NCBI GenBank assembly: GCA_015272515.1
Contig: JACYLN010000024.1
Span: 1-64,000, forward strand
Direction: 5' to 3'
DNA from: Leptolyngbyaceae cyanobacterium C42_A2020_001
GTDB lineage: Bacteria > Cyanobacteriota > Cyanobacteriia > Leptolyngbyales > Leptolyngbyaceae
DNA length: 64,000 nt
Shown here: piece after piece, positions 1 to 64,000 of the stretch
How positions within the stretch are numbered: position 1 is the first letter of the stretch
Layout of the letters: every line of letters starts with the position of its first letter
Translations under genes and position numbers: made by a program
Notes under the pieces: generated by a model
The model's input: only the letters and a program-made list of their open reading frames with translations
Told to the model about the DNA's origin: nothing
Databases searched by the model: none

Positions 1-96
1 CTCAATAGCGTTCACTTGTCTCTCATTTCAACTTTTTTTTAGAAATGCGCTCTAACGGGCGCGATCGCTGCCTCTCAAAGTAGCCAAAGCAAGTCG

Positions 97-1026
97 TTAA
101 GAACTCTGTTTCTGTCGGCGCTTAAATAAATTGGGTGATACCAACCCTTGTGGAAAAAAGATAGTACCCACTACGATTAGCAACCCGAAAATAATCAAGC
201 GACCATCTCGCAAAAATTGAGCGAACCATAGAGGCAAGCCCGGAATATCTGCCGCTGCCCGTAACATTTCTGGCAATGCCGTAAACACCATTCCCCCCAA
301 CACAGGTCCCCAAAAGGTTCTGGAACCACCAATTAGCACAAAGGTGAGAATCACAATACTGGAATCAAAGGTTCCCTGGCGTGTGTTCCAGGTGTTGAGA
401 AAATGAGCACTCACAGCACCAATTAACCCCGCTAAAATGGCTCCCAGGGTAAATGCCAGCACCTTAAAGTAAGTGGGGTTAATGCCCATTGCATCTGCGG
501 CAAGTTCATCTTCCCGAATTGCCGTAAATGCCCGTCCAACTCGAATCCGCTCCAGTCGATAAAGAAACCCCATACTCAGAAGCAATAGTGGCAGCACAAT
601 CCACAGATACTCAATGGGTTGAGCAAACGGTTGAGGAATGCCAAAGATCCCAACCGCACCTCCGGTAATTTCCAGGTTGAGGCAAACAATTCGCAGGATT
701 TCAACAAAAGCGATGGTGGCGATCGCGAGATAAATTCCTCGTAGTCGTAGCGCTGGAATCCCTACGGCAATTCCCAACAACCCTGACAGCACCCCAGCAA
801 CCAACATTTCCAGCAGTAAGAGCGGAATTGGAAATAGTTGCCCCCCTGGAACAGCAAAGACTTTGGTCGATAGGATGGCAGCGATATACCCTCCCAACGC
901 ATAAAATCCTGGACTCGCCAGTGATAACTGCCCTGCCATCAAGGGTAAATAGAGGGACAATCCCAACATTGCTCCCAGCAACATGGAGACAATCAGAAAT
1001 CCGTAGGTTGAGAAGAAATCAGTCAT
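97..1026 (-). CDS. livM: Branched-chain/neutral amino acid ABC transporter permease (LivM type)
   Basis: Inner-membrane permease of an ABC importer for branched-chain or neutral amino acids. The 309-residue protein is almost entirely hydrophobic, with about eight to ten membrane segments. The central stretch with GIPALRLRGIYLAIATIAF and the EAA-like loop around residues 165-185 (IREDELAADAMGIN) are typical of the LivM/HisM-like family. The ATG start overlaps the stop of the upstream uma2 gene by four bases (ATGA), so the two are probably co-transcribed. The usual partner LivH and the ATPases are not beside it within the window; they may lie left of base 97 or elsewhere, as in the dispersed Nat systems of cyanobacteria. 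Confidence 0.9.
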   Translation of the reverse strand: MTDFFSTYGFLIVSMLLGAMLGLSLYLPLMAGQLSLASPGFYALGGYIAAILSTKVFAVPGGQLFPIPLLLLEMLVAGVLSGLLGIAVGIPALRLRGIYLAIATIAFVEILRIVCLNLEITGGAVGIFGIPQPFAQPIEYLWIVLPLLLLSMGFLYRLERIRVGRAFTAIREDELAADAMGINPTYFKVLAFTLGAILAGLIGAVSAHFLNTWNTRQGTFDSSIVILTFVLIGGSRTFWGPVLGGMVFTALPEMLRAAADIPGLPLWFAQFLRDGRLIIFGLLIVVGTIFFPQGLVSPNLFKRRQKQSS

Positions 1027-1679
1027 GATAATGCTTGTTGTACCCAGGAGCGAAGCGCTTTTTCAGCCGCCACCTCGTCTTGCTGCCCCGTTTCCAGAAA
1101 TTCGTAGAGCTTGGGTTTAGGGACAAATGGAAAGGTGGGGCTAGCCTCTACTTCAATGTATTGCTCTCCTTGAAGCTGGTAGATTCGCCATTCCTGACCG
1201 TTATAGCGCCAAAATTCTGGAGTGCCCAAACTGGCATAGAGCTGGAATTTGTTGATGTCGGTGTGGGTAATATCGACTTCAACGATTAAATCGGGAGGTG
1301 GATCTTGGGTTAAGTCAACTTTCCTTCCCGCAACACGTGAACGATTTTGAATGTAGAAGCCGTTATCAGGCTCCGCTCCTCGTTGCAAATCTTCTCGGTT
1401 CAAGGTTGTTGATCCCATTGTCTTTAAATTCAATCCTGACTCTACAACCAAGATACGGACGAAAAGCTCAAGTAATCGAACAGCAAATTCATGCTCCTCA
1501 AGTGGCATCGTAATTTCGAGTGTTCCTTCGTCGTAAGTAAGGCGTGAAGAGCGGTGATTTCCTAATAGTTGCAGCAGTTGTAGGTATGCTTCCCAACTCA
1601 AGTGGTGAAACACCACTCGCTGTTCTCCCCTCGGACGGGGCGCGGTTGATATAGAAAGTGGAGGTTGGGAGGTGACCAT
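1023..1679 (-). CDS. Uma2 family (DUF820) putative endonuclease
   Basis: A 218-residue member of the Uma2/DUF820 family, which is greatly expanded in cyanobacteria and has a PD-(D/E)XK nuclease-like fold. The core PPDLIVEVDITHTDINKF (about residues 125-145) supplies the Asp and Glu expected of the fold, followed by the family's typical GTPEFWRYN strand. The biological role of these proteins is not established, although many are thought to be carried by mobile DNA. It sits just upstream of livM with a four-base overlap, an unusual operon partner for a permease and possibly a later insertion into a liv operon. Confidence 0.85.
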   Translation of the reverse strand: MVTSQPPLSISTAPRPRGEQRVVFHHLSWEAYLQLLQLLGNHRSSRLTYDEGTLEITMPLEEHEFAVRLLELFVRILVVESGLNLKTMGSTTLNREDLQRGAEPDNGFYIQNRSRVAGRKVDLTQDPPPDLIVEVDITHTDINKFQLYASLGTPEFWRYNGQEWRIYQLQGEQYIEVEASPTFPFVPKPKLYEFLETGQQDEVAAEKALRSWVQQALS

Positions 1680-1702
1680 TGGGTTATCTCAAGTATTGAC
1701 CG

Positions 1703-2767
1703 TTACGCATCGAGAATTTGATCGTAGGTCTTCAGTAGATAATCGGGCTTAAGGCGAGTGATCCAGTATCCAGCGTAAATCAACAGCACGGAAGCCAGCA
1801 TGATTGGAATGGCAAAGGGAAAGTAAAGGGCGTGCCGGGGATTGTTTTGAAACAGACGACTGAAGCGATCGCACCCCACTTTTAGCTTCTCACCAAATCC
1901 CGCCATAGTGGGATCGCGATCGGGGGAAGGGGAATTGGAAATTGGTAATCGGTGATTGGTAATCGGCGATTGGTAATTGGTAATCGCTAATGCTTCTGAC
2001 TTCTGACTCCTGACTCCTGACTTCTGCCCTCCCTCCTCAATCAACCGCTGCTGCCAGTAATAGTCATGCCCAATTAGTAGAAAACGCCAGAAGAAATGAG
2101 ACAATCCATCCGGCGGCGCATGGGTGGCACGTGCAGTAGGATTCAGCCAAATAGCGTAGCCATTCCGTTTGAGATTTTCCACATGCACCACACAATTTCC
2201 CCGATAGAGGGGTAATTCTGCCGGAATTGGATTTTGCAGTAGAAACTCGCGCCGAAAGGCGACGTTATTGAGAAAATACTGGGAGGTTTGGGTGAGTTCA
2301 GTTTTGCCGGAGTACTGCGGAAAAATATAGGTGAGTGCCATTGCTGTACCATAGGGCCCTTGTCCACGTGTGGTGGTTTCGCCTGCGACGACCTGGATTT
2401 GCTCACTTACAGTAAAGGTTTCAAGAATGGTTCGTAGCCAGTGAGATTCATACATGCAATCGGAGTCGGCATAAACGACAATTTCCCCGGTTGCCAAGCT
2501 GGCACCCAGCATTTTGGCTTTGTAGTAACCCGTGGATGGGGGAGCGGGGTGAATTTTGATCCAGGGATAGCGATCGCACAATTGCCCCAACAATTCCGGC
2601 GGCGCGTCTCCACTGTCAATCAGCAACACTTCATTTGCCGCTGTCGGAGACACATCTTGATTCACCAGGGAAGCTAAGGAATTTACTAATCCATCTAAAT
2701 CCGCATTCGCCAAATTCTCGGTTTCTAAAACAATGGAAAATGTCGGTAACTGATTCGCGCCTCGCAT
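1703..2767 (-). CDS. Glycosyltransferase family 2 protein with C-terminal membrane segment
   Basis: A GT-A fold glycosyltransferase. The N-terminal part holds a nucleotide-sugar binding strand and a DSD metal-binding motif (VVYADSDCMYE, about residue 100). Acceptor-domain motifs follow, and a hydrophobic segment near residues 315-335 suggests membrane attachment. I prefer the ATG at 2767 over the GTG at 2773 because an AAGGAAG ribosome-binding site lies eight bases upstream of it. Residues of about 247-283 are a polar, Ser/Gln/Asn-rich insert encoded by repeats normally found between genes (see the separate entry). The frame is kept across the insert, so the protein is probably still made. 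The substrate is unknown. Confidence 0.8.
   Translation of the reverse strand: MRGANQLPTFSIVLETENLANADLDGLVNSLASLVNQDVSPTAANEVLLIDSGDAPPELLGQLCDRYPWIKIHPAPPSTGYYKAKMLGASLATGEIVVYADSDCMYESHWLRTILETFTVSEQIQVVAGETTTRGQGPYGTAMALTYIFPQYSGKTELTQTSQYFLNNVAFRREFLLQNPIPAELPLYRGNCVVHVENLKRNGYAIWLNPTARATHAPPDGLSHFFWRFLLIGHDYYWQQRLIEEGGQKSGVRSQKSEALAITNYQSPITNHRLPISNSPSPDRDPTMAGFGEKLKVGCDRFSRLFQNNPRHALYFPFAIPIMLASVLLIYAGYWITRLKPDYLLKTYDQILDA
1919..2029. repeat. Intergenic-type short repeats inside the glycosyltransferase gene
   Basis: The stretch contains several near-copies of GGTAATCGGYGATTGGTAAT and, next to them, a run of TTCTGACTCCTGACTCCTGA-type units. The same kinds of units occur between genes elsewhere in the window (for example 40386-40580 and 46255-46385). 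Here they are read in frame as part of the glycosyltransferase. Confidence 0.75.
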
Positions 2768-2937
2768 CCTCACAGCTTCCTTTGGGGGTTCAAGAAAACA
2801 ACCACAATTTTAGATTACTGTTTGGTTCTGCTCACAGATTTAGTTGAGTTGAATCAGGCTGAGGTGAGGTAGCACCGGGATGAGATTTGGGCGATCGCTG
2901 TGAAGTCCGGTGCCTACGAGGAGCGATCGCGAAAAAA

Positions 2938-3042
2938 GCCACGATCTTTTTGGAGGCAATTGAACGCACTGAGCGTTACACGGTATAAGGACGGCCAGCC
3001 TTTGAGCAGAATGAACTCATTCAAACCTGGTTTGTTCTGCCA
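2938..3042 (+). pseudogene. HepT-like (DUF86, HEPN) gene remnant
   Basis: Reading the plus strand from 2938 gives IFLEAIERTERYTV, a TAA stop, then FEQNELIQTWFV in the same frame. These match the order and spacing of the conserved ILEAI...ERY and NELIQ blocks of HepT, the HEPN RNase toxin of HepT-MntA systems. The RX4-6H active site downstream, the rest of the protein and the MntA partner are missing. This is a decayed fragment in the 300-base gap between the glycosyltransferase and the radical SAM gene. The call rests on recognising short motifs. Confidence 0.5.
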
Positions 3043-3082
3043 ACCTTTATGATGCGAGGGCAGAGCCGTAATCAACTGATTT

Positions 3083-4729
3083 TTACTGCTTCTTCACCTT
3101 TTGAGAGTAGAAGGAAGCCGATTCGATGCCTCTGGAGCATTCTTTCGTGAATTCGATCAGGTGATGGGCAACCAGTCCAATGCTGAGAAGGCGTTCGATT
3201 TTGCCCTTTTCAATTTCAGGTTTTGCCATTTTCCAGAAGGTGTCACGATAACTGCTAATCACTCCAGCGTGCCAGAACAGTTTTGCCATCATGGTTAAGC
3301 CACGTCGCACGTTCTCCTTATTCACCCGTGCCGCACTCTTGGGCGGTTTGATCCGGTTGGGGTAAGTGTGTTCACACTGGTAGGCAAACCGTTCAAACAA
3401 AAACTTGGGTTCATAAGCGGTGGTAATACAGCGTTGCCACATTTTCAGCACCTCTTCGTAAGGCATGAGAAATTCCACGTTAGATTCTCGCCCTTCTTCA
3501 AAGTTGAGCCGCCCTTCTTGCTCTAATCTGCGCCAGAGGGGAGTCTTGGGTAGCGCGTAGAGCAGGTTGATCGTGAGCATGGGAATGTTGGATAGATGAA
3601 TGAATTCCAGAATGCGATCGCACGTCTCCGGCGTATCCGTATCCAGTCCCAAAATAATCCCCGACACCACTTCTAGCCCGTAGCTGTTGAGAATTTTAAT
3701 TGCATCGAGAATGGGGATGCTGAGGTTCTGATCTTTCGATATGGATTTAAGGGCATCCGGATCAGGCGTTTCAATTCCACAAAAAACCGTCCCAAAATAC
3801 GCTTCCCGCATCATCTCCAGCAGTTTTGGACTCTGCGCCATATTGAGCGTGGCTTCGCAGGCAAACTGCACCGGATAGCCATTTTTCTTTTGCCACTCAA
3901 TCAGATGCGGCAACAACTCCATCACCGCACGGCGATTACCAACGAAATTATCATCCACGAAATATACGGCTCCCGGATTACCCGATGCCAACATCGCATC
4001 CAGTTCTGCCAAAACTTGCTGCGGCGTTTTTAAGCGGGGATTACGTCCATACAGTTCGGGAATATCGCAAAATTCGCAGCGGTAGGGGCACCCACTGGAA
4101 AACTGCACGTTCGCGATGAAATATTGGTTCAGGTTGAGTAGATGGTAGGCAGGAATGGGAAACTCGTCCAAAGGCAGGCGATCGCGAGTTTCAAACCGTA
4201 TTTGTTGGGTGGGACGGGCGATCGTGTTGTCCAGATGTTCGATTAACTGATCCATCGCATCGCCCAACTCGCCAATGTGGAGCAGGTCAAAGTCGGGATA
4301 ATATTCAGGACAACCGGAAACCGAAGGTCCACCGACCACAGTCACTTTGCCATACTTGTGTGCCAGGTCATTAATCTGATTAATTTGGGGACGCTGGATG
4401 TGCATGCCGCTCGTGATCACCACATCTGCCCACTGGTAATCTTTTTTACGAGCGGGTTGAATGTTTTCATCCACAAACCGCACCTCCCACTCTTCCGGCA
4501 GGTAGGCAGCCGCGACCAGAATGCCCTGCGGCGGCATAAATGCCTTAACGCCACGGGTTAACGGGTAAGCATGGTGAAACGTCCCAAACGACCGACTGTA
4601 TTTGGGAAATACACATAAAATTCGCCGTTTATTACGGGGAACATAAGGGGTTCGGTGAGAGCGCAGACCCGGTTCAGTTATCTGATCGAGATTGAGCGAC
4701 TGTTCAACGGGGGGTAACGTCGCCGTCAT
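3083..4729 (-). CDS. B12-binding radical SAM protein with DUF4070-like C-terminus
   Basis: A 548-residue radical SAM enzyme. An N-terminal cobalamin-binding-like Rossmann domain (about residues 35-190) has the motifs TVVGGPSVSGCPEYYPD and IGELGDAM. The radical SAM core follows, with the 4Fe-4S motif CPYRCEFC near residue 215, and the C-terminal region resembles DUF4070. Relatives include HpnP hopanoid C-2 methylase and many uncharacterised cyanobacterial enzymes. The sequence alone does not settle the substrate, and no hopanoid genes are in view. The start ATG follows GAGGATC. It lies downstream of apcE on the same strand but behind a strong terminator, so it is probably transcribed separately. 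Confidence 0.85.
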   Translation of the reverse strand: MTATLPPVEQSLNLDQITEPGLRSHRTPYVPRNKRRILCVFPKYSRSFGTFHHAYPLTRGVKAFMPPQGILVAAAYLPEEWEVRFVDENIQPARKKDYQWADVVITSGMHIQRPQINQINDLAHKYGKVTVVGGPSVSGCPEYYPDFDLLHIGELGDAMDQLIEHLDNTIARPTQQIRFETRDRLPLDEFPIPAYHLLNLNQYFIANVQFSSGCPYRCEFCDIPELYGRNPRLKTPQQVLAELDAMLASGNPGAVYFVDDNFVGNRRAVMELLPHLIEWQKKNGYPVQFACEATLNMAQSPKLLEMMREAYFGTVFCGIETPDPDALKSISKDQNLSIPILDAIKILNSYGLEVVSGIILGLDTDTPETCDRILEFIHLSNIPMLTINLLYALPKTPLWRRLEQEGRLNFEEGRESNVEFLMPYEEVLKMWQRCITTAYEPKFLFERFAYQCEHTYPNRIKPPKSAARVNKENVRRGLTMMAKLFWHAGVISSYRDTFWKMAKPEIEKGKIERLLSIGLVAHHLIEFTKECSRGIESASFYSQKVKKQ

Positions 4730-4904
4730 TGAAGATCCTCCTCACAACACTAACCAATCCTGCCAGACTAAAAGCCTGGCTAACCAAAAGTATTACGGCA
4801 AATTTCGCAAATTTCCAGGGTTTTCAAGAGATTCAGAACTTTTCCATCAATTCTTTAACTGTCCAACGCGTAGTCGGTTTCCATGGTGCCACCCTTCCCT
4901 CCAA

Positions 4905-4940
4905 CAAAAAACCTCCGGCATTCACCAGAGGTTTTACTTT
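4905..4940 (-). terminator. Rho-independent terminator of apcE
   Basis: Read on the minus strand, AAAACCTCTGG pairs with CCGGAGGTTTT (11 pairs, one G.U) around a short loop and is followed by T-rich sequence. It begins about 65 bases after the apcE stop. Confidence 0.85.
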
Positions 4941-5006
4941 TGTTGTGTAGTTACCAGAGGAGATAGAGGGTGCGTTTTGATTAAGTTAAACGCACCAGGC
5001 ATTCAC

Positions 5007-8845
<3,839 letters not shown>

Positions 8846-10042
8846 ATGCCTGATCCCCATACTGTGAGTGCCGCCGTAGCAAAACTTTACGACACCTACC
8901 CGTTTCCACCAGAACCGTTATTGGATGAACCGCCCCCTGGGTATAACTGGCGCTGGAACTGGCTGGCTGCCTACAGCTTCTGCACAGGACGCAAGCCTGC
9001 TAAAGAAGACATCCGAATTTTGGATGCTGGCTGTGGAACGGGTGTGGGTACAGAATATCTGGTGCATTTGAATCCGCAGGCTGAGGTAGTTGGGATTGAT
9101 TTGAGTGCAGGAGCGTTGGCAGTTGCCCAAGAACGGTGTCAACGCTCAGGAGCCGATCGCGTTCGGTTTCATCACCTCAGCCTGTTTGATGTGGAGCAGC
9201 TTCCAGGGGAATTTGAGCTGATTAATTGCGTCGGTGTGCTCCACCATACGCCTGACCCCATTGGCGGTATTCAAAAACTCGCAGCCAAACTGGCTCCTGG
9301 CGGCATCATGCACATTTTCGTCTACGCCGAGCTGGGACGCTGGGAAATTCAGCTAATGCAGCAAGCGATCGCGCTTCTCCAGGGCAATCAGCGCGGTGAT
9401 TACCAGGATGGAGTCAAAGTTGGTCGGCAGATTTTCGCAGCGTTGCCAGAAAACAATCGTCTCGTGCAGCGGGAGAAAGAGCGCTGGTCTTTGGAAAATC
9501 AGCGGGACGAAAACTTTGCCGATATGTATGTTCATCCCCAGGAGATTGATTACAACATCAATAGCCTATTTGAACTGATTGATGCTTCTGGGCTGGAGTT
9601 TATCGGCTTTTCTAACCCGCGATCGTGGCAACTAGAACCCTTACTGGGGAAAGCACCTGAATTAATTGAGCGAGCAAGCCAGATGAGCGATCGCCAGCGG
9701 TATCGCCTGATTGAACTACTCAACCCCGAAGCCGTCACCCATTACGAGTTCTTCCTGGGACGACCTCCATTGCCAAAATTTACTTGGGCTTCCGACGATA
9801 CCTTGCTACAAGCCAGTCCAGAACGCAATCCTTGTATGGATGGTTACCCAGGGCAGTGCCTGTTTAATGAAGACTATCAAATCGTTCATCTCACCCCGGA
9901 AGAGTGCCAATTTCTGCAAGCGTGCGACCAAAACCACGCAAACCCACAAACTATTCAAACCCTGCTGGCAGCAACCTCCCTATCCTTAGAGAACGTCAGA
10001 AAGTTATTTACAGATCGATTGATTTTGTTAGTTCCAACTTGA
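8846..10042 (+). CDS. Class I SAM-dependent methyltransferase
   Basis: A 398-residue protein. The N-terminal half is a class I methyltransferase: motif I ILDAGCGTGVGTEYL (about residue 58), the acidic post-I GIDLS, and a motif-IV region with NCVGVLHHTPDP. The C-terminal 200 residues are an uncharacterised extension seen in cyanobacterial homologues, ending in a helical region that may bind the substrate. The substrate is not known. It lies between divergent apcE and the co-directional atp operon, 127 bases upstream of atpI, and a hairpin region separates it from that operon. Confidence 0.85.
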   Translation: MPDPHTVSAAVAKLYDTYPFPPEPLLDEPPPGYNWRWNWLAAYSFCTGRKPAKEDIRILDAGCGTGVGTEYLVHLNPQAEVVGIDLSAGALAVAQERCQRSGADRVRFHHLSLFDVEQLPGEFELINCVGVLHHTPDPIGGIQKLAAKLAPGGIMHIFVYAELGRWEIQLMQQAIALLQGNQRGDYQDGVKVGRQIFAALPENNRLVQREKERWSLENQRDENFADMYVHPQEIDYNINSLFELIDASGLEFIGFSNPRSWQLEPLLGKAPELIERASQMSDRQRYRLIELLNPEAVTHYEFFLGRPPLPKFTWASDDTLLQASPERNPCMDGYPGQCLFNEDYQIVHLTPEECQFLQACDQNHANPQTIQTLLAATSLSLENVRKLFTDRLILLVPT

Positions 10043-10081
10043 CGTTAAGTATTATTACTCTGCGTGATATGATCACTGGTG

Positions 10082-10121
10082 GTCTGGAAAGTGAGTAAAG
10101 CTTGGAGCCGATGCTCCAGAC
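10082..10121 (+). promoter_or_regulatory. Nested or alternative hairpins upstream of atpI
   Basis: GTCTGGA (10082-10088) can pair with TCCAGAC (10115-10121), while TGGAGC (10103-10108) can pair with GCTCCA (10113-10118). The two pairings share bases and are mutually exclusive. There is no T run, so this is more likely a leader structure or a protein site than a simple terminator. Confidence 0.4.
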
Positions 10122-10169
10122 GAACTCTTGACAAAGACCGACGTTATTTCTTGTATCCCACAGCGGCTA

Positions 10170-10574
10170 ATGAGGGAAGTATCTAACCAGAACCCTGCAT
10201 CGTCGGAATCCAAAGACTCAATGCGGGATTACTATCAGCTTCAGTGGGAACTGTTGGTGACCACGCTGATACTTACTGCTATCTTTTTTGCCTTTGTCTG
10301 GTATTTTTATTCCCTCGCAATTGCTCTGAATTATTTACTTGGAGCGTGCACAGGTGTGGTTTACTTGAAAGTGTTGGCTAGAAACGTTGAGCAGTTAGGT
10401 ACAGAAAACAGTAAGGTCGGAAAGTCCCAAATCGCACTTTTCGTTGGGGTGATTATAGTAGCAACTCAATGGAAACAGCTACAGGTTCTACCGATTTTTC
10501 TAGGGTTTTTAACGTACAAAGCTGCCCTTCTTATCTATATGCTGCGAATCTTAATGCCTTCTGACTCTCGTTAG
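10170..10574 (+). CDS. atpI: ATP synthase protein I (Atp1/AtpI)
   Basis: A small membrane protein encoded at the head of the cyanobacterial atp operon; relatives assist c-ring assembly or Mg2+ handling. It has a polar N-terminus followed by about four hydrophobic segments. The open frame extends to a TTG at 10128, but the ATG at 10170 is the more natural start (134 residues); the next in-frame ATG comes 17 codons later. Like its family it is poorly conserved, and the call rests mostly on topology, size and its place 56 bases before atpB. Confidence 0.85.
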
Positions 10575-10630
10575 TCAAGCATTCTGAGATTCTTGACTCG
10601 CAATCCTCTGGCAAACCTGTTCGGAGTCCA

Positions 10631-11377
10631 ATGTTGAGCTTTCCTGCTACTCCTATTCTTCCTTTAGCCAGTCTAGAAGTCGGTCATCACTTTTACTGGC
10701 AAATTGGCAATTTGAAAGTGCACGGGCAGGTATTTCTCGTCTCCTGGTTTGTGATTGCTTTGCTGGTGCTTGCCTCCGTTTTGGCGACCCGAAACATCCA
10801 ACGCATTCCATCTGGTATCCAGAATCTGATGGAATACGCATTGGACTTTGTTCGTGAACTTGCAAAGAATCAACTGGGCGAAAAGGAATTCCGTCCCTGG
10901 GTGCCATTTATTGGCACTCTCTTTTTGTTCATTTTTGTGTCGAACTGGTCAGGCGCATTGATTCCCTGGAAGTTAATTAAGCTTCCTGAAGGTGAATTGG
11001 CAGCTCCTACAAACGATATAAACACAACAGTTGCATTGGCATTGCTGGTGTCTCTCGCGTATTTCTACGCTGGATTCCGTAAGAAGGGCTTGGGCTACTT
11101 TGCGAAGTATGTTCAGCCAACTCCAGTTCTGCTTCCAATCGCAATCTTGGAAGATTTCACCAAGCCGTTATCTCTCAGCTTCCGACTTTTTGGAAACATT
11201 CTGGCGGATGAGTTGGTAGTAGCGGTGCTTGTTCTGCTAGTTCCTCTGTTTGTGCCATTGCCAGTTATGTTGTTGGGTTTATTCACCAGTGCGATTCAGG
11301 CACTCGTGTTCGCAACACTGGCAGGGGCATACATTCACGAGGCTCTGGAAGGACATGGAGAAGAGGAGCATCACTAG
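10631..11377 (+). CDS. atpB: F0 ATP synthase subunit a
   Basis: Subunit a forms the proton half-channels beside the c-ring in the thylakoid membrane. It is 248 residues with five to six membrane helices. The conserved helix [16 protein letters not shown] carries the essential Arg, and a polar helix near the C-terminus ([16 protein letters not shown]) matches the family. The C-terminus EGHGEEEHH is typical of cyanobacterial and plastid homologues. In cyanobacterial nomenclature this gene is atpI, which can confuse cross-references. Confidence 0.97.
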
Positions 11378-11465
11378 TGCCCTCGTAAAAAGTTTGGATC
11401 TTGGAATAGGATTTCGGTTTCGCTTCAGTTTGCTGATTGATTCCGACTATCTTTCCAAGTTCTGA

Positions 11466-11777
<312 letters not shown>

Positions 11778-11789
11778 GATTGCACGTTT

Positions 11790-11833
11790 AGCGCTGTGGT
11801 AGGGGGACTTGAGTTGTTTCCCCTACCTGCGCT
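11790..11833 (+). terminator. Strong intercistronic hairpin after subunit c
   Basis: AGCGC pairs with GCGCT and GGTAGGGG with CCCCTACC around a loop of about 14 bases, starting 13 bases after the atpE stop. No T run follows, so it is likely a partial terminator or an mRNA-stabilising and processing element rather than a full stop. Confidence 0.6.
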
Positions 11834-11934
11834 CAAGGCTAACCTGTGCTTCCTAGTTGGGGTTCTATCCCTGATAACAAATTGGCGACGTTACCAACCG
11901 TGTAGCACTGCGATCGCAGTTTAGAAGGGGAAAG

Positions 11935-12360
11935 ATGTTTGATTTTGATGCAACTTTGCCATTGATGGCAGTTCAGTTTTTATTACTGGTAGTCGTCCTA
12001 AACGCTGTATTCTACAAGCCGCTGACAAAGGCGATCGAGGATCGCAACGATTATATTCGTCGTAACCAGGTCGAAGCTCAAGAACGGCTCTCAAAGGCTG
12101 AAAATTTGGCAAAACAATACGAAGATGAGCTAGCGGATACTCGCAGGCAGTCTCAAGCGTTGATTGCAGCCGCTCAAGCAGATGCTCAAAAGGTTGTGGC
12201 TACCAAAATCGCTGAAGCGCAAGAGCAAGCTCGTCTTCAGCGGGAGCAGGCTCAGCGGGAGCTTGATCAGCAGAAGCAAGAAGCTATGAGCGCTCTAGAG
12301 CGGGAAGTTGATTCCCTCAGTCATCAGATTCTAGGGAAGTTGCTGGGTTCTCAAGTTTGA
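11935..12360 (+). CDS. atpF2: F0 ATP synthase subunit b'
   Basis: Peripheral-stalk subunit b' of photosynthetic ATP synthases. It is 141 residues with one N-terminal membrane helix ([19 protein letters not shown]), the short motif NxxFYKPL, and then a long charged coiled coil rich in Ala, Gln and Glu. It starts at an ATG behind AGAAGGGGAAAG. It pairs with subunit b, encoded next, to form a heterodimeric stalk, as in cyanobacteria and chloroplasts. Cyanobacterial papers name it atpG. Confidence 0.95.
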
Positions 12361-12434
12361 CGACTTTTGACGCAAGTTTTCGTAGCAGCATTTGGGAATA
12401 GGCAGCATAAAAGTGAGATGGGAACAGCGCAGTT

Positions 12435-12989
12435 ATGAGTATGTTGGGAACTTTTGTATGGCTAGTTGCGGAAGCTGGGGCGGAAGCTTCTGAGGAAGGA
12501 GGGTTTGGCATTAATCCAGACATTCTGGAAACCAACCTGGTCAACCTTGCGATTGTAGCCGGACTCTTGTTTTACTTTGGTCGTGGTTTTCTGGGGAAAA
12601 TCTTGAGCGATCGCCGCTCCTCGATTGAAGCCGCTATCCGTGAAGCAGAAGAGCGTAAGCAGCAGGCGGCTGCCGCACTTGCAGATGAACAGCAGAAGTT
12701 AGCTCAAGCACAACAAGAAGCCGCTCGAATTCGAGCATCGGCAGATGAGCGGGCGGTTGCCACAAAAGCAGCAATTCTGGAACAAGCTGAGAGAGATATT
12801 CAGCGCTTACGGGAATCTGTGACGCAAGATCTGGACACAGAGCGGTCACGGGCGATCGCCGAGTTACGGCAACGCATTACAACACTGGCTCTGCAAAAGG
12901 CTGAAGCTGAATTGCCTTCTCGCTTGAACGATGATGTGCAAAGAAGCATCGTAGATCGCAGCATTTCAATGCTTGGAGGTGCTTCATGA
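12435..12989 (+). CDS. atpF: F0 ATP synthase subunit b
   Basis: Peripheral-stalk subunit b, 184 residues. It has a short N-terminal leader-like segment, then a membrane helix (VNLAIVAGLLFYFGRGFLG) and a long Ala/Glu/Gln-rich coiled coil. This extended N-terminus before the helix is usual in cyanobacterial b, distinguishing it from b'. Its stop overlaps the start of the delta gene by four bases (ATGA), suggesting translational coupling. Confidence 0.95.
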   Translation: MSMLGTFVWLVAEAGAEASEEGGFGINPDILETNLVNLAIVAGLLFYFGRGFLGKILSDRRSSIEAAIREAEERKQQAAAALADEQQKLAQAQQEAARIRASADERAVATKAAILEQAERDIQRLRESVTQDLDTERSRAIAELRQRITTLALQKAEAELPSRLNDDVQRSIVDRSISMLGGAS

Positions 12990-13546
12990 AAGACACAGGA
13001 ATGGTAACCGGTGAGATTCTAGAGCGTTATGCCCAGGCGTTGTTGTCGGTCGCTCAAGATAACGATATCGTTGATCAAGTTGGGCAGGACGTTAACACTA
13101 TCCTGTCTTTGCTGAAGGATTCCCAAGATTTGAAGGACTTTCTAGCAAGTCCTGTTTTTAAGGCTGAAGACAAGAAAGCAGTCTTAACAAGGGTTTTGGG
13201 TGATAGCGTCCATCCCTACACACGCAACTTCTTACTTGTTCTAGTCGATCGTCGTCGCATTGTGTTGCTAGAAGGAATTTGCAAAGAGTTCCAGGCGCTT
13301 CTACGGAAATTAAACCAGATTGTTTTGGCAGAAATAACGTCTGTTAATGAACTAACCGACGACCAGAAGCAAGCGTTGCGGGAAAAAGTGATTACCCTAA
13401 CGGGTGCGCGCAGTGTTGAACTGGAAACAAAACTGGATCCCGATCTAATTGGCGGTGTCATCATCAAAATCGGTTCCCAAGTCATTGATGCCAGTCTGCG
13501 TGGGCAACTGAGACGGATTTCCTTGCGCCTGAGTAATGTTTCTTAG
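12986..13546 (+). CDS. atpH: F1 ATP synthase subunit delta
   Basis: Delta links the b/b' stalk to the top of F1. It is 186 residues: an N-terminal helical bundle (about 1-110) with ERYAQALLSVAQD, and a C-terminal domain with DPDLIGGVIIKIGSQVIDAS, the OSCP/delta signature. The ATG start lies behind GGAGGTG and overlaps the atpF stop. Cyanobacterial nomenclature calls it atpD. Confidence 0.95.
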   Translation: MKDTGMVTGEILERYAQALLSVAQDNDIVDQVGQDVNTILSLLKDSQDLKDFLASPVFKAEDKKAVLTRVLGDSVHPYTRNFLLVLVDRRRIVLLEGICKEFQALLRKLNQIVLAEITSVNELTDDQKQALREKVITLTGARSVELETKLDPDLIGGVIIKIGSQVIDASLRGQLRRISLRLSNVS

Positions 13547-13644
13547 GTCTGCTCAACTAGGAGTTTTGCAGTAGGATTCATTGTCCAAAACTCGATTTCA
13601 AGCTTAGAACCAACCCTTTGTTCACCCTTTGAGAGAGCAACTCT

Positions 13645-15162
13645 ATGGTAAGTATTCGACCTGATGAAATTAGCAGCATTATTCGCCAGCAGATTGAACA
13701 GTATGACCAGGATGTGAAGGCATCCAATGTTGGTACGGTTCTAAAGGTTGGTGATGGTATTGCCCGGATTTACGGTTTGGAAAAAGCAATGGCGAGTGAG
13801 CTGTTGGAGTTTGAAGATGGTTCTATCGGGATTGCCTTGAACCTGGAAGAAGATGATGTCGGTGCGGTGTTGATGAGTGACGGGCGCGGCATTGAGGAAG
13901 GTAGTTCTGTAAAGTCTACCGGACGGATTGCTCAGGTGCCTGTTGGTGATGCACTGATTGGTCGCGTAGTTGATGCGCTGGGTCGCCCGCTTGACGGCAA
14001 GGGCGAGATCCAAACCTCTGAAACTCGCTTGCTAGAGTCAATGGCTCCTGGCATCATTGCCCGGAAATCTGTGTGCGAACCGATGCAAACTGGGATTACC
14101 GCAATTGATTCTATGATTCCCATTGGTCGTGGACAGCGGGAACTCATCATTGGTGACCGTCAAACTGGAAAGACGGCGATCGCGATCGACACGATTCTGA
14201 ACCAGAAAACTGAAAACGTGATTTGCGTCTATGTTGCAGTCGGTCAAAAAGCATCCACTGTCGCCAATATTGTGAACGTGCTGCGCGAACGGGGTGCCCT
14301 GGATTACACCATTGTTGTAGCCGCAAACGCCAACGACCCTGCCTCTTTACAGTATCTGGCTCCCTACACCGGAGCAGCAATGGCAGAATACTTCATGTAC
14401 AAAGGCAAGCACACCCTGGTGGTATATGATGACCTTTCCAAGCAAGCCCAAGCCTATCGCCAAATGTCGCTCTTGCTGCGTCGTCCGCCCGGTCGGGAAG
14501 CTTATCCTGGAGACGTATTCTATCTCCACTCTCGCTTGCTGGAACGTGCTGCCAAGCTGAACGATGCCTTAGGTGGTGGCAGTATGACTGCGCTGCCAAT
14601 TGTAGAAACTCAGGCAGGTGACGTTTCTGCTTACATTCCTACCAACGTGATTTCCATTACGGATGGTCAAATCTTCCTCTCCACTGACTTGTTTAACTCT
14701 GGTTTGCGCCCAGCAGTGAATGCCGGGATTTCAGTATCCCGCGTAGGTTCTGCAGCTCAAACCAAAGCGATGAAAAAGGTTGCTGGTAAGGTGAAGTTGG
14801 AATTGGCACAGTACGACGATTTGCAAGCCTTTGCCCAGTTTGCTTCCGACCTGGATAAAGCCACTCAAAATCAATTGGCACGGGGTCAGCGTCTGCGGGA
14901 AATCTTGAAACAGCCGCAATTTTCACCCCTCTCTGTGGGTGACCAGGTTGCGGCGATTTATGCCGGGATCAATGGCTACCTGGATGATATTCCTGTTGAT
15001 AAGGTCACTGGCTATCTGCAAGGATTGCGGGAATATCTGGCAACGAGCGCTCCCAAGTACGGTGAGTTGATTCGTGAAAAGCGCGAACTGAGTGCCGAGG
15101 CAGAAGAAGCTCTTAAGGCAGCGATCGCTGAGTACAAGAAAACCTTCCTGGCAACTGTGTAA
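13645..15162 (+). CDS. atpA: F1 ATP synthase subunit alpha
   Basis: Non-catalytic nucleotide-binding subunit of F1, 505 residues. It has an N-terminal beta-barrel, the P-loop GDRQTGKT near residue 170, the central nucleotide domain, and the alpha signature [17 protein letters not shown] near residue 354 that supplies the arginine finger region. Its length and all conserved blocks are normal. It lies 98 bases after atpH. The catalytic beta and the epsilon subunits are not in the window, as expected because cyanobacteria keep atpB-atpE (beta-epsilon) at a separate locus. Confidence 0.98.
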
Positions 15163-15245
15163 ATAGGGAATGGGGAATCGGGAATGGGGAGTGGGATTTG
15201 ACCTCTCCTCATCCCTCATCCCTAGCCCCTCATCCCTAATCCCTG
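15163..15245. repeat. Short repeats between the alpha and gamma genes
   Basis: Units of GGGAATGGGGA type are followed by the roughly complementary CATCCCTCATCCCTAGCCCC units, so the stretch could fold into an imperfect hairpin. It sits in the middle of the atp operon and may separate expression of atpA and atpG. Confidence 0.7.
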
Positions 15246-15254
15246 ATCAAACTT

Positions 15255-16202
15255 ATGCCAAACCTAAAATTTATTCGCGACCGAATTCAGTCGGTCAAAA
15301 ATACGAAAAAGATTACGGAAGCCATGCGACTGGTTGCGGCTGCAAAAGTGCGTCGGGCACAGGAACAAGTGATTGCAACCCGTCCATTTGCAGATAGGCT
15401 GGCTCAGGTGCTTTACGGCTTACAAGCTCGGTTGCGGTTTGAAGATGCAAATTTACCCTTGCTACGCAAGCGTGATGTGAAAACAGTCGGGATTCTGGTA
15501 ATTTCTGGCGATCGCGGCTTATGTGGTGCCTACAACTCCAACGTGATTCGTCGAGCTGAGAACCGAGCCAAAGAACTCAAAGCTGAAGGGATTGATTACC
15601 GTTTTGTGATTGTTGGTCGTAAAGCGGCTCAATACTTCCAGCGTCGTGAGCAGCCAATTGAAGCCGTTTTCTCTGGATTAGAGCAAGTTCCTACGGCCTC
15701 CGAAGCATCCAAAATTGCCGATACCCTGCTGGAACTGTTTTTGTCTGAAACAGTTGATAAAGTTGAGTTAATTTACACTCGCTTTGTGTCGTTGATTAGC
15801 TCCCGTCCAGTAGTTCAAACCCTGTTGCCGCTCGATCCACAAGGGTTGGAAGTAGCAGATGACGAAATCTTCCGCTTAACTACTCGTGGCGGGCAATTTG
15901 AAGTTACACGAGAGAAAGTTGCGGCTCCTACGCAGAACTTCCCGAAAGACATGATCTTCGAGCAAGATCCGGTGCAAATTTTGGATGCTCTGTTGCCGCT
16001 TTACCTCAACAACCAGTTGCTGCGAGCATTGCAAGAATCGTCTGCCAGTGAGTTGGCAGCTCGGATGACGGCAATGAGCAGCGCCAGCGACAACGCCAAA
16101 GAACTGATTTCTAGCCTCACGCTGTCTTACAACAAAGCACGTCAGGCAGCGATTACTCAAGAAATTCTGGAAGTCGTTGGCGGTGCAGAAGCGTTGAAAT
16201 AG
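15255..16202 (+). CDS. atpG: F1 ATP synthase subunit gamma
   Basis: Central rotor shaft of F1, 315 residues. The N-terminal helix has [11 protein letters not shown]-like residues ([19 protein letters not shown]) and the C-terminal helix ends with [20 protein letters not shown], both diagnostic. The protein keeps the cyanobacterial insertion of about 35 residues in the middle (about 195-235) and lacks the two regulatory cysteines of the plant chloroplast gamma, as usual for cyanobacteria. It is the last gene of the operon, followed by a terminator. Cyanobacterial name: atpC. Confidence 0.97.
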
Positions 16203-16225
16203 CCATTCCTAACTATCATTTCCTC

Positions 16226-16256
16226 AAAAGCGTCTGATCATCAGGCGCTTTTTTGT
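16226..16256 (+). terminator. Terminator of the atp operon
   Basis: AAGCGTCTGA pairs with TCAGGCGCTT (one G.U) around a small loop and is followed by a run of T residues, 24 bases after the gamma stop. Confidence 0.85.
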
Positions 16257-16451
16257 TGTCGCATTGATCAAGCAAAAGGGAGAGGCGATCGCATCAGGGG
16301 TTTGAATGGAGTGTGCAGGAGCAATAAGTGTCGGGTTTAGATCCTCAACCCAACCTACTAGATTGGGCGATCTGCTGAAAATATACAGAGAGATTCTCGC
16401 GAATCAGCTTAGACGGCATATTATGCGGAAATAATCGGCATAAGTAGTAAT

Positions 16452-16521
16452 TTGGGATCTTAGGCAGAATGATTCAGCCTAACTGTCCCTATTGGGATCT
16501 TAGGCGGAAAAATTCAGTCTA
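16452..16521. repeat. Tandem pair of 30-base palindromic repeats
   Basis: TTGGGATCTTAGGC plus about 16 further bases occurs twice with a 40-base period (16452-16481 and 16492-16521). The first copy contains a near-perfect dyad, TTAGGCAGAAT / ATTCAGCCTAA; the second is degenerate. It lies beyond the 3' end of the phosphatase gene. The rest of the 392-base gap from 16203 shows nothing beyond the atp terminator. Confidence 0.6.
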
Positions 16522-16527
16522 TTAATA

Positions 16528-16600
16528 GTTGTGCTGCTTAGTTGGTCGGTGGGGACAGTAGTTTGAATCGTATTGGTTGGCGCTCAGTATCAGGCTAGGT
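16528..16600 (+). other. Possible cassette-start sequence, related to 17330-17411
   Basis: GTTGTGC followed by TGC..AGT.. and TCGGTGGGGACAGTAGTTTGAA resembles the sequence that begins at the R' box of the attC-like site at 17330 (GTTATGC, then TCGGTTGGGACAGTAGCTTGAA). The shared blocks start at the point where an attC site would be cut. No L boxes are seen upstream, so if this was an attC border it is incomplete. Confidence 0.35.
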
Positions 16601-17140
16601 CAGCTTGTTTCTGAAGTGATTACACTCATCCAGTAGAGTATTGAGTTCCGCAGCTACTTTCCAAGGATTTCGACCTTTGAATGGGGCTGCGATTACAGCT
16701 TCGTAAGGATTTCTCCCAGTTTGCTTGACGGCTACGATCGCTGATTTGGTTGAGAATCCACGTCCAGCTATGAGCCATGCCGCTAAAACGTGTCCTGTGC
16801 GCCCAATTCCGCTGGAGCAATGAACAACCACTTTCTCATTCTGTTGGTTAGCGATGGCTAAAAACGGCAAAATCCGGTGAGCAAGAATTTCGGGGGTAGC
16901 AAGGTTAAAATCCTTAATCGGTGCCCAACAAACTTGGTCGAGTCCGAAGACTTGTCGATAAAAGCCAAGCAAATCTGGATAGCGAGTTAGCTGAGTTTCG
17001 GGCAATAAACAGCAGACACGCTGAATACCTTGATTTTGCATAAAATTGATCCACTCCCTGACTTTTTCGTAAGTGTAGCCAGGTCGAGCAGAACCAAATA
17101 CGATGAGTTCATTTTCTGAAGCCGCAGCAAATTTGAACAT
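16595..17140 (-). CDS. Dual-specificity/tyrosine protein phosphatase
   Basis: A 181-residue cysteine-dependent phosphatase. The P-loop HCSSGIGRTGHVLAAWL (about residues 106-122) matches HCxxGxxR(S/T). Upstream Asp residues, such as in PIKDFNLATPE, can supply the general acid. It has no signal peptide or membrane helix, so it is cytosolic, and its substrate is unknown. It stands alone on the minus strand between sequences that look like integron cassette borders (16528 and 17247-17337), so it may be a captured cassette gene in reverse orientation; this is inference. Confidence 0.85.
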   Translation of the reverse strand: MFKFAAASENELIVFGSARPGYTYEKVREWINFMQNQGIQRVCCLLPETQLTRYPDLLGFYRQVFGLDQVCWAPIKDFNLATPEILAHRILPFLAIANQQNEKVVVHCSSGIGRTGHVLAAWLIAGRGFSTKSAIVAVKQTGRNPYEAVIAAPFKGRNPWKVAAELNTLLDECNHFRNKLT

Positions 17141-17246
17141 ACTGTATTGTCAAGCTATATCCCAACCAATCTTAACTCTTAAGTTTTCTTATCAGTTCAA
17201 TGTGTCAAAGTGAGGAACGAGTATTCTGTAATAAGGTTGTGTTCGC

Positions 17247-17337
17247 GCATCACAACAACGCTGTTGCAGCGGATTGCCGAGAGCCGTTGGTATTGATGCG
17301 AAGAATATTTGCAGCCGCTGAACAGCAACGTTATGCC
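17247..17337 (+). other. attC-like integron recombination site 1
   Basis: The order R''-L''-L'-R' of an attC site is present. L'' GCTGTTGCAGCGG (17260-17272) pairs with L' CCGCTGAACAGC (17315-17326), leaving one extrahelical G at 17266. AAC spacers flank both arms. R' is GTTATGCC (17330-17337), and a degenerate R'' (GCAT, three bases, AAC) sits at 17247-17256. An unpaired base in L'' is the hallmark that sets strand polarity for the integrase. The expected cut is after G17330. Confidence 0.7.
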
Positions 17338-17416
17338 GCAAGTCCTCGGTTGGGACAGTAGCTTGAAGTTGCTTGTGAGGCGTTCACAATCAGAGTGACT
17401 TAGATTAGGTGGCTGT

Positions 17417-17458
17417 AACGACAATTTGTAACTACAATTGGATATTGTAGCTGTCGTT
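17417..17458. promoter_or_regulatory. Double inverted repeat, probable BrnA operator
   Basis: AACGACA (17417-17423) pairs with TGTCGTT (17452-17458), and the inner CTACAAT (17432-17438) pairs with ATTGTAG (17444-17450). It ends five bases before the brnT start. BrnA antitoxins are known to repress their own promoter, so this is a likely operator. Confidence 0.6.
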
Positions 17459-17463
17459 CAGTT

Positions 17464-17739
17464 ATGGAATATGAATGGGATGAAGCAAAACGTCTTGCTA
17501 ATCTTCGTAAGCACGGAATAGATTTTATCGATGTTCCAACCATGTTTGATGGCGACATTGTAACGGTTGAGGACGATCGTTACGGTTATGGAGAGCGGCG
17601 TTTTGTCACATTCGGTTTGTTGCAAGGGCGAGTGATTGCCGTTGTCCATACAGAACGTGAGGATTGCACCCGTATTATTTCTGCAAGAAAAGCGACGAAA
17701 TATGAACAACGAACCTACTTCGAGCAACTCTCAAACTGA
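17464..17739 (+). CDS. brnT: BrnT-family type II toxin (ribonuclease)
   Basis: A 91-residue protein of the BrnT/DUF497 family, RelE-like RNase toxins that block translation. It begins MEYEWDEAKRLANLRKHGI and shows the family blocks DFIDVPTMFDGD, ERRFVTFG and the C-terminal RIISARKATKYEQ, which holds the conserved basic and His/Tyr-type residues. It is encoded before, and overlaps by 38 bases, the antitoxin gene; toxin-first order is normal for brnTA. The pair lies between two attC-like sites. Toxin-antitoxin pairs are common stabilising cargo in chromosomal integron arrays. Confidence 0.9.
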   Translation: MEYEWDEAKRLANLRKHGIDFIDVPTMFDGDIVTVEDDRYGYGERRFVTFGLLQGRVIAVVHTEREDCTRIISARKATKYEQRTYFEQLSN

Positions 17740-17989
17740 TTGGCAACGTTTGGATGCGATGAGCGATGAAGATATTGATTTATCAGATTGTCCAGAGATT
17801 ACACCAGAAATGTTTGCTAAGGCGGTAGTACGTCGGGGGTTAACTGCTGCAAAAGGCAAGGCACAAGTTACACTCCGCATTGATAGCGATGTGTTGGAGT
17901 GGTTTAAGTCTCAAGGGCGGGGTTATCAAACCCAGATCAATCAGTTACTACGAGCGTATATGGAAGCACATCAAGAAGCTCGCCAATAA
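17702..17989 (+). CDS. brnA: BrnA-family antitoxin
   Basis: A 95-residue antitoxin and repressor. The frame is open upstream, but the ATG at 17702 gives the usual size. The C-terminal half has the ribbon-helix-helix-like block QVTLRIDSDVLEWFKSQG and then GYQTQINQLLRAYMEAH, typical of BrnA/DUF4415. The acidic N-terminal part should wrap the toxin. It is translationally coupled to brnT through a 38-base overlap and probably acts on the inverted repeat at 17417-17458. Confidence 0.9.
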   Translation: MNNEPTSSNSQTDWQRLDAMSDEDIDLSDCPEITPEMFAKAVVRRGLTAAKGKAQVTLRIDSDVLEWFKSQGRGYQTQINQLLRAYMEAHQEARQ

Positions 17990-18016
17990 ATAGCAGGTTA
18001 GTGTTGTGTTTGCAGC

Positions 18017-18103
18017 GGTATAACAAACCCAGTGCAGCGGATTGTCGAGATCGGTTGGTGGAACACAAAGACCATTGACAACCGCAGACTGGGAACGTTA
18101 GCC
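18017..18103 (+). other. attC-like integron recombination site 2
   Basis: L'' CCCAGTGCAGCGG (18028-18040) pairs with L' CCGCAGACTGGG (18082-18093) with one mismatch and one extrahelical G (18034), the same position as in site 1. R'' is GGTATAAC (18017-18024) and R' is GTTAGCC (18097-18103), with AAA and AAC spacers. The segment after L'' (ATTGTCGAGATCGGTTGGT) is nearly the same as in site 1. Both sites point the same way, enclosing a cassette of 767 bases with brnTA. Confidence 0.7.
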
Positions 18104-18277
18104 TGAGAATTTCTGTATAAAAATCCAGAATGGGTAAATAGGCGGATCATTTCTGTGTAACTCCTTCCTTTAAGTGGAAGTTTTTAGGATAGCGGTAAAG
18201 ATTTAGTGAGATGGGTAATGTTTCATATAATCTGCGGGTTGCATCTGAAACAAAAATGACTGAGGGGCGCGATCGCA

Positions 18278-19069
18278 ATGAAGTACTGGTATGAAACGAT
18301 CGCCGTGACTCGACGAATTTTGACGGAACTGTGGCGTAGACGGCGGAGTTTAGTGTTTTGGGCAATGTTTCCGATCGCCGTTCTCCTACTCAATGGGCTG
18401 ATTTTTGCAGAACGCTCTAAAACGGCTTTGCCAGAACCACTGACCTTAGGGCAGGCATTGGAACGGGCGGCTCCGGCAACTCTAGTGGGTGCGGCGTTGT
18501 TCTTTAGTTGCCTGGGTGGCAGTGTGGCAACAGTGGTGGCAGAACGGGAGCAGCGCACCCTGAAACGACTCTTTCTCAGTCCCTTGAGTGGGGTTGCTTA
18601 CTTTTTGGGAATCGGTTTGGCGCATGGGGTGATCGCGATCGGGCAAACGGTTTTAGTGGTTGCAGTTTCTGTGATGTTGGGGGCAACCTTTCAAGGCTCT
18701 CCACTTCTGGCAGGCACTATCATTCTTCTAAGCATCCTGACGTATGTGGGAGTGGGCTTTATTTTGGGGACGCAACTCGCCCGCCGCACGGAAGACATTA
18801 ATACGTTGGTGTCTGCTTTTGGGGTGCCGCTGTTAATTTTAGGTGGGGCGTTTGTGCCAGCATTCATCTTCCCCAAAGTGTTGTTGAATCTGGCGCAATA
18901 CAACCCGGTTTACCACATGAATGAAGCGCTAACAAAGGTGGTTGCAGAAGGCGATGACCTATCCCAAATTGCCCCTCACTTTAGATTTTTGGCAATTTTC
19001 GCTAGTTTGATGGTGGTAGCCGGATGGATTTCTTACCGTCGGATGCTGCAAGTGGAACGGAGACTGTGA
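18278..19069 (+). CDS. ABC-2 type exporter permease
   Basis: Membrane subunit of an ABC exporter, 263 residues and about six membrane segments. The sequence LFFSCLGGSVATVVAEREQRTLKRLFLSPLSG (segment 2 plus the family loop with ERE..TLKRL) matches the ABC-2/DrrB family. It is followed by its likely ATPase 130 bases downstream. The cargo (a lipid, drug or polymer) is not evident. A stretch of GGCAAAGGGCAAAAGGCGCA-type repeat sits between the two genes. Confidence 0.9.
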   Translation: MKYWYETIAVTRRILTELWRRRRSLVFWAMFPIAVLLLNGLIFAERSKTALPEPLTLGQALERAAPATLVGAALFFSCLGGSVATVVAEREQRTLKRLFLSPLSGVAYFLGIGLAHGVIAIGQTVLVVAVSVMLGATFQGSPLLAGTIILLSILTYVGVGFILGTQLARRTEDINTLVSAFGVPLLILGGAFVPAFIFPKVLLNLAQYNPVYHMNEALTKVVAEGDDLSQIAPHFRFLAIFASLMVVAGWISYRRMLQVERRL

Positions 19070-19199
19070 GGCAAAGGCAAAGGGCAAAAGGCGCAAGGCA
19101 ATCAGTAATACAGTGGTTACTAAGTGGCAAGCCACAGTTCGGCGAGTGTGGATGGTGGGGTGTGGCGAATGCAAAAGAAAACCGCTGTAATTGGGCTTG

Positions 19200-20138
19200 A
19201 TGGTAACCGTTAAATGCTACCCAGAGGCAGGTAAGGTGCTGAGAATTGAGCGGCTAAACAAAAGCTATGGGCAACGGTTAGTTCTGCGTGATCTGAATCT
19301 GACGATTGCTGCTGGGCAAATTTATGGGCTACTGGGTCCGAATGGGGCAGGAAAAACTACAACTATTAATATTCTTTGTCACTTACTGCGGGCTGACAGT
19401 GGACTGATTCGCATTAATCACAGTGCAGTTTCGGAACAGACGAAGCGGTTGATCGGGGTTGCGCCTCAAGAAACGCTGCTGTATCGCTACCTGACGTGTG
19501 AAGAAAATTTGCGGTTTTTTGCCAGCCTGTATGGATTCCGAGGGGCAGCCCAAACCCAACGAGTGCAGGCATGTTTAGCTGCCGTGGGGTTAAGCGATCG
19601 CGCCAGCAGTATTGCCGAAACGCTGAGTGGCGGAATGCAAAGACGGTTGAGTATGGCGATCGCGTTGGTGCATCAGCCTAAACTGTTGATTTTGGACGAA
19701 CCAACAACAGGCTTAGATTTAGAAGCTCGGTTTGAGATGTGGCAGTTAATCCGGCAACTTCAACGCGAAGGCATCACCATTTTGCTGACGACGCACCTGC
19801 TAGACGAAGCCGAACGATTGTGCGATCGCATTGGCATTCTCAAAGACGGGCACATTTTGGCAGAAGGCAGTTTGGCAGACTTGCGCCAACACATTCCGGC
19901 TCAAGAAGTTCTTGTGATTCAAACTACTCAAGAAGAAAAAGCGATCGCCCGCGCCCAGGAACTTCAATTTCCCCATCGTCGCTATGGCAGTGATCTTGCT
20001 TTCTGGTTGCCGCAACCGATGGAATTGCAAGAAATCATCACCCTGTTTGATGGCATTCCATTGGATTCAATTTCCCGCCAGCCTGTACGGTTAGAACATA
20101 TTTATCTCGAAATCATGAGAACAATGTTCAATTCTTGA
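19200..20138 (+). CDS. ABC exporter ATP-binding protein
   Basis: ATPase of the DrrA/CcmA-like class, 312 residues. It has Walker A GPNGAGKTT, the signature LSGGMQRRLSMA, Walker B LLILDEPTTGLD and a switch His in TTHLLDEAERL. A C-terminal extension (about 215-312) is typical of partners of ABC-2 permeases. The ATG at 19200 is preferred over the upstream TTG. The gene order is permease first. Its 3' end overlaps convergent tyrA by 11 bases. Confidence 0.92.
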   Translation: MVTVKCYPEAGKVLRIERLNKSYGQRLVLRDLNLTIAAGQIYGLLGPNGAGKTTTINILCHLLRADSGLIRINHSAVSEQTKRLIGVAPQETLLYRYLTCEENLRFFASLYGFRGAAQTQRVQACLAAVGLSDRASSIAETLSGGMQRRLSMAIALVHQPKLLILDEPTTGLDLEARFEMWQLIRQLQREGITILLTTHLLDEAERLCDRIGILKDGHILAEGSLADLRQHIPAQEVLVIQTTQEEKAIARAQELQFPHRRYGSDLAFWLPQPMELQEIITLFDGIPLDSISRQPVRLEHIYLEIMRTMFNS

Positions 20139-20970
20139 CGAAATCCGGGCGAACGTCGCTATTTTGTTGCAAGAGTGCCTTCAGGCTTTGCCAATCCTCT
20201 TGCTTAACGTGGTCGATCACCTGATCCAGTTGATCCCGGTAAGCGTAGAGCGATCGCAGCAGTGCCTCAGTGTTGTATCGTGCCATCATCACCCCCAACT
20301 CTGGATTGCCACCCCCCACGCGGCTCGTATCTCGGAATCCAGAACTTGCCAACGCCTTCGCCAATTTCAAAACGCTGGTATCGTTTTCTCCCCGGCAAGC
20401 CGCAATTAAACTCGCACTCACCATCACTGGCAAATGAGAGATCCAGGCAACTGCGCGATCGTGCTCATCCGGTGGACAGTGGTAAATCCGAGCATCTAAC
20501 CGTTGAACCAATTCTTCAACCGCTTTAAGCGCGGCGGGTGGCGTTTTTTCAGTGGGTGTAAACACGTAAGGACAGCCAGCAAACAAATTATGCTCGGCAA
20601 CTTCAATCCCACTTTCTGATTTGCCTGCCATAGGGTGCCCGCCGACAAAATTGTGCCAGTGAGGGGAGATCGCCTGCACCACCCAGCCTTTGACTGACCC
20701 CACATCCGTCAGAATCGTGTCTGGCTGGAGGTGCGGAATCAACTCCAACACTGTTGCCTCCATCACGGAAAGCGGAGTACAAATAAAAATCACCTCTGCT
20801 TGCCCCATCAGGCTCAGGTTTGTGCTGGCATCATCTGCTGCCCCTAAAGCGATCGCCCGTTCACAGGTCTGCGCTTTGCGGCTAATCCCAAAAACCCGGT
20901 GTCCCTGCGATCGAAAATCCAATCCTAATGATCCGCCAATTAATCCAAGTCCTACAATGCCAATATTCAT
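20128..20970 (-). CDS. tyrA: Arogenate/prephenate dehydrogenase TyrA
   Basis: NAD(P)-dependent dehydrogenase of tyrosine synthesis; cyanobacterial forms act mainly on arogenate with NADP. It begins MNIGIVGLGLIGGSLG, the Rossmann GxGxxG, and has the active-site region GGHPMAGKSESGIE (about residue 111) and HLPVMVSASLIAA. It is about 280 residues, normal for the single-domain form without an ACT domain. The ATG at 20970, behind GAAGACG, is preferred over the GTG at 20982. Confidence 0.95.
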   Translation of the reverse strand: MNIGIVGLGLIGGSLGLDFRSQGHRVFGISRKAQTCERAIALGAADDASTNLSLMGQAEVIFICTPLSVMEATVLELIPHLQPDTILTDVGSVKGWVVQAISPHWHNFVGGHPMAGKSESGIEVAEHNLFAGCPYVFTPTEKTPPAALKAVEELVQRLDARIYHCPPDEHDRAVAWISHLPVMVSASLIAACRGENDTSVLKLAKALASSGFRDTSRVGGGNPELGVMMARYNTEALLRSLYAYRDQLDQVIDHVKQEDWQSLKALLQQNSDVRPDFVKN

Positions 20971-21175
20971 CGTCTTCTTCACAAAATCGCCCAGCCTAAT
21001 GTTGTTTTGTTCACGGCAGTTACCACCTTTCTAACCGGATTTAGGCTTAGAATAAGCGTTCCAAGCCACAGCTTCTCAGATTCTTCAATTAAGGAACAAC
21101 AGTGGAGCGCTTAAGGTCAGTCCGTGGGAATCCTGATGAAAGAATCGCTTGGGATAATCGCAAAGGAAAGCTCGC

Positions 21176-22798
21176 ATGAACTCCGAGGACCTTTTAAAAC
21201 AGTACGCCACCGGTGAGCGAAATTTTCCGGCTGCAAAACTCAGCGAGGCAAACCTGAGCGGAGTCAACCTCAGCAGAGCAAACCTGAGTGGCGCAAACTT
21301 GAGTGTGGCAAATTTATGCGGCAGTAACCTAAGTGAAGCCAATTTGAGTAAAGCTAAGTTAAACGTGGCCAAACTCAGCGGAGCCAATCTCAGCAAAGCC
21401 AATTTGGAAGAAACCAATCTCAACGTCGCCAACTTAACCCTTGCAGACCTGAGCCATGCCGAACTCCGGCACGCATCTCTAGTAAGAGCGGAAATGGCAA
21501 GAGCAGAATTGAGTGCTGCGAACCTGAGTTATGCCAATCTGTCTGGAGTTGATTTAAAAGACGCTAAACTCAGAAACGCCAATTTAAGTCATGCCAATAT
21601 CAGTCGAGCAACGCTAAAATGGGCGACTTTTACCTCAGCCAATCTCACTCAGGCAAATCTTCATGGCACCGATCTCAGCAGTTCTGATCTGAGCGGAGCC
21701 GATTTAAGTCATACAGAACTCCGGCAAGCAAACCTCAGCCGCGCCAACCTTCGAGGAGCCAATTTGAGTGGAGCTAACCTGCGCTGGGCAGACTTAAGCG
21801 GCGCGGATCTGAGTTGGGCAGACTTAAGCGGTGCGCGGTTGAGTGGCGCAAATTTAACGGGTGTAAACCTGAGCTATGCCAACTTGCTGGGAACGATTCT
21901 TGTACACGCTGACCTGACACGGGCAAGTTTGATTGGTGCAGACTGGGCAGGTTCTGATTTAAGCGGGGCAACCCTGACGGGGGCGAAGTTGCACGGGGTA
22001 TTGCGCTTTGGTATTAAAACTGAGGGGATTTTGTGTGAATGGGTAGATTTGAGTCCTAATGGAGATCAGAGCGATATTTGCCATCTCCCAACTGAGCGAC
22101 TGCGGCTGTTTTTCCACGAAATGCCGCCGACTGTTCGGTTGACCATCGATGCAGAATTTGATCCAGAGGCACACTACGCCTTAGCAGCAACCTACTGCCA
22201 ACTGGCGCGGCGCTATCAAATTATGTTGCCCCCTCCTAATATTCGGGTGGGGCGACGACGAACAGCGCTGACGTTTGAAATGAAAAGTGATGACGAATTA
22301 TTTTTAGCATCTTATGTTGCGATTTTGCCGTTCAAGGATGCGGCTTGCGCTCAGGAAAATCTATTGTCGTTGTTGAAGCTGTTGCGTGGGGAAGATTTAT
22401 CTGGCGACGCAAAGCCAATGCCGCTAGCTCAAGAATTAGAAACAGCACTGAACCAGTTTGCTGCTAAAGCTGAAGGAGTTCAACTTCCAGCGAGTTGCGA
22501 AATGCTGTTGAAAAAGGCGACGTTTTTTGAAGCTCCAACCCAAACGACTCTGGTAACGTCTAAAAGTCAAAATTTGACGATTTATACCCATCCCTGTTTT
22601 GGTAAGCGAGTTGTGCCTGGCTCGGCATTTGTCAATCCTCCAACGGCAGCGATCGCAGAGGGTACTGGCAGCGAGTTACCGTCTCTCAGTTCTCTGGTTG
22701 ACTTTGTTCAGAGTTTTCATGCACCAGAAGCGATTTCAATCAGCAAGAATGGATCTGGCGAGAGCGAGAAAAAACAAACCTTGAAAGGGATGGAATAA
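21176..22798 (+). CDS. Pentapeptide-repeat protein with C-terminal domain
   Basis: A 540-residue protein. Residues from about 18 to 285 are pentapeptide repeats of the A(N/D)LSG type, around 50 in tandem, predicted to form a right-handed quadrilateral beta-helix. The C-terminal 250 residues are non-repetitive and include an antiparallel-looking region (MPPTVRLTIDAEFDPEAHY) that I do not recognise. There is no signal peptide, so it is probably cytosolic. The ATG follows AAGGAAAG. The repetitive DNA makes a long open frame on the opposite strand, which is a by-product. Confidence 0.9.
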   Translation: MNSEDLLKQYATGERNFPAAKLSEANLSGVNLSRANLSGANLSVANLCGSNLSEANLSKAKLNVAKLSGANLSKANLEETNLNVANLTLADLSHAELRHASLVRAEMARAELSAANLSYANLSGVDLKDAKLRNANLSHANISRATLKWATFTSANLTQANLHGTDLSSSDLSGADLSHTELRQANLSRANLRGANLSGANLRWADLSGADLSWADLSGARLSGANLTGVNLSYANLLGTILVHADLTRASLIGADWAGSDLSGATLTGAKLHGVLRFGIKTEGILCEWVDLSPNGDQSDICHLPTERLRLFFHEMPPTVRLTIDAEFDPEAHYALAATYCQLARRYQIMLPPPNIRVGRRRTALTFEMKSDDELFLASYVAILPFKDAACAQENLLSLLKLLRGEDLSGDAKPMPLAQELETALNQFAAKAEGVQLPASCEMLLKKATFFEAPTQTTLVTSKSQNLTIYTHPCFGKRVVPGSAFVNPPTAAIAEGTGSELPSLSSLVDFVQSFHAPEAISISKNGSGESEKKQTLKGME

Positions 22799-22886
22799 AT
22801 TCCCTGGAATGACCGATGGCATTACAGGAATCCAAAGTATCTGTGTCAGAATTGAAGTTCATTGAGTACCCGAGAGTTCTAGATTC

Positions 22887-24452
22887 GTGATTGAGGTAGA
22901 AGTTCATCAGCAACTCCGTGCTTTTTTGCGGCAACAAGGCGAGTCCTACTGGTCCCATCACCTCACGATGGCACGGTTGGTTGCACGGGCACTGCGTTTA
23001 GGTCGAAGCGCGTTGATTCAAACCAGTGCGTTTTCTGGCTATCACGAACGCTATCGGTTGAGTTATCTCGTTCCGGTGCTCATGTGGCAGGAAACTGTGG
23101 TTCTGGTCGCTCCTGAGGCGGTACAGCAACGGCTCCTCATGGTGGAAATTCCTCAGTTGCGTCAGTGGATTGGTACTACTAAATCGATTCAAACGGGCGA
23201 TCGCCTCCCATCGCCTGAGTTTCAAGGGTTGCTACTGGTTACCCCAGAGGACTGGTTACGCGATCGTCTCTATCAAGAAGGGCGCTTTCCCAACTACATC
23301 CCCACAATCATCGATGGGGTAGATGATTTAGAAGCGTGGGTACGGGCTCAACTTACCAGCCACATTCATCAGGCTGATTGGGAAGCATTGATGCTCGCCT
23401 GTCCTGAACAAGGGGACGTAATTCGAGATACGCGCATCCAACTGACAAAGGCAATTTTTCAGCACCCGGTCAATCCTTACGAGTGCTACCTGATCGACCC
23501 ACCAGAGCAAGACTTGATCCATTTTTTGTTTCATCGCTTACAGCGATCGCCGTTAACTTGTTCTGATTCTGGCTCTTCAGCCTTTGCTCACCTTCCCGCT
23601 GCGTGGCAGGCATTTTGGCGCTCACTGCAATCGGGCCGGGCAATGATATGGACCGAAGTTGCCCGCCAACAAGGTGCTTTTTCACTGCACTGCGGACCAA
23701 CAGACTTGGCGGCAGATCTAGAACCGATTTGGACGCAGCAGCCTGTTGTTTTAGTGGGAGGGGCACTTGATCTAGATTCTGATGCTGCCGTGTTCCGCCA
23801 GCGAGTTGGGCTAGGCGAGCTAACGTGCATTAAGTTCTCCCCCGATCGGCAGGAAGAGTTGATTCATCTCTATCTGCCAGATAAGCTGCCCATGCCCAAT
23901 ACGCCTCAGTTTCAGGCAGCGCTAATTCAGGAAATGCATACGTTGCTCCAGTTAAGTGCTGGAATACCAGGGTTAACAGTGCTGTTAATTGGGGATACTC
24001 CCCTGAAAAGCCAGGTTGGCTCGATTCTGGCCTCTGAGTTTGGCTCCAGAGTGCAGGTGGAGCGCACTTGCCTGGATGATAACGGCGTATTGGTAACCGG
24101 TTGGGATTTCTGGCGACAGCATCAGCGAGTCTTGCCCTCTCCCCATCTGCTGGCGATCGCCACCTTACCCATCCCTTCGCTAGAGCATCCCCTCGTGGCA
24201 GGGCGGGTTGCCTACTACAAAAAGCTACGTCAAGATTGGTTTCGGCTGTATCTGTTACCAGCGGCATTGAATGAATTGCAACGCGCGATCGCCCCTGTTC
24301 GGGATCGCCAGGGAATTGTGGCGTTACTTGATAACCGCGTCATTCACCGCAGCTATGGAAACCACGTGCTAACAGCGCTCAACCCCTCTGCCCGCATCGG
24401 TTATCTCGATATCAGCCTCTTTCCCCGTTCCGATTATTCCGTAATGGATTAG
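22887..24452 (+). CDS. DinG-like helicase-family protein lacking Walker A
   Basis: A 521-residue protein starting at GTG. The C-terminal half resembles the DinG/XPD-type helicase C domain: LYLPDKLPMPNTPQF, then LTVLLIGDTPLKSQVG, and a terminal region with RQGIVALLDNRVIHRSYG like the DinG motif VI area. In the N-terminal half the expected nucleotide-binding P-loop is replaced by ALIQTSAFSGYHER with no GKT, and the DEAH box position reads IDGVDDLEAW. It therefore looks like an ATPase-dead or strongly diverged relative, apparently conserved as a full-length gene. Its role is unknown; the C-terminal call is more secure than the N-terminal one. Confidence 0.65.
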   Translation: MIEVEVHQQLRAFLRQQGESYWSHHLTMARLVARALRLGRSALIQTSAFSGYHERYRLSYLVPVLMWQETVVLVAPEAVQQRLLMVEIPQLRQWIGTTKSIQTGDRLPSPEFQGLLLVTPEDWLRDRLYQEGRFPNYIPTIIDGVDDLEAWVRAQLTSHIHQADWEALMLACPEQGDVIRDTRIQLTKAIFQHPVNPYECYLIDPPEQDLIHFLFHRLQRSPLTCSDSGSSAFAHLPAAWQAFWRSLQSGRAMIWTEVARQQGAFSLHCGPTDLAADLEPIWTQQPVVLVGGALDLDSDAAVFRQRVGLGELTCIKFSPDRQEELIHLYLPDKLPMPNTPQFQAALIQEMHTLLQLSAGIPGLTVLLIGDTPLKSQVGSILASEFGSRVQVERTCLDDNGVLVTGWDFWRQHQRVLPSPHLLAIATLPIPSLEHPLVAGRVAYYKKLRQDWFRLYLLPAALNELQRAIAPVRDRQGIVALLDNRVIHRSYGNHVLTALNPSARIGYLDISLFPRSDYSVMD

Positions 24453-24492
24453 GCGTTATCATCGAAAATGCAGAGCTTTAGAACAATGGACA

Positions 24493-24705
24493 ATGGGTGA
24501 TTCAAAGCGACGTAAAGAAAATCTTGGAGAAAAGTACGGACAGGAAGCAAATATTCTTCCCTGGATGCCTGTCACAAAAACTCAAGCAACTCAGTTTGTG
24601 AAATGGAGCACCCGCGGAGCCTGGGGAGGAATTGTACTGCTGGTGATTTGGTGGCTCACCGTTCGCTTTGTTGGTCCTGCCTTTGGCTGGTGGCAGGTAA
24701 ACTAG
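24493..24705 (+). CDS. Small membrane protein, DUF2839 family
   Basis: A 70-residue cyanobacteria-specific protein. A charged N-terminus (MGDSKRRKENLGEKYGQE) and a PW motif are followed by one membrane helix (GIVLLVIWWLTVRFVGPAF). The function is unknown. It begins 41 bases after the DinG-like gene on the same strand and may share its transcript. Confidence 0.8.
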   Translation: MGDSKRRKENLGEKYGQEANILPWMPVTKTQATQFVKWSTRGAWGGIVLLVIWWLTVRFVGPAFGWWQVN

Positions 24706-24741
24706 CGGTTTGCATGTGCTCATCAACGTAATCTTGACGGT

Positions 24742-25542
24742 TCACGAAGCACGAAGTGGGACGGCAATGGGGCGATCGCTTCGAACAGCTTTATACTGAT
24801 CCGCCGGGTACTGATCTAAATGTTGAAATAGGGCGATCGGTGCCACGACACGGCAGGTAAAAAACTCGATCGCCACTCTTTGATCGGGATATACCAACAC
24901 TTTTGGCGATAAATCTTGGGGTTGTTTAACTCGCCACTGCCACTTTACTTGCGTAGGGACAGTATCAATTAAGCGGTGATGTGACCAGTCGCAAGCCTTA
25001 CCCACCGCGCCAAACTCTCGCAGCTCTCGCTGTAATAGAGAGGCAATCACGAATGATAAAGGTGTGCGATCGCCCTCGATTGCCTCCATCACATCTTCCA
25101 AAGCCGCCTCAGGACGGGGAGGCTGCTGAGCATTCAACCCATGATTGAGCGCTTTCTCTAGTTGAGCCGTAGTGCTCATGGCTTCTGGCACTGCCCAAGT
25201 AACTCCAATTCCGTTATCCGCAGTGCGACACAGGTATGACACCAACCGCAACCCAGACTTCAGCTTTAACCCCGGAAACTTTAGTAACGAAGCACCGGGA
25301 TTCATGGAGCTAATAAACCATTTTCCAGTGGAATTTGGAGCTTGACTATCAAACTCCTCTAAACTGCCCAAGCAAAAAAGGCTGCCTAAGTCACCCAAAA
25401 AACCTGGCTCTGGAGGGTCACTGCCATCTTGAAACGATGCAAGTAAGTCCGGTTGATTTTCCGATTCGGGCAATGATAGAGCACTCTTGATATGCTGCCG
25501 AACCTTCTGAAGCGCTTCGAGTGAAATTTTTTGAATAGGCAT
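24742..25542 (-). CDS. Conserved cyanobacterial protein of unknown function
   Basis: A 266-residue soluble protein with no motif that I recognise. It has an N-terminal helical part with an acidic, Pro/Gly-rich linker (about 30-60), then a mixed alpha/beta core with SGLRLVSYLCRTADNGIG and a C-terminal segment LVYPDQRVAIEFFTCRVVAPIALFQHL. Codon use and HIP1 content resemble those of the neighbours, so it is likely a native gene. It is probably transcribed apart from the small membrane protein gene upstream, behind a terminator-like hairpin. Confidence 0.7.
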   Translation of the reverse strand: MPIQKISLEALQKVRQHIKSALSLPESENQPDLLASFQDGSDPPEPGFLGDLGSLFCLGSLEEFDSQAPNSTGKWFISSMNPGASLLKFPGLKLKSGLRLVSYLCRTADNGIGVTWAVPEAMSTTAQLEKALNHGLNAQQPPRPEAALEDVMEAIEGDRTPLSFVIASLLQRELREFGAVGKACDWSHHRLIDTVPTQVKWQWRVKQPQDLSPKVLVYPDQRVAIEFFTCRVVAPIALFQHLDQYPADQYKAVRSDRPIAVPLRAS

Positions 25543-25630
25543 GGCAAAAAGGAGTGCGCCTTTGAGAGAGGAAGTAACGATGATTAGGAAAGCGCAAAGC
25601 GGGTTTATCTAGCTAGTATGCCCACAAATC

Positions 25631-25688
25631 AAAAACCCCTTACCTTTTCTCTAGAATTCAAAACATTTGGCTAAATTGAAGGGGCTTT
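25631..25688 (-). terminator. Terminator-like hairpin after the 79-residue membrane protein gene
   Basis: On the minus strand AAAGCCCCTT pairs with AAGGGGTTTTT (one G.U) across a loop of nearly 40 bases, with a T tract at the end. The long loop makes this less certain. Confidence 0.4.
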
Positions 25689-25731
25689 GAGCTTGTCTGA
25701 AACTAACGCGATCGCTTCTCAACACTCCACC

Positions 25732-25971
25732 TCACTCCTGCTCAGTTGCTCCCAATTCTTGCTGAATCGCTTCAGCAAACAGTTTAGGGTAAACCAACAA
25801 AAAAAAGCCCATCCACATGAAAACTAGCACCGTCACCAAGCCAGTCAGCCAAACTCGGTGCAGCAGCCACCAACTCCCGCTAATGCTGCCCATCCCAGTC
25901 AACCCGATTGACCACGGCTGACACCACCACGGTTTATAGCTCCACACCGTCTTAGACCTTTCTCTCGTCAT
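25732..25971 (-). CDS. Small Trp-rich membrane protein
   Basis: A 79-residue protein with a Trp-rich N-terminal part (KPWWCQPWSIGLTG) that cyanobacterial membrane proteins often show. Two hydrophobic segments follow, the second being LVTVLVFMWMGFFLLVYPKLF, and the C-terminus is acidic. It resembles the small cyanobacterial DUF6737-type proteins, but I cannot confirm the family. The function is unknown. It is divergent from the PedR-like regulator gene 130 bases away. Confidence 0.6.
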   Translation of the reverse strand: MTRERSKTVWSYKPWWCQPWSIGLTGMGSISGSWWLLHRVWLTGLVTVLVFMWMGFFLLVYPKLFAEAIQQELGATEQE

Positions 25972-26100
25972 GATTTTTCCTTGCTTTCCAGTTCTTCACT
26001 AACACTCAAAACGCTTACAAATCAAACTATCCAGAATTTTTTGCTAAGATACCCTTACAATTAGATTGGATGAGTACATATACACAGAGCGGATGACAGT

Positions 26101-26412
26101 ATGGCTAGTGGCGAATCTCAGGTGCAGAGTTCTCTATCCGAACGAGAACTGCAAGTGATTGAACTTGTAGCCGCTGGCTTAACCAACCAGGAAATCGCTG
26201 AAAAGCTGGAGATTAGCAAGCGCACAGTAGACAACCATATCAGCAATATTTTGACCAAGACCGAGACCGAGAACCGGGTTGCCCTGGTTCGCTGGGCACT
26301 TCAGTGGGGCAAGGTTTGTATTGACAATGTGAACTGTTGCTCTCTTCCAAGCTTTGATAATGGTGTCAATGTTGAAAATGGTACTGGCAATGTGAATGGA
26401 GATCGACATTGA
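26101..26412 (+). CDS. pedR: Small LuxR-family regulator, PedR-like
   Basis: A 103-residue stand-alone LuxR/FixJ helix-turn-helix protein. LSERELQVIELVAAGLTNQ and EIAEKLEISKRTVDNHISNI form the four-helix DNA-binding domain. There is no receiver or ligand domain. Cysteines at about 73, 79 and 80 (KVCIDNVNCC) sit where PedR, the Synechocystis redox-responsive regulator of photosynthesis genes, has the Cys that makes its disulfide-linked dimer. PedR-like identity is an inference from this layout. The stop overlaps the next start by four bases. Confidence 0.7.
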   Translation: MASGESQVQSSLSERELQVIELVAAGLTNQEIAEKLEISKRTVDNHISNILTKTETENRVALVRWALQWGKVCIDNVNCCSLPSFDNGVNVENGTGNVNGDRH

Positions 26413-26666
26413 AGTATCAAATTCGCTGCGCGGGCTTACCGCTAGCAGTATACCGAGAAGTGGCAACTCACCTCCGGCAAGTGGATGGCGTTCAAACAGA
26501 GCTAGTTCCTCAGCGATCGCCGCAGTTTGACTACGCCCAAAGCCAAATTGACAGCCTTTGGGTCAGTTACGACGACTCAACTCCACAAGTGAGCGAGCGA
26601 GTGCGGCAAATTTTGGCTTACTATAGCGATCGCTACGGTATTTGGGAAACGATTGAATCGTATTAG
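26409..26666 (+). CDS. Small conserved protein co-translated with the LuxR gene
   Basis: An 85-residue soluble protein starting at TTG inside the sequence TTGA that also ends the regulator gene. It has an alpha/beta pattern: a strand (KYQIRCAGLPLAVYREVATHL when read in two parts), the SLWVSYDD strand, and a C-terminal helix with QILAYYSDRYGIWE. No family is recognised. Coupling to the regulator and a gap of only nine bases to hisS suggest one transcript. Confidence 0.65.
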   Translation: MKYQIRCAGLPLAVYREVATHLRQVDGVQTELVPQRSPQFDYAQSQIDSLWVSYDDSTPQVSERVRQILAYYSDRYGIWETIESY

Positions 26667-26675
26667 AGAAAAAGC

Positions 26676-27962
26676 ATGGGTTCGATTCAGGCAACTCGAG
26701 GCACACGAGATATTTTGCCCAACGAAATTCGGTATTGGCAGCAGGTCGAAGCTGTAGCACGCGATATTTTTGGCAAAGCAGCGTATCAGGAAATCCGGAC
26801 TCCCATTTTTGAACAAACGTCTTTATTTGAGCGGGGAATTGGTGAAGCAACCGATGTGGTTGGCAAGGAAATGTATACCTTTAGGGATCGCGGCGATCGC
26901 TCCATTACGCTGCGCCCGGAAGGCACTGCCGGAGTTGTGCGATCGTACATCGAACATGGGTTAGGAACGCAAGGTGGTGTGCAGCGCCTCTGGTACTGTG
27001 GCCCAATGTTTCGTTACGAACGTCCGCAAGCAGGACGGCAGCGGCAATTTCATCAAATTGGTGTGGAAGTCTTGGGCAGTCTTTCACCACGGGCAGATGC
27101 TGAAGCAATCGCGATCGCAACCGATATTCTTAAAACATTAGGACTGAAAAACCTCGAACTAAACCTGAACTCTATTGGCGATCCCAGCGATCGCGCCCGC
27201 TTTCGAGAAGCCTTAGTTGCCTATCTCACCCCCTACAAAAACGAGTTAGATGAGGATTCTCAAGATCGCCTAACGCGCAACCCCCTTCGCATTTTGGATA
27301 GTAAAGACGCGCAGACGCAAAAAATTCTGGCAAATGCTCCCAGTATTCTGGACTATCTCAGTCCCGATTCCAAAACTCGATTTGACCAGGTACAGAATCT
27401 CCTCACCGCTCTGGGAATTGCTTACACCATCAATGCTCGTCTGGTGCGAGGGTTAGATTACTACACTCACACTGTCTTTGAAATTCAGTCAGCAGACTTG
27501 GGTGCACAGGCAACCGTTTGTGCCGGAGGGCGATACGATGGTCTCGTTGCAGAATTAGGTGGGACGGATACCCCGGCAGTGGGTTGGGCGATCGGGATGG
27601 AGCGCCTGATTATCCTGTTGCAGCAACTTCAAAACTTGTCAGGCGAAACCATTGATTTTTACCTGATCTCCAGAGGTGAACAGGCAGAAGCCCAAGCTCT
27701 CGTCCTAGCTCAAACCCTGCGCCATCACCACTTCAGCGTAGAACTAGACTTGAGCGGCAGTGCCTTTGGCAAGCAGTTTAAACGGGCAGATCGAAGCGGA
27801 GCGGCAGCCTGTCTAATTTTGGGAGATGCGGAGGCTGAAAATCAAACGGTGCAGTTGAAGTGGTTAGCAACGGGAACACAGCAAGCTCTATCTCAAGCAG
27901 AACTTCTAGCCACTATGGATAAATTGCATCAGCAGATCCAAACGGCTAGAGGCAATCATTAA
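26676..27962 (+). CDS. hisS: Histidyl-tRNA synthetase
   Basis: Class II aminoacyl-tRNA synthetase charging tRNA-His, 428 residues. It has motif 1 around RTPIFEQTSLFERGIGE, motif 2 MFRYERPQAGRQRQFHQ, the histidine-binding blocks LVRGLDYYTHTVFE and CAGGRYDGL, motif 3 GWAIGMERL, and a C-terminal anticodon-binding domain (about 330-425). Length and motifs are normal. Confidence 0.97.
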   Translation: MGSIQATRGTRDILPNEIRYWQQVEAVARDIFGKAAYQEIRTPIFEQTSLFERGIGEATDVVGKEMYTFRDRGDRSITLRPEGTAGVVRSYIEHGLGTQGGVQRLWYCGPMFRYERPQAGRQRQFHQIGVEVLGSLSPRADAEAIAIATDILKTLGLKNLELNLNSIGDPSDRARFREALVAYLTPYKNELDEDSQDRLTRNPLRILDSKDAQTQKILANAPSILDYLSPDSKTRFDQVQNLLTALGIAYTINARLVRGLDYYTHTVFEIQSADLGAQATVCAGGRYDGLVAELGGTDTPAVGWAIGMERLIILLQQLQNLSGETIDFYLISRGEQAEAQALVLAQTLRHHHFSVELDLSGSAFGKQFKRADRSGAAACLILGDAEAENQTVQLKWLATGTQQALSQAELLATMDKLHQQIQTARGNH

Positions 27963-28061
27963 CTTTTCTAACGGGTGTGGGGCTGGGTTCTCCCGTCGTC
28001 CCCCCCTGGGCGTAGAATTGTGTCAATCTTTTGCACTTCTGTTTAATCAAGGAAATTCAGA

Positions 28062-28571
28062 ATGTCTGATCTGATCAAACCTTATAATGGCGATCCCTTC
28101 GTGGGGCATCTGTCTACTCCGATCAGTGATTCCGCTTTTACCAGAGCTTTTATTGGCAACCTGCCAGCCTATCGTAAAGGCTTGTCTCCCCTAATACGAG
28201 GATTGGAAATTGGTCTGGCTCATGGCTACTTCTTGATTGGTCCCTGGGTGAAATTGGGTCCTCTACGGGACTCAGAATTTGCTGCGATCGGTGGACTAAT
28301 TTCGGGCATTGCTCTAATTTTGATTGCTACTGCCTCTATTTCTGTATACGGGCTAGTAACTTTCACGGATGAGGAACTGACAGCAGCAAGCGCTGTGCAA
28401 ACTGCTAGCGGCTCTCCTACCCGCACTAGTAGCTCCTTGCAATCAGCGGAAGGCTGGAGTCAACTGACAGGCGGATTCTTCATCGGTGCAACAGGGGGTG
28501 CTTTTGTTGCCTACTTCCTGCTACAAAACTTCTCGACTGTTGACTCAATTTTCCGTGGTCTAGTTAACTAA
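28062..28571 (+). CDS. psaL: Photosystem I reaction centre subunit XI
   Basis: PsaL holds photosystem I monomers together as trimers or tetramers in cyanobacteria. It is 169 residues with the N-terminal stretch YNGDPFVGHLSTPISDS and LPAYRKGLSPLIRGLEIG typical of the family, and then two to three membrane helices. The start is an ATG behind AAGGAAA. It stands alone; psaI is not seen nearby. A terminator follows. Confidence 0.97.
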   Translation: MSDLIKPYNGDPFVGHLSTPISDSAFTRAFIGNLPAYRKGLSPLIRGLEIGLAHGYFLIGPWVKLGPLRDSEFAAIGGLISGIALILIATASISVYGLVTFTDEELTAASAVQTASGSPTRTSSSLQSAEGWSQLTGGFFIGATGGAFVAYFLLQNFSTVDSIFRGLVN

Positions 28572-28625
28572 CACGAAGTTATTTAAAAATTGGAGTTTAC
28601 TCCAACATTCCTACTTGAATTTTGC

Positions 28626-28660
28626 AAAGCCTGGAATATTTTCTGGGCTTTTTTGTTTTT
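28626..28660 (+). terminator. Terminator of psaL
   Basis: AAGCCTGG pairs with CTGGGCTT (two G.U pairs) around an AATATTTT loop, and a long T run follows. Confidence 0.8.
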
Positions 28661-28703
28661 GCAATTACTTATACATAACCCTACATAACCCGCTTCACAG
28701 ACA

Positions 28704-28732
28704 AAAGCCTGATGAAAAACTCACCAGGCTTG
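28704..28732 (-). terminator. Terminator of sigA
   Basis: On the minus strand AAGCCTGGTGA pairs with TCATCAGGCTT (one mismatch or wobble) and TTTGT follows. It starts 25 bases after the sigA stop and faces the psaL terminator. Confidence 0.8.
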
Positions 28733-28756
28733 ATTGATTAGGCTAGAAGTTAAGTG

Positions 28757-29899
28757 CTACCGAATGTATTCTTTGAGCACACTGTTACGGTTAGGATGGC
28801 GCAATTTACGCAGAGCTTTCGCTTCAATTTGACGAATGCGCTCACGGGTGACATTGAAAATCTGACCGATTTCTTCCAGTGTTTTCATGCGTCCGTCATC
28901 TAAGCCGTAGCGCAGGCGCAAAACATCTCGCTCGCGAGGGCTAAGGGTATCTAGAACGTTTTCCAGATCTTCTCTTAAAAGATTTTTCGCCACCTGGTCT
29001 TCTGGGGTTTCGCCATCAGACTCAATAAAGTCACCAAGTCGCGAGTCTTCTTCTTTACCAATGGGCGTTTCGAGAGAAATGGGAAGTTGAGCGGATTTTG
29101 CGATAAACCGCAATTTCTCAATCGTCATTTCCATCCGAGTCGCAATTTCTTCTTCTGTTGGTTTGCGTCCCATTTCCTGGGATAGAAGCTTGGTGGTTTT
29201 CTTGATACGAGAAATGGTTTCGTAGAGGTGAACTGGAAGACGAATTGTGCGAGATTGATCGGCGATCGCCCGTGTAATTGCCTGCCGAATCCACCACGTT
29301 GCATAGGTGGAAAACTTATATCCCTTCTCGTGGTCAAACTTCTCAGCCGCCCGAATCAAACCCAGACTACCTTCCTGAATCAGATCTTGGAAAGACAAAC
29401 CACGATTCATATACTTCTTGGCGATCGATACAACCAATCTCAAGTTCGATTGCACCATCTTGTCCTTTGCCCGACGACCGAGGTGAAGTCGATGGCGAAA
29501 AGCTGGCAGAGACATGTTGACCGCATTTGCCCATTCAGCATCTTGAGGAATCCGATCCAACTGCTGTTGAAGTCCTTCTCGAATTCTTTCTAATTCAAGC
29601 AAATCAGCAATCTTCCGAGCCAACTCAATCTCTTCATCTGCTCTTAGCAGTCTGATGCGACCAATCTCTTGCAGATAAAGGCGGATTGAGTCTTCTGTGT
29701 AATGCTTCTTCTTCGTTTGAGTTCGACGACGACCTGGTCTAACCTTGCCAGCTTTACCATCTTCATCCGCAGATAGTTCTATGGGATCTTGATCATCGTC
29801 TTCCTCTTCCAGGTCGAAGAGATCCATTTCACCATCTGGTAGGTCATCCGAAGCGTTACCTAGCAACTCAAGTTCGAGTACATCGTTGGCCTGGGTCAT
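28757..29899 (-). CDS. sigA: Principal RNA polymerase sigma factor (group 1)
   Basis: The housekeeping sigma-70 factor (RpoD), 380 residues. It has an acidic N-terminus, region 1.2 with [16 protein letters not shown], region 2 with [17 protein letters not shown] and [14 protein letters not shown], region 3, and region 4 with the helix-turn-helix [21 protein letters not shown] set the start at the ATG at 29899 (MTQANDVLE), behind GAGGAACG, rather than the TTG ten codons upstream. The sequence fits group 1 better than the smaller group 2 paralogues. Confidence 0.95.
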
Positions 29900-30021
29900 G
29901 CCGCGTTCCTCATGCTCCTTAACTAACAAATTTGGAATTGGTCACCACTTTACACATGAGCACCATAAGCTGAATAGGGAGCGCACAGGGTCCACCTTAA
30001 TCAGCAGATGTAGGCTGGATA

Positions 30022-30039
30022 CTAAAGTATACTCTTTAG
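30022..30039. promoter_or_regulatory. Dyad upstream of sigA
   Basis: CTAAAG and CTTTAG flank TATACT, which on the plus strand could serve as a -10-like box. It lies about 125 bases upstream of the sigA start, where a promoter or operator would be expected. No experiment-based motif is matched. Confidence 0.35.
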
Positions 30040-30743
30040 CCCACAGTCATCACCTTCATGTTAAAAAACCGAGTCTACAACCTCTTGGGGGCTTAGGTTG
30101 GCTAAGAACCTTTCGATTGTAACTTTTCTAACAAATGTTATCTGCTTTCTTTGTGTTTCGCCATACGACGGCTAATTTTGTGCATCATCTCATAACAAAA
30201 CACTGACATGGCTGAACTTGAACAAAACATAACTGGATTAGGTGAAAAGCTCCTTGCTCCTAAACGGGCTGATCTACACATGCCCCTATGGAATCTCAAC
30301 CATCCCCAATTACTTTGCTAAAGCGCCTGGCAGAAAAAATCAGAATCTCAACAACTGAAATAAGTGTTGATCTTCCTCTGCTACGTTAACTCAAAATTTT
30401 CCAATTTGGACTTGATTTGAGTATTAAGTTAAATCGCAATTCTAAATTAATGGATGGTAAACGAAACCTGCCTCTACTTATTGCTGAAAAGCCTCCGCCA
30501 ATTGATTGAGTTTAGGCAATAATCCCTAAGCCCTGATAAAACCGGCTCTTAATACACCCAACCAGATGGAAAAAGAGATCTGAGAGGCTGCAACGAGTTG
30601 AGATGCTTTCTCAGAATTTGACTTGATTCGCGTTATGAACCGAAGTTGGGCATCGTTTACTCATTGTTTTCTTATAGAAAAACCACTTTTTGATTGAAAG
30701 AATCTATAGTAACTTGCTGCCTGGTTTCTTTAAGAGGAACTTA
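30040..30743. other. Gene-poor stretch
   Basis: About 700 A/T-rich bases with no convincing open frame, RNA gene or repeat. Part of it is likely the long 5' region of sigA. I see nothing else that I can support. Confidence 0.5.
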
Positions 30744-31058
30744 TTAGCTGACGCTAGTACGATTGTCCATCAAATTGGTTGGCTGTAGGTCGGGTGGAGA
30801 TGTTAGAAGAGTTTTAACCGCCTCATCACGCAGACTGCCCCAAAGACAGCACGACGTTTGGGAGCACGTTACTGCAAGCACAATTTTTTGCTGTGCAAGT
30901 TTGCAGGCAATTTTGTAAACGTGAGGTCTTTGTTGGACATCAAAGACGGCAATCTGACAAAACAGTTCATTCTGGTAGTGCATTCCAGTTTGAATCTTAC
31001 TGTCAAACCAAAACTTGAACGTAAAGGCCTGTTGCTCATCAAGAATAAGGGGTAGCAC
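30744..31058 (-). CDS. Small hypothetical protein, Cys-rich C-terminal half
   Basis: A 104-residue open frame beginning at GTG. The N-terminal part alternates like beta strands (FTFKFWFDSKIQTGMHYQNE) and is followed by a helix-like CKLAQQKIVLAVTCSQTSC and SLRDEAVKTLL. The sequence looks like a folded protein rather than a chance frame, and it has a stronger coding look than the plus-strand frame over the same bases. No family is recognised. Confidence 0.45.
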   Translation of the reverse strand: MLPLILDEQQAFTFKFWFDSKIQTGMHYQNELFCQIAVFDVQQRPHVYKIACKLAQQKIVLAVTCSQTSCCLWGSLRDEAVKTLLTSPPDLQPTNLMDNRTSVS

Positions 31059-31152
31059 GGGGATTACCTATTTATTTAGTAGAAGTAAACACTGGTTCCA
31101 AAAGGCAAGCTAGTTGATCCACTGATTGATTGCAGTTAAGACTTACTACTCG

Positions 31153-31842
31153 TTAAGCGCTGGGTCCGTGTTGCCATAGCTGTTCGATAGACACAAACTC
31201 ATACCCCTGTTGTAACAGGATGGGAATAAGCTGATTTGCAATCTGGGCGACATCTTCCCCGCCACAGTAGCCATCGTGCAGAACAATAATTGATCCATTT
31301 CTAACCTGCTCCAGAATTCGGTTGACTACAATTGCAACACCGGGGCTGACCCAATCTTCGGGAACTCCGCTTCACATCACAGGGCGATAGTTCCACTGTT
31401 GTAATAGGTTTAATGTTTTAGGCGTAAATAAACCGTTCGGTGGGCGGACATCTAAAATGGCGGAGGATTTGAGATGTCAAGCTTGAGCGATCGCCGTCTG
31501 TGTATCCTCCAGGCTCTGTTTCAGTTGCCGCTCCGACAACCGGGGAAAAGATTGATGATCGTAGCCGTGTAAACCGATCCAGTGCCCGCGTTGGCAAACT
31601 TTTCTGGCAACCTCCGGTGCACGGTTAACACAAACTCCCAGCCAAAAGAAGTTAGTAGAAACGTTGTACCGATCTAGAACCTCCAAAAGCTGGAGCGTGT
31701 GGTGAGGGTGCGGACCGTCATCAAAGGTCAGGGCAAGAACGGGGAAGCGATTACTTCCCGTGCAGAGGCAGTTCGGGAATAAGGGCTTAAGAACCCGATG
31801 AACAACTGGAAAAAGCGGGGCGAGTTGTAACGATGAAGCCAT
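31153..31842 (-). pseudogene. Polysaccharide deacetylase (NodB) gene with two in-frame TGA codons
   Basis: Read in one uninterrupted frame, 229 codons encode a NodB-domain deacetylase that keeps all five family motifs: TFDDGPHP, the metal-binding HGYDHQSF, RPPNG, a VPEDW block and VLHDGY. TGA codons at 31477-31479 (after TAIAQA) and 31372-31374 (in RPVM*SGVPEDW, where relatives as I remember them have Trp) stop translation. There are no frameshifts or deletions. Such enzymes act outside the cytoplasm on N-acetylated glycans. The most likely state is a recent pseudogene; the first 121 residues could still be made but would lack motifs 3-5. Confidence 0.75.
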
Positions 31843-31887
31843 GGACAGAACCGCTCAAAAGATTTTTCAAAAACTTTTTCTTCCAGC

Positions 31888-32484
31888 TTAGCGAAAGGAA
31901 CAGCAAGCCCGACGGGTATAAGCCGACTGTATGAGCGACAACAAGACCTCGCTACTAATAGGACTCACCAAAAAACCGTCAAATCCCGGGTTTTCTTCCT
32001 GGTAAACCCAGCTTGGAGCATGAAAATCTGTCAATGCAACAAGAGTGACTGGCTGAGCATCAGCACGAGTCCGCAAATCACCCAGCAATGCTTGTGACCA
32101 GGAAAGGTGATCCCCTGCCAAAATAATCAGGAAAGGCGGATGATCACGAGCTTGCACAACTGCTTGCTCTTCGGAGCAGGCAATTTCAACCGAGAAACTC
32201 GAACATCCCAGCAGCGACATCAAAAAACGAACCTGCCGAGGATGTTTCGCGAGTAGCAAAATATGGCTTGAGGCTGCATCCATTTCAGACCTAAATTCAT
32301 CCATCCAACCAGGGTAATTACAGCTTGTTGTATCTACAATGCCTTTGCTTTCTGACTGAGGTCGCTGGTAATTGCAACGCTGCATCACGCGATGGTCATC
32401 CTCGAATGGGTATGGCATGGTGCTAAAAGCTTTTATGTCATGCACATAAAAAGTAAACCGCCTTAATAACGAGAATTGCCACAT
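31888..32484 (-). CDS. Receiver-like protein without an obvious phospho-acceptor
   Basis: A 198-residue protein. Residues from about 72 to 190 have the beta-alpha pattern of a response regulator receiver (SSHILLLAKHPRQVRFLM, PFLIILAGD, TLVALTD, GFDGFLVSPIS). The acidic pair after strand 1 is absent (LLLAKH), the acceptor Asp is shifted in IILAGDH, and the conserved Lys near strand 5 reads SPI. It is therefore a pseudo-receiver that probably works without phosphorylation. The N-terminal 70 residues are unclear, and a later Met (about 23 or 68) could be the true start. It lies 45 bases upstream of the deacetylase pseudogene. Confidence 0.6.
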   Translation of the reverse strand: MWQFSLLRRFTFYVHDIKAFSTMPYPFEDDHRVMQRCNYQRPQSESKGIVDTTSCNYPGWMDEFRSEMDAASSHILLLAKHPRQVRFLMSLLGCSSFSVEIACSEEQAVVQARDHPPFLIILAGDHLSWSQALLGDLRTRADAQPVTLVALTDFHAPSWVYQEENPGFDGFLVSPISSEVLLSLIQSAYTRRACCSFR

Positions 32485-32761
32485 TTAGAGACTGCTGTAT
32501 GTTGGTCAATATACTCGTTGCAAAACGGGCTGAAATCAGAAAAAATCCTCTGGAAACAAGCTGCAGTGCTTGTTTGAGCTGAGAACTTCTGACTCAAATG
32601 TTTCCAATTTTCTTAGGTTTCACCTAACTAACAAAAATATTTTGCGATGTGTCTTAAGTTGAGCTTACAATCGCTCCCTAAAAGTTGACTGCGAATGATA
32701 CTTCATCGCAATTTTGCTGCTGATAGCGCTGTGAGTTTTAAGGATGCGTTGAGTTGAGGCG

Positions 32762-33487
32762 TTAGGGGGCTAACCGTGCCTTTTTGAGACGATTGCTTTC
32801 ATACCATTCAGCGATCGCCGGCACCCAGACGTGAAAGTGGGGCCAAATAATTTCACAGAGTTTTTGTGCTTCTAACTGAGCATCTGCTTTCCAGCGAAGA
32901 TCGAGCAAGTGCATTAGCGATCGCACGTTGGCAGACATGACCCAATGTTGCCGCACATCGAATGGAATCAATCCACGTGCGTGCTCTTCTGAGAAGCCAG
33001 CTTGCCCAACGCGTTCGGCATAGCGACGGCAGGCTTCCAGACACCACTCTATATCCTGCTGACGTTGTTCTAGGGTGTAGTCGTAGCGTTTTCCCTGGCG
33101 ATCACTATAAGCTCCCAGAGGACGCAGGTAAAAAACCTCTTCCACATCTCGCTTGCCGTCTACTACATCAATAATTCGGCTGCCGGTGTAGCGAAACGAT
33201 TGCACATCAAAACTAATGCCAACCCGGTGAGTACGGATTTGCTGCATCGTGCTGTGGGGAAACCATCCACAGTTCAAAACAATTTGAGGATGTTCCAGCG
33301 GTCCATAGTGACCCCGGTTACCCGCCAATAGGTTTTTGACGATCAGTTCACCGCATTTTTCTTCAGCAGGAAAGCGATCGCGTTCATCCCACACAAAACT
33401 CTCGGCGTAATCCTGATGCATTGCCGCGTAGATAACTTGCTGAGGGTTAGGCGTTTGGGCAATCACTTCAACGGTAAAGCGATCCAT
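32762..33487 (-). CDS. thyX: Flavin-dependent thymidylate synthase
   Basis: FAD-dependent enzyme making dTMP from dUMP with methylenetetrahydrofolate and NADPH. It is 241 residues and carries the ThyX signature in the form RTHRVGISFDVQSFRYTG, plus the C-terminal substrate Arg region SLMHLLDLRWKADAQ. The ATG at 33487 is preferred over a GTG three codons upstream. It is the usual thymidylate synthase type in many cyanobacteria, and no thyA is in view. Confidence 0.93.
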   Translation of the reverse strand: MDRFTVEVIAQTPNPQQVIYAAMHQDYAESFVWDERDRFPAEEKCGELIVKNLLAGNRGHYGPLEHPQIVLNCGWFPHSTMQQIRTHRVGISFDVQSFRYTGSRIIDVVDGKRDVEEVFYLRPLGAYSDRQGKRYDYTLEQRQQDIEWCLEACRRYAERVGQAGFSEEHARGLIPFDVRQHWVMSANVRSLMHLLDLRWKADAQLEAQKLCEIIWPHFHVWVPAIAEWYESNRLKKARLAP

Positions 33488-33655
33488 AGGTGACACGAGG
33501 GAATTACAATTTGAGCTTTCTAGGATAAGAGTTTTGTGCTCAAATTCAACACTGGTTTTTAATTTCTTAAACCATTTGCTTTTTTCTGAAGGAAGAGAGA
33601 GATTTGTGCCACGATAGGCTCAAATCGACTAAGCTATCAGTCAAATAACAGTTCA

Positions 33656-34561
33656 ATGTGTCGAGTGAAAGGCTATATCGTGCCGAAGCGTCATCTTCTT
33701 ATTTCAATCCTGGCTCTTGTTTGTTGTTGGGGGGGACCCGCTGAGGCCCAAACGCTGTTGCCTCACATCCTACGGTTAGATTTGACAAAACTGGAGCAGC
33801 AGGGAGTTGGTTTAGCACAGGAAGCCTCTCAGCTCGCGCAGTTCCAGCAGTATGAACTTGCTTTACAGCGAGCGAAGCTGGCAACCCAACTTGCCCCCAA
33901 AAGTGCAGAAGTTTGGGCATTGTTGGGGGGGCTGTATCTGCAAACCAATGGTTTAGATGATGCAATTACCGCGCTAAAAAAGGCTCAAACGCTCGACAAC
34001 AAAAACTCGGCTGTTCTATTCGCACTGGGATCGGCTCATTTTCAAAAGGGCAAGTATGCTCAAGCGGCTGATTATATTACTGAAGGGTTGAAGGTTAAGC
34101 CGAACGTTCCAGGAGCACTCTTTGATCTGGGCAATGCGTATTTGATGTTGCGGAAGTACCCGGATGCCATCGGTCAGTATGAAAAAGCGGTTGCTCAAGA
34201 TAAAAACTTTTGGCCTGCGATCAACAACATCGGGTTGATTAATTACGAATCGGGCAATATGGATGAGGCAATTCGTCGTTGGCAAACTGCGGCAGATATC
34301 GATCCCAAAGCTGCGGAGCCTCGGTTGGCGATCGCGGTTGCAACCTATACCAAAGGCGAACGGGAAAAGGGATTAACTCTTGGAGAGAGTGCGATTCGGT
34401 TAGACAGTCGTTATGCTGATTTGAAGTTTTTGAAGGAGAATTTGTGGGGCGATCGCTTGCTAGAAGACACCAAAAAACTGCTGGACGCTCCAAAAATTCG
34501 CGCCACTATCGTTCAACTACAGGAGCGCCCCTCCAGAACTCAGCGCCCCTCTCCACGATGA
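33656..34561 (+). CDS. Exported TPR-repeat protein
   Basis: A 301-residue protein with an N-terminal signal peptide (KRHLLISILALVCCWG, cut probable after AEA) and about six tetratricopeptide repeats (about 50-255), for example ALFDLGNAYLMLRKYPDAIG. TPR proteins mediate protein interactions, here probably in the periplasm or the thylakoid lumen. The Cys residues near the end of the signal do not form a clear lipobox. Its TGA stop overlaps the next ATG (ATGA), so the two are coupled. GTG at 33689 is an alternative start. Confidence 0.8.
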   Translation: MCRVKGYIVPKRHLLISILALVCCWGGPAEAQTLLPHILRLDLTKLEQQGVGLAQEASQLAQFQQYELALQRAKLATQLAPKSAEVWALLGGLYLQTNGLDDAITALKKAQTLDNKNSAVLFALGSAHFQKGKYAQAADYITEGLKVKPNVPGALFDLGNAYLMLRKYPDAIGQYEKAVAQDKNFWPAINNIGLINYESGNMDEAIRRWQTAADIDPKAAEPRLAIAVATYTKGEREKGLTLGESAIRLDSRYADLKFLKENLWGDRLLEDTKKLLDAPKIRATIVQLQERPSRTQRPSPR

Positions 34562-35145
34562 TTTCCAGAGAACATTCAAAGCGTCAGGGGCAGGCACCGA
34601 AAATTAGAATTCTAGTTTGGACTTTGCTCCTCCTGCCATTGCTATGGATGGGATACCGTTGGGGTCGTAGCTACTTCATCCAACCAGAGGCAATTTTGGT
34701 GCTAGGTGGCGATCTAGACCGAGAGCATTTTGCTGCCTCTTTTGCGCGTGAACATCCAGACTTACCAGTTTGGATTTCTGGTGGCAGTAACGAAGCTTAT
34801 GCGGAAGGGGTTTTTGCAGATGCCGGGATCGACTTTACGCGCCTGCATATCGATCGCACGGCTCAGGACACCGTCACCAACTTCACAACATTGGTTGACA
34901 AGCTACAAGTACAAGGAATCTCCAGCGTCTACCTGATCACCTCTGACTACCATATGCAACGAGCACGGGTAATTGGTGAGATCGTGTTTGGCAGCCGAGA
35001 CATGTATCTCAAGCCAATTCCTGTGCCCTCTCAAAGAGACTCAGAGCCTGTTCTGAAATCTGTTCGTGATGGAGCCAGAGCCGTCCTTTGGGTAACAACC
35101 GGGCACACAGGTTCGACTCTGCAATCGCTTAGCAATAAGCCCTAG
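34558..35145 (+). CDS. YdcF family (DUF218) protein with N-terminal anchor
   Basis: A 195-residue protein. One membrane helix (VWTLLLLPLLWMGYRWG) is followed by a DUF218 domain: AILVLGGD, then WISGGSNE, and YLITSDYHMQRARVIGE, which is the conserved block of the family. DUF218 proteins such as YdcF and SanA are linked to envelope functions. I chose the ATG at 34558 because it overlaps the upstream stop and gives the normal family N-terminus. Confidence 0.85.
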   Translation: MISREHSKRQGQAPKIRILVWTLLLLPLLWMGYRWGRSYFIQPEAILVLGGDLDREHFAASFAREHPDLPVWISGGSNEAYAEGVFADAGIDFTRLHIDRTAQDTVTNFTTLVDKLQVQGISSVYLITSDYHMQRARVIGEIVFGSRDMYLKPIPVPSQRDSEPVLKSVRDGARAVLWVTTGHTGSTLQSLSNKP

Positions 35146-35438
35146 ACCATTTCCTGTACCAGCACGTAGGGCTGCACGATAAGAGCACTAAACCGCTTGT
35201 TCTGATGTTGATCCCAATCGCTAATTTGGGCGGGAGACGGTTTTTGAATTAAGGCCTCGTCAATCCAACGTTGAACGTAGGGAACGTTATCGCTGGCGAT
35301 CGCCACACCTACATCAATTAAGTCCAGATCTGGAGAAACCACAATCAACGAGTCTCGGCGGGCGTGAGGGGCTAGCCAGTTCCATTCTGCTTCATCTAAC
35401 GCCTCAGACAATTCGGCTCGAAGGTTTTCCATATCCAT
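35142..35438 (-). CDS. DUF2288 protein
   Basis: A 98-residue protein of the DUF2288 family, which is common in cyanobacteria and some proteobacteria and has no assigned function. It has ENLRAELSEALDEAEWNWL, then SLIVVSPDLDLIDVGVAIA and a C-terminal ALIVQPYVLVQE. It ends convergent with ydcF (four-base overlap) and lies downstream of the glycosyltransferase gene, nine bases away, probably in one operon. Confidence 0.75.
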   Translation of the reverse strand: MDMENLRAELSEALDEAEWNWLAPHARRDSLIVVSPDLDLIDVGVAIASDNVPYVQRWIDEALIQKPSPAQISDWDQHQNKRFSALIVQPYVLVQEMV

Positions 35439-35446
35439 TGACGATC

Positions 35447-36907
35447 CTAACCATTTGTACTTTTCTCGTGATTGGCACCGAAGTGAACAGTTTTAACCCA
35501 CTTTAGTCGCTTGGGGCGAATCGACATCCGAGCAGTGGTACTTGCCACCACTGGTAGCCAGTGAAGCATATAAACTGTCCCGTAAGCCGCCCGCATTAAC
35601 GAGAGCAAAGGGAAACGCAATGCATTCGTTGGGAGAGAAGTTTGCGCCGCGATCGCAGGATCAGCGCGACGAATTTTTCGCAATCCCAGTGTCATTCCAA
35701 CTAACGACATTGCTACTGATAAACTGGCAAGCGGCGCATACAACATGGGTTGATGTCGCAACACTGCGATCAACGTGTCTGGAATGGTGGCACTGGGTAA
35801 AACATACTGCAAAACCCAGAAGACGAACATATCAATGGTTTTACGGGCACCTAAACGGTTTTGTAAAAGTGGCTGGTAGTAGTCTAAATAGCGTTGGTAG
35901 CCACCTTCTGCCCAGCGATTGCGTTGATGCCAGAGAGCGATCGCGCGAGTCACGCCCTCCTCCTCCACCGCTGGATAGGTCGTAGAGTCAATATCCCAAT
36001 CATTTAGATGAAGCCGGATTGTTAAATCTAAATCATCTGTGATGGTCGCTTCATTCCAGCCACCGCATTGATCCAGCGCCGCCCGGCGCACAAATTGCCC
36101 ATTCCCACGCAGTTCCCCAATGCCGCCCATCAAAATCCGCTGTTGCTGCCAAAACGCATCCAGCGCCATTTCCGCCACTTGCCCTTGAATCCACAAATTG
36201 CTACATACATTGGCAATTTGCTTTCGCACCTGCACAGCTCCCACTTCTGGTCGTTCAAATATGGGCAGCACACGCCGCAGCAAATCGGGCGTAACTTGAG
36301 CATCGGCATCAAATACTGCAATAATTTCGCCTTTCGTTAAAGGTAAAACCTGATTTAGTGCCCCTGATTTTCCTCCCCCTGCTCCAAGCGGGCGATGAAA
36401 TACCCGCAATTGCTCATACTCTTGAGATAGCTGAGCCAATACGGTTGGCGTTCGATCAGAACTGCTGTCGTCAATAATCCACAACTCATAGCGGCTATCA
36501 GGATAATCTAAGTGACAGAGCGTTTGAACCAATCGCCCAATGACTGCCTCCTCGTTTTTGGCAGCCACCATAATTGATACAAACGGTAAATCTTCGGGAT
36601 TAGAGTCTTCCAGCGGCTTAGGGAGAGGCAGAGGACGAGCGAGCAATACCCGCACCACATGGACACCCATGAGGGTGGTTAGCCCTAAAACAAACCAGGC
36701 TCCCCAAGCAAAAGAATGAAGGGCAAAGGTGCCACTCCAAATTGCCATCAAAGCCACAGCAGCTCTGCGTCTTCGGTTTCCTGTAGATGATTGATTTGGT
36801 TCAGGTTCTTCGTTTGATTCAGGAACGCCGGAAAGGTCAGCTAGCAGTGCGCTGATAGGTTGCAGTTCGCTGAATGAATCGCTTTCTTGCCAGGAACTCT
36901 CCTGCAT
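35447..36907 (-). CDS. Processive-type glycosyltransferase family 2, membrane protein
   Basis: A 486-residue membrane glycosyltransferase. Two N-terminal helices (about 48-90) are followed by a GT-A domain with IMVAAKNEE, IDDSSSDRTP, the DXD-like VFDADAQ, the TDDLDLTIR acid/base block and the QxxRW-type motif HQRNRW, and then C-terminal membrane helices. These five blocks are typical of cellulose- or hyaluronan-synthase-like enzymes. The sugar product is unknown. Its first 71 bases overlap the 3' end of the radical SAM gene upstream. Confidence 0.88.
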   Translation of the reverse strand: MQESSWQESDSFSELQPISALLADLSGVPESNEEPEPNQSSTGNRRRRAAVALMAIWSGTFALHSFAWGAWFVLGLTTLMGVHVVRVLLARPLPLPKPLEDSNPEDLPFVSIMVAAKNEEAVIGRLVQTLCHLDYPDSRYELWIIDDSSSDRTPTVLAQLSQEYEQLRVFHRPLGAGGGKSGALNQVLPLTKGEIIAVFDADAQVTPDLLRRVLPIFERPEVGAVQVRKQIANVCSNLWIQGQVAEMALDAFWQQQRILMGGIGELRGNGQFVRRAALDQCGGWNEATITDDLDLTIRLHLNDWDIDSTTYPAVEEEGVTRAIALWHQRNRWAEGGYQRYLDYYQPLLQNRLGARKTIDMFVFWVLQYVLPSATIPDTLIAVLRHQPMLYAPLASLSVAMSLVGMTLGLRKIRRADPAIAAQTSLPTNALRFPLLSLMRAAYGTVYMLHWLPVVASTTARMSIRPKRLKWVKTVHFGANHEKSTNG

Positions 36908-37835
36908 AGGTCACTTGATTTAACCACCAGTATTTGTCTAAACCTTTGAAAAAGCTGGGAATCAGGTAACACCAAACGGTGCAACCCTCGCACACAGGGA
37001 GCTTACCCTGCGACTGTCGATAGCTCTCGACTTCCTCTGACCGCTTATATAACTCATACAAACGCCCATTGATAGGAATCCCAGTCTGAGCAAAGTGATA
37101 ACAGGGCAACAGAAGTTCATCATGAGGAGAGATCGCGATCACGGCATCCACTGCTTTACAGCGAGGATTTTGAGTATCGTTACCACCAGCCTCAATGAAC
37201 GCAAGTGCAGCTTTATTGTAGCCAACGTTATCGTACTGTTTGGCGGCAGTCTCGATCGCCGTCACCATGTCAGGAGTGGGATTTTTCTTAGAGTTGTAGT
37301 TGCTGTGAGCCGTGAAGGCTGGGTTTAACCAGACGCGCACACCCAATTGCTTCCCTAACTCAGCTACTTCGGAGATGCGATTGTAGTTTTGCGCCGTAAC
37401 GGTGTGATTGAGAACCGGGTATTCGCCAAGTGACAGAGCAATTTCCACTGACTCAACCAGAGTGTCAAAAATTTTCACACCTCTAGACTGATTGTGGGTT
37501 TCTGCATCAGGCCCATCCAAAGAGAAATTGAGGAAGTCAACCAAACCCTGAATTTCTTTAGATCGTTTGGGATACAGAATGGTGTTGGTGGTCATGCTGG
37601 TAGTGAAACCTTGCCGCTTGGCTTCAGCATAAATTTCGGTCACATCCTCCTTTAAAAGGGGTTCTCCACCTGTAAAGTCAACATACTTAACCCCTAAACG
37701 GCGCAAATCCTGCAAATTCTTGCGAATTGTTTCAAAGCCTGCTTCTTGCTTAGGCTCTAGCGCCCAGATGTCGCAGAAGTGGCATCTAGCGTTACAGCGA
37801 TAAGTAAGGTAATAATTCGCGACCAGCGGTGCCAT
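36837..37835 (-). CDS. Radical SAM protein with SPASM-like C-terminus
   Basis: A 332-residue radical SAM enzyme. The cluster motif CNARCHFC lies near residue 14, GGEPLL binds SAM, and a Cys-rich C-terminal part (about residues 225-290, with CKAV, LPCYHF and CEGCTVWCY) could bind a second Fe-S cluster as in SPASM/Twitch proteins. The substrate is unknown. It heads an apparent operon with a membrane glycosyltransferase and DUF2288, so a role in modifying a glycan, lipid or peptide is possible but speculative. Confidence 0.85.
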   Translation of the reverse strand: MAPLVANYYLTYRCNARCHFCDIWALEPKQEAGFETIRKNLQDLRRLGVKYVDFTGGEPLLKEDVTEIYAEAKRQGFTTSMTTNTILYPKRSKEIQGLVDFLNFSLDGPDAETHNQSRGVKIFDTLVESVEIALSLGEYPVLNHTVTAQNYNRISEVAELGKQLGVRVWLNPAFTAHSNYNSKKNPTPDMVTAIETAAKQYDNVGYNKAALAFIEAGGNDTQNPRCKAVDAVIAISPHDELLLPCYHFAQTGIPINGRLYELYKRSEEVESYRQSQGKLPVCEGCTVWCYLIPSFFKGLDKYWWLNQVTYAGEFLARKRFIQRTATYQRTAS

Positions 37836-38223
37836 AAATCTTTAGCTTGAATTCGCTTTGTTGAAATCAACAATAATTCTTAGCGGGGTGTAACACAAGC
37901 TCTTTTTAGCGACTTCTTCGCGATCGCTCCCGCTTTCAGCAAAGCAAGTGAGCGACCAAACAAGCTGCACAGTAGATAGTAAAAGGTTTTTGTGTGAATC
38001 GGAAAGAGTTTAGAAAAGACAGTTGTCGATTTAATTTATATGTTTCCAGGTTTAGGGTGAAGACAGATAATAGAGGATAATCTTTGCTTCTAGACACCAA
38101 TTGGTCGATGCGTCTGCTAAAAAATGGGGAATACTGACGTAAAGGCAGGGATTTCAACTTTTACAGGCGAGATCTATTAAAAGTTGATGAGCATACAACC
38201 AGAGAATTTCTAGGACGGAGTCT
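37836..38223. other. Intergenic region between divergent genes
   Basis: This 388-base gap holds the start regions of the radical SAM operon (minus) and of the 125-residue protein gene (plus). A 73-codon minus-strand frame at 37936-38157 has no coding features. Nothing else could be supported. Confidence 0.5.
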
Positions 38224-38601
38224 ATGGCGATTGACAAACTGCAACCAGCACCGAATCAGCAGGTCGGAGTTTACCTGCCCTACTATCCGCAACAAGGTAA
38301 ACGCTCTATCCTCCCCTATGCTATTAGTCTTTATCAAAAAGGTGCTTTGGAAGGTGAACGCAAGATTGAAGGGGGGGATAGCATTCCTTTCATCGCAACC
38401 TGGAATGTGTCGTCTTTGCCTGCTGACCTAACTCGCTGCCGACTTCAGTTTGATGGGAACTCAGAACTTAGCTACGAACTGATGATGGCAAACTTTGAGT
38501 TTGTCGATTTCTTGATTGAGGTTATCCTCAATTTCAAACGGGCACGGTTTGCTGACTTCTCCCAAACGTTTTATCGTAAGTTGATGCGCTACGAAGATTA
38601 G
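38224..38601 (+). CDS. Conserved cyanobacterial hypothetical protein
   Basis: A 125-residue soluble protein. An N-terminal beta-rich part (GVYLPYYPQQGKRSILPYA) is followed by a helical C-terminus (MANFEFVDFLIEVILNFKR, then FSQTFYRKLMRYED). It has no signal peptide and no catalytic motif. The sequence has the look of a conserved housekeeping protein, but I do not recognise its family. It is a single gene with its own upstream region. Confidence 0.65.
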   Translation: MAIDKLQPAPNQQVGVYLPYYPQQGKRSILPYAISLYQKGALEGERKIEGGDSIPFIATWNVSSLPADLTRCRLQFDGNSELSYELMMANFEFVDFLIEVILNFKRARFADFSQTFYRKLMRYED

Positions 38602-38726
38602 GAGTTCGTTGTTTGAACTTAGGGCAATGAATCATTCAAAACGTAGAATTAAAAGTGACAAAGCCTTACTGGAAACCATTTTGAACTTTTAACTTTTCAT
38701 TTTTAATTCTTCTCATTCCTTCGCGC

Positions 38727-40385
38727 TCAGCCCTTTGCCATCTTCTGGCATCTCATCAAGAAGCGAATTGGGAGTTTAGAATTTGCCCCCCAATGGAGAT
38801 GGATGTAGGAGGCGTGCAGATTAGAGAGGTGCCAGCCTTCGGTAACGGGGGGGAGTGTGGTTTTCGGTTTCACGTTGAACACAGGAGTGTTTGATTTTAC
38901 TGTGAGGTGGGAACGGTGGAATTCGTGTCCCCAAGCGATCGCACCTTTGTCAAACATCACGCCATCCCGCATTGCCTCAACGTGGCGATAACCCAGCGTC
39001 AGCCGTTTTCCCATGACTGCCGTTGTCGGTAAAATTCCCACCATTCCCCAAGCCTGCTCCTGAAAATCCACAATTTTCTGGCAAAGATACATCAACCCAC
39101 CACATTCAGCATAGGTGGGGATGCGCTGCTGAATTGCCGCCCGCACCGCTGCCAATGCTGCCGAATTTGCAGCCAGTGGCTCCGCAAACATTTCGGGAAA
39201 CCCCCCACCAAAGTACAACCCCTGCACATTTTCCGGCAAGGTTGAATCGTGCAATGGACTCCAGGGCAGCAATTCTGCTCCCAGTTCCGCCAGCAAATCT
39301 AGATTGTCTTGATAGTAGAAGCTGAATGCGGCATCCTGAGCGATCGCGAGGCGAAGGGGAGGTGAGATACGAGATAGGGGATAGGGGATAGGGGATAGGG
39401 GATAGGGGGTGGCTGAGTGGGTGAGTGGATGGGGAAGGTGAAGAGGGTGGGGAAGATGAGGGAGAGGGGGAGTTTGGAATTGGAGATTGAGGGTTGGAGA
39501 ATTTTGAATTTGGTTCTCCGTAAGTCGAACCAAAGGGAATTTTGAATTTTGGAAGCCTTCCCCATCTTCCCTATCTCCCCTAACTCCTTGATCTTCTGAC
39601 TCCTGACTCCTGGCTTTTGTCTCCTGGCTCCTCACCAGCGGCATCAACTGTTCCCAGTCAAACCAAGTCTGGGCCAATTGCGCCAATTGATCGATTACCG
39701 CATCCAGGTTTTGTACTTCACTGGTGGGGATGAGTCCCAGGTGGCGATCGCGCAGGGTGATGCTGTCTTGGCGGCGCATCACTCCCAAAATGGGAATGGT
39801 GAGAGGTTCAAGAGCCGATTGCAGTAATTCCAAATGGCGATCGCTGCCGACTCGATTTAATACTAAGCCAGCGATTTCCAGTTCAGGATCGAAGCTGCGA
39901 TAGCCGGTAACCAGTGCCGCGATCGACTGCGACATGCGGCTACAATCCACTACCAACAAAATCGGAATCTGCAACAGACGAGCCACATGCGCCGTACTGC
40001 CAAATCCGCCTACAAACTGATTCTCTCCCGTTTTCAACTCCCGCCTTCCAACTTCTGGCTTCTGCCCCCTGCCTTCTGCCTTCTGCCTTCCAATCTCTGC
40101 CGCTGCCCCATCAAACAACCCCATCACTCCCTCGACTACAGCGGCATCCGCCGTTTGAGCATGGGTCGCAAAGCACTGCTGCACATAAGCTTCCGAAGTC
40201 AGCACCGGATCTAGATTGCGGCAGGCGCGTCCAGTCACATAGCGGTGAAACATCGGGTCGATATAATCGGGTCCCACCTTAAAAGACTGCACCGTTTGCC
40301 CGCGTTGGCACAGGTACGAAAGCAGAGCTAGAGTAACGGTTGTTTTGCCAACCCCGCTCCGCTCTCCCGCAATGATTAAGGGCAT
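38727..40385 (-). CDS. cobB: Cobyrinic acid a,c-diamide synthase with two in-frame insertions
   Basis: ATP- and glutamine-dependent amidation of cobyrinic acid in cobalamin synthesis (CbiA/CobB). The N-terminal synthase domain starts with GERSGVGKTTVTLALL and includes FKVGPDYIDPMFH and EGVMGLFDG; the C-terminal glutaminase domain has LYFGGGFPEMFA and the nucleophile Cys in YAECGGLMYL. At 552 residues it is about 100 longer than usual because of two low-complexity inserts, residues of about 98-123 and 251-341, encoded by intergenic-type repeats. The second lies at the junction between the two domains, where an insert can be tolerated; the first lies in the synthase domain. Confidence 0.92.
   Translation of the reverse strand: MPLIIAGERSGVGKTTVTLALLSYLCQRGQTVQSFKVGPDYIDPMFHRYVTGRACRNLDPVLTSEAYVQQCFATHAQTADAAVVEGVMGLFDGAAAEIGRQKAEGRGQKPEVGRRELKTGENQFVGGFGSTAHVARLLQIPILLVVDCSRMSQSIAALVTGYRSFDPELEIAGLVLNRVGSDRHLELLQSALEPLTIPILGVMRRQDSITLRDRHLGLIPTSEVQNLDAVIDQLAQLAQTWFDWEQLMPLVRSQETKARSQESEDQGVRGDREDGEGFQNSKFPLVRLTENQIQNSPTLNLQFQTPPLPHLPHPLHLPHPLTHSATPYPLSPIPYPLSRISPPLRLAIAQDAAFSFYYQDNLDLLAELGAELLPWSPLHDSTLPENVQGLYFGGGFPEMFAEPLAANSAALAAVRAAIQQRIPTYAECGGLMYLCQKIVDFQEQAWGMVGILPTTAVMGKRLTLGYRHVEAMRDGVMFDKGAIAWGHEFHRSHLTVKSNTPVFNVKPKTTLPPVTEGWHLSNLHASYIHLHWGANSKLPIRFLMRCQKMAKG
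39363..39635. repeat. Repeat insertion 2 inside cobB
   Basis: Four to five tandem heptamers GGGGATA near 39375-39410 are followed by GTGGG/GATGGGG-type and TTGGAATTGGAGATT-type units and by CTTCTGACTCCTGACTCC near 39592-39612. Translated, it is rich in Pro, Leu, His and Ser. The length keeps the reading frame. Confidence 0.8.
40017..40094. repeat. Repeat insertion 1 inside cobB
   Basis: Units of CTTCTGGCTTCTGCCCCCTG and CTTCTGCCTTCTGCCTTCC type, encoding a polar Lys/Arg/Glu/Gln-rich peptide within the synthase domain just before GGFGSTAHVA. The frame is preserved. Confidence 0.7.
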
Positions 40386-40621
40386 ATTGTGCGAATTCAG
40401 AAGTCAGGAGACAGAAGACAAAAGAAAGATAGAAGACAGAAGGTAAAGGGTTAGAAGATGGGAGGATTCAGAAGCTAGGAACCAGCAGTCAGGGGGAAGG
40501 GTTGCTTCTGCCTCCCGTCGGCTGACGGCTCGACTGAGCGCTCGCCGAATGTCGCTCTGGGAAGCCTGACTCCTGGCGTCTTGGATTCAGGCAAATTTTC
40601 TGAACCGGACTGAGTGCCTTC
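40386..40621. repeat. Repeat-rich spacer between cobB and opcA
   Basis: AGAAGTCAGGAGACAGAAGA-type units and related GAAG repeats fill much of this 236-base gap, with a C/G-rich part near 40515-40560. No gene is seen. Confidence 0.6.
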
Positions 40622-41947
40622 TTACTTCTTCAATCGCAGGGCTTGAACCACGATCGCCAGGCTTTCTTCATACAATACATCCCGCCCCCAGCGCTGTAGT
40701 TGCTGCGTTAATAACAATTCGGCTTTTTGGTCGTTGGTGGCAGTCACCTGCTCGGTGCGAACCGTTGCCTGGGCACCGCCGCCCGACTCCATTCGCATAC
40801 AGCCAGCGGTTTCGGAGCAGAGAATTGTGGCGCAGTTGGCATTGGGGTTGCTGGAACCAAGTCGCAGCCCCACCAAATCACCCACAATCTCGCCTGGATC
40901 CGTAATTGGAATAGCCGCAAGTTCGGCTTTGATCTCTTTGCCGTTGGGACCAGAGAAGATAATGCGCTTGATTTCGTAAAAATCATCCTCATCTTGCGTG
41001 AAGGCGATCGGCTGCCATCCTAAGCGACTGGCGAACCAACTTAGGAACATCAGAGCTTGAGACGCATTGCCTTTCTCGTAATCGATCGCCACTTCGTCAA
41101 TTTCCACCAGCGACATCCGACGTTCGGGCGGGTCAAAGGTGGCAGCAGTGATCTCCTGCCAGGGCGCGAGGCGGTGCCAGTTCAAATCGGCAACGAAGGT
41201 GCCCGACTCAATCAAGTTTTGAATCTTCAAAAATTCCGATTCCGGCTCAATGAAGTAGGAAGAATCCATGACAATGCAATTGCAAGACTCAACCATTTGC
41301 TTGAACAGGTCTTGCTCCAGGTTGGGGGTTGCTTTCCACCACACAAATTTAGGCAAATCTGAGATCATCAGGGATTTGACCGTTTCGCCAACCCGGTTCA
41401 GCGCCGCTTTCGTGCCTCGCAGGGTAATATACTCGCTGCAAATTAAATTGCTACCAGTTTTGTGCACTGGGCAGTAAGCCGAAACTTGCGCCGTCACCCC
41501 TTCATCAACGCCCCAAGTGGGACACAACGTAATGATGCGACAGGGATTTTGAGCCGCGATCGCCTCGCTCACCCCTGTTCCTCGCAAATCAGCGTTCACC
41601 ATTTTGACTTGTTCAGAAGGCAATTTAGCGACTTCTTCTCGCAAGCGTGCCAGAGTTTGCGGGTCAAAACGCCCGGTTTCTTTATAGCCATAGGCTTTTT
41701 GGGCAAGCGCGATCGCTTCCTTTGTTTGAGGACCAAGCAACCCCTCGATCGGACCTTTGTAAAAGCCCAAAACCGCTAACAATTGCTGAAATTCTTCCGG
41801 CTCGTACACTACCATACTGAAGGTTGAGGCACGAGTAGCCGCCGAGTTCACACCATTCTGGCTGTGCCAAATTGCACTCAGCTCTGCCTCAATTTCATCC
41901 AGAGAAATGTCTTTTGGTCTTTGAAGGGCAACAAGTGGAGTGGTCAT
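40622..41947 (-). CDS. opcA: Glucose-6-phosphate dehydrogenase assembly protein OpcA
   Basis: OpcA activates and assembles Zwf in cyanobacteria. It is 441 residues with an N-terminal region containing a peptidoglycan-binding-like fold (about 50-108, GFYKGPIEGLLGPQTKEAI), found in many cyanobacterial OpcA proteins, and then the OpcA core. Cysteines at 372, 377 and 383 (NCATILCSETAGC) lie where Nostoc OpcA has its redox pair; 377 and 383 have the same six-residue spacing, so thioredoxin control is likely. It is the last gene of the fbp-tal-zwf-opcA cluster, 85 bases after zwf. Confidence 0.95.
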   Translation of the reverse strand: MTTPLVALQRPKDISLDEIEAELSAIWHSQNGVNSAATRASTFSMVVYEPEEFQQLLAVLGFYKGPIEGLLGPQTKEAIALAQKAYGYKETGRFDPQTLARLREEVAKLPSEQVKMVNADLRGTGVSEAIAAQNPCRIITLCPTWGVDEGVTAQVSAYCPVHKTGSNLICSEYITLRGTKAALNRVGETVKSLMISDLPKFVWWKATPNLEQDLFKQMVESCNCIVMDSSYFIEPESEFLKIQNLIESGTFVADLNWHRLAPWQEITAATFDPPERRMSLVEIDEVAIDYEKGNASQALMFLSWFASRLGWQPIAFTQDEDDFYEIKRIIFSGPNGKEIKAELAAIPITDPGEIVGDLVGLRLGSSNPNANCATILCSETAGCMRMESGGGAQATVRTEQVTATNDQKAELLLTQQLQRWGRDVLYEESLAIVVQALRLKK

Positions 41948-42032
41948 AAATTCAGAAATAGATAATGGAGGGTGAATTTAGTAGGGGCGTAAAAGCTTGC
42001 GCCCCAGAAGATCGCGCCGTTGCAATAGGTTG

Positions 42033-43562
42033 TTAAAGCCTGCGCCAGTTGCGCCCATCGCGATTGAGGAGTAACTCTGCCTCAACCGGACCCCAAGTTC
42101 CCGCTTCATATAATGGAATCACTTCCGGTGGGGCAGGAGCATCCCATACCTCTAGCAGAGGAGTCAGCAACCGCCAGGATGCTTCTACTTCATCACCCCG
42201 AGTGAACAATGTTTGGTCGCCCAGCATACAATCCACCAAAAGACGGCTATACGCATCGGTATTAGGTTGACCAAACGCCGTATCGTAGCGGAAGTCCATA
42301 TCAACCGTGCGAGTGCGAAGGGAATTCCCTGGTGTTTTCACTTCAAATCGTAGAGAAATGCCCTCATTCGGCTGAATTCGCATCGCCAACACATTCGGGC
42401 TTGCCTGTTTCGCCGCCGATTGGAACATCAGAAATGGGACTTCCTTAAACTGGATGGCAATCTCCGACACCTTTTTGGGCATCCGTTTACCCGTCCGCAT
42501 ATAGAACGGAACCCCTTTCCAGCGCCAGTTATCGATGTAAAGCTTGAGAGCGGCATAGGTGGGAGTGGTGGACTGAGGCGCAGCCCCCTCTTCTTCTCGA
42601 TAACCAGGAACACTCTTGCCCTTCATCCAACCTGCGGTGTATTGCCCTCGAATTGCGGATAGCCCAATATTACTGATATCAGCGAGGTGAGTCGCTTGCA
42701 GCACTTTCACTTTCTCATTGCGAATACTGTCTGCATCCAGCGCGTTTGGTGGTTCCATTGCAGTCAGGCAGAACAATTGCATCAAATGGTTTTGCACCAT
42801 GTCGCGGAGAGCACCAGAGGTTTCGTAGTAGCCTGCTCGTCCCTCTAACCCAACAGTCTCTGCCACCGTAATCTGTACATGATCAACATACTGGCGATTC
42901 CACAGTGGCTCAAAGATGGCGTTGGCAAACCGGAACACCATCAAGTTTTGAACGGTTTCTTTACCCAGGTAATGATCGATCCGGTAGATTTGTCGCTCGT
43001 CGCAAACCTTTTGCACCACTTTGTTCAAAGCTTGGGCAGTGCTGAGGTCGCGCCCAAATGGTTTCTCAATCACCATCCGTTGCTTCCGGGGATCGGTCAA
43101 CATTCCGGCATCACCGAGTTGTTGAATCGATTCGGCAAAAAACTTGGGCGCAACGGAGAGGTAAAAAACACGATTTCCCCGTGTGCCACGCTGTTCATCG
43201 AGTTCACTCAAAAAGGTTCTGAGCTTTTGGTAACTTTCTGGGTTGTCGATATCACCGGAACAATAGAATAACCCTTTGGCAAATTCCTCCCATAGGAGTT
43301 CTGAGCCTAAGCCACTACCAAATTCCTCCACGCCTTCGCGCATATGCTCCCGAAAGAAGTCATGATTCCATTCTCGGCGAGCAACTCCAACCAGGGTAAA
43401 CTCTCGCGGCAGGCGACGCTCTCGCATCATTTGGTAGAGGGCTGGAACGAGTTTGCGCTGTGTTAAATCGCCAGAAGCTCCAAAAATTACCAGGATTTGA
43501 GGCTCTGGAACGCGATCTTGCTGTAAACCAACGCGGAGAGGATTTTCGATGAGGGTGACCAT
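42033..43562 (-). CDS. zwf: Glucose-6-phosphate 1-dehydrogenase
   Basis: First enzyme of the oxidative pentose phosphate pathway; it gives NADPH in the dark and feeds reductant to N2 fixation in diazotrophs. It is 509 residues with the coenzyme motif [16 protein letters not shown], the active-site block [13 protein letters not shown] and EKPFGRDL. Motifs and length are normal. It lies between tal and opcA on one strand. A 160-base repeat-rich spacer separates it from tal. Confidence 0.97.
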
Positions 43563-43722
43563 AGGCAGTAGGGGATAGAGGGATGGGGGAGGAAAGGGGT
43601 GGGGTTAGGAGTTAGGGGGCTAGGGGGATTTTGATTTGCTATCTAGAACCTGTTTCCTGTTGGTGGAGCGGTGTAAGACTTGCTCTGCGATTCTCTATTC
43701 TCTATGCCCCACTCCCTAGTCC
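43563..43722. repeat. Repeat-rich spacer between tal and zwf
   Basis: G-rich units (GTAGGGGATAGAGGGATGGG and similar) are followed after about 70 bases by C/T-rich units (CACTCCCTAGTCCCTAGAC), which could pair with them in the mRNA. The outer part of the possible stem is imperfect. Confidence 0.6.
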
Positions 43723-44868
43723 CTAGACGGTCGCAAGGCGTTGAACTTTTTCTTCGAGGGAACTGATCAGGGATTGGAAGGGTTTGACGAATTTGTCAAT
43801 ACCGTCAGTCAGGAGTTTATCCATGACCGCATCGAGGTCGATCGCGATGTCTGGGTCTTTAAGGGATTCGAGCAATTGGTAAGCTTCGTCAACATTGGAT
43901 TCGATGCGATCGCTGACATTGCAATGGTCGGCACAGGCTTCGATCGTTGCAGGAGGCAGGGTATTGACAGTATCGCGACCAACTAGCTCATCGACGTACA
44001 TTACGTCGTTGTAGTTGGGGTTTTTGGTGCTGGTACTTGCCCAGAGCAGGCGTTGGACATTGGCACCTTTGGCAAACAGGGCTTGCCAGCGATCGCTTTG
44101 GATGATTTTTTTATACTCTTGATAGGCGATCTTGGCGTTAGCAATCGCTACTTTTCCTTTAATTGCTTCGAGCTTGGCACGAATATTTTGATCAGGAATG
44201 CCTTGCTTAAGCTTGGCATCGATGCGATCGTCGATATTGCTATCAATCCGGCTGAGGAAAAAGCTAGCAACGGAGGCAATTTTATCAATTGGTTCGCCTT
44301 GTTCAACCCGCTTTTCCAGTCCTCGAATATATGCCCAAGCGGTTTCAATATAGCTCTGGACTGAGAACAGCAGAGTGACGTTGACATTGATCCCCTCACT
44401 AATCACCTGCTCTACAGCAGGCAATCCCGCAGTTGTACCAGGAATTTTGATCATGACGTTTTCTCGCCCGATCTCACGGTAGTACCGCCGAGCTTCTTCA
44501 ATGGTTTTTTCAGTGTCATGGGCGATCGTCGGCGGTACTTCAATACTAATGTAGCCGTCTAGACCACCGGATTCGTCGTAGATGGAGCGGAAGATGTCAC
44601 AAGCATCACGAATATCGTCAAATACCAGTGATTCGTAAATCTCCAGCACAGGCTTACCAGCTCTGATCCCGGCTTCGATGTCGGCATCGTACATCTTGCT
44701 GCCTGCGATCGCCTTCTCAAAAATGGCTGGGTTTGAAGTAATTCCTCGTACACCACGGGTTTCAATCAAGTTCTTTAACTCGCCCGTTTTCACCAGGTCA
44801 CGGGTCAAGTTATCCATCCAAATGCTTTGACCTAGTTCCGTAATCTCAACTATGTGATTCGTTGTCAT
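43723..44868 (-). CDS. tal: Transaldolase
   Basis: Transfers a dihydroxyacetone unit between sugar phosphates in the pentose phosphate pathway. It is 381 residues of the longer transaldolase type. It has the signature TRGVRGITSNPAIFEKAI near the N-terminus, the Schiff-base Lys in NVMIKIPGT and LLWASTSTKNP. The ATG at 44868 is chosen over a TTG one codon earlier because AGGAGTC lies upstream of it. It follows fbp by 75 bases. Confidence 0.95.
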   Translation of the reverse strand: MTTNHIVEITELGQSIWMDNLTRDLVKTGELKNLIETRGVRGITSNPAIFEKAIAGSKMYDADIEAGIRAGKPVLEIYESLVFDDIRDACDIFRSIYDESGGLDGYISIEVPPTIAHDTEKTIEEARRYYREIGRENVMIKIPGTTAGLPAVEQVISEGINVNVTLLFSVQSYIETAWAYIRGLEKRVEQGEPIDKIASVASFFLSRIDSNIDDRIDAKLKQGIPDQNIRAKLEAIKGKVAIANAKIAYQEYKKIIQSDRWQALFAKGANVQRLLWASTSTKNPNYNDVMYVDELVGRDTVNTLPPATIEACADHCNVSDRIESNVDEAYQLLESLKDPDIAIDLDAVMDKLLTDGIDKFVKPFQSLISSLEEKVQRLATV

Positions 44869-44943
44869 CAAAAAGACTCCTAAAAACTCTGCGTCCTGAA
44901 ACTCGCTGTGCTCACAAATCGTAGGTATGGCAATGCTTTACCT

Positions 44944-46008
44944 TTAACGAGAGACGTTCGCCGTTTCTTCTCGCACCCTCGCTTGCTCTTTCAAAAACGA
45001 CTCCACCAGCGTCACATCTTCTTTACTGCCAATAATTAACGGTGTACGTTGATGCAATTTACCTGGCAGTACATCCAAAATCTCTTCAGTTCCTGTACTG
45101 GCACGTCCGCCTGCTTGTTTTGCCAAATATGCCAGCGGTGCGGATTCGTACAACAACCGCAACTTGCCTTCTGGCTTTTTCACCGTGCCAGGATAGAGAA
45201 AAACCCCTCCCTGGAACAGAATTCGGTGAAAGTCTCCAACCAGGGCCCCGCTGTAACGAGCGGTATACCCTTCATGGCGATGCATGTAGCGGATATAATC
45301 CCGAATTCCTTCATCCCACTGCCAGAAGTTGCCTTCGTTGACACTGTAAATAGGACCATGCGCCGGAATCTGAATATTTTCAGTGGAAAGAATGAACTCG
45401 CCCAAGCTGGGGTCGAGGGTGAATGCGTGCACCCCTCTCCCAATGGAGTACACCAACATGGTGCTGGGCCCATACAGGATATAGCCCGCACCAATTTGTT
45501 TATGCCCCGCTTGTAGCAAATCGGCAGCGGTGCCATCCAGGTCTTCCCCTTCTTGCTGGCGGATGGCAAAGATTGATCCAACGTTGATGTTGGTATCAAT
45601 GTTAGAAGAACCATCAATTGGGTCGTACAGCAGGGTGTAACGCCCAATTGGGCAGTTTTCAGGAATGTAATAAGGATTCTCCATCTCTTCAGAAGCAAGG
45701 CGGCACACCAAACCGCTCTGCTTGAACACGGAGATAAATACCTCGTTAGCGTAGACATCCATCTTTTTGACGGATTCTCCCTGCACATTCACTTCTCCCG
45801 TAAATCCCAGTGCTCCTGCCATTAAACCAGCACGGCTAAGGCGACGAGCAATCAGTTTGCCCGCCAGAGCAATGCGGTTCATTAAGGCGCTGAGGTCTTG
45901 AGCATCCGCAGAAAAACTCTGAAGTTGCTGGAAGACGTGGCGAGAAAGGGTTGTGCAGTCGCGATCGAGTGCAAATTCATGATCCAGTGGTTGGTCGGCA
46001 TCAACCAT
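44944..46008 (-). CDS. fbp: Fructose-1,6-bisphosphatase class I
   Basis: Dephosphorylates fructose 1,6-bisphosphate in gluconeogenesis and the Calvin cycle. It is 354 residues with the metal-binding block [14 protein letters not shown] and the substrate region [15 protein letters not shown] typical of class I enzymes. It is the first gene of the cluster. The long 384-base upstream region probably holds the operon promoter. Confidence 0.96.
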
Positions 46009-46392
46009 TCAGATGACCTCCCTACAAGGTTCGAGAAATTCGATGGGAAAGCGAAAAGGAATTAAATCGCTTCACGCTTGGACCTGTAGCTTCTCTCAGG
46101 GAGAACTCCGGGTCTTTAGCTGGACGTGGTTTAAAAGCACGTAGTGTCAACGCTTCCAACTCATTGTGAATCCCTCGCTGGGCTTCACCTTCTATCTTAG
46201 GGAGACATTCTGAGATTAACAGGGAACTTTAGATGAACTACAGATTAGAAGGGTCGTGGGTGATGGGGTAATGGGAAGGGGGAGGAAGGTGGGTAGATGG
46301 GTGAGTGGGTGGATGAAATTTCACTCCCCCACTCCCTAACTCCCTCACCTTCTGACTCCTAACTCCAACTCCTGACTTCTAACTGATTGCAG
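46009..46392. other. Upstream region of fbp and repeat block
   Basis: Bases 46009-46240 are likely the fbp leader and promoter region. From about 46255 to 46385 there are GGGTGAGTGGGTGGATG-type units and then CACTCCCCCACTCCCTAAC and CTTCTGACTCCTAACTCC units, a repeat pair that could form a hairpin. No gene is seen. Confidence 0.6.
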
Positions 46393-47205
46393 CTATTTGC
46401 CAAAATCCACTGGGCAACCCTCGGCGAGTTTTGTGCCGCAGACTTTGCAAAACTGGGCATCGGCATCGTGGTAGCTCAAGTTGCAACCGGGGCAAATGGT
46501 TTCTACTTTGTTGGATGTTTTGACTAGACGTTTAATTAGGTCGCCTAACTGCCAGGGAATGATAGCGATCCCGGTCAAAATCATCAAGATGGTGAGCAAT
46601 CGCCCAATTTCGGTGTGGGGAGTGACATCGCCATAACCAACGGTGGTCATAGTGGCGACGGAAAAGTAAACCGCATCCAGAAAGGTGTGAAAGACATTGG
46701 GGTTTGTAGGATGTTCAACTTGATAGATCAACCCAGAATAGACAAATACAATAATGAAGATTGTCAGCAAAATACGGGTGAAGATGACGCTATCTTCGCG
46801 GCTAACGTAACCGATGATGGTTTTTCCTTCCAGGAAACGGATTAGGCGCAGAATCCGAAACCAGCGAAATACTCGAATGAACTGGATGCTGAATGAACTA
46901 AAGAAAAACGGCAATATTGCCAGGAGATCAATGACGGAGTAAGGGCTAAAGATGTAGCGGATGCGGTTTTCGGCACACCAAAGGCGAATTAAATATTCAG
47001 CGACAAACACCCAGAGAATTAGGCTATCGAGCAGTTCAAGCTGCGATCGCATACCATCCGGTAATGGATAGGTTTCTGCTACAAAGATGGCAGATGACAG
47101 AAGAACGAATACCGTAATTGATAGATTGATCGCTTTACCAAGTGGTGTTTCGATGTCTTCGAGGTAAAAGCTAATTTGTTGGCGTAATGGGATGGCTTGA
47201 TCCAT
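46393..47205 (-). CDS. Voltage-gated-type K+ channel with C-terminal zinc ribbon
   Basis: A 270-residue ion channel of the Kv superfamily. Six membrane segments are followed by the selectivity filter TMTTVGYGDVTP near residue 195. Segment 4 has a repeated Arg pattern (RVFRWFRILRLIRFLEGK), as in voltage sensors. The cytoplasmic C-terminus ends with two CxxC knuckles (CPGCN and CKVCG), a zinc-ribbon-like fold not typical of these channels. The ATG at 47205 is chosen over a TTG at 47220. The zinc-ribbon role is inferred. Confidence 0.88.
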   Translation of the reverse strand: MDQAIPLRQQISFYLEDIETPLGKAINLSITVFVLLSSAIFVAETYPLPDGMRSQLELLDSLILWVFVAEYLIRLWCAENRIRYIFSPYSVIDLLAILPFFFSSFSIQFIRVFRWFRILRLIRFLEGKTIIGYVSREDSVIFTRILLTIFIIVFVYSGLIYQVEHPTNPNVFHTFLDAVYFSVATMTTVGYGDVTPHTEIGRLLTILMILTGIAIIPWQLGDLIKRLVKTSNKVETICPGCNLSYHDADAQFCKVCGTKLAEGCPVDFGK

Positions 47206-47270
47206 TCTGCTTTGGCGCAATCACACATTCTTTATCTGCCACTTTACACTCACCTCGGAATAGGCAACAC

Positions 47271-48158
47271 GTGACGCAATCACCGAATTCTTCTAAATGG
47301 GCAGTGCTGTCGCTGTTCGCGATCGCTCTGATCTGGGGCTACAACTGGGTGCAAATGAAAATTGCGGTGCAGTATGCCTCTCCGTTTGCGTTTGCTGCCC
47401 TCAGAAATCTGCTGGGCGGTTTGAGCCTGTTACTGCTAATGGTCTGGCTCCGCAAACCGTTAGAACCCAAAGCCGTGCCTGGCACCTTTTTGCTGGGCAC
47501 TTTTCAGATGGCAGGTATGTATGGATTCGCGACGCTGGCATTGGTCAGCGGTGGAGCCGGAAAAACAGCCGTTCTGGTATATACGATGCCATTTTGGAGT
47601 TTGCTGTTTGCCTGGATAGCGCTGGGCGAGCGAGTACGAAAGTTTCAATGGCTGGCAGTGCTGTTGGCGATCGCAGGCTTTTTACTTATCCTGGAACCGC
47701 AAAATCTGGGCGGTACTCTGGTAAGTAAGGTTTTTGCCGTTTTATCTGGTGTGAGTTGGGCGATGGGGTCAATTGTGGCAAAGAAACTGCAACAGTCTGT
47801 CAAACTTGATTTGCTCTCCCTCACTGCCTGGCAAACCCTGTTTGGAGCTGTGCCCCTCACCCTGATTGCTCTCACTATCCCGATCCAGCCAATTCAGTGG
47901 ACACCACAGTTTTGCATTGCACTGTTTTATGCTGTCATCCCTTCCACGGCGATCGCGCAGTTTCTCTGGTTTTACGCCCTGCATACCCTCACCGCCGGAG
48001 CCGCAGGCTTGGGAACCTTACTCAATCCCGTTTTTGGTGTGTTGTTTGCTGCTGCCCAACTGGGAGAACGCCCCGGCACAATGGAACTTCTCGGTATGGC
48101 TGCGATCGTCTTAGCGTTGGTGATTAATTCCAGTCAAATGGTGGGGAAGAGAGGGTAG
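47271..48158 (+). CDS. EamA/DMT-superfamily transporter
   Basis: A drug/metabolite transporter with ten predicted membrane helices in two EamA halves (295 residues). Blocks such as WGYNWVQMKIAV, GLSLLLLMVWL and ASPFAFAALRNLLGG fit the family. I place the start at GTG 47271; an ATG at 47187 would overlap the divergent channel gene and add an atypical N-terminus. The substrate is unknown. Confidence 0.85.
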   Translation: MTQSPNSSKWAVLSLFAIALIWGYNWVQMKIAVQYASPFAFAALRNLLGGLSLLLLMVWLRKPLEPKAVPGTFLLGTFQMAGMYGFATLALVSGGAGKTAVLVYTMPFWSLLFAWIALGERVRKFQWLAVLLAIAGFLLILEPQNLGGTLVSKVFAVLSGVSWAMGSIVAKKLQQSVKLDLLSLTAWQTLFGAVPLTLIALTIPIQPIQWTPQFCIALFYAVIPSTAIAQFLWFYALHTLTAGAAGLGTLLNPVFGVLFAAAQLGERPGTMELLGMAAIVLALVINSSQMVGKRG

Positions 48159-48289
48159 GTGGGTTATGGGTCAGGGGGTAGATGGATGAAGGAATTTTAC
48201 TCACTCGCTCACCTACCTACTCCCCCACTCCCTCACCTCCTGCCTTCTTCCCCTCCCACGGGATATTGTGCCGACTGTCGCAGTGATAA

Positions 48290-48418
48290 GATAACGAGGC
48301 AAACGTGAACAGCGATCGCGCAGGGAAAATCCGGTGCTTTGCAGGCTGCAAAAAGTCCGGTGCTGTGCCGCAACTGTAAGCTGAGCAAAACCCAGCAAGC
48401 CAGAATGCCTGCGATCGC
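48290..48418 (+). promoter_or_regulatory. Cobalamin riboswitch
   Basis: The conserved core is present in order: GGGAAAATCCGGTG, AAGTCCGGTGCTGTGCCG, then the B12 box GCCGCAACTGTAAG with the closing AGCCAGAATGCCTGC. It sits upstream of cbiX on the same strand, consistent with repression of cobalt insertion by adenosylcobalamin. The 5' limit is approximate. Confidence 0.9.
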
Positions 48419-48431
48419 CTATTCACTCTAT

Positions 48432-48455
48432 TTCCCGCGTCGCACGGGAACGGAG
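48432..48455 (+). promoter_or_regulatory. Hairpin next to the cbiX ribosome-binding site
   Basis: TTCCCG (48432-48437) pairs with CGGGAA (48445-48450), immediately followed by CGGAG 11 bases before the ATG. No T run follows, so the expression platform of the riboswitch is more likely translational than transcriptional. Confidence 0.45.
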
Positions 48456-48466
48456 TTTAACGCTTC

Positions 48467-49510
48467 ATGCTGATTTCAGATCGATCGCCTTTATTGTCTC
48501 AACCTCAACCTTCGCCTCAAATTACTCTTCCGCCTTTACCCATTCAGCGACCCCTCCTGCTGATTGGGCATGGCAGCCGAGATGCCGATGGGCGGCAAAG
48601 CTTACTCGACTTTGCCGCAGCTTACCAATCATTGGATCAATCCCGTCCGGTGATTCCATGCTTCCTGGAGCTAACAGAACCCACCATTCAGCAAGGGGTA
48701 GACCAATGTGTGGAGATGGGCTACACCGAAATATCAGCATTGCCAGTGCTGCTGTTTGCGGCTCGGCATAATAAATTTGATGTGACCAATGAGTTAGACC
48801 GAGCAAAGCAGCGCCATCCCCAGATTCAATTTCACTACGGGCGGCACTTTGGCATCACACCAGGAATTATTGACCTGTGGCGATCGCGCCTTGCCGAACT
48901 CGACCAACCCGACCATAATCCCCACGCCATTTCTCGCGAAGACACCGTGTTGCTGTTTGTAGGGCGAGGCTCCAGCGACCCCGATGCCAACGGTGATGTC
49001 TACAAAATGGCACGGATTTTATGGGAAGGTAGCGGCTACAGCACCGTTGAAACCTGTTTTATCGGCATTACCCATCCCCGGTTGGAAGAGAGCTTCCGCC
49101 GGGCACGATTGTATAAACCCCGCCGCATCATCGTGTTGCCCTACTTTTTGTTCACAGGTTTACTAGTCAAGAAAATTTACGACATCACCGCCCAGCAGCA
49201 AAAGCAATTTCCCACTATTGAACTGGTGAACTTACCAGAAATGGGAATGCATCCCCAATTATTTGCCGTCATGCGCGATCGCGAAATCGAAACCCAATTG
49301 GGGCAGGTGCAGATGAACTGTGAAATGTGCAAATTCCGCCTTGCTGCTCTCAATTCTGACAATAATACCCACTCACACCCACACCCACACACCCACACAC
49401 CCACACACACCCACGCTCACCACCATCACGGGCACAACCACGACCATCCAGCGGAAGATCCCTACGCCCAACCAGAGCAGTATCATCAACGCATCTGGCA
49501 AGTACCTTAG
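48467..49510 (+). CDS. cbiX: Sirohydrochlorin cobaltochelatase CbiX (long form)
   Basis: Inserts Co2+ into sirohydrochlorin at the start of cobalamin synthesis. It is 347 residues with two CbiX-type halves: [16 protein letters not shown] with the metal-binding His, and a second [13 protein letters not shown]. The C-terminal part has a MxCxxC-type motif ([10 protein letters not shown]), seen in long CbiX proteins and linked to an Fe-S cluster, and then a His-rich tail (about 305-330, alternating His/Pro/Thr) likely to bind or store cobalt. A cobalamin riboswitch lies upstream; sipA begins four bases after the stop. Confidence 0.93.
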
Positions 49511-49513
49511 TTT

Positions 49514-49738
49514 ATGGATAAAGAATTTACCGTTGGCGATCGCGTTCGCCTAATTACCCTTCCTGCTTACGTGAAAACCGCAGATCCCATGCCGATGCTG
49601 CGCCCCCCGGATGTGTTGATGCTGGGGGAGGAAGGGATTGTCTTGGATCGCAGACCGGGCAACTACTGGAGTGTGCGCTTCAGCAAAGGGGCTTATTTAT
49701 TGGAGAGTCAATATTTGGAACTGGTGACGAATAGTTAA
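49514..49738 (+). CDS. sipA: SipA/DUF3148 NblS-interacting regulatory protein
   Basis: A 74-residue SH3-like protein. It has the highly conserved block TLPAYVKTADPMPMLRPPD, then GEEGIVLDRRPGNYWSVRF, the family signature of SipA. In Synechococcus SipA binds the histidine kinase NblS and modulates stress and photosynthesis gene control. Here it starts four bases after cbiX, suggesting co-transcription. Confidence 0.85.
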   Translation: MDKEFTVGDRVRLITLPAYVKTADPMPMLRPPDVLMLGEEGIVLDRRPGNYWSVRFSKGAYLLESQYLELVTNS

Positions 49739-49942
49739 TTGCGTCTGCGTGGAAATGCGATCGCGCCCCACCGGCACAATAGCTCCAGGCATGGATGAGA
49801 AAACCTGCTTCACAGGAAGTAGGGCGAAAAATTGCATGCTTCACAAAGTTTCTGTAAGCGAACTTATGTGAATGTAAGGAAATTATGTTATCGAAAAAAC
49901 ACAAGTAGGGCAGAATAGCAATGCCAGTAAAGGGTATTAGCT

Positions 49943-52900
49943 ATGCCAGACACCGCAGGGAACTCTTTAGCAACCGCTACAGCGCTGAATCCAACCTCTG
50001 CTGTACAAAGTTTTCCAGATCTCGTCACACCAACCGCCAACGATTACTACCGCTTCGCCCTGTCGATACGAAGTAGTCTTAACCTGTCTTTGACTGGGCT
50101 GGATGCCAATGCCAACCTGGAACTGCTCAACAGCGCAGGTAATCCACTCAGTGTTGGTGGCGTTTTGCAACAGTCTACCAATGCGGGTACCTTTGCCGAG
50201 GTAATTAACACCGCCCTCGACCCCGGCGTTTACTTCATCCGTATTGCTCCCGCAGCCAATGTTTCTCTGGCAAATTACACCCTCAACGTCTCGGCCCAGG
50301 CAAACTTAGTTTCAACCGATATTCTCTGGCGCAACGAGCCTGCCCAATCGACCGGAATCTGGTATTTAGACCAGACTACTTTTTCCTCTGCTAGCGCTTT
50401 AAGCCTGGAACTGCCGACGGGTTGGACAGTGGGCGGCGTTGGTGATTTTAATAAAGACGGCAAATCTGACATTATCTGGCGACTTGAGTCGGCTTCGTTT
50501 ACCGCTATCTGGTTCATGGATGGACCAACGCTGCTCTCCTTCGCCAACCTCACACCTGTTACAGGTAGCGAGTGGAAGATTGGTGGAACGGGAGACTTTA
50601 ACGACGATGGCAATACTGATATCATCTGGCGCAACGAATCCGCCGCCAGCGTTGGCATCTGGTATATGAACGGAGCCGAATTCCTATCGGGCGAACTGTT
50701 TGATGTGGCAGTGGGCCCCGGTTGGGTGGTAAGCGGAGTGGGCGATTTTAACAAAGATGGCAATCCCGATCTGCTGTGGCGCAATCGAGACGAGCAGACC
50801 AATCTGGTTTGGTTTCTAGATGGCATTGAGGTGTTCAGCGGCGCTGAGATCTTGCCAAAGTTACCAGCCTCCTGGATTTTGGGTGGAACGGGAGACTTTA
50901 ATCAAGATGGGACGGTTGACATTCTTCTGCGAGATCAAAGTGCAGTTGGCAATGTGGGAATTTGGTTGATGGATGGGTTAACCCCAACTTCTTATGCCCA
51001 ATTGCCCTTTGTGCAAGACCTGAACTGGAACCCCTACGCTCCTTACAGCGAATTTGGCGAACCCATCCCCATTGATTTTGCAGGTAACACTCGAACAGCC
51101 GCGTTTGATATTGGCAGTAGCTTGACTGGCTCGGTGACGTATCAGGAGCGCGTGGATGGGGCTACCGATACGGATGACTATTACCGCTTTAGTCTGGCAA
51201 ATGCGAGTCGGGTGAGTCTGTCGCTGGCGGGCTTGAGTGCCGATCTAAACCTGCAATTGCTGAACGATGCTGGAACTATTATTCAAAGTTCAACCCTGGG
51301 CAACCTTAGTTCTGAGTTGATTACGAGTTCGCTGGGGGCGGGCAATTACTTTGTTCGCGTCTTGCCGAATGGGGTGAGCGATCGCAGCAGTTATTCCCTG
51401 GGAGTCAGCATCAACAATCTGCCCATTTTGGTAACCAATAGCGGGCTAACCGTGAGCGAACAGGGCAGCGTTAGTATTGGCAGCAGTGTGCTGAGTGCTC
51501 TTGATCCAGATAACACAGTCGCCCAAATTACCTACAGCCTGGATAGTGTGCCTGCGAATGGCACGCTATTGGTGAATGGGGCAGCGGCGATCGCTGGAAC
51601 CACCTTCTCCCAGGTCGATCTCAACGACGGTAGCCGGATTCAATACATCCACAACGGGAGCGAAACCACCAGGGATCGCTTCATCTTTACCGTATCCGAT
51701 GGGGCGGGCGGCACGATCAATGCTTCCACCTTCAGCATCTCCGTTACGCCAGTAAATGATCCGCCCGTTCTTGCTACTAACCTGGGCTTAACCGTGTCTG
51801 AAGGGGAGGAGTCGAGCATTGCTCCCACCCTGTTGCAAATTACCGATCCCGACAGTCCACCCGAAAGCCTCACCTACTCAGTGACATCGCTGCCAGCCAA
51901 CGGCACGCTGCTGCTATCGGGAACGGCGGTAACCAGCTTCACTCAAGCAGACGTGACGAGTGGCAATCTTCGGTATCGCCAAAACGGCAGCGAAACGTTA
52001 ACTGACCGCTTCATTTTCACCATTTCGGATGGGCTAATTCCCACGCCGCTCGGTCCCAATACTTTTAGCATCAACGTTTTGCCTGTCAACGATCCGCCGA
52101 TTGTGGCAACCAACGCTGGCTTGACCCTGAGTGAAGGCGCAACAGCGTTCATCAGCCCCACTCGCCTCCAGGCAACCGACCCCGAAGGGCAAAGCCCCGT
52201 GACCTACATTCTCGACGCGCTGCCTACTAACGGAGTGCTACGTCGCGGCACCGAAACCCTGTCGCTAGGACAAACCTTCACCCAAGCGGACATTACCAGC
52301 AACCAAATTTCGTACATTCACAACGACACCGAAACAACGACCGACAGCTTCCAGTTCACAGTGGTGGATGTGGTCGGCGCGATCGCCCCCCCTACTACCT
52401 TCAGCATCACCGTACTTCCGGTTAACGATGCACCTGATCTGACTCTGCCAACAGGGACCCAAATCGTTGATCAGGAAACCAATACACTGATTCCGGGCAT
52501 CCGAGTGACGGATGTGGATTTGGGGACAGGCGAAATTACCGTCACCCTGTCGGCTGGAAATGGGGTTCTGAGCCTGGGACGTACTACGGGAATCACGTTC
52601 CTCACGGGGGATGGTACCCAGGATGAGACGATCGCTTTCCGGGGTGGGCAAGATGTTACCAACTTTGTGCTGCAATCGTTGATTTACCGCAGCGACAACA
52701 ACTTCCGGGGCACCGATACGATCAGCGTCACAATCAGCGATGGTGGCAACACGGGCTTGGGCGGAGCGTTGTCGGATGCGGGTGTGATTACACTGAGTGT
52801 GGCTCCGGTGAATGAACCACCTGTGCTAACTGTGCCTCCCGCTTTGACTGTCCGTGAAGATGTGTCTTCGCCCATTTCTGGCATTACTGTGGCCGATCTG

Positions 52901-55900
52901 GATGCCGGAGCCAGCCTCATACAGGTCAGCCTGTTTGTTGCCAATGGCACCGTTTCGCTCAATTCTACGGCGGGTGTGGTGATTACCACCGGAACTGGAA
53001 CCCGTGATAAGAGCCTGGTGTTTACTGGATCACTAGCGGCGATTAATACGGTACTGGCGGGATTGTCTTACCTGGGCGATCGCGACTTCAGCGGCTCCGA
53101 TACCCTCACCATCAGTGTCAGCGACAGCCTCAACAACACCAACGGCATTCCCTTCTCCGATACGGAAACCATTGCCATCACCGTCACCCCGCAGAACGAT
53201 GCACCGATCCTCACCGTGCCCGGTGCTCAAACGGTGAATGAAAATACCGATTTGCGAATTTTGGGCATTAGCGTCAGTGATGTGGATGCTACGGGCGATT
53301 TGACAGTGAACTTATCAAGTTCTAGTGGTCGTGTATCGCTTAGCTCAATTGCCGGACTGACCTTTGATGCGGGCGATGGCTCCCAGGATGATGCGGTCAT
53401 CTTCCGAGGAACGCAGGCGGCTGTGAACGATGCATTGAGGACTTTAATCTATCGGGCGAATCCCGACTTCAATGGCAGCGACACGATTTCAATCAACGTC
53501 TCGGATGGTGGCAGTAGCGGCTTTGGTGGGGTGTTGGGTGATTCTGACGCGATCGCTATTAATGTCCTGGGCGTTAACAATGCCCCAGTAGTGATTCCTC
53601 CCACCGCCGCTTTAACGGTTGACTCTGATACCAACCTAACGATCACTGGGTTACAAGTTGCCGATCCCGATGCGGGTGGCGGCGAGTTGGTAGTGTCATT
53701 ACTAGCCGACAATGGCGTACTCAGCCTGAGTAACACCGCTGGCTTAACCTTCCTGCAAGGCGATGGGACTGCCGATAACCGCGTTTCCTTTAGAGGTACC
53801 TTATTTGCCATTAACACGGCACTGGCAGAACTCACCTACCGCAGTTACCCAGGCTTCACCAACGCCTTTGATCGCATCACCATCAGCGTCAACGACAACG
53901 GCAACACGGGCATCGGCATTCCCCTGTCCGATACGGAGGTCTTGTTTGTCAGCGTGGGCGGCGCAGTCAATCGCCCTCCCATTGCAGTGAATGACACCTT
54001 CTCAGTGGCAGAAGAAGGGACTTTAGCAGGAACCAGTGTTTTAGCCAACGATAGCGATCCAGATTTCACCTTGCCGTTGACAGCCCAACTGGTCGCAGGT
54101 CCGGCAAATTCTCTATCCTTCGCCTTCAACACCAACGGCAGTTTTACCTACGCCCCCGCTCCTAACTTCAGCGGCAGCGACACCTTCACCTATCGAGTCA
54201 CCGATGCGCTGGGTGGCACCTCCAACACGGCAACAGTCGTGATCAATGTCAGTGCCACCAACGATCCGCCAACGGCAGTGGATGATAGCTTCACGACTGC
54301 TGAAGATCAACCGATTACCAATGGAGCCGTTCTCGCCAACGACACCGATATTGATAACACCCTGCCTCTATCGACCCAACTGATCAACGGCCCCGCCAAC
54401 GCGATCGCCTTCAGCTTCAGCCCCAACGGCACCTTTAGCTACACCCCTCGTGAGAACTTCAGCGGCAGCGATCGCTTTACCTACGTGGTGGTGGATGCCC
54501 TCGGAGCCATTTCCAACACGGCCACCGTCTCCCTCACGATTACCCCCGTTGCCGATGCTCCCCTCGCCCGCAACGACGGGCCCTTTAGCGTCAGTGCAGG
54601 CGGCACACTTTCCGTCACCGCAGCGGGAGTCTTGAGCAACGACACCGATGTAGACACGCCCCTCGCCAACTTGACGGCCAGCGTGGTGGTCAACCCTGCC
54701 AATGGTTCACTGACCCTCAACCCCAACGGCTCCTTCCTCTATCGCCCAACCGGGGTCTTCTCGGGGGTAGATACCTTTGTCTATCAGGCAAGCGACGGTA
54801 CGCTGACCTCTAACCTGGCAACGGTCACCATTTCGGTGGGAGCGAATAATCCGCCTGTGGCTGTGCCAGAAAGCTTCACGCTTCCAGAAGATGGCAGTGT
54901 CACAGCAGGCAACGTGTTAACCAATGACACCGATGCAGATGGCAACCTGCCACTCACCGCCACGCTGATCACCGCCCCGACGAATGCCCCTGGTTTCACG
55001 CTGAGTCCAACTGGGACATTCAACTATCAGCCCACCGCCAACTTTAACGGGGTAGATAGTTTTGTCTACCAGGCGATCGATAGTTTGGGTGGCGTTTCCA
55101 CTCCTGCTACAGTCACCTTCAGCGTCACAGCAGTCAACGATGCCCCGGTTGCCGTCAACGATACAATTTCCCTCAGCCCTGGAGCCACCCTATCCGTCAC
55201 CGCTCCCGGCATCCTGGTGAATGATACGGACGTGGATAGCCTCTCTCTAACGGTCGTGTCGGTTTCCACCACTGCCTTCGGCAATCTGACGCTCAATCCC
55301 AACGGCTCCTTTACCTACCGACCCAATCCGGGCTTTACCGGAACTGATAGTTTCACCTATCGAGCCAACGACGGTAGCCAAAGTTCTGCCAATACGGCAA
55401 CCGTCTCGCTGATTGTCACCACTGCCGCCAACATCGCCCCGATCGCCAATCCCGATATCCTCACCGTGCCAGAAGACGCCGGAACAACTGGCTTAGGCAC
55501 CCAGATTTTGGCGAATGACACAGACCCAGACGGCAACCTGCCCCTCACCGTCAGCGTATTGACCCAACCCACCAACGGTTCACTCTCGCTCTCAGGCACC
55601 ACGCTGGTAGGCTATGACCCAATTGATAACTTCGTCGGTGTGGATATCTTTACCTATGCGGCGGTTGATAGTTTGGGTGGGGTTTCCAATCCCACCACGG
55701 TTACCCTCAGCGTCACGGCAGTCAACGATGCCCCAGTTGCAGTCAACGATAGCTACCCCGTCGCTACGAATGGTTCGCTCAACATCACCGCTCCCGGTGT
55801 TCTGGCAAACGATACGGATGTGGACAGTCCTGCGCTGACGGCGACCCTCGTTGCCACCACCTCCAATGGTGTGTTGAGCCTCAACCCAAATGGCTCCTTC

Positions 55901-58327
55901 CTCTACCAGCCCAATCCGGGTTTCAGTGGAGTGGATAGCTTCACCTACCTGGCAAATGACGGCAGTCTCAACTCCCAAAACACTGCCACGGTCAACCTCA
56001 CCGTTTCCACGGTTGTCAATAGTGCTCCCACAGCAACTCCTGATGTCTTCAACGCCACTGAAGACACCCCATTCACAACCGGAAACGTGTTGGCGAATGA
56101 TACTGACCCTGATAACAACATTCCGCTAACGGCGAGTGTAATTACCAATCCAGCCAATGCCCTCACCTTTACACTCAGCTCGAATGGCAGCTTCAGTTAT
56201 GTGCCCACGCCCAACTTTAGCGGAGTTGACACCTTTACCTACGTGGCGGTGGATGCATTAGGGGCGCGATCGCAAACTGCCACTGCCACCGTGAGCGTTG
56301 CCCCTGTCAACGATGCCCCTGTTGCCAACAACAACACCTTTAGCATTGCCCCCGCCGGAACGCTGAACATCACCCTTCCCGGTGTGTTAGCCGATGACAG
56401 CGATGCTGATGGCAACCCGCTGACTGCCCTCTCAGTCACCGCTCCCACTAGCGCTGCCGTCTTTACCCTCAATCCGAATGGTTCCTTCACCTACGTACCC
56501 CAGGCAGGGTTCTCTGGAAACGACAGCTTCACCTACCAGGCAAGCGACGGCACCACTGTTTCCAACCTGGCAACGGTGACGATCTCTGTTACCTCGAATG
56601 CCGCCCCCACTGCCAATCCAGAGTCCTTCACCGTTCCGCCAAACACCACGTTCACAACGGGGAATGTCTTGGCAAACGATACCGACCCCGATAACAACAT
56701 TCCCTTAACGGCAAGTGTGGTTGCGGCTCCAGCCAATGCGCTGTCCTTCACCCTCAGACCCGATGGTAGCTTTAGTTATCAGCCTGCACTCAACTTTAGC
56801 GGCAACGATACCTTTACTTACGTCGCAGTTGACAGTTTAGGGGGAACGTCAAATCCAGCCACCGTCACTTTTAGCGTCGCTGCGGCTAACCGAGCACCCC
56901 TGGTCACAAACGATACAGAGGTTACCAGCCCAGGCGTTCCGTTAACCATTACCGCGCCTGGTGTGTTGAGAAACGACACCGATCCTGATGGCAACCCGCT
57001 CACCGCTAGCCTGTTGACCAATGGTACTCAAGGAACTGCAACACTGAGTCCAAATGGTAGCTTCGTTTACACCCCTAATGCTGGCTTTGTTGGTAACGAT
57101 AGCTTTACCTATGTTGCCAATGATGGCACCATTAACTCTGCTCCCGGAACAGTCACCATTCGCGTTAACGGCGCACCTATTGCTACCAACAACACCTACT
57201 CCGCAGCAGTTGGGTCCACTCTAAATGTGGCACCGTTGAATGGAGTGCTATCAAACGATACTGATCCAAACGGCGATTCGCTCTTCGCATCAGTTGTGAC
57301 TAACCCGACTCAGGGCGTGTTGTCGCTCAATTCCAATGGTGCCTTCACCTACGTTCCCAACGCGGGAGCTACAGGAATTGATACCTTCACCTATCAAGCA
57401 ACCGATGGTTTGCTCAGTTCTACGGCAACGGTCACGCTCTCTCTGCGAACCAATGTTGCTCCTGTTGCTCAGGGGGATGCTTATCGAGCGCCTGCCAACG
57501 GGACGCTTGCGGTTGGAGCGGTTGATAGCATCTTGAGAAATGACTCGGATGCAGATGGAAATTCTCTGTCTGCAACTCTGGTGACCAATGCCACCCGTGG
57601 ATCCGTTACTTTAAACTCGAATGGCACCTTTACTTACGTGCCCCAGGCTGGGTTTGAAGGACTCGACAGCTTCGTTTATCGGGCGAGTGATGGTATTACC
57701 GTGTCAGGTCCCGCGACCGTAACGTTAACGGTTTCATCGAATACTCCGCCTGTTGCCAATAACGATTCATACAGCTCGTTTAGTGGGATTCCTCAGTCGA
57801 TCTTTCTGCCTGGTGTGTTAGGAAACGATTCTGATGTCAACGGAAATGCGTTATCGGCAACGGTGGTAACTGCCCCAGCCAATGGTGTGCTAACACTGAA
57901 TCCGAATGGCTCTTTCGTTTACACGGCTAATTCCACGTTCCAGGGAGTGGATACCTTTACTTACCGCGCCTTTGATGGCATCGATAACTCAACCGCTACG
58001 GTTTCAATTTCCGTTACACTCAACTTGCCACCGAATGCTCAAGCCGACACTTATAGTGTGCCTGTTGGACAAACGTTGACGGTGGGTGCTCCGGGTACAC
58101 TCCCTGGAGTCTTAGCGAATGACACTGACCCAGAAGGTTCACCTTTGACTGCCCTGACTGGAGTTACCCAAACTGCGAATGGGGGGAGGTTGATTCGGTT
58201 TAATGGCGATGGTTCGTTTATCTATGTTCCAGCATCTGGGTTTGTTGGAGCGGATAGCTTCACCTATCGTGTGCGAGATAACGTGCGGCTAGAGTCAACG
58301 GCAACGGTAGTGATTAATGTGGTGTAG
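49943..58327 (+). CDS. Giant PPC/FG-GAP/cadherin-like repeat protein
   Basis: A 2794-residue protein, probably secreted or surface-bound, adhesin-like. From the N-terminus: a PPC domain (about 1-120); a VCBS/FG-GAP region with GDFNKDGKSDIIWR-type Ca2+ loops (about 121-375); a second PPC domain (about 376-492); three CSPG-like repeats (about 493-830); four related repeats of about 130 residues; then 15 cadherin/Ig-like repeats of about 96 residues (about 1354-2794), each with an NDTDxDGNxL and FxGxDxFTY core. No typical N-terminal signal and no C-terminal RTX repeats are seen, so the export route is unclear (perhaps a non-classical type I route). It is a single gene following sipA by 205 bases. 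Many opposite-strand frames here are repeat by-products. Confidence 0.88.
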   Translation: MPDTAGNSLATATALNPTSAVQSFPDLVTPTANDYYRFALSIRSSLNLSLTGLDANANLELLNSAGNPLSVGGVLQQSTNAGTFAEVINTALDPGVYFIRIAPAANVSLANYTLNVSAQANLVSTDILWRNEPAQSTGIWYLDQTTFSSASALSLELPTGWTVGGVGDFNKDGKSDIIWRLESASFTAIWFMDGPTLLSFANLTPVTGSEWKIGGTGDFNDDGNTDIIWRNESAASVGIWYMNGAEFLSGELFDVAVGPGWVVSGVGDFNKDGNPDLLWRNRDEQTNLVWFLDGIEVFSGAEILPKLPASWILGGTGDFNQDGTVDILLRDQSAVGNVGIWLMDGLTPTSYAQLPFVQDLNWNPYAPYSEFGEPIPIDFAGNTRTAAFDIGSSLTGSVTYQERVDGATDTDDYYRFSLANASRVSLSLAGLSADLNLQLLNDAGTIIQSSTLGNLSSELITSSLGAGNYFVRVLPNGVSDRSSYSLGVSINNLPILVTNSGLTVSEQGSVSIGSSVLSALDPDNTVAQITYSLDSVPANGTLLVNGAAAIAGTTFSQVDLNDGSRIQYIHNGSETTRDRFIFTVSDGAGGTINASTFSISVTPVNDPPVLATNLGLTVSEGEESSIAPTLLQITDPDSPPESLTYSVTSLPANGTLLLSGTAVTSFTQADVTSGNLRYRQNGSETLTDRFIFTISDGLIPTPLGPNTFSINVLPVNDPPIVATNAGLTLSEGATAFISPTRLQATDPEGQSPVTYILDALPTNGVLRRGTETLSLGQTFTQADITSNQISYIHNDTETTTDSFQFTVVDVVGAIAPPTTFSITVLPVNDAPDLTLPTGTQIVDQETNTLIPGIRVTDVDLGTGEITVTLSAGNGVLSLGRTTGITFLTGDGTQDETIAFRGGQDVTNFVLQSLIYRSDNNFRGTDTISVTISDGGNTGLGGALSDAGVITLSVAPVNEPPVLTVPPALTVREDVSSPISGITVADLDAGASLIQVSLFVANGTVSLNSTAGVVITTGTGTRDKSLVFTGSLAAINTVLAGLSYLGDRDFSGSDTLTISVSDSLNNTNGIPFSDTETIAITVTPQNDAPILTVPGAQTVNENTDLRILGISVSDVDATGDLTVNLSSSSGRVSLSSIAGLTFDAGDGSQDDAVIFRGTQAAVNDALRTLIYRANPDFNGSDTISINVSDGGSSGFGGVLGDSDAIAINVLGVNNAPVVIPPTAALTVDSDTNLTITGLQVADPDAGGGELVVSLLADNGVLSLSNTAGLTFLQGDGTADNRVSFRGTLFAINTALAELTYRSYPGFTNAFDRITISVNDNGNTGIGIPLSDTEVLFVSVGGAVNRPPIAVNDTFSVAEEGTLAGTSVLANDSDPDFTLPLTAQLVAGPANSLSFAFNTNGSFTYAPAPNFSGSDTFTYRVTDALGGTSNTATVVINVSATNDPPTAVDDSFTTAEDQPITNGAVLANDTDIDNTLPLSTQLINGPANAIAFSFSPNGTFSYTPRENFSGSDRFTYVVVDALGAISNTATVSLTITPVADAPLARNDGPFSVSAGGTLSVTAAGVLSNDTDVDTPLANLTASVVVNPANGSLTLNPNGSFLYRPTGVFSGVDTFVYQASDGTLTSNLATVTISVGANNPPVAVPESFTLPEDGSVTAGNVLTNDTDADGNLPLTATLITAPTNAPGFTLSPTGTFNYQPTANFNGVDSFVYQAIDSLGGVSTPATVTFSVTAVNDAPVAVNDTISLSPGATLSVTAPGILVNDTDVDSLSLTVVSVSTTAFGNLTLNPNGSFTYRPNPGFTGTDSFTYRANDGSQSSANTATVSLIVTTAANIAPIANPDILTVPEDAGTTGLGTQILANDTDPDGNLPLTVSVLTQPTNGSLSLSGTTLVGYDPIDNFVGVDIFTYAAVDSLGGVSNPTTVTLSVTAVNDAPVAVNDSYPVATNGSLNITAPGVLANDTDVDSPALTATLVATTSNGVLSLNPNGSFLYQPNPGFSGVDSFTYLANDGSLNSQNTATVNLTVSTVVNSAPTATPDVFNATEDTPFTTGNVLANDTDPDNNIPLTASVITNPANALTFTLSSNGSFSYVPTPNFSGVDTFTYVAVDALGARSQTATATVSVAPVNDAPVANNNTFSIAPAGTLNITLPGVLADDSDADGNPLTALSVTAPTSAAVFTLNPNGSFTYVPQAGFSGNDSFTYQASDGTTVSNLATVTISVTSNAAPTANPESFTVPPNTTFTTGNVLANDTDPDNNIPLTASVVAAPANALSFTLRPDGSFSYQPALNFSGNDTFTYVAVDSLGGTSNPATVTFSVAAANRAPLVTNDTEVTSPGVPLTITAPGVLRNDTDPDGNPLTASLLTNGTQGTATLSPNGSFVYTPNAGFVGNDSFTYVANDGTINSAPGTVTIRVNGAPIATNNTYSAAVGSTLNVAPLNGVLSNDTDPNGDSLFASVVTNPTQGVLSLNSNGAFTYVPNAGATGIDTFTYQATDGLLSSTATVTLSLRTNVAPVAQGDAYRAPANGTLAVGAVDSILRNDSDADGNSLSATLVTNATRGSVTLNSNGTFTYVPQAGFEGLDSFVYRASDGITVSGPATVTLTVSSNTPPVANNDSYSSFSGIPQSIFLPGVLGNDSDVNGNALSATVVTAPANGVLTLNPNGSFVYTANSTFQGVDTFTYRAFDGIDNSTATVSISVTLNLPPNAQADTYSVPVGQTLTVGAPGTLPGVLANDTDPEGSPLTALTGVTQTANGGRLIRFNGDGSFIYVPASGFVGADSFTYRVRDNVRLESTATVVINVV

Positions 58328-58331
58328 TGCT

Positions 58332-58724
58332 TTACTGGATCTGATGTACGTTTTCTTCCCAGTTCACCCCGTCAAAGGGCACAATTTGAAACTGGGAGAG
58401 GACGTTTTCATCCAGGCAACGCAGGTTTACATCGATCGCGTCTGGGTGCGATCGCGGACGGTAAAATGCATGAATTCCGCAGACTTTACAAAACTGGTGT
58501 TTCGCGACCCCTGTGTTAAATGTGTACAGAGTCAGCGAGTCCTCACCCTGTAACAACGTGAATTGGTCCAGCGGCACGATCAAATGCAAAAAGCCCTTTT
58601 TGCGGCAAATGGAGCAATTGCAATCTGCAATCTCATCTCGCTCCGGATTAGCCTGGACGCGAAATCGCACCGCACCGCAGTGACATCCCCCTTCATAGGT
58701 ATGGGATGGCTCATAGTCCGACAT
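58332..58724 (-). CDS. GFA-family protein (glutathione-dependent formaldehyde-activating enzyme-like)
   Basis: A 130-residue zinc protein of the GFA fold. It has the conserved cysteines CHCGAVRF, CNCSICRKKG and CKVCGIHAFYR, the last two forming zinc sites. The physiological substrate of most bacterial GFA proteins is unknown. It is convergent with the giant gene, with a gap of four bases. Confidence 0.88.
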   Translation of the reverse strand: MSDYEPSHTYEGGCHCGAVRFRVQANPERDEIADCNCSICRKKGFLHLIVPLDQFTLLQGEDSLTLYTFNTGVAKHQFCKVCGIHAFYRPRSHPDAIDVNLRCLDENVLSQFQIVPFDGVNWEENVHQIQ

Positions 58725-58952
58725 ATCTCTTCTCCTTCACTTGTTTAGTCTTAACGTTGTTTGAGGAAAACTGAGCTCATCAACGTTCCAGTCCTCCAAT
58801 TTTTACCGTAAAACCACTGGTTTTCTAGAAAACAGCCGCGATCGCCCCCCAGGGCAGTTAAAACATCAAACCGGAGGGGAACGCTAGTATCAGAAGCAAC
58901 GGAGGATAGCGTCTCTGTAATTGAGCAACGTTAGCGCTTAGGGGATAGGGTT

Positions 58953-59927
58953 GTGCAAGCGACGAAGCAACAGCAAATCATGGGGTTCTTCATCGAGGAA
59001 GCAAAAGAGCACCTCGATACCATCGAGCAAGGGTTATTAGACCTGCAAACCACAATGTCAGATACGGAGCAACTGAATGAGTTGTTCCGAGCCGCCCACT
59101 CTATTAAAGGTGGAGCCGCCATGCTCGGGTTTGACAGTATTCAGCGGGTTGCCCACCATTTAGAAGACTATTTCAAGGTTCTAAAGGAAAATCCAATCAA
59201 ACCAGATCGACATTTAGAAGATTTATTTCTTAAAGGCTTTGACACCTTAAAAGAAGTGGTTGAAGCGATTCAATCTCCTTATGGCTTTCAAGAATCGCAA
59301 GGAAAGCAGATGGTGGAGGAGGCGCAACCCATCTTCAGGGAACTGCAAATCTATCTCAATCAATTACTAAAAACAGGTACAACGTCATCACCCGTTGTTA
59401 AAACTAGCCCTGATGCCCCGGCATTGGTAAACGCAGCGCTAAGAAAGATGCTGCAACTCTTTAAACAAGGCGACTCCCCAACCTGCCGCCAACAACTGGC
59501 AACGCTCTGCAACCGCATTGGGCAATTAAGTACCAGTTCTGAATGGCGTGGACTGCTGCGAATTGCTCAAGCGTCAATCTCCAATTCCAAAAATTCCTAC
59601 TCGGCTCTGGCTCCCATTCTGATTAAGGAACTCAAGCAAGCTGGCGATTTACTGGTTGCCGGCAGAATTAACGAAATTACTCCCAGCCCTGCTTTACAAA
59701 ATCTTGCTGGAGTGACTCCTGCCGTTCCTCAAGCCGCAGTTTCCCCACTTCCTCCTGCTAGCGCTTCTAAGCTCGCAGGTTCGGTTGAGTCATCTAGCTC
59801 AACAACTCGCACCCAGCAGATTACAGTTCCCCTGGAACCTCGTGCGGCTGCCCGAGCATTATTGGATGCGTTTAACAAAGAGCAACTCATTGAACTTGCT
59901 GAGTTTTTGATGAAAGCGATTCAGTAA
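58953..59927 (+). CDS. Hpt (histidine phosphotransfer) domain protein
   Basis: A 324-residue protein. The N-terminal Hpt domain (about 1-110) has the phosphorylatable His in FRAAHSIKGGAAMLGF. A middle helical region and a Pro/Ser/Ala-rich C-terminal linker (about 255-290) follow, and the terminal helix has RALLDAFNKEQLIELAEFL. It resembles the Hpt part of CheA/PatA-type cyanobacterial hybrid kinases but has no kinase domain. GTG at 58953 or ATG at 58980 may be the start. Its kinase and receiver partners are not nearby. Confidence 0.82.
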   Translation: MQATKQQQIMGFFIEEAKEHLDTIEQGLLDLQTTMSDTEQLNELFRAAHSIKGGAAMLGFDSIQRVAHHLEDYFKVLKENPIKPDRHLEDLFLKGFDTLKEVVEAIQSPYGFQESQGKQMVEEAQPIFRELQIYLNQLLKTGTTSSPVVKTSPDAPALVNAALRKMLQLFKQGDSPTCRQQLATLCNRIGQLSTSSEWRGLLRIAQASISNSKNSYSALAPILIKELKQAGDLLVAGRINEITPSPALQNLAGVTPAVPQAAVSPLPPASASKLAGSVESSSSTTRTQQITVPLEPRAAARALLDAFNKEQLIELAEFLMKAIQ

Positions 59928-60048
59928 GAAATGGGGAACGGGAATGAGGCAGGTGAGGGAGATGGGAAAGGGAAGGAGTTGGGAGAAGGCTGAAGGCTGA
60001 AGGTCTAGAAGATGAGGGAGTGCTCCATTTCCTAATTTCCCTTATCTC
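59928..60048. repeat. Intergenic G/A-rich and C/T-rich repeats
   Basis: GGGAACGGGAATGAGG-type units, GAGGGAGATGGGAAAGGG and AAGGCTGAAGGCTGAAGG units, then TTTCCTAATTTCCC, the same repeat class as at 15163 and 43563. Confidence 0.6.
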
Positions 60049-60057
60049 CAAATAAAA

Positions 60058-60084
60058 AAGAGGGAACAGTGTTTGTTCCCTCTT
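60058..60084 (-). terminator. Terminator of psaC
   Basis: A perfect 11-base-pair stem, AAGAGGGAACA with TGTTCCCTCTT, and a T run on the minus strand, about 45 bases after the psaC stop. Confidence 0.9.
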
Positions 60085-60127
60085 CAAGCTTGGATCATTA
60101 TCAAAAAAGCGATCGCTAAACCACTCT

Positions 60128-60710
<583 letters not shown>

Positions 60711-61094
60711 ATGGCTACTGCAACAGTTCTCAAGTTCATGCAGAAAACCGCAGAAGATGACGCTCTGCGTCATCAGCTTGAAAAGTTGTTAGGGGTTGGA
60801 GATGGAAACATTAGCAGCGAAGCGGACTTAGATCCGGATGAGACTGAAGCGCTCAAAGGAGAACGCGCACCTGTGGTAGCAGAGTTCGCGGCAATGAATG
60901 GCTACGATTTTTCGGTGGATGAATTGGTTACCGTTGTAGATGCGTTTCAAAAGCACCAGGCGGGTGAATTGACTGATGATGCATTCGCAGCATTACTAGG
61001 AATCCCTGCTAGGGTTGGCGGTGGGGGACAGGATGTTGCTGGTGTTAAGAAGTTGAAAAACTGGTTCCTCAAAACTTATTTGGGGGTTCAGTAA
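60711..61094 (+). CDS. Nif11-domain-like protein
   Basis: A 127-residue protein. Residues of about 5-95 resemble the Nif11/nitrile-hydratase-leader fold: a helical start (VLKFMQKTAEDDALRHQLEKL) and the block NGYDFSVDELVTVVDAF. The C-terminus has a run of four Gly (PARVGGGGQDV) and then a basic tail of about 20 residues (KKLKNWFLKTYLGVQ). Nif11 domains occur both as RiPP leader peptides and as free-standing proteins near nitrogenase; neither context is seen here. It may be a leader with a small core, or simply a stand-alone protein. Confidence 0.65.
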   Translation: MATATVLKFMQKTAEDDALRHQLEKLLGVGDGNISSEADLDPDETEALKGERAPVVAEFAAMNGYDFSVDELVTVVDAFQKHQAGELTDDAFAALLGIPARVGGGGQDVAGVKKLKNWFLKTYLGVQ

Positions 61095-61227
61095 GAGCTT
61101 CTAACGCATAAAAGTGAGGTCTTTTCAAGAGTGGTGTTTATGCCCGTAGGGGCGTTTAATCAAACGTCCCTACAGCAATTGATTTAACACGTTAGGAAGA
61201 CATCAAAAATCCTTGATTTCCTGAACT

Positions 61228-62133
61228 TTAGTATCCCAAAGCTGTTAGAACTGGTTGGGTAGAAACGATGTGCCGCTCCAAGCCCAATTCTGTTGGAGAA
61301 ATTCCCAATGCTAGCGAGATCAGTTGGGGGAGGTGCAAAATCGGTAGTCCAAGCTTTTGACCAATGACGGCTTCGACTTCGGGTTGGCGCGAATCTAGAT
61401 TCAGGTGGCAAAGGGGGCAGGGTGTCACGATGCAGTCAGCACCCGCCGCGATCGCCTCTTGAATGTGCATCCCAGCCATCTTAAACGCCTGCTCAGTGGC
61501 ATAGCTGGAAAGCGGCCAACCGCAGCATTGAGTCCGCCCTCGGTAGTAAACAGGGGTTGCCCCAACAGCCCGAAACACATTCTCCATCGATTGGGGATTG
61601 TAGGGATCATCGAAGGGTAAATGGTCTTGGGCACGCAGTAAGTAGCAACCATAAAAAGCAGCGCACTTTAACCCTTCCAGTTTGCGAGTAACTTTTTCTT
61701 GAAGCGCTTCCAACCCATAATCCCCGACCAACGCCCAAAGGATGTGTTTTACCTCAGTAGACCCTTTGTAAGGGGAACAGCCCTCTTTCTTCAATAAATC
61801 GTTCACTTGCTCCAGATACGCGGGATTTTGACTCTGAGCATCCTTCAATCGCTCATCGACGTGCCCAATCACCCCCTGGCATGTGCTGCAATGGGTTAGT
61901 AAAGGTAAGTTTAATTCTTCGGCTAGTGAAATATTGCGTGCGTTGACCGTGTCTTCTAACAACTGAGAATCTTCCTTAAAGGTTCCAGATCCGCAGCAAG
62001 ACGCTTTCTTCAGTTCAACCAACTCGATTTCAAGCGCACGACTCAACGCTTGTGTACTTTGATGAAGTTCCCGACATGCCCCCTGAGCGACACAACCTGG
62101 ATAATAGGCATACTTTAATGAATGATTTGACAT
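61228..62133 (-). CDS. HdrB/SdhE-like CCG-domain Fe-S protein
   Basis: A 301-residue protein with two cysteine-rich CCG domains: the first CCGSGTF with a partner CSTCQG, the second QCCGWPLS with CPLCHLN. This is the CCG domain family of heterodisulfide reductase subunit B and SdhE, which binds unusual noncubane 4Fe-4S clusters. In cyanobacteria such proteins are often annotated as succinate dehydrogenase subunit C-like or HdrB; the partner is not nearby and the function is not settled. The ATG at 62133 is chosen over an upstream TTG. Confidence 0.85.
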
Positions 62134-62407
62134 AGGTCGAAGGAACAACCGTTCTCCCTTTTTAGTTCAACTTCATCATGCCTACCAAACCCCTACAATA
62201 TCCAATTTTTTTAGGATTCCTTTCGAGGTCACTCTCGAAAGCGCCTACTTCTACCCAGAGCGATCGCGCTATCAGATAATATTGAAAAATGCTCGAAATT
62301 CGGTAGCTCTGGCAATGAGCGCAGGAAAAACGCTCAAACAGGCACCAATAGGGCATTTCGTATACACCTGGCATGAGTCTATTGCCGCTGCATCCAATGA
62401 GGGAGCT

Positions 62408-62659
62408 ATGAGCGAAAAAGAAATTTTGGACAAGGTTCAGAAAATTGTGGCTGAACAACTGGGAGTCGATGCGAGTGAAGTGACTCCGCAAGCCAGTTTT
62501 GCCAACGATCTGGGAGCAGATTCCCTGGATACGGTTGAACTTGTGATGGCACTGGAAGAAGAATTCGATATCGAGATTCCTGATGAAGCGGCGGAAGAAA
62601 TCGCGACGGTTCAAGCCGCCGTTGACTACATCAGTAACAAGGTCACTGCGTCGGCTTAG
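62408..62659 (+). CDS. acpP: Acyl carrier protein
   Basis: Carries growing acyl chains in fatty acid synthesis on a 4'-phosphopantetheine arm at Ser39 ([11 protein letters not shown]). It is 83 residues, acidic, helical and typical. I use the ATG at 62408, behind GAGGGAG; an open frame extends 42 codons upstream but is not part of the protein. It is followed by fabF with a hairpin between. Confidence 0.98.
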
Positions 62660-62673
62660 TGAATGACAATGAT

Positions 62674-62722
62674 GGATAGAGGGTTTTGAGTGAGTTTCAG
62701 ACGCTGACTCAAAACTCTATCC
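62674..62722 (+). promoter_or_regulatory. Long intercistronic hairpin between acpP and fabF
   Basis: GGATAGAG, two bulged G, TTTTGAGT pairs with ACTCAAAACTCTATCC, about 16 base pairs across a 15-base loop, 15 bases after the acpP stop. It has no immediate T run, though T-rich sequence follows at 62735. It is likely a partial terminator or mRNA stabiliser that makes ACP more abundant than FabF. Confidence 0.6.
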
Positions 62723-62772
62723 CTACTGCTCACTGTTTTTTATTCTTGAGTGATTCATTCTCTGTTGAAATC

Positions 62773-64000
62773 ATGGCAAACGTTGAACGTAAGCGGGTTG
62801 TTGTTACTGGTTTAGGCGCGATCACCCCCATCGGTAATACCCCAGCAGAGTATTGGGATGGTTTGATGAGTGGGCGCAATGGGATTGGTCCTATTACGCT
62901 GTTTGATGCATCTCGTCATGATTGTCGGTTTGCAGGTGAAGTGAAAGGGTTTGACCCGTTGCTTTATGTCGATCGCAAAGAAGCCAAGCGGATGGATCGC
63001 TTCGCTCAATTTGCCGTTTCAGCCAGTAAGCAAGCCGTTGCTGATGCTCAGTTTGTCATTAATGACTTGAATGCAGAACAAGTCGGTGTGCTAATCGGTA
63101 CGGGGATTGGTGGGCTGAAAGTGCTGGAAGATCAGCAAGAGATTTACCTTACCAAAGGTCCTGATCGCTGTAGCCCCTTCATGATTCCCATGATGATCGC
63201 CAATATGGCAGCAGGATTAACCGCTATTCATTTGGGGGCAAAAGGTCCAAATTCGTGTTCAGTGACTGCCTGCGCGGCTGGCTCAAATGCGATCGGCGAT
63301 GCATTTCGTCTCATCCAGCAAGGCTACGCCCAAGCCATGATTTGCGGCGGCACCGAAGCCGCTGTCACTCCGCTATCGGTAGCTGGATTTGCTGCCTGCA
63401 AAGCGTTGTCTACCCGAAATGAGGATCCCCTTCATGCTAGCCGCCCGTTCGACAAAGATCGGGATGGCTTCGTCCTGGGTGAAGGTTCGGGCATTCTGGT
63501 GCTTGAAGAACTGGAGTATGCCCTAGCACGAGGTGCTCGGATTTATGCCGAGATTGTTGGTTATGGGATGACTTGCGATGCTTACCACATCACCGGGCAA
63601 ACTCCAGGTGGTGTGGATGCGGCACGAGCTATCTCTCTGGCGCTTAAAGATGCAGGCATTATGCCTGACCAGGTGAGCTATATCAATGCTCATGGCACTA
63701 GCACTCCCATCAATGATCCGACTGAGACAGCGGCGATTAAGAAAACGTTGGGCGACCATGCCTATAAAGTAGCAGTCAGTTCTACTAAATCCATGACAGG
63801 ACATCTGCTCGGAGGGGCTGGTGGCATTGAAGCAGTTGCAACCGTCATGGCAATTGTCAACAATCGCGTTCCACCCACCATTAACCTTGAGACTCCCGAT
63901 ACTGAGTGCGACCTCGACTACGTGCCTCACCACAGCCGCGATTTAGATGTGCAGGTTGCCCTTTCTAACTCGTTTGGTTTTGGCGGGCACAACGTCACTT
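62773..64000 (+). CDS. fabF: 3-oxoacyl-ACP synthase II FabF, cut by the window edge
   Basis: Condenses malonyl-ACP with acyl-ACP in chain elongation. The first 409 residues are present; a few residues of the usual total of about 415 are lost beyond base 64000. The catalytic Cys167 is in [10 protein letters not shown]; the two active-site His are in NAHGTSTP and [11 protein letters not shown], and the Lys in SSTKSMTGH. The start is an ATG ([15 protein letters not shown]). It is downstream of acpP in the common acpP-fabF order. Confidence 0.96.

Follow-up and report, generated by a model that had tools for sequence, protein, structure and literature searches.

The 64-kb window, that is, the whole stretch of DNA analysed, carries at positions ~16375 to 18103 an attI-like site followed by two cassettes. 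We conclude that this locus is most probably what remains of a sedentary chromosomal integron whose integrase gene (intI) was lost. This reading is based on the two attC sites, the homology of the attI-like site, the cassette borders, the extra intergenic DNA and the absence of a local intI.

Organization of the locus

The element, flanked by atpG and a gene for an ABC-2 transporter, is located on the chromosome of a filamentous cyanobacterium, in agreement with the cyanobacterial host proposed in a preliminary description of this DNA. The spacing between these two genes is 2076 bp in the source genome, versus 209 bp and 236 bp in two relatives that retain the atpG-ABC gene order (G001 and G015, respectively), and therefore about 1.8 kb of extra DNA is present between them here. 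The features of the locus are listed in Table 1.

Table 1. Features of the integron-like locus, in window coordinates
Feature	Coordinates	Strand	Details
attI-like site (type A)	16375..16530	+	last three bases are the crossover GTT, 16528-16530
Three palindromic iterons	16421..16525	+	starts at 16421, 16460 and 16500; 39-40 bp period; read directly
Cassette 1, 802 bp	16529..17330	+	from the attI GTT to the attC1 GTT
Cassette 1 ORF, dual-specificity/tyrosine phosphatase-like, 181 aa	16595..17140	-	PF00782, 42 bits (cut-off 33.5)
attC1	17250..17336	+	covariance model R1, 78.3 bits, E 6.8e-19
Cassette 2, 767 bp, with brnTA	17331..18097	+	from the attC1 GTT to the attC2 GTT
brnT, ribonuclease toxin of the BrnTA family	17464..17739	+	PF04365, 95 bits (cut-off 34.5)
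brnA, antitoxin	17702..17989	+	PF14384, 71 bits (cut-off 26.1); overlaps the end of brnT
attC2	18018..18103	+	covariance model R1, 57.5 bits, E 3.5e-13

The preliminary description had recognized a single cassette, which has to be corrected to two because a cassette carrying the phosphatase-like ORF lies between attI and attC1. This ORF is reversed relative to its cassette. Proteins 68-79% identical to the phosphatase are encoded in six genera, and in two of these genera attC sites lie close to the gene. The sequence TCGGTKGGGACAGTAG is common to the heads of both cassettes.

The two attC sites

Direct reading of positions 16000-19500 showed that both sites have the same orientation and the same architecture, R''-AAC/AAA spacer-L''-centre-L'-AAC spacer-R'. 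In each L'', a G is left unpaired at a corresponding position, and so is one further base, an A, which had been overlooked before. Otherwise the preliminary description of the sites was accurate: the two co-oriented sites and the shared unpaired G are real, their coordinates lie within 3 bases of those first given, and the 767 bases said to contain brnT-brnA correspond to the GTT-to-GTT distance, both genes being recognized by their Pfam families.

The covariance-model check that had been proposed for the sites also gave a positive answer. Other cyanobacterial genomes supplied the training sites, which were picked by the R/L-box pattern at their intI and attI loci, and the model R1 was built from 22 aligned attC sites of related cyanobacteria, neither window site being included. 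This independent model matched both sites, and a search of the 64-kb window gave no match at E <= 1 beyond attC1 and attC2. The crude R/L-box finder, tried as a site caller, gave numerous false sites, and the covariance model took its place. Within the 22-site alignment, 73 cells of the paired columns were changed on both sides versus 25 +/- 4 in shuffles, and these two-sided changes occurred in 15 of the 22 pairs; 90% of the cells in the R''/R' and L''/L' stems were paired (74% in shuffles), and the covariation score was 0.41 as compared to 0.15. Furthermore, attC1 resembles in sequence the tandem attC sites that begin ~630 bp from an intI gene of the relative G015.

The single-stranded DNA folding energies of the two sites were weak (z of -0.5 to -2.4). 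A chance origin, with attC1 and attC2 being no more than imperfect inverted repeats on either side of brnTA, is hardly credible: the folding energies by themselves are unremarkable, but the R1 E-values (7e-19 and 4e-13), the covariation within the training set and the near-alike sites of an intI-linked array all speak against it. With inverted R''/R' and L''/L' boxes and extrahelical L'' bases present in both, and with the covariation of the training set in support, we classify the two sites as genuine attC sites on comparative grounds. An Rfam scan of the window gave no match at either site, and its sole match was a cobalamin riboswitch at 48299-48430 (RF00174, 34.1 bits).

The brnTA cassette and its relatives

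The brnT product matches in sequence the solved toxins 7vd7 and BrnT 3u97, and the two genes belong to the BrnT and BrnA families and overlap. By these features the pair is assigned to the BrnTA family of toxin-antitoxin systems. BrnT relatives with 81-90% identity were found in six genomes from five other genera. In G015, brnTA lies between two attC sites of the same orientation, ~40 kb from an intI, and in G014 the same cassette head comes after a different attC. No attC was found near brnTA in G011, G004, G022 and G006, which represent four genera. Since some relatives are flanked by attC sites and others are not, the pair apparently travels both as a cassette and by other routes, and as judged from this distribution it is not bound to integrons.

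The region preceding brnT (17410-17464), which contains inverted repeats (TTGTAACTACAATTGGATATTGTAGCTGTCG), is conserved among brnTA relatives from other genera and is a candidate operator/promoter of brnTA. Four other BrnT matches are present in the source genome. Three of them (G000:C1:6726-6836, C51:11620-11895 and C147:30084-30212) are partial or have an internal stop codon and are located less than 2 kb from an attC match, that of C147 being weak.

An attI-like site precedes the first cassette

BLAST of positions 16201-18300 against the intI loci of relatives showed that the segment ahead of cassette 1 is 87% identical to a sequence of G007 that starts 80 bp upstream of its intI; the identity to the intI-upstream regions of G005 and G004 was ~78% over a shorter stretch. 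The iteron period is likewise found beside intI in G015, G002, G007 and G029 (39-41 bp), and the three iterons of the window would be candidate IntI binding sites. A profile HMM of 16 attI copies, from which the window copy was excluded, matched upstream of intI in 13 of the 16 intI loci; five of the matches were strong and most others weak. When the window copy was aligned with other genomes, the alignment stopped exactly at GTT in 29 of 64 cases, the sequences diverging beyond, as expected where different first cassettes come after the crossover. The position expected of an attI, between intI and the first cassette, is thus seen in the intI-bearing relatives, and the end of homology is seen for the window copy itself. 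We therefore take this segment as attI-like, by homology and position.

A sigma-70 promoter scan found no promoter. Just past attC2, the segment 18099-18167 is similar to a portion of the attI iterons, but inverted (nhmmer, 25.8 bits, E 3e-6). This segment may represent the right side of the original attI, moved from its place, or else a chance occurrence of the palindromic motif.

The integrase and the attC sites elsewhere in the source genome

The absence of an integrase claimed in the preliminary description holds for the 64-kb window, which belongs to contig C70, but not for the genome as a whole: the intI search revealed a single full-length intI, which lies on contig C108 at a distance of 260 bp from the end of that contig. 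Its product matches TIGR02249 with 481.7 bits (cut-off 265) and aligns over residues 4-312 with Vibrio cholerae IntI4 (PDB 2a3v, E 1e-93); the catalytic residues of tyrosine recombinases were aligned with those of IntI4 by eye. The source genome contains 20 attC sites at E < 0.001 on 15 contigs, 18 of them besides those of the window. Because many of these sites are close to contig ends, the assembly has probably broken up the main array, which makes the number of distinct loci uncertain.

The C108 intI is paired with a different attI (type B), relatives of which are also orphaned in the source genome (C36 and C16). Its IntI is only 62-66% identical to the type-A IntIs of relatives, whereas the type-A IntIs (G007, G029 and G005) share 88-94% identity with the G007 protein. 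Since the resident IntI is divergent and has a type-B attI, the cognate integrase of the window attI seems to be gone from the source genome. Two further type-A orphan attI sites are present in this genome, on C118 (L079) and C52 (L080); in both, an attC-like site follows just 59 bp on, which leaves no room for a gene.

Sites of the attC type are less integrase-specific than attI sites, and an IntI encoded at another locus may therefore be able to excise the brnTA cassette in trans. Fresh capture at the window attI by the surviving IntI is doubtful; integrases prefer their cognate attI (PMC3108266).

Orphan attI copies are common in related cyanobacteria

The attI-like sequence recurs in the source genome and in 38 relatives, with up to ten matches per genome. 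We examined 45 copies of types A and B together with their flanks. A complete adjacent intI was found for seven of them, and 38 were without. For these 38 orphans, up to 6 kb were searched on the cassette side: the nearest attC was on the same strand in 26 cases and on the opposite strand in none; 12 had no attC in this range. The orphans had been recognized by their similarity to the attI core, which would bias any comparison of its conservation with that of the intI-proximal half. Fragments of intI persist at several orphans, covering residues 1-109 in G002, 2-28 in G029, 35-68 in G021, 136-164 in G018 and 273-313 in G005. An exact-pattern scan of the genome collection for attI cores yielded 23 loci, all in cyanobacteria: a complete intI was present at two, fragments at five (one of just 22 residues), and the available flanks of the remaining 16 contained none.

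Orphans were also found in genomes assembled into one to three contigs (G002 and G007), and so they are not all assembly artefacts. The intI fragments, together with the many copies devoid of intI, therefore point to decay of intI as a common history among these attI platforms. Tandem near-identical cassettes of ~308 bp, apparently without ORFs, lie by the intI genes of G015 (L109 9153-14693; L020 11772-12472).

Origin of the locus

Loss of intI from a resident integron, which we regard as the most probable origin, would have proceeded as follows. IntI would have recombined the folded bottom strand of a cassette attC with the attI GTT at 16528, and the cassettes would have been gained one by one at attI, the phosphatase cassette with attC1 and the brnTA cassette with attC2. 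A later deletion would have removed intI and ~80 bp of its leader, and the remaining platform would be unable to capture cassettes alone; given an IntI in trans, the brnTA cassette could be excised by recombination between attC1 and attC2. The order of these events, the past activity and any mobilisation in trans are what we infer from the present arrangement. Because no intI debris remains at the window locus, the deletion there is deduced from the sister loci. A rearrangement that separated attI and the cassettes from intI, followed by the loss of intI, would give the same picture.

It is less probable, and on the whole unlikely, that attI and the cassettes arrived here without intI, by homologous recombination or on a transposon, and are perhaps loaded in trans now. 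The many orphan copies per genome would fit such a mobile or rearranged platform, as would the missing intI debris and the two copies of G007, which are placed at different positions and are 97% identical over ~315 bp. However, the left ends of the orphans lie anywhere from ~100 to >300 bp from the crossover, and pieces of intI are included in some, which does not describe a fixed unit. For the same reasons we rejected a precise mobile unit always beginning at 16375, which had been considered because several orphans start there. With a similarly low probability, filamentous cyanobacteria may harbour a dispersed integron, in which many attI platforms lacking intI, each bearing a short array of its own, are still loaded and emptied in trans by a distant chromosomal IntI.

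Still far less likely is that an IntI acting from elsewhere placed the cassettes in a chromosomal site other than attI, so that no integron ever existed here. The source genome does encode a full-length IntI, and off-target insertion is, with intI loss and rearrangement, one of the three proposed origins of clusters of attC sites lacking an integrase (CALINs; PMC8618304). An off-target site (SALIN/attG) would have no attI ahead of the first cassette, and would not carry along 150 bp of attI; at the window locus, the 156-bp attI homologue directly precedes cassette 1, in register with the intI-linked copies. The attI ahead of the cassettes thus argues against off-target insertion and, together with the intI debris at sister loci, points to intI loss.

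Comparison with known systems

Cyanobacterial integrons, their attC sites and CALINs are already known, and CALINs roughly equal complete integrons in number (PMC9024848). We found no prior account of a cyanobacterial attI or of attI-bearing CALINs, a weak negative since the subscription literature was mostly outside the search. The iteron-type attI offers a means of distinguishing CALINs of different origin in cyanobacteria, and IntI-attI specificity could be tested on this defined site outside the well-studied integrons. The many stranded platforms in related cyanobacteria help to explain the source of integrase-less cassette clusters.

The locus resembles a CALIN as defined by IntegronFinder (PMC9024848), with two tandem attC sites, cassettes and no intI nearby, and lacks the intI adjacent to attI that makes an integron complete. 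The CALIN label of the preliminary description is thus appropriate locally, but incomplete: unlike a plain CALIN, the locus retains an attI-like site ahead of its cassettes. IntegronFinder searches attI for class 1 only (PMC9024848). With the sedentary chromosomal integrons of cyanobacteria (intI, PMC2426708; attC model, PMC8352920) it shares the attI and attC families of the intI-bearing loci in related genera, and differs by having no intI and just two cassettes. The BrnTA type II toxin-antitoxin systems show the same gene order, Pfam families and gene overlap; the predicted pair described here differs in being the cargo of an integron cassette. Lastly, the Xanthomonas integrons inactivated by intI loss, exemplified by the two-cassette CALINs of X. 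citri, also have arrays that survived their integrase (PMC12444791). The Xanthomonas platform, however, occupies one ancestral locus (ilvD), whereas the cyanobacterial platforms are many and dispersed, with orphan attI sites that could be identified.
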